Notes under the pieces: model-generated
Database searches by the model: none
Told to the model about the DNA's origin: nothing
What the model saw: the letters and a program-made list of their open reading frames with translations, nothing else
Shown here: one piece after another, positions 1 through 11,344 of the stretch
Position numbering within the stretch: the stretch's first letter is position 1
Layout: each line of letters opens with the position of its first letter
Source: an uncultured Actinomycetes bacterium
GTDB taxonomy: Bacteria > Actinomycetota > Coriobacteriia > Coriobacteriales > RUG844
Direction of reading: 5' to 3'
Assembly: GCA_900313875.1 (NCBI GenBank)
Contig: OMSY01000048.1
Location: forward strand, 1 to 11,344
Length of the DNA: 11,344 nucleotides
Made by a program: the position numbers and the translations under genes

Positions 1-356
1 CAGCGTACGTTGTAGAACGCCACCTCACGCTTGCTGTAGGGGGCGATGACGCCGCTCTTCGGCATGGTGGTGCCGACGAGCTCGCAGTACTGACGGTAGT
101 CAGGTGAGGTCTCCCTCAGCTCATCGAGGATGGAGACCTGGTCTGCCACGGTGGAGGTCTGGATATAGCGGATGTCCTCACGCATCTTGCCAGCCTGCGA
201 CTCGGTGAGCGTGAGCGTGTCGCCCACCTGTCCGCTCGGGGTGCTGGTGGTCGTGCTCTCGCTGCCCGTCGACGATTTCTGACGGCGCATGAACGAGATG
301 ACGGCGACGACGATGACGATCAGGACAACTAAGATGAAGAGGTCGTCGAAGCTCAT
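1..356 (-). CDS. N-terminally anchored membrane protein, possible GIDE-like domain (partial, C-terminus beyond window)
   Basis: The gene reads leftward from ATG at 356 and runs off the window, leaving about 118 residues. Residues 4-22 form one strongly hydrophobic helix (LFILVVLIVIVVAVISFM), followed by basic MRRQK. This indicates a single N-terminal membrane anchor with the rest in the cytoplasm. A Ser/Thr-rich linker follows, then a region with YCELVGTTMPKSGVIAPYSKR. The pattern 'vxG ... plxAPySxxxvafYxVrC' recalls the GIDE/E3-ligase-like domain found in prokaryotic single-pass membrane proteins; this match is from memory and tentative. The start has a good ribosome site (GTGAGG, 4 nt upstream). 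The gene lies 91 bp downstream of pspA on the same strand, so it may be co-transcribed and act in envelope-stress response. A plain hypothetical membrane protein is the alternative. Confidence 0.65.
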   Translation of the reverse strand, partial: MSFDDLFILVVLIVIVVAVISFMRRQKSSTGSESTTTSTPSGQVGDTLTLTESQAGKMREDIRYIQTSTVADQVSILDELRETSPDYRQYCELVGTTMPKSGVIAPYSKREVAFYNVR

Positions 357-382
357 GTTGCCTCACAATCGGTTGTCGAACA

Positions 383-420
383 GGCCCCCGCAGCCCTTGC
401 GGTGAGGGGATGCGGGGGCC
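383..420 (-). terminator. GC-rich hairpin between pspA and the downstream membrane-protein gene
   Basis: GGCCCCCGCA (383-392) and TGCGGGGGCC (411-420) are perfect 10-bp inverted arms around an 18-nt loop. It lies just after the pspA stop in the direction of transcription. No T-run follows on the minus strand, so it is not a classic intrinsic terminator. It may instead be a partial terminator or an mRNA-stabilising 3' hairpin that sets the ratio of the two genes. Confidence 0.45.
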
Positions 421-447
421 TTGAGGTCGGTTATCGCTTGGATGCCG

Positions 448-1119
448 CTATGACAGGAGGCCAAGCTCGGACTTCAGGCGTGCGAGCTCGGTGTCGACCG
501 CATCGGCATGCTCGAGTTCGGCATAGGTCGCGGAGTCGTCGGCCTCGCCGGCGTTGATCTCGGTGAACGCCTCGGCGACAGCCTCCTGCTGGGCGACCTT
601 CTGCTCGAGCTTGTCGAGCTTGGCGAAGGCGGAATCGAACTGGGCGGTGCTGATGGTGGTGGCGACTTCCTTGGAAGCCTCGGCCATCTTGGCACGGGCG
701 ATGAGGATCTCCTGGCGGGAACGGGCCTCCTGCAGCTTCGCCTTGAGCTGCTGGACCTGGTCCTTCAGCTTGGAGACCTGGGCGGAGATGGAATCATAGG
801 ATGCCTGCAGCTGCTCGACCTGCTGGTCGATGCTGACCTTCGAGTCGAGCGCGCGCTTGGCGAGCTCCTCCTTGCCGGCACGCAGGGCGAGCTTGGCGCG
901 GTCGTTCCAGTCGGCGGATGCGGCCTTGGCGTCAGCGAGCTTCTTGGCGGCGACCTTCTCCGAACCCATGGCCTGACCGAGCGCCTCGGTTGCCTCGTTG
1001 ACCTGCTGCTCCATCTCGAGGATGAGCTGCTTCACCATCTTCTCCGGATCCTCAGCCTTGTCGATGAGGTCGTTGATGTTTGCCTTGATGATGTCCGAGA
1101 TGCGTTCGAAGATGGCCAT
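448..1119 (-). CDS. pspA: PspA/IM30 family phage-shock / membrane-stress protein
   Basis: This encodes a 223-residue PspA/IM30 protein, the usual family length (about 220-230). The family belongs to the bacterial ESCRT-III-like proteins, which bind and stabilise the inner face of a stressed cytoplasmic membrane. The N-terminus MAIFERISDIIKANINDLID is the expected amphipathic helix, followed by the family signature DPEKMVKQLILEM (about residues 24-36). Long heptad-rich coiled coils then run to about residue 180 (Q/E/K/A-rich, almost no prolines). A short acidic tail ends with a last helix LKSELGLLS. The open frame extends 16 codons further upstream, but ATG at 1119 is preferred: it has AAAGGGA about 5-8 nt upstream and gives the conserved family N-terminus. 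No pspF, pspB or pspC is visible nearby. The next gene downstream encodes a membrane-anchored protein, a plausible partner. Confidence 0.96.
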   Translation of the reverse strand: MAIFERISDIIKANINDLIDKAEDPEKMVKQLILEMEQQVNEATEALGQAMGSEKVAAKKLADAKAASADWNDRAKLALRAGKEELAKRALDSKVSIDQQVEQLQASYDSISAQVSKLKDQVQQLKAKLQEARSRQEILIARAKMAEASKEVATTISTAQFDSAFAKLDKLEQKVAQQEAVAEAFTEINAGEADDSATYAELEHADAVDTELARLKSELGLLS

Positions 1120-1165
1120 GGGAGTCCCTTTCTCTAGGTTTCGGAGCCCGGTAACATACCCGTTC

Positions 1166-1174
1166 ATTCTAGCA
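1166..1174 (-). promoter_or_regulatory. Possible extended -10 promoter element for pspA
   Basis: Read on the minus strand this is TGCTAGAAT: a TAGAAT -10 box (5 of 6 to consensus) with an upstream TGn extension, 46 bases before the pspA ATG. No convincing -35 hexamer lies 16-18 bp upstream, which fits an extended -10 promoter. The call rests on motif resemblance only. Confidence 0.35.
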
Positions 1175-1300
1175 TCGCGCAGGGGCTATGGTGCCGGTCG
1201 CGGGAAAATACGCTGCGGCGTCTTCACAATCCATGCATATACGATGCCCATCGATGGCCGGTATCGTGCCTTGGCTGCGTTGCGCCGATGAGGGCTTGAT

Positions 1301-1344
1301 CCGTGATGGAGAGCTTGGCTGGCTTCCCATCACGGTTGGTGATG
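1301..1344 (-). terminator. Overlapping hairpins downstream of degV (possible terminator)
   Basis: CCGTGATGG (1301-1309) pairs perfectly with CCATCACGG (1327-1335). After one A/C mismatch the stem continues with GAGC/GCTT around a 7-nt loop, so it is about 13 bp in all. A second hairpin, CATCAC/GTGATG (1328-1333/1339-1344, 5-nt loop), shares the same strand, so the two exclude each other. They lie about 90-130 bp past the degV stop, in the 314-bp gap between the degV and pspA coding regions. No T-run is seen on either side. The rest of that gap shows only a weaker GGGCCA/TGGCCC pair (1388-1393/1415-1420) and the pspA promoter candidate. Confidence 0.35.
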
Positions 1345-1433
1345 CTTCGAGAGGCAGGTCCGTCAACCGGTTGCTTGTCTGACGACGGGGCCAGCCGATG
1401 GGCTGCTTGACCGATGGCCCTGCCTGACAGCTG

Positions 1434-2336
1434 CTAGTCGACCCGCTTGTCCCCCCAGAAGAAGAGGGCGACGGTGCCGGGTCCGGTGTGGCTCCCGATG
1501 GTCGTGCCGACCGAGTTGATGACCACCTTGCCGTCGAGCTTGGGGAAGGTCTTCTCGATGAGGTCCGCCACGGCACGTGCATCATCATGGCAAGCGCTGT
1601 TGGAGATGAAGCACTTGCCGGAGTAGTCGAGGCCATCCTCGGCATGCTCGACCATGCGCTGCACGATGGTCTTGATGACGCGTTTCTTGGTGCGGATCTT
1701 CTCACGGGGGGTGAGATGCCCCTGGTAGTCGACGTTGAGGAGCGGGCAGATGTTGAGCACCTGCGCCACCGTACCGGCGGTCTTCGAGACGCGTCCCCCG
1801 CGGATGAAGAACGTGAGGTCGGTGGTGAAGAACCAGTGATGCAGGTTCAGACGATGTTCCTCCGCCCAAGCGCAGATCTCATCGAAACCCATGCCCTCGT
1901 CGCGCAGGTCGGCGAGCTTCCACATGAGGAGCCCCTGCCCGCTCGAGGCCGCCAGGGAGTCGATGACGACGATCTTGCGGTCGGGGTACTGGGCGGATAC
2001 CAGGTCCCGGGCGACGGTGGCGGAGTTGTACGCGCCGGAGATGCCGGTGGAGAGCGTGAGGTGCAGGATGTCCTTGCCCTCCTCGAGCATCTTCGTGAAA
2101 TGCTCGACGTATTGCTCGACGCTGGGCTGGGAGGTCTTGGTCATCTCGCCGTCCACCATGCGCTGGTAGAACTCATCGAAGGGGATGCTCTGTCCGAGGT
2201 CGTCCTCGTACTCGACACCGTCCAGCGAGAAATGGAAACAGAGATAGCGGATATCCCGGCTTTCGAACTGCTCCTTCGAGAGATCCGCAGTCGAACAGCT
2301 GCTGAGAAAGTAGTTGGTGTTCGTTGAAGTGCTCAT
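1434..2336 (-). CDS. DegV family fatty-acid-binding protein (FakB-like)
   Basis: This encodes a 300-residue DegV-family protein, near the usual length (about 280-300). Characterised members (FakB) bind a fatty acid in the cytoplasm and present it to the kinase FakA for phosphorylation and entry into phospholipid synthesis; no fakA is visible here. Family motifs appear in order: CSTADL (14-19), TSQPS (68-72), STGISGAYNSA (96-106), the hallmark FFIRGGRVS (176-184), and a C-terminal SHTGPGTVALFF (282-293) holding the conserved His283. The position before STADL, usually Asp, is Cys14. ATG at 2336 has GAGG 9 nt upstream; an in-frame GTG at 2342 would add two residues. The gene is divergent from the dipeptidase and probably monocistronic. 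The fatty-acid ligand cannot be told from sequence. Confidence 0.95.
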   Translation of the reverse strand: MSTSTNTNYFLSSCSTADLSKEQFESRDIRYLCFHFSLDGVEYEDDLGQSIPFDEFYQRMVDGEMTKTSQPSVEQYVEHFTKMLEEGKDILHLTLSTGISGAYNSATVARDLVSAQYPDRKIVVIDSLAASSGQGLLMWKLADLRDEGMGFDEICAWAEEHRLNLHHWFFTTDLTFFIRGGRVSKTAGTVAQVLNICPLLNVDYQGHLTPREKIRTKKRVIKTIVQRMVEHAEDGLDYSGKCFISNSACHDDARAVADLIEKTFPKLDGKVVINSVGTTIGSHTGPGTVALFFWGDKRVD

Positions 2337-2633
2337 GGTCACCTGCCTCTATCCCATCTGCTTGAATATCCGTCATGCCGGGTCCTGCATGTGGGCACAT
2401 TTCCCCAGGTGCCTTGTGCCCCGTGATGCCTGACTCATCATATCCATCTGTCGATGGCGGGCGCAATAGTCTGTGCGGGCGGTGTCACGGCCGATTCCAT
2501 GGAGTGCATCGGGTGTCGCCTGTCCGTCCGCATGACAGCGGTGGAGTACCTTCTGCCCGATGCACCGACCTGCGACTTGGCGTATCATGCACTCGATATC
2601 CGCATGGGAAACCGGTATGCGAGGGGCATCGAT
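2337..2633. other. Divergent intergenic region between degV and the dipeptidase gene
   Basis: This 297-bp stretch must hold both divergent promoters. On the minus strand a degV promoter candidate lies at 2437-2466. On the plus strand TATCAT (2583-2588) could be a -10 for the dipeptidase, but no -35 is visible at the right spacing. GGCACA (around 2384) and TGTGCC (around 2415) form short inverted arms within the putative degV leader. The frame of the dipeptidase is open back to an ATG at 2454, but that ATG has no ribosome site, and the extra 60 residues precede the conserved family N-terminus, so I treat them as non-coding. Confidence 0.5.
2437..2466 (-). promoter_or_regulatory. Candidate sigma-70-type promoter for degV
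   Basis: On the minus strand TTGCGC (2461-2466) is followed after 18 bp by TATGAT (2437-2442). The -10 matches 5 of 6 consensus bases and the -35 matches 3 of 6. Transcription would begin near 2430, giving a leader of about 95 nt before degV. The weak -35 keeps confidence low. Confidence 0.3.
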
Positions 2634-3629
2634 ATGGCCACTGAAACGAAGCGCATGTTCGACCTGCACTGCGACACCTTGGACCGTCTCTGCGGGGCGG
2701 CGGAGGGCAAGCCTTTCAACGAAGCCGATGGCGAGATCGACCCGGCTCTCCTGAGCGACCTCGAGTCCAACGTGGCGGACATCTCGCTCGAGCGGATGGA
2801 GGGTGCCCGGTGGTGTCAGTGCTTCGGTGTCTTCATGCCCGACGAGTTGCGCGGTCCTGCGGCGACGGGGTTCTTCGACCGCATCTACGGTTTCTTCCTG
2901 CGGCAGATGGAGCGGCATGACCGTCATATCGTGCAGGTGCGGGATGCTGCAGGCATCGACCGGGCGTTCGCCGAGGACAAGCATGCGGCGCTGCTCACGG
3001 TCGAGGGCGGGAGCGTGCTTGCCGGGGACCTCGGTCGCATCGAGCTGCTCGTGGAACGTGGCGTGCGCATCATGTCGATGACCTGGAACGGTCCCAACGA
3101 GCTTGCAAGTGGGAACGCCACGATGCGGGGACTCACGCGTACGGGGCGCATGGCCATCCCGGCTCTCGAGGAGGCGGGCATCATCATCGACGTCTCGCAC
3201 CTCAACGACACCGGCTTCTGGGAGCTGGCGCATCTCGTGCAGCGTCCCATCGTCGCGACGCATTCGAACTCCCGTGCGGTCTGCGACCATCCGCGCAACC
3301 TCACCGACGATCAGTTCGCGTTCATCGTCGAGTGCGGAGGACTCGTCGGCATCAACTTCTGCAAGGAGTTCCTGGTGCATGGCATCAGCGACCCGAAACC
3401 CGATCACCTGTTGCAGCACGTGGACCATCTTCTCAACCGCGATGGCGAGGATGTGCTGGCGCTTGGGAGCGATTACGATGGGGCGGACCTCCCGAGCTGG
3501 CTCGCACCATGCGACAAGATGCTCGACCTCCATGACCTGCTCGCGCATGAGTTCGGGGACGAGATCGCCCGCAAGATATGCTTCGGGAACGCGTATGCGT
3601 TCCTTGAGCGCGAGTGCGGGGAAGCGTGA
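2634..3629 (+). CDS. Membrane dipeptidase-type zinc dipeptidase (peptidase family M19)
   Basis: This 331-residue protein belongs to the M19 (renal/membrane dipeptidase) family: binuclear zinc hydrolases with a TIM-barrel fold that cleave dipeptides, sometimes with a D-residue. All metal and catalytic positions are visible: FDLHCDTL with His12 and Asp14, TVEGG with the bridging Glu124, DVSH with His189, VATHSNSR with His210, and GSDYDG with Asp280. The family strip MTWNGPN (149-155) is also present. ATG at 2634 follows GAGGGG by 7 nt and puts the HxD motif where the family has it. There is no signal peptide, so it is a cytoplasmic enzyme. The next gene starts 32 bp downstream, so they are probably co-transcribed. 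Substrate range is not predictable; peptide-nutrient or cell-wall dipeptide recycling is plausible. Confidence 0.95.
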   Translation: MATETKRMFDLHCDTLDRLCGAAEGKPFNEADGEIDPALLSDLESNVADISLERMEGARWCQCFGVFMPDELRGPAATGFFDRIYGFFLRQMERHDRHIVQVRDAAGIDRAFAEDKHAALLTVEGGSVLAGDLGRIELLVERGVRIMSMTWNGPNELASGNATMRGLTRTGRMAIPALEEAGIIIDVSHLNDTGFWELAHLVQRPIVATHSNSRAVCDHPRNLTDDQFAFIVECGGLVGINFCKEFLVHGISDPKPDHLLQHVDHLLNRDGEDVLALGSDYDGADLPSWLAPCDKMLDLHDLLAHEFGDEIARKICFGNAYAFLERECGEA

Positions 3630-3661
3630 TGCGGACGGTTGGCGGACATCGGAGGGCAACC

Positions 3662-5008
3662 ATGCAACGGACGGTCATCATCATAGGTGGAGGCGCTTCG
3701 GGGCTTGCTGCCGCCATCGCGGCGGCGCGTGCGGGAGCACAGGTCACGGTGCTCGAGGCCGGTCAGCGCGTGGGGGCGAAGATCCTGCGCACGGGCAATG
3801 GCCGCTGCAACCTCACCAACCGTGACATCTCGCCCGATGACTACAACGACCCGGAGTTCGTCACCCCCGTGCTGGAACGCTGGGGTTCTGAGGAGATTCT
3901 CGGTTTCTTCGAGGAGCTTGGTCTTCTGGTGCATGAGGACAGCTCGGGGCGCATCTTTCCCCTGAGTGACAATGCGACCTCGGTTCTCGACGTCCTGAGG
4001 TTCGAGTGTGCTCACCTCGGCGTCGAGGTGCTGTGCTGCAAGCATGTCGTCGACATCGAGCGGCTCCGGGCCGGGGACTGGGACGGCGGGGACGTAGGTT
4101 TCTGTCCCGCCCACACGGCGGGACAGAAACCTACGTCCCCGCCGTCCCAGTCCCCGCTGTCCCCGCCGTCCCAGTCCCCGGCCCGGAGCCATCATCGCCT
4201 CATCGTGCGTACCGGGGACGGGGCTGGATACGAGGCGGACGCCGTCATCCTGGCCAGTGGTGATGATGCATCCTTGGCGCAGGTCTGCGGGCTGCGGCGT
4301 TGCAAGCAGCGTCCGGTGCTCTGCGGTCTGCGATGCGAGCGCGGGCCGCTCAGGGGTCTCGAGGGCCTGCGTGCCCAGGTGGGAGTCACCTTGCTGAGGG
4401 CCGGCAAACCCCTTGCGCGGGAGCGCGGCGAGGTCATCTTCAAGAAGGAGGGCGTCTCGGGCATCCCCATCCTCAACCTCTCGCGCGTCGCGGAGCCGGA
4501 TGATGAGCTGTCGCTCGACCTCATGCCGGACAGGTCCGAAGACGGGCTCGCCATGCTCCTGCGGCATCGTGTCGAGCAGCTCTCCTGGCGTGCGCCTGGG
4601 GATTTCCTCATCGGGATGATGCATCGACGTTGGTCCGATGCCGTGCGCAGGCAGGCGAAGGGCATGCATGCCGGTCCAGCCGGCACAGGTGGCACCAGGG
4701 CCTGTGAGACCCCCGATGCCGCCTGCCTCGGTGGGACGTCTCCCGAAGCCCTCGCACGCGTGATGAAGGACTATCGTCTCGTCGTCTCGGGGATCGCGGA
4801 TCCCCGTGCTGCGCAGGTGACCCGTGGCGGGATCTGCAACGATGGGTTCGACCCCGACACGTTGGAATCCAAACACATGCCAGGTCTGTATGCGAGCGGC
4901 GAGGTACTCGATGTGGACGGCAGGTGCGGTGGTTACAACTTGCACTGGGCATGGGCATCGGGGCTTGTCGCCGGCACGCATGCTGCGCAGCTCCCTTCGG
5001 GAACGTAG
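3662..5008 (+). CDS. HI0933-family NAD(P)/FAD-dependent oxidoreductase (aminoacetone oxidase-like) with an in-frame palindromic insertion
   Basis: This 448-residue flavoprotein has an N-terminal Rossmann dinucleotide motif (IIGGGASGLAAAIAAARAG, residues 7-25), Glu32 for the FAD ribose, and the family hallmark TGNGRCNLTN (44-53). GRIFPLSDNATSVL, GEVIFKKEGVSGIPILNLSR and a C-terminal VDGRCGGYNLHWAWASG follow in the usual order. Members are annotated as aminoacetone oxidase-like or BaiN-like; the physiological substrate is generally unknown. Residues about 134-177 (rich in G, P, S, Q) are encoded by a long palindrome at 4062-4190. Removing its 129 bp keeps the frame and leaves about 405 residues, near the family norm. 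The adenine/flavin strip after VILA reads SGDDASL rather than the usual TGGxS...GsdG loop. ATG at 3662 has GGAGGG 5 nt upstream. It may be impaired by the insertion, but the frame is intact throughout. Confidence 0.9.
   Translation: MQRTVIIIGGGASGLAAAIAAARAGAQVTVLEAGQRVGAKILRTGNGRCNLTNRDISPDDYNDPEFVTPVLERWGSEEILGFFEELGLLVHEDSSGRIFPLSDNATSVLDVLRFECAHLGVEVLCCKHVVDIERLRAGDWDGGDVGFCPAHTAGQKPTSPPSQSPLSPPSQSPARSHHRLIVRTGDGAGYEADAVILASGDDASLAQVCGLRRCKQRPVLCGLRCERGPLRGLEGLRAQVGVTLLRAGKPLARERGEVIFKKEGVSGIPILNLSRVAEPDDELSLDLMPDRSEDGLAMLLRHRVEQLSWRAPGDFLIGMMHRRWSDAVRRQAKGMHAGPAGTGGTRACETPDAACLGGTSPEALARVMKDYRLVVSGIADPRAAQVTRGGICNDGFDPDTLESKHMPGLYASGEVLDVDGRCGGYNLHWAWASGLVAGTHAAQLPSGT
4062..4190. repeat. 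Large palindromic (REP/RPE-like) element inserted in frame in a flavoprotein gene
   Basis: Bases 4072-4111 and 4117-4156 are perfect 40-bp reverse complements around the loop CACAC. Beyond the right arm a 24-bp near-copy follows (4157-4180). After it, GGCCCGGAGCC (4180-4190) pairs with GGCTCCGGGCC (4062-4072), so allowing for the duplication the ancestral arms were about 50 bp. The arm core contains GACGTAGGTTTCTGTCCC. The whole element is 129 bp, exactly 43 codons, and is read without a stop as part of the flavoprotein. It holds no transposase and no clear target duplication. It behaves like the Rickettsia palindromic elements known to insert in frame in genes, or a REP unit moved by a RAYT transposase elsewhere; the family assignment is inference. 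Confidence 0.9.
4133..4180 (+). repeat. Tandem duplication of a 24-bp unit within the palindrome's right arm
   Basis: Bases 4133-4156 and 4157-4180 are identical except for their first two positions (AC versus CT); the 20-bp core starts CCCCGCCGTCC. The unit is eight codons, so the reading frame is kept and the protein gains a repeated SPPSQSP motif. The left arm has only one matching copy, so the duplication came after the palindrome formed. Confidence 0.9.
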
Positions 5009-5218
5009 AATCATTCCATCGGTATCCAGGGATTCGGCGGGGCCTGGTCGCTGCCGTACCTCGTGGTTCCCGTGGATGTCGTCTGCCTCGGGTCCGATGG
5101 TCCATGCATGGTGGTCGCTGCTGGACCGGGTGCATGCCCATGGGGCATGCCCTGCCGGATTCGATGGTCTGGCTTCCCGTCGTGCCCCCGGTCGGGGTTG
5201 GCCCCTCAAGGAGATACG
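5009..5218 (+). other. Leader between the two flavoprotein genes, with a short strong hairpin
   Basis: This 210-bp stretch has no supported gene. It contains the hairpin GCATGCCC/GGGCATGC (5132-5139/5143-5150), a perfect 8-bp stem with the loop ATG, and the 10-bp palindrome CCATGCATGG (5102-5111). Neither is followed by a T-run. TAGAAT at 5006-5011, overlapping the previous stop codon, resembles a -10 box but lacks a matching -35. The frame of the next gene is open back to 5063, but only the far end carries a ribosome site. Confidence 0.5.
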
Positions 5219-5221
5219 TTG
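5208..5221 (+). promoter_or_regulatory. Ribosome binding site that fixes a TTG start
   Basis: AAGGAG (5208-5213) lies 5 nt before TTG (5219-5221). It is the best Shine-Dalgarno sequence in the window. It places the start of the following dehydrogenase at TTG rather than at the upstream in-frame codons, which have no such site. Confidence 0.8.
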
Positions 5222-6964
5222 CTTCAGGTCCTCAATCTCAGGCTTCCTTTGGAAGCGGGCGAGCTTGGTGGAGAGCAGCTGGTCAAGCAGGCTCTTGCCG
5301 CGCGGCTCAAGGTCGACCCTTCCGTCGTCGGTGCCTGGCACTATCTCAAGCGTGCGATCGATGCGCGCAAGAAGGGCAACGTCGTGTACGTGGCCACCAT
5401 CGCGGTCGCACTCGATTGTGACGAGACGCAGGTCCTCGCGTCGTTGTCCGAGGACAAGGTGCGGCCCTACGTGCCGCCGCGCATGCCCTCCTTCCCCTCC
5501 TTCAAAGGCGATCCCATCGTGCAGCGCCCCGTCATCGTCGGCATGGGGCCTGCCGGCCTTTTCGCCGCATTGGTGCTCGTCTGGGCCGGTGCCCGGCCCA
5601 TCGTGATCGAGCGCGGGGCCCCGGTGGAGGAGCGTCTCGAGGATGTACGGCGGTTCATCGAGACCGGTACGCTCGAGCCTGAGAGCAACATCCAGTTCGG
5701 CGAGGGAGGGGCCGGCACGTTCTCGGACGGCAAGCTCACCACCGGGACGCACAGCCCCTATGCGCATTTCATCCTCAGGACCCTCGTCGACGCCGGCGCA
5801 CCGAAGGAGATCCTCTGGCAGGCAAAGCCCCACATCGGCAGCGATATCCTTCCCAGCGTCATGAAGAACATCCGCACCAAGCTCCTCAAGAGTGGGGCCG
5901 AACTGCGCTTCCATACCCGTTTGGACGACCTCGTCATCGAGCGCGGGCGGGTGAGCAGGGTCATCTGCACCGACCTTGCCGACCCGGAGCATCGCAAGCT
6001 TGTCTTCGGTACCCAGAGCGTGGTGCTCGCCACCGGGCACAGTGCCCGCGACATCTTCGAGATGCTTGCCCGTCATGGGGTCGACCTGAGCCCGAAACCC
6101 TTCTCCATGGGCGTGCGCATCGAGCATGCCCAGAGGACCATCGACCGTGCCCAATACGGGAAGGCGGCGAGCATCCCCGGTATCGAGGCGGCCACGTACA
6201 AGCTTTTCTGCCATCTCAACGACAGCGATGACAACGGGTATGCCCGCGAGGACCGCAAGCGTGCGCGTATGCTGCGGCGTGCCTCCGCGGTGGAGGGGAA
6301 CATCCTCGGCTCATACCGGGCGCCTCAGACCGAGGTCGGCGTCAACCGCGGGGTCTATACCTTCTGCATGTGCCCCGGTGGGTCGGTGCTCGCCTCGACG
6401 AGCGAGGTGGGTGCGGTCGTCACGAATGGGGGCAGCCGGTTCGCGCGTCGGGCTCCCAATGCCAACTCCGGTCTGCTCGTCAACGTGTACCCCGAGGATT
6501 TCGAGGGAAGCGACCCCCTCGCGGGCATGCGCTTCCAGCGTCTCTGGGAACAGCGTGCCTTCGAGCTCGGTGGCGGTGGATACCAGGCTCCCGCGCAGCT
6601 TCTCGGCGATTTCATGAAGGGGCGTGCGTCCAAGGGGCCGGGCAGCATCACGCCCACGTATCCGCTCGGGGTCACCTGGACCGATCTCGAGGACTGTCTT
6701 CCCCCGTACATCACCCATGCGCTCCGCCTGGCCATCCCGCGGTTCGGTGCCAAGGTGCACGGATTCGACATGCATGACGCAGTGCTCACGGGCATAGAGA
6801 GCCGTTCCTCCTCGCCGGTGCGCATCAACCGCGACGAGGGGTTCCAGTCGAGCGTCATCGGCCTCTATCCCTGCGGTGAGGGTGCCGGCTACGCAGGCGG
6901 TATCATGTCCGCCGCAGCTGATGGCATCAATGTCGCCGTGGCCATCCTCGGAGGCATCCGCTAA
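5219..6964 (+). CDS. FAD-dependent dehydrogenase, COG2509-type (uncharacterised NAD(P)/FAD oxidoreductase)
   Basis: This 581-residue protein belongs to the large uncharacterised FAD-dependent dehydrogenases of COG2509. The N-terminal domain (about 1-100) starts MLQVLNLRLPL and contains YLKRAIDARKKGNVVYV, the family's small basic leader domain. PYVPPR links it to the FAD fold with VGMGPAGLFAAL (107-118) and PIVIERG. The signature SNIQFGEGGAGTFSDGKLTT (156-175) is intact, as are KPFSMGVRIEH (293-303), RGVYTFCMCPGG, and the C-terminal flavin motif CGEGAGYAGG (552-561). No substrate is established for the family. The TTG start at 5219 follows AAGGAG and gives the usual family N-terminus; an upstream in-frame start at 5063 would add 52 unrelated residues. 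It follows the other flavoprotein gene on the same strand after 210 bp. It is cytoplasmic, with no signal peptide. Confidence 0.93.
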   Translation: MLQVLNLRLPLEAGELGGEQLVKQALAARLKVDPSVVGAWHYLKRAIDARKKGNVVYVATIAVALDCDETQVLASLSEDKVRPYVPPRMPSFPSFKGDPIVQRPVIVGMGPAGLFAALVLVWAGARPIVIERGAPVEERLEDVRRFIETGTLEPESNIQFGEGGAGTFSDGKLTTGTHSPYAHFILRTLVDAGAPKEILWQAKPHIGSDILPSVMKNIRTKLLKSGAELRFHTRLDDLVIERGRVSRVICTDLADPEHRKLVFGTQSVVLATGHSARDIFEMLARHGVDLSPKPFSMGVRIEHAQRTIDRAQYGKAASIPGIEAATYKLFCHLNDSDDNGYAREDRKRARMLRRASAVEGNILGSYRAPQTEVGVNRGVYTFCMCPGGSVLASTSEVGAVVTNGGSRFARRAPNANSGLLVNVYPEDFEGSDPLAGMRFQRLWEQRAFELGGGGYQAPAQLLGDFMKGRASKGPGSITPTYPLGVTWTDLEDCLPPYITHALRLAIPRFGAKVHGFDMHDAVLTGIESRSSSPVRINRDEGFQSSVIGLYPCGEGAGYAGGIMSAAADGINVAVAILGGIR

Positions 6965-7055
6965 GGCTCTGTCGGTGTATCATGGCAGGTGCGTCGTCGT
7001 TGTGAGGTTTCCGCATCTCGTTGCTGGAGCAGGGAATCCATGGAACAGCACGGCA

Positions 7056-7121
7056 CAGGTGTGGTAGGGGCTCGGCCCCCAGACGGCACACCGTTCCCGC
7101 AGAAGGATGTGCCGTCACCTG
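7056..7121 (+). promoter_or_regulatory. Structured leader upstream of the MTA/SAH deaminase gene (possible three-way junction)
   Basis: CAGGT (7056-7060) can pair with ACCTG (7117-7121), enclosing two hairpins. These are GGGGC/GCCCC (7067-7071/7075-7079, loop TCG) and a perfect 9-bp stem GACGGCACA/TGTGCCGTC (7082-7090/7108-7116). The outer stem ends about 10 nt before the GAGGG ribosome site. An alternative stem GGTGTG/CACACC (7058-7063/7087-7092) would break this fold, so two states are possible. I recognise no known riboswitch consensus. The remainder of the 175-bp gap (6965-7055) shows nothing clear; TATCAT at 6978 lacks a -35. Confidence 0.4.
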
Positions 7122-7139
7122 GCTGAGAGAGAGGGCAGC

Positions 7140-8438
7140 ATGCTTTTCGCGCATATCGACATCCTCGATGAGGAGTTCATCTACCGGTCTGACCGCTTCG
7201 TCGGCATCGCCGATGGCAAGGTCGCCTACATCGGCGAGAAGGAACCCGAGCGCGATTTCGGCGAGGTCTACGACGGGCGTGGCAAGCTGCTCATGCCCGG
7301 TCTCTACAACGCTCATGCCCATGCGCCGATGACCCTCCTGCGCGGCTATGCCGAGAACAAGGCGCTCGATGCATGGCTCAACGAGCAGGTCTTCCCCTTC
7401 GAGGCGCGGATCGACGCGGCGCGCACGTATCCCGCGACGCTGCTCGCCATCGCGGAGATGCTGCGGTTCGGTGTCGTGTCCTTCTCGGACATGTACTATC
7501 AGACCGACGCACGGGCACGTGCCGTGGAGGAGTCCGGTATCAAAGCCAACCTCTGCGAGGGACTCATCGATTTCAACGACGAGGACTACCGTGACACCGG
7601 GTTCTACGAGCTCAACGAGCGTCTGATCCGCGAGTATCATGGCGCTTTCGACGGTCGGCTCAAGATGGACCTCTGCCTGCATGCCGAGTACACGACCACA
7701 CCGCTCTTCGTCCGTACCGTTGCCGACAGCGCACGGGAGCATGGCGTGAACATGCACGTGCACCTCTCGGAGACCCGCGGCGAGCATGAGGAGTGCAAGG
7801 CACGGCACGAGGGCCGTACCCCTGCCGCCTATTTCGCCGACCTGGGGGTGTTCGATGTGCCCACGACCGCAGCGCACTGCGTCTGGGTCGAGGAGGGGGA
7901 CCTCGCCATCTTCGCGGGCAAGGGTGTCACGGTGGCGACCAACCCCGTCTCCAACCTCAAGTTGGGGAGCGGCATCATGGATGAACCCGCCATCACCAAG
8001 GCAGGGGTCCGTCTCGCTCTCGGGACCGATGGGGTGGCGAGCAACAACAACCACAACATGTGGAAGGACCTCTTCATCCTCTCGCTCCTGCACAAGGGCG
8101 TGAGCTGCGACCCCGTCGGCATGGACCCACGTTATGCGCTCAAGGTGGCGACGCGCAACGGCGCGCTCTCGCAGTCGCGTCCCGATTGCGGGTTGCTTGC
8201 CGAAGGGATGTGCGCCGACCTCATCGTGATCGACACCGATGTGCCGTGGATGGCGCCGGTCACCCAGATGGAGCGCAACCTCGTGTACTCCGCGCAAGGC
8301 AGCGATGTCGTCCTCACGATGGTGGATGGCAAGGTGCTTTACCGTGATGGTGAATACCTGACAGTGGATGTCGAACGTGCTGCGTTCGAGACGCAGCGCG
8401 ACCGCGACGCGATCGTCTCCGAGCTCCAGGGGGCATGA
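7140..8438 (+). CDS. mtaD: Amidohydrolase, 5'-methylthioadenosine / S-adenosylhomocysteine deaminase type
   Basis: This 432-residue cytoplasmic amidohydrolase belongs to the TRZ/ATZ subgroup. It most resembles MTA/SAH deaminases, which convert methylthioadenosine or S-adenosylhomocysteine to the inosine analogues and ammonia. The metal and catalytic residues are all present: PGLYNAHAH with His59 and His61, His181 in LHAEYTTTP, MHVHLSET with His208 and Glu211, AAHCVWV with His246, and LGTDGVASNNN with Asp297. The closing small beta domain follows (MCADLIVIDTD, then MVDGKVLYRDG). ATG at 7140 has GAGGG 4 nt upstream; the frame is open to 7107 but that ATG abuts its purine-rich site. A purine nucleoside phosphorylase gene starts 33 bp later, supporting a purine-nucleoside substrate. 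A related deaminase acting on another adenosine derivative remains possible. Confidence 0.87.
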   Translation: MLFAHIDILDEEFIYRSDRFVGIADGKVAYIGEKEPERDFGEVYDGRGKLLMPGLYNAHAHAPMTLLRGYAENKALDAWLNEQVFPFEARIDAARTYPATLLAIAEMLRFGVVSFSDMYYQTDARARAVEESGIKANLCEGLIDFNDEDYRDTGFYELNERLIREYHGAFDGRLKMDLCLHAEYTTTPLFVRTVADSAREHGVNMHVHLSETRGEHEECKARHEGRTPAAYFADLGVFDVPTTAAHCVWVEEGDLAIFAGKGVTVATNPVSNLKLGSGIMDEPAITKAGVRLALGTDGVASNNNHNMWKDLFILSLLHKGVSCDPVGMDPRYALKVATRNGALSQSRPDCGLLAEGMCADLIVIDTDVPWMAPVTQMERNLVYSAQGSDVVLTMVDGKVLYRDGEYLTVDVERAAFETQRDRDAIVSELQGA

Positions 8439-8471
8439 GACGAGGGTGCGACGGCTGGAGCTGAGAGGACG

Positions 8472-9296
8472 ATGGATATGAGCAGACAGGATGGGCTCTT
8501 GGAGGGGGCTGCGTTTCTGCGGGACAGGGTATCCTGCGAGCCGCGCGTCGGGTTGGTCCTCGGCAGCGGGCTCGGTCAGATCGCCGATCTCATCGAGGAT
8601 GCGGTGGCGGTCCCCTATGCCGATGTCCCCCATCTCAGGGCTTCCACGGCATTGGGTCATGCGGGGCGGTTCGTCTGCGGCCTGCTTTCGGGGGTCCCCG
8701 TCATCTGTATGCAGGGCCGTCTGCACCCCTATGAGGGATACACGGCCGAGGAGGTCGTCTACCCTATCCGCCTCATGCGGCAGCTGGGCGCGGAACGGCT
8801 TCTGACGACCAACGCGAGCGGGGGCATCAACACCTCCTATCGGGTCGGTGACCTCGTGCTCATCTCCGATCACATCAACCTCATGGGTGGCAATCCCCTG
8901 ACAGGTCGTGTAGGCGAGACCGGCGGTATCGTCACCCCCGACATGAGCAAGGCATATCCCGAACATCTCCGTGCCGTCGCGCGGGAGGTCGCGCGGGGGC
9001 AGGGCGTCACCCTGCGGGAAGGCGTCTACATCGGTGTCCTCGGTCCCAGCTTCGAGACGCCGGCGGAGATCCGTGCGTTCCGCACCCTCGGCGCCGACCT
9101 CGTGGGCATGTCCACGGTGTACGAGGTCATCGCAGCGGTCGAGATGGGGATGGAGGTGCTGGGCATCTCGCTCGTGACCAACATGGCCGCAGGCGTACTC
9201 GACCAACCCATCAGCGGCGAGGAGGTCATGCAGGTCGGCGCGCGGCGCGCGGCTCTCCTTACCTCGCTCATCCGCAACATCGTCGCGGAGCTCTGA
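8472..9296 (+). CDS. punA: Purine nucleoside phosphorylase, trimeric type I (inosine/guanosine)
   Basis: This 274-residue enzyme is a trimeric, mammalian-like purine nucleoside phosphorylase, which splits inosine or guanosine with phosphate to give the base and ribose-1-phosphate. Seen in order: phosphate loop GSGLG (31-35), GRLHPYEGY (82-90) with the His85/Tyr87/Glu88 region, TNASGGIN (113-120, usually TNAAGG), DHINLMGGNPL, GPSFETPAE (191-199), VGMSTVYE (211-218) and SLVTNMAAG (233-241). Glu195 and Asn237 are the pair that select 6-oxopurines; the MTA phosphorylase branch has Ser and Asp there. ATG at 8472 lies 3 nt after GAGAGG; ATG at 8478 has better spacing (9 nt) and is an equal candidate. 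The gene follows the deaminase by 33 bp, so inosine-type products of that enzyme are likely substrates. Confidence 0.95.
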   Translation: MDMSRQDGLLEGAAFLRDRVSCEPRVGLVLGSGLGQIADLIEDAVAVPYADVPHLRASTALGHAGRFVCGLLSGVPVICMQGRLHPYEGYTAEEVVYPIRLMRQLGAERLLTTNASGGINTSYRVGDLVLISDHINLMGGNPLTGRVGETGGIVTPDMSKAYPEHLRAVAREVARGQGVTLREGVYIGVLGPSFETPAEIRAFRTLGADLVGMSTVYEVIAAVEMGMEVLGISLVTNMAAGVLDQPISGEEVMQVGARRAALLTSLIRNIVAEL

Positions 9297-9325
9297 CCTT
9301 CATGGACGTCAGGGGGCACAACGGG

Positions 9326-11344
9326 ATGCTGGACCGGCGCACGTTCGTCAAGCGTGCCGGTCTCGTCGCCCTTGTCGGTGCTCTGGCCCCTGCTGCGCTC
9401 GCGTCATGCAAACACGCGCCCGATTCCAACAACGCACCTGCGTCGTCATGGTTCTCCAGCTGGGCGAACACCGACCTCATCGGGTCGGTCACCTCGGAGA
9501 CGAGCGCGCTTCCGGTCGAGGATTTCCACCTGAACGTCAACCGGGATTGGCTTCTGACCGTCAAGGTGCCTCAGGGCCGGTCGCGGCATGATGCCTTCAC
9601 GGCTCGTGCGGACAAGGTCGATGAGCATTTGCAGGCCCTGCTGGAGGACAATGACCCCACCGTGCCCGGGTTCGATGCCGTCCGCGAGGTCCATGCGGCG
9701 TGTCTCGATGAGGCGACGCGCGAGTCCCTGGGCATCTCACCATTGCGGCCGTATATCGAGAAGGTCGTCTCCCTGTCGACGCTCGGGTCCCTGAGCGCGT
9801 ACCTTGCATTCGCGCCACAGCTCATCGTGGATCCTTTCATCCGGATTCAGGTCCATCCGGACCGTGATGACCCGGGACGCAACGCGGTCTATCTCGGGCC
9901 GGGGACATTCACGTTGGGAGATCCGGGTGAGTACCTCCAGCGCTCCGCCTTCGGAGCCAAGGTCAAGGCGACGAACGATGGCTTCTTCAAGGGGATGCTC
10001 GCGCGCATGGGATATTCTTCGCAGCGTGCCCAATCTCTCATCGATGATGCCTTCTCGTTGGAATCCTCCCTTGCGGGTGCCTGCACGAACGATGCGGGGC
10101 GTGCGAGGTCGGAATACGTGGACGCCTCATACAACCGCCTCTCGTTCGGCGAGCTCGTCGACAAGGCGCCGGCGTTCCCGCTTGCCGCGATACTCGGGGC
10201 GGTCGGGTTTTCCGAGGACGCCATCTATGTGCTCGAGGAGCCCGCCTGGCTTGCGCGGCTCGACAACCTGTACACACCGGAACACATGGAGGCGTTCAAG
10301 GCGTTGCTCATCGAGCACATGCTGATGGGGTACGGGATGTGCCTCGACCGGTCCGTGCGGCAGGTCGTGGATGCGTGGCGCAACGCGATCGATGGGACCT
10401 CGTACGAGGATGACCTGCGGCTCAACGCGCGGCGGATCCGTCATGGGTTCTTCAGGGGGGTTCTGGCGGAGCAGTTCGTCCGCTCATGGCGGCAGGATGA
10501 GGATGCCAAGGATGTCGATGAGCTTGCATCCCATGTGCGGGATGTGCTCGCGAACCAGGTGTACACGGGCAGCCGGCTGTCTGATCAGACGAGATGGCAG
10601 GCCTCCTTCAAGCTCTCCGCCACATCGTTGCGCATCGGGGCTCCCGAGCGTATGGGACGCACCACGGCATCGGCCGCACCGTATGCGGGTTTCGACCTTG
10701 CCTCGGCTCCGAGCCAGGACCTCGTCGGTTGGTGCGCATATGCATGGCGCTATGACTGGGGGTTGCTGCCCGGTCGGCTCTCCGACCCGGTGGAGGAGAC
10801 GGCATGGCGCATCTCCCCGCTCGACACGCAGGTGCGGTATCACCGCGACCTCAATGCCCTGGAGGTCCCCGCCGCCCTGATCGGTGCCGGTTTCCACGAT
10901 GCCGATGCCCCCTCGGCCAGCCGGGGTGCGCTCGGTGCCCTCATCGCACGCGAGCTCGTGCATGCGGTGGACGAGGGAGGCTCGTATCACGGTGCGGACG
11001 GGCGGCGTGCCCCATGGTGGACCGACGAGGACCGTGCTGCGTTCTCCGAGATATCCACGCGGGTTTCCGACCGCTATGGTGACATCCTCGTCTTGCCGCT
11101 GAGGCCCGAGGATGGTGGCCGTGTGGGTGCCGAGGGTCTTGCGGACATCGCGGCACTGCAATGCGTCGAGGCGCTCGAGGACCTGGAAGAGGCCAACCAT
11201 GCAGAGCTGCTCGTGGCTTTCGCCCGCCTCTGGCGTGCTCAGATGACCGGGGAATATGCCGACTCGTACCTGTCGGCGTCTTCCTATCCGTTCGGTTTCG
11301 TGCGCACGAACCTGGCGGTTCAGCAGGACGCCTGGTTCCATGAA
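9326..11344 (+). CDS. Tat-signal lipoprotein, M13 (neprilysin/PepO-like) family with degenerate active site (partial, 3' end beyond window)
   Basis: There are 673 codons open to the window edge. MLDRRTFVKRAG starts a twin-arginine signal. A hydrophobic stretch and the lipobox LASC follow, making Cys28 the lipid-bearing residue, so the protein is exported and membrane-anchored. The M13 fold is shown by DFHLNVNRDW (66-75, family DFYxYvNxxW), ALEVPAALIGAGF, HAVDEGGSYHGADGRRAPWW, AEGLAD (602-607) and YPFGFVRTN (654-662). The zinc motif HExxH reads RELVH (542-546): the first His is Arg, while Glu543, His546, Asp549, Glu603 and Asp607 remain. The usual His six residues before Arg660 is Tyr654, and NAxY is not recognisable. 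It is probably not an active peptidase. ATG at 9326 has AGGGGG 9 nt upstream; ATG at 9302 is an alternative. About 20-40 residues are likely missing at the C-terminus. It lies 29 bp after the phosphorylase gene, in the same operon. Confidence 0.85.
   Translation, partial: MLDRRTFVKRAGLVALVGALAPAALASCKHAPDSNNAPASSWFSSWANTDLIGSVTSETSALPVEDFHLNVNRDWLLTVKVPQGRSRHDAFTARADKVDEHLQALLEDNDPTVPGFDAVREVHAACLDEATRESLGISPLRPYIEKVVSLSTLGSLSAYLAFAPQLIVDPFIRIQVHPDRDDPGRNAVYLGPGTFTLGDPGEYLQRSAFGAKVKATNDGFFKGMLARMGYSSQRAQSLIDDAFSLESSLAGACTNDAGRARSEYVDASYNRLSFGELVDKAPAFPLAAILGAVGFSEDAIYVLEEPAWLARLDNLYTPEHMEAFKALLIEHMLMGYGMCLDRSVRQVVDAWRNAIDGTSYEDDLRLNARRIRHGFFRGVLAEQFVRSWRQDEDAKDVDELASHVRDVLANQVYTGSRLSDQTRWQASFKLSATSLRIGAPERMGRTTASAAPYAGFDLASAPSQDLVGWCAYAWRYDWGLLPGRLSDPVEETAWRISPLDTQVRYHRDLNALEVPAALIGAGFHDADAPSASRGALGALIARELVHAVDEGGSYHGADGRRAPWWTDEDRAAFSEISTRVSDRYGDILVLPLRPEDGGRVGAEGLADIAALQCVEALEDLEEANHAELLVAFARLWRAQMTGEYADSYLSASSYPFGFVRTNLAVQQDAWFHE

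Follow-up and report, generated by a model that had tools for sequence, protein, structure and literature searches.

A probable REPIN read in frame within a flavoprotein gene of an uncultured Coriobacteriales bacterium

Background

REPINs are inverted doublets of REP sequences that are thought to be moved by RAYTs, and as described in the text of Bertels and Rainey (2011, PMC3116915) they are extragenic. The main text of Di Nocera et al. (2013, PMC3733652) reports REPs of the GTAG/CGTC kind within genes of several bacteria, where dimers or groups encode 20 - 30 amino acids and larger clusters 43 - 82, and it suggests that the residues so added are neutral in linkers or loops. The palindromic elements of Rickettsia (RPEs), which lie in frame in protein genes, are described in the same text, with RPE-4 and RPE-6 as CGTC-tagged repeats and RPE-1 as longer palindromes. 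In-frame REPs within genes are already known from other bacteria, and the case presented here adds the Coriobacteriales.

The locus lies in a window of 11,344 nucleotides, the whole stretch of DNA that was analysed (contig OMSY01000048.1). It is like the REPINs of PMC3116915, so far as that text describes them, in being a short inverted REP pair that makes one hairpin and is repeated in the genome, with REPs of its family flanking a RAYT in three relatives; it is unlike them in standing in frame inside a coding sequence and in belonging to a Coriobacteriales sequence family. With the in-gene GTAG/CGTC REPs it shares a REP dimer that adds residues to a gene product, but the repeat sequence and the lineage differ, and whereas the main text of PMC3733652 places GTAG at one end of the palindrome in the GTAG superfamily, in the matched units here GTAG/GGAG is internal and falls within the hairpin when a single REP is folded. 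The window element is, like the RPEs, a palindrome inserted in frame into a protein-coding gene, although the lineage is unrelated and the comparison is with the description in the main text of PMC3733652. That main text contains none of the names Eggerthella, Slackia, Actinobacteria, Coriobacter, Cryptobacterium, Atopobium, Olsenella or Collinsella, passages of PMC6006769 and PMC12306157 gave no match to the Coriobacteriia name looked for, and among the titles found in the open-access literature searched none deals with REPs inside genes of Coriobacteriia.

The palindrome and its host gene

The palindrome consists of a 29-bp repeat, GGGACnnnGGGGACGnAGGnTTCTGTCCC, present twice in inverted orientation, and its coordinates and those of the host gene are given in Table 1. 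A sequence-only reading had described perfect 40-bp inverted arms around a 5-nt loop, extendable to about 50 bp once a duplication was removed, in an insert of exactly 43 codons with no stop, and all of this was borne out at exactly the positions proposed: the inner arms pair at 40/40 bp and the outer arms at 32/32 bp, a perfect 22-nt direct repeat sets a period of 24 bp, and with one 24-bp unit taken out the element becomes a perfect 50-5-50 palindrome of 105 bp (35 codons). The inverted REP doublet also makes a single hairpin in predicted folding, the RNA of positions 4040-4210 reaching -130.7 kcal/mol against a shuffle mean of -71.4 (sd 4.3; n=200; z -13.7). A chance palindrome is ruled out, the 29-bp unit recurring in the genome where a reversed control gave no match.

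Table 1. Coordinates of the host gene, the palindromic element and its parts in the window
Feature	Position	Strand	Remarks
Host gene, HI0933-like FAD flavoprotein	3662..5008	+	PF03486 E 1.3e-55; PF22780 E 4.8e-9
Palindromic element	4062..4190	.	129 bp, read as residues 134-177; without counterpart in homologue P0001
REP unit 1, GGGACGGCGGGGACGTAGGTTTCTGTCCC	4080..4108	+	0 mismatches against family pattern
REP unit 2, unit-1 sequence inverted	4120..4148	-	0 mismatches against family pattern
Inner 40-bp perfect inverted repeat, left arm	4072..4111	.	Repeat search
Inner 40-bp perfect inverted repeat, right arm	4117..4156	.	Loop at 4112-4116
Outer 32-bp arm, left	4062..4093	.	Repeat search
Outer 32-bp arm, right	4159..4190	.	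Repeat search
24-bp tandem duplication, copy 1 (eight codons)	4135..4158	.	Direct repeat D19, 22 identical bases
24-bp tandem duplication, copy 2	4159..4182	.	22/24 bases identical to copy 1

The gene runs from an ATG to its stop with no internal stops and encodes 448 amino acids, or 405 without the insert; the coding signal is positive on either side of the insert, and solved relatives of the protein include 2gqf, 3v76 and 2i0z. Homologues do show the insertion-free state that had been anticipated. The nearest full-length one, P0001 (408 amino acids, 72% identical), lacks the 43 residues when compared at the protein level, reading VVDV-GWRRDRDGRPIPVDGSS-RFTVRT where the window has VVDI-ER-[insert]-HH-RLIVRT, and none of the 29 aligned loci of relatives carries an insert of like length and kind or, at up to 4 mismatches, the REP itself. 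Ten of these 29 loci have other, longer regions at the insert site, and one (L018) has a short PPASRQPARSKHARR stretch.

An AlphaFold model of the host protein (13-sequence alignment, mean pLDDT 76.9) predicts that the extra residues form a disordered loop within the turn of a beta-hairpin, because residues 140-159 and 161-176 of the insert fall below a pLDDT of 50 between flanking strands at 129-135 and 179-184; the earlier suggestion that the insert may add a flexible loop agrees with this prediction. The further suggestion that the element is tuned to be harmless when translated found no support, since four of its six frames are free of stops and 2000 mononucleotide shuffles average 3.4 such frames, and selection for translatability is therefore not needed.

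A repeat family of the Coriobacteriales

The sequence-only reading had proposed a search for further copies of the palindrome in the host and its relatives and would have been refuted by their absence from related genomes; such copies exist. The host draft genome (G000; 1.16 Mb in 217 contigs, 80% complete) contains six matches to the 29-bp REP without mismatch, in five places (contigs C69, C134, C160, C179 and, twice, the window); a shorter core pattern gave 16 matches, eight per strand, against none for the control, a looser 14-mer gave 13 against one, and a variant REP pair stands on contig C89. The end of C134 and the start of C160 are one identical REP copy at which the assembly breaks, so that these may be a single locus and the copy number in the host is uncertain. 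With up to 3 mismatches the REP was found in 40 of the 395 genomes of the order, the control matching in none, and the number of sites reached 51 in G336 and 46 in G154. Three genomes of a 396-genome sample of the phylum matched, all inside Coriobacteriales, and the REP was absent from the 361 sampled genomes that by our own count lie outside the order; the reversed control gave one match in the sample. An exact scan of named genomes with a slightly looser pattern, from which records of the window's own genome were possibly left out, returned five stretches, four in CALULO01, an uncultured Atopobiaceae MAG, and one in JAFSHA01, an Eggerthellaceae MAG. At L008 (G015), around positions 1500-1600, there are tandem GGGAC modules (GGGACAGCGGGGACGGGGACACAGGGG...) that are possibly a relative or a degraded form of the REP.

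The surroundings of the REPs, with 3 or fewer mismatches allowed, were surveyed in 14 genomes represented by 64 sources (the window, seven other host loci and 56 loci from 13 other genomes), with genes called by our own codon-usage script rather than a published gene finder. Of the 82 REP clusters obtained, 60 share no more than 15 bp with any called gene, and 36 of the 60 lie within 30 bp of one. Plain inverted pairs, the window included, account for 21 clusters in 10 genomes and have perfect arms of 19-45 bp, among which the window's arm length ranks sixth; complementarity beyond the REPs extends for 0-11 bp in these pairs (mean 3.3), and for the window element in its present form it is 8 bp. 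In the remaining 22 clusters the overlap with a called ORF exceeds 15 bp; most of these overlaps are at the ends of ORFs, where the short side has a negative coding score. Many copies thus appeared to lie within genes, mostly as an effect of over-long ORF calls, and only two of the 82, that in the window and L156 of G274, are flanked on either side by 50 or more codons whose coding score is positive. In 22 further genomes, examined at one locus each with a pooled codon model, 19 clusters are without overlap and three overlap a gene, none of them deeply. The overall figure for deep in-gene clusters is 2/104, drawn from sites among the up to ten matches listed per genome and covering 36 of the 40 REP-bearing genomes (all save G004, G350, G377 and G388). 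The family is accordingly repeated and mainly extragenic, as REPINs and BIMEs are.

The second deep copy (L156, positions 1752-1847), in a genome of genus g78, is a 96-bp REP pair in the gene of a CoA-enzyme activase, where it is read in frame in the linker that joins the BcrAD_BadFG domain to the DUF2229 domain. This linker is variable: it could be extracted from 16 of 30 relatives' loci, in which it measures 37-76 residues, and in a congener, G273, it has 62 residues and no palindrome. Both deep copies would therefore occupy permissive loops or linkers, the insert in the flavoprotein being a predicted disordered loop and the activase linker being variable. The same activase linker in L232 (G031) reads CHPERAQRVEGSRAAA...STPALRASAQDDNH, which looks like a different interspersed repeat translated in frame.

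A rival reading is that the hairpin has been kept for a role in the mRNA, a stem of about 50 bp being cut by RNase III or slowing ribosomes and so tuning the output of flavoprotein. The predicted RNA hairpin is indeed very stable (z -13.7), but the family lies mostly off called genes (60/82 and 19/22 clusters), the aligned homologues, P0002 apart, are without the element in this gene and there is no sign of selection for the hairpin here, which makes such a role very unlikely.

The link with RAYT transposases

The host genome contains one RAYT, as the search for a RAYT/Y1 transposase proposed by the sequence-only reading had envisaged. It has an HYH motif by our own reading, and no family REP was found within its 3.5-kb contig at up to 4 mismatches. 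Being unflanked, and only 31-38% identical to the 19 other RAYTs compared, it was dropped as a proven cognate of the element. Neighbourhoods were surveyed, also at up to 4 mismatches, for 57 PF01797-positive loci representing 55 distinct places. Family REPs stand on both sides of a RAYT in G041 (L047), where the copies are recognised only if 4 mismatches to the consensus are allowed, in G154 (L126/L251, one place) and in G336 (L245), and a single REP accompanies an IS200-type locus, L212, in G336. Three of the ten RAYT-type loci from REP-bearing genomes are thus flanked, and at the same threshold the other seven (G000, G004, G064, G110, G144, G176 and G371) are without a family REP, those of G110 and G176 having other inverted repeats instead. 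At L053, L057, L246 and L247 other Coriobacteriales RAYT genes are enclosed by inverted repeats that are based on GGGGACAGTCCCC or GGGACTGTCCC and are unlike this REP.

A PF01797 match is present in 35 of the 40 genomes with the REP versus 205 of the 355 without it (memberships by our own count; Fisher p 1.4e-4, by a test that ignores relatedness and completeness), and the five REP-bearing genomes in which none was found are G147, G183, G273, G377 and G388. The profile also catches ordinary IS200 transposases, one of which is the sole match in G318. Taken with the flanking REPs of the three relatives, it is likely that the element was mobilised by a RAYT.

Variation at the insertion site

Two sequences suggest that the site may vary between near-identical sequences. 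P0002, a partial protein of 289 amino acids from an Actinomycetota MAG, is 98% identical to the window protein and starts inside the insert, reading SQSQSLPPLPSQPPARSHH versus SPPSQSPLSPPSQSPARSHH in the window, so that its in-frame repeat at this site is a different one. P0121 (211 amino acids, on one 2.2-kb contig) corresponds to the window gene minus exactly 100 bp, after which it is out of frame; the deletion has five equivalent junctions, with CCG common to both ends, and looks like one between short direct repeats flanking the hairpin, though it could be a misassembly. The final protein search matched only P0002, and no empty site was found at the nucleotide level. It is conceivable, but unlikely, that the in-frame REPIN makes the gene a hypermutable site, a contingency locus carried by the REPIN, at which the hairpin drives deletions and duplications of GGGAC modules and a single species comes to have both in-frame variants of differing loop length (window, P0002) and frameshifted off alleles (P0121).

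Another proposal is phase variation, in which the palindrome would act as an unstable switch with in-frame alleles leaving the flavoprotein on and frameshifted alleles turning it off. In favour of such a switch, the site is seen in three states among the proteins (that of the window, the in-frame insert of P0002, and P0121 with its 100-bp loss and frameshift), but the off state depends on a single 2.2-kb contig that may be a misassembly at the hairpin and a conserved flavoprotein would be an unusual contingency gene; the probability of a switch is accordingly put very low. Decay of the gene into a pseudogene, or an origin of the palindrome as an artefact of amplification or assembly, might be suspected from a draft genome of this completeness and contig number, from the P0121 frameshift and from the breaks of C134 and C160 at the REP, but is highly improbable given an intact 448-aa frame with coding signal flanking the insert on both sides, the same repeat in assemblies of other genomes and, in P0002, which comes from other sources, an in-frame insert at this same point.

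The explanation that is very probably correct is that a REPIN or BIME, an inverted doublet of a Coriobacteriales REP that is usually intergenic, was inserted in frame in a gene of the HI0933 family and has been tolerated there. A RAYT, an HUH/Y1 transposase, would have moved the element as a single-stranded hairpin into the beta-hairpin turn of the flavoprotein, where its length, phase and GC-rich sequence would have left the reading frame intact and a long floppy loop would be tolerated by the turn. The flavoprotein with its insert would be made and functional, and slippage at the hairpin may have given rise to the 24-bp duplication and to the other protein states seen in P0002 and P0121. The original idea is supported in part: the in-frame mobile palindromic repeat is borne out by the copies elsewhere, the insert-free homologues, the RAYT in the genome and the predicted disordered loop, but neither the notion that the sequence was tuned for translation nor a role in RNase III cleavage or ribosome slowing found support.

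Implications

Such palindromes can break assemblies, and hence predicted proteins, in metagenome-derived genomes, as a warning to those who work with them. The window case extends in-gene REPs to the Coriobacteriales and ties them to repeats that flank RAYTs in relatives. As the same site seemingly differs among near-identical sequences, the fate of a translated REPIN, whether kept, trimmed or frameshifted, may be followed directly.
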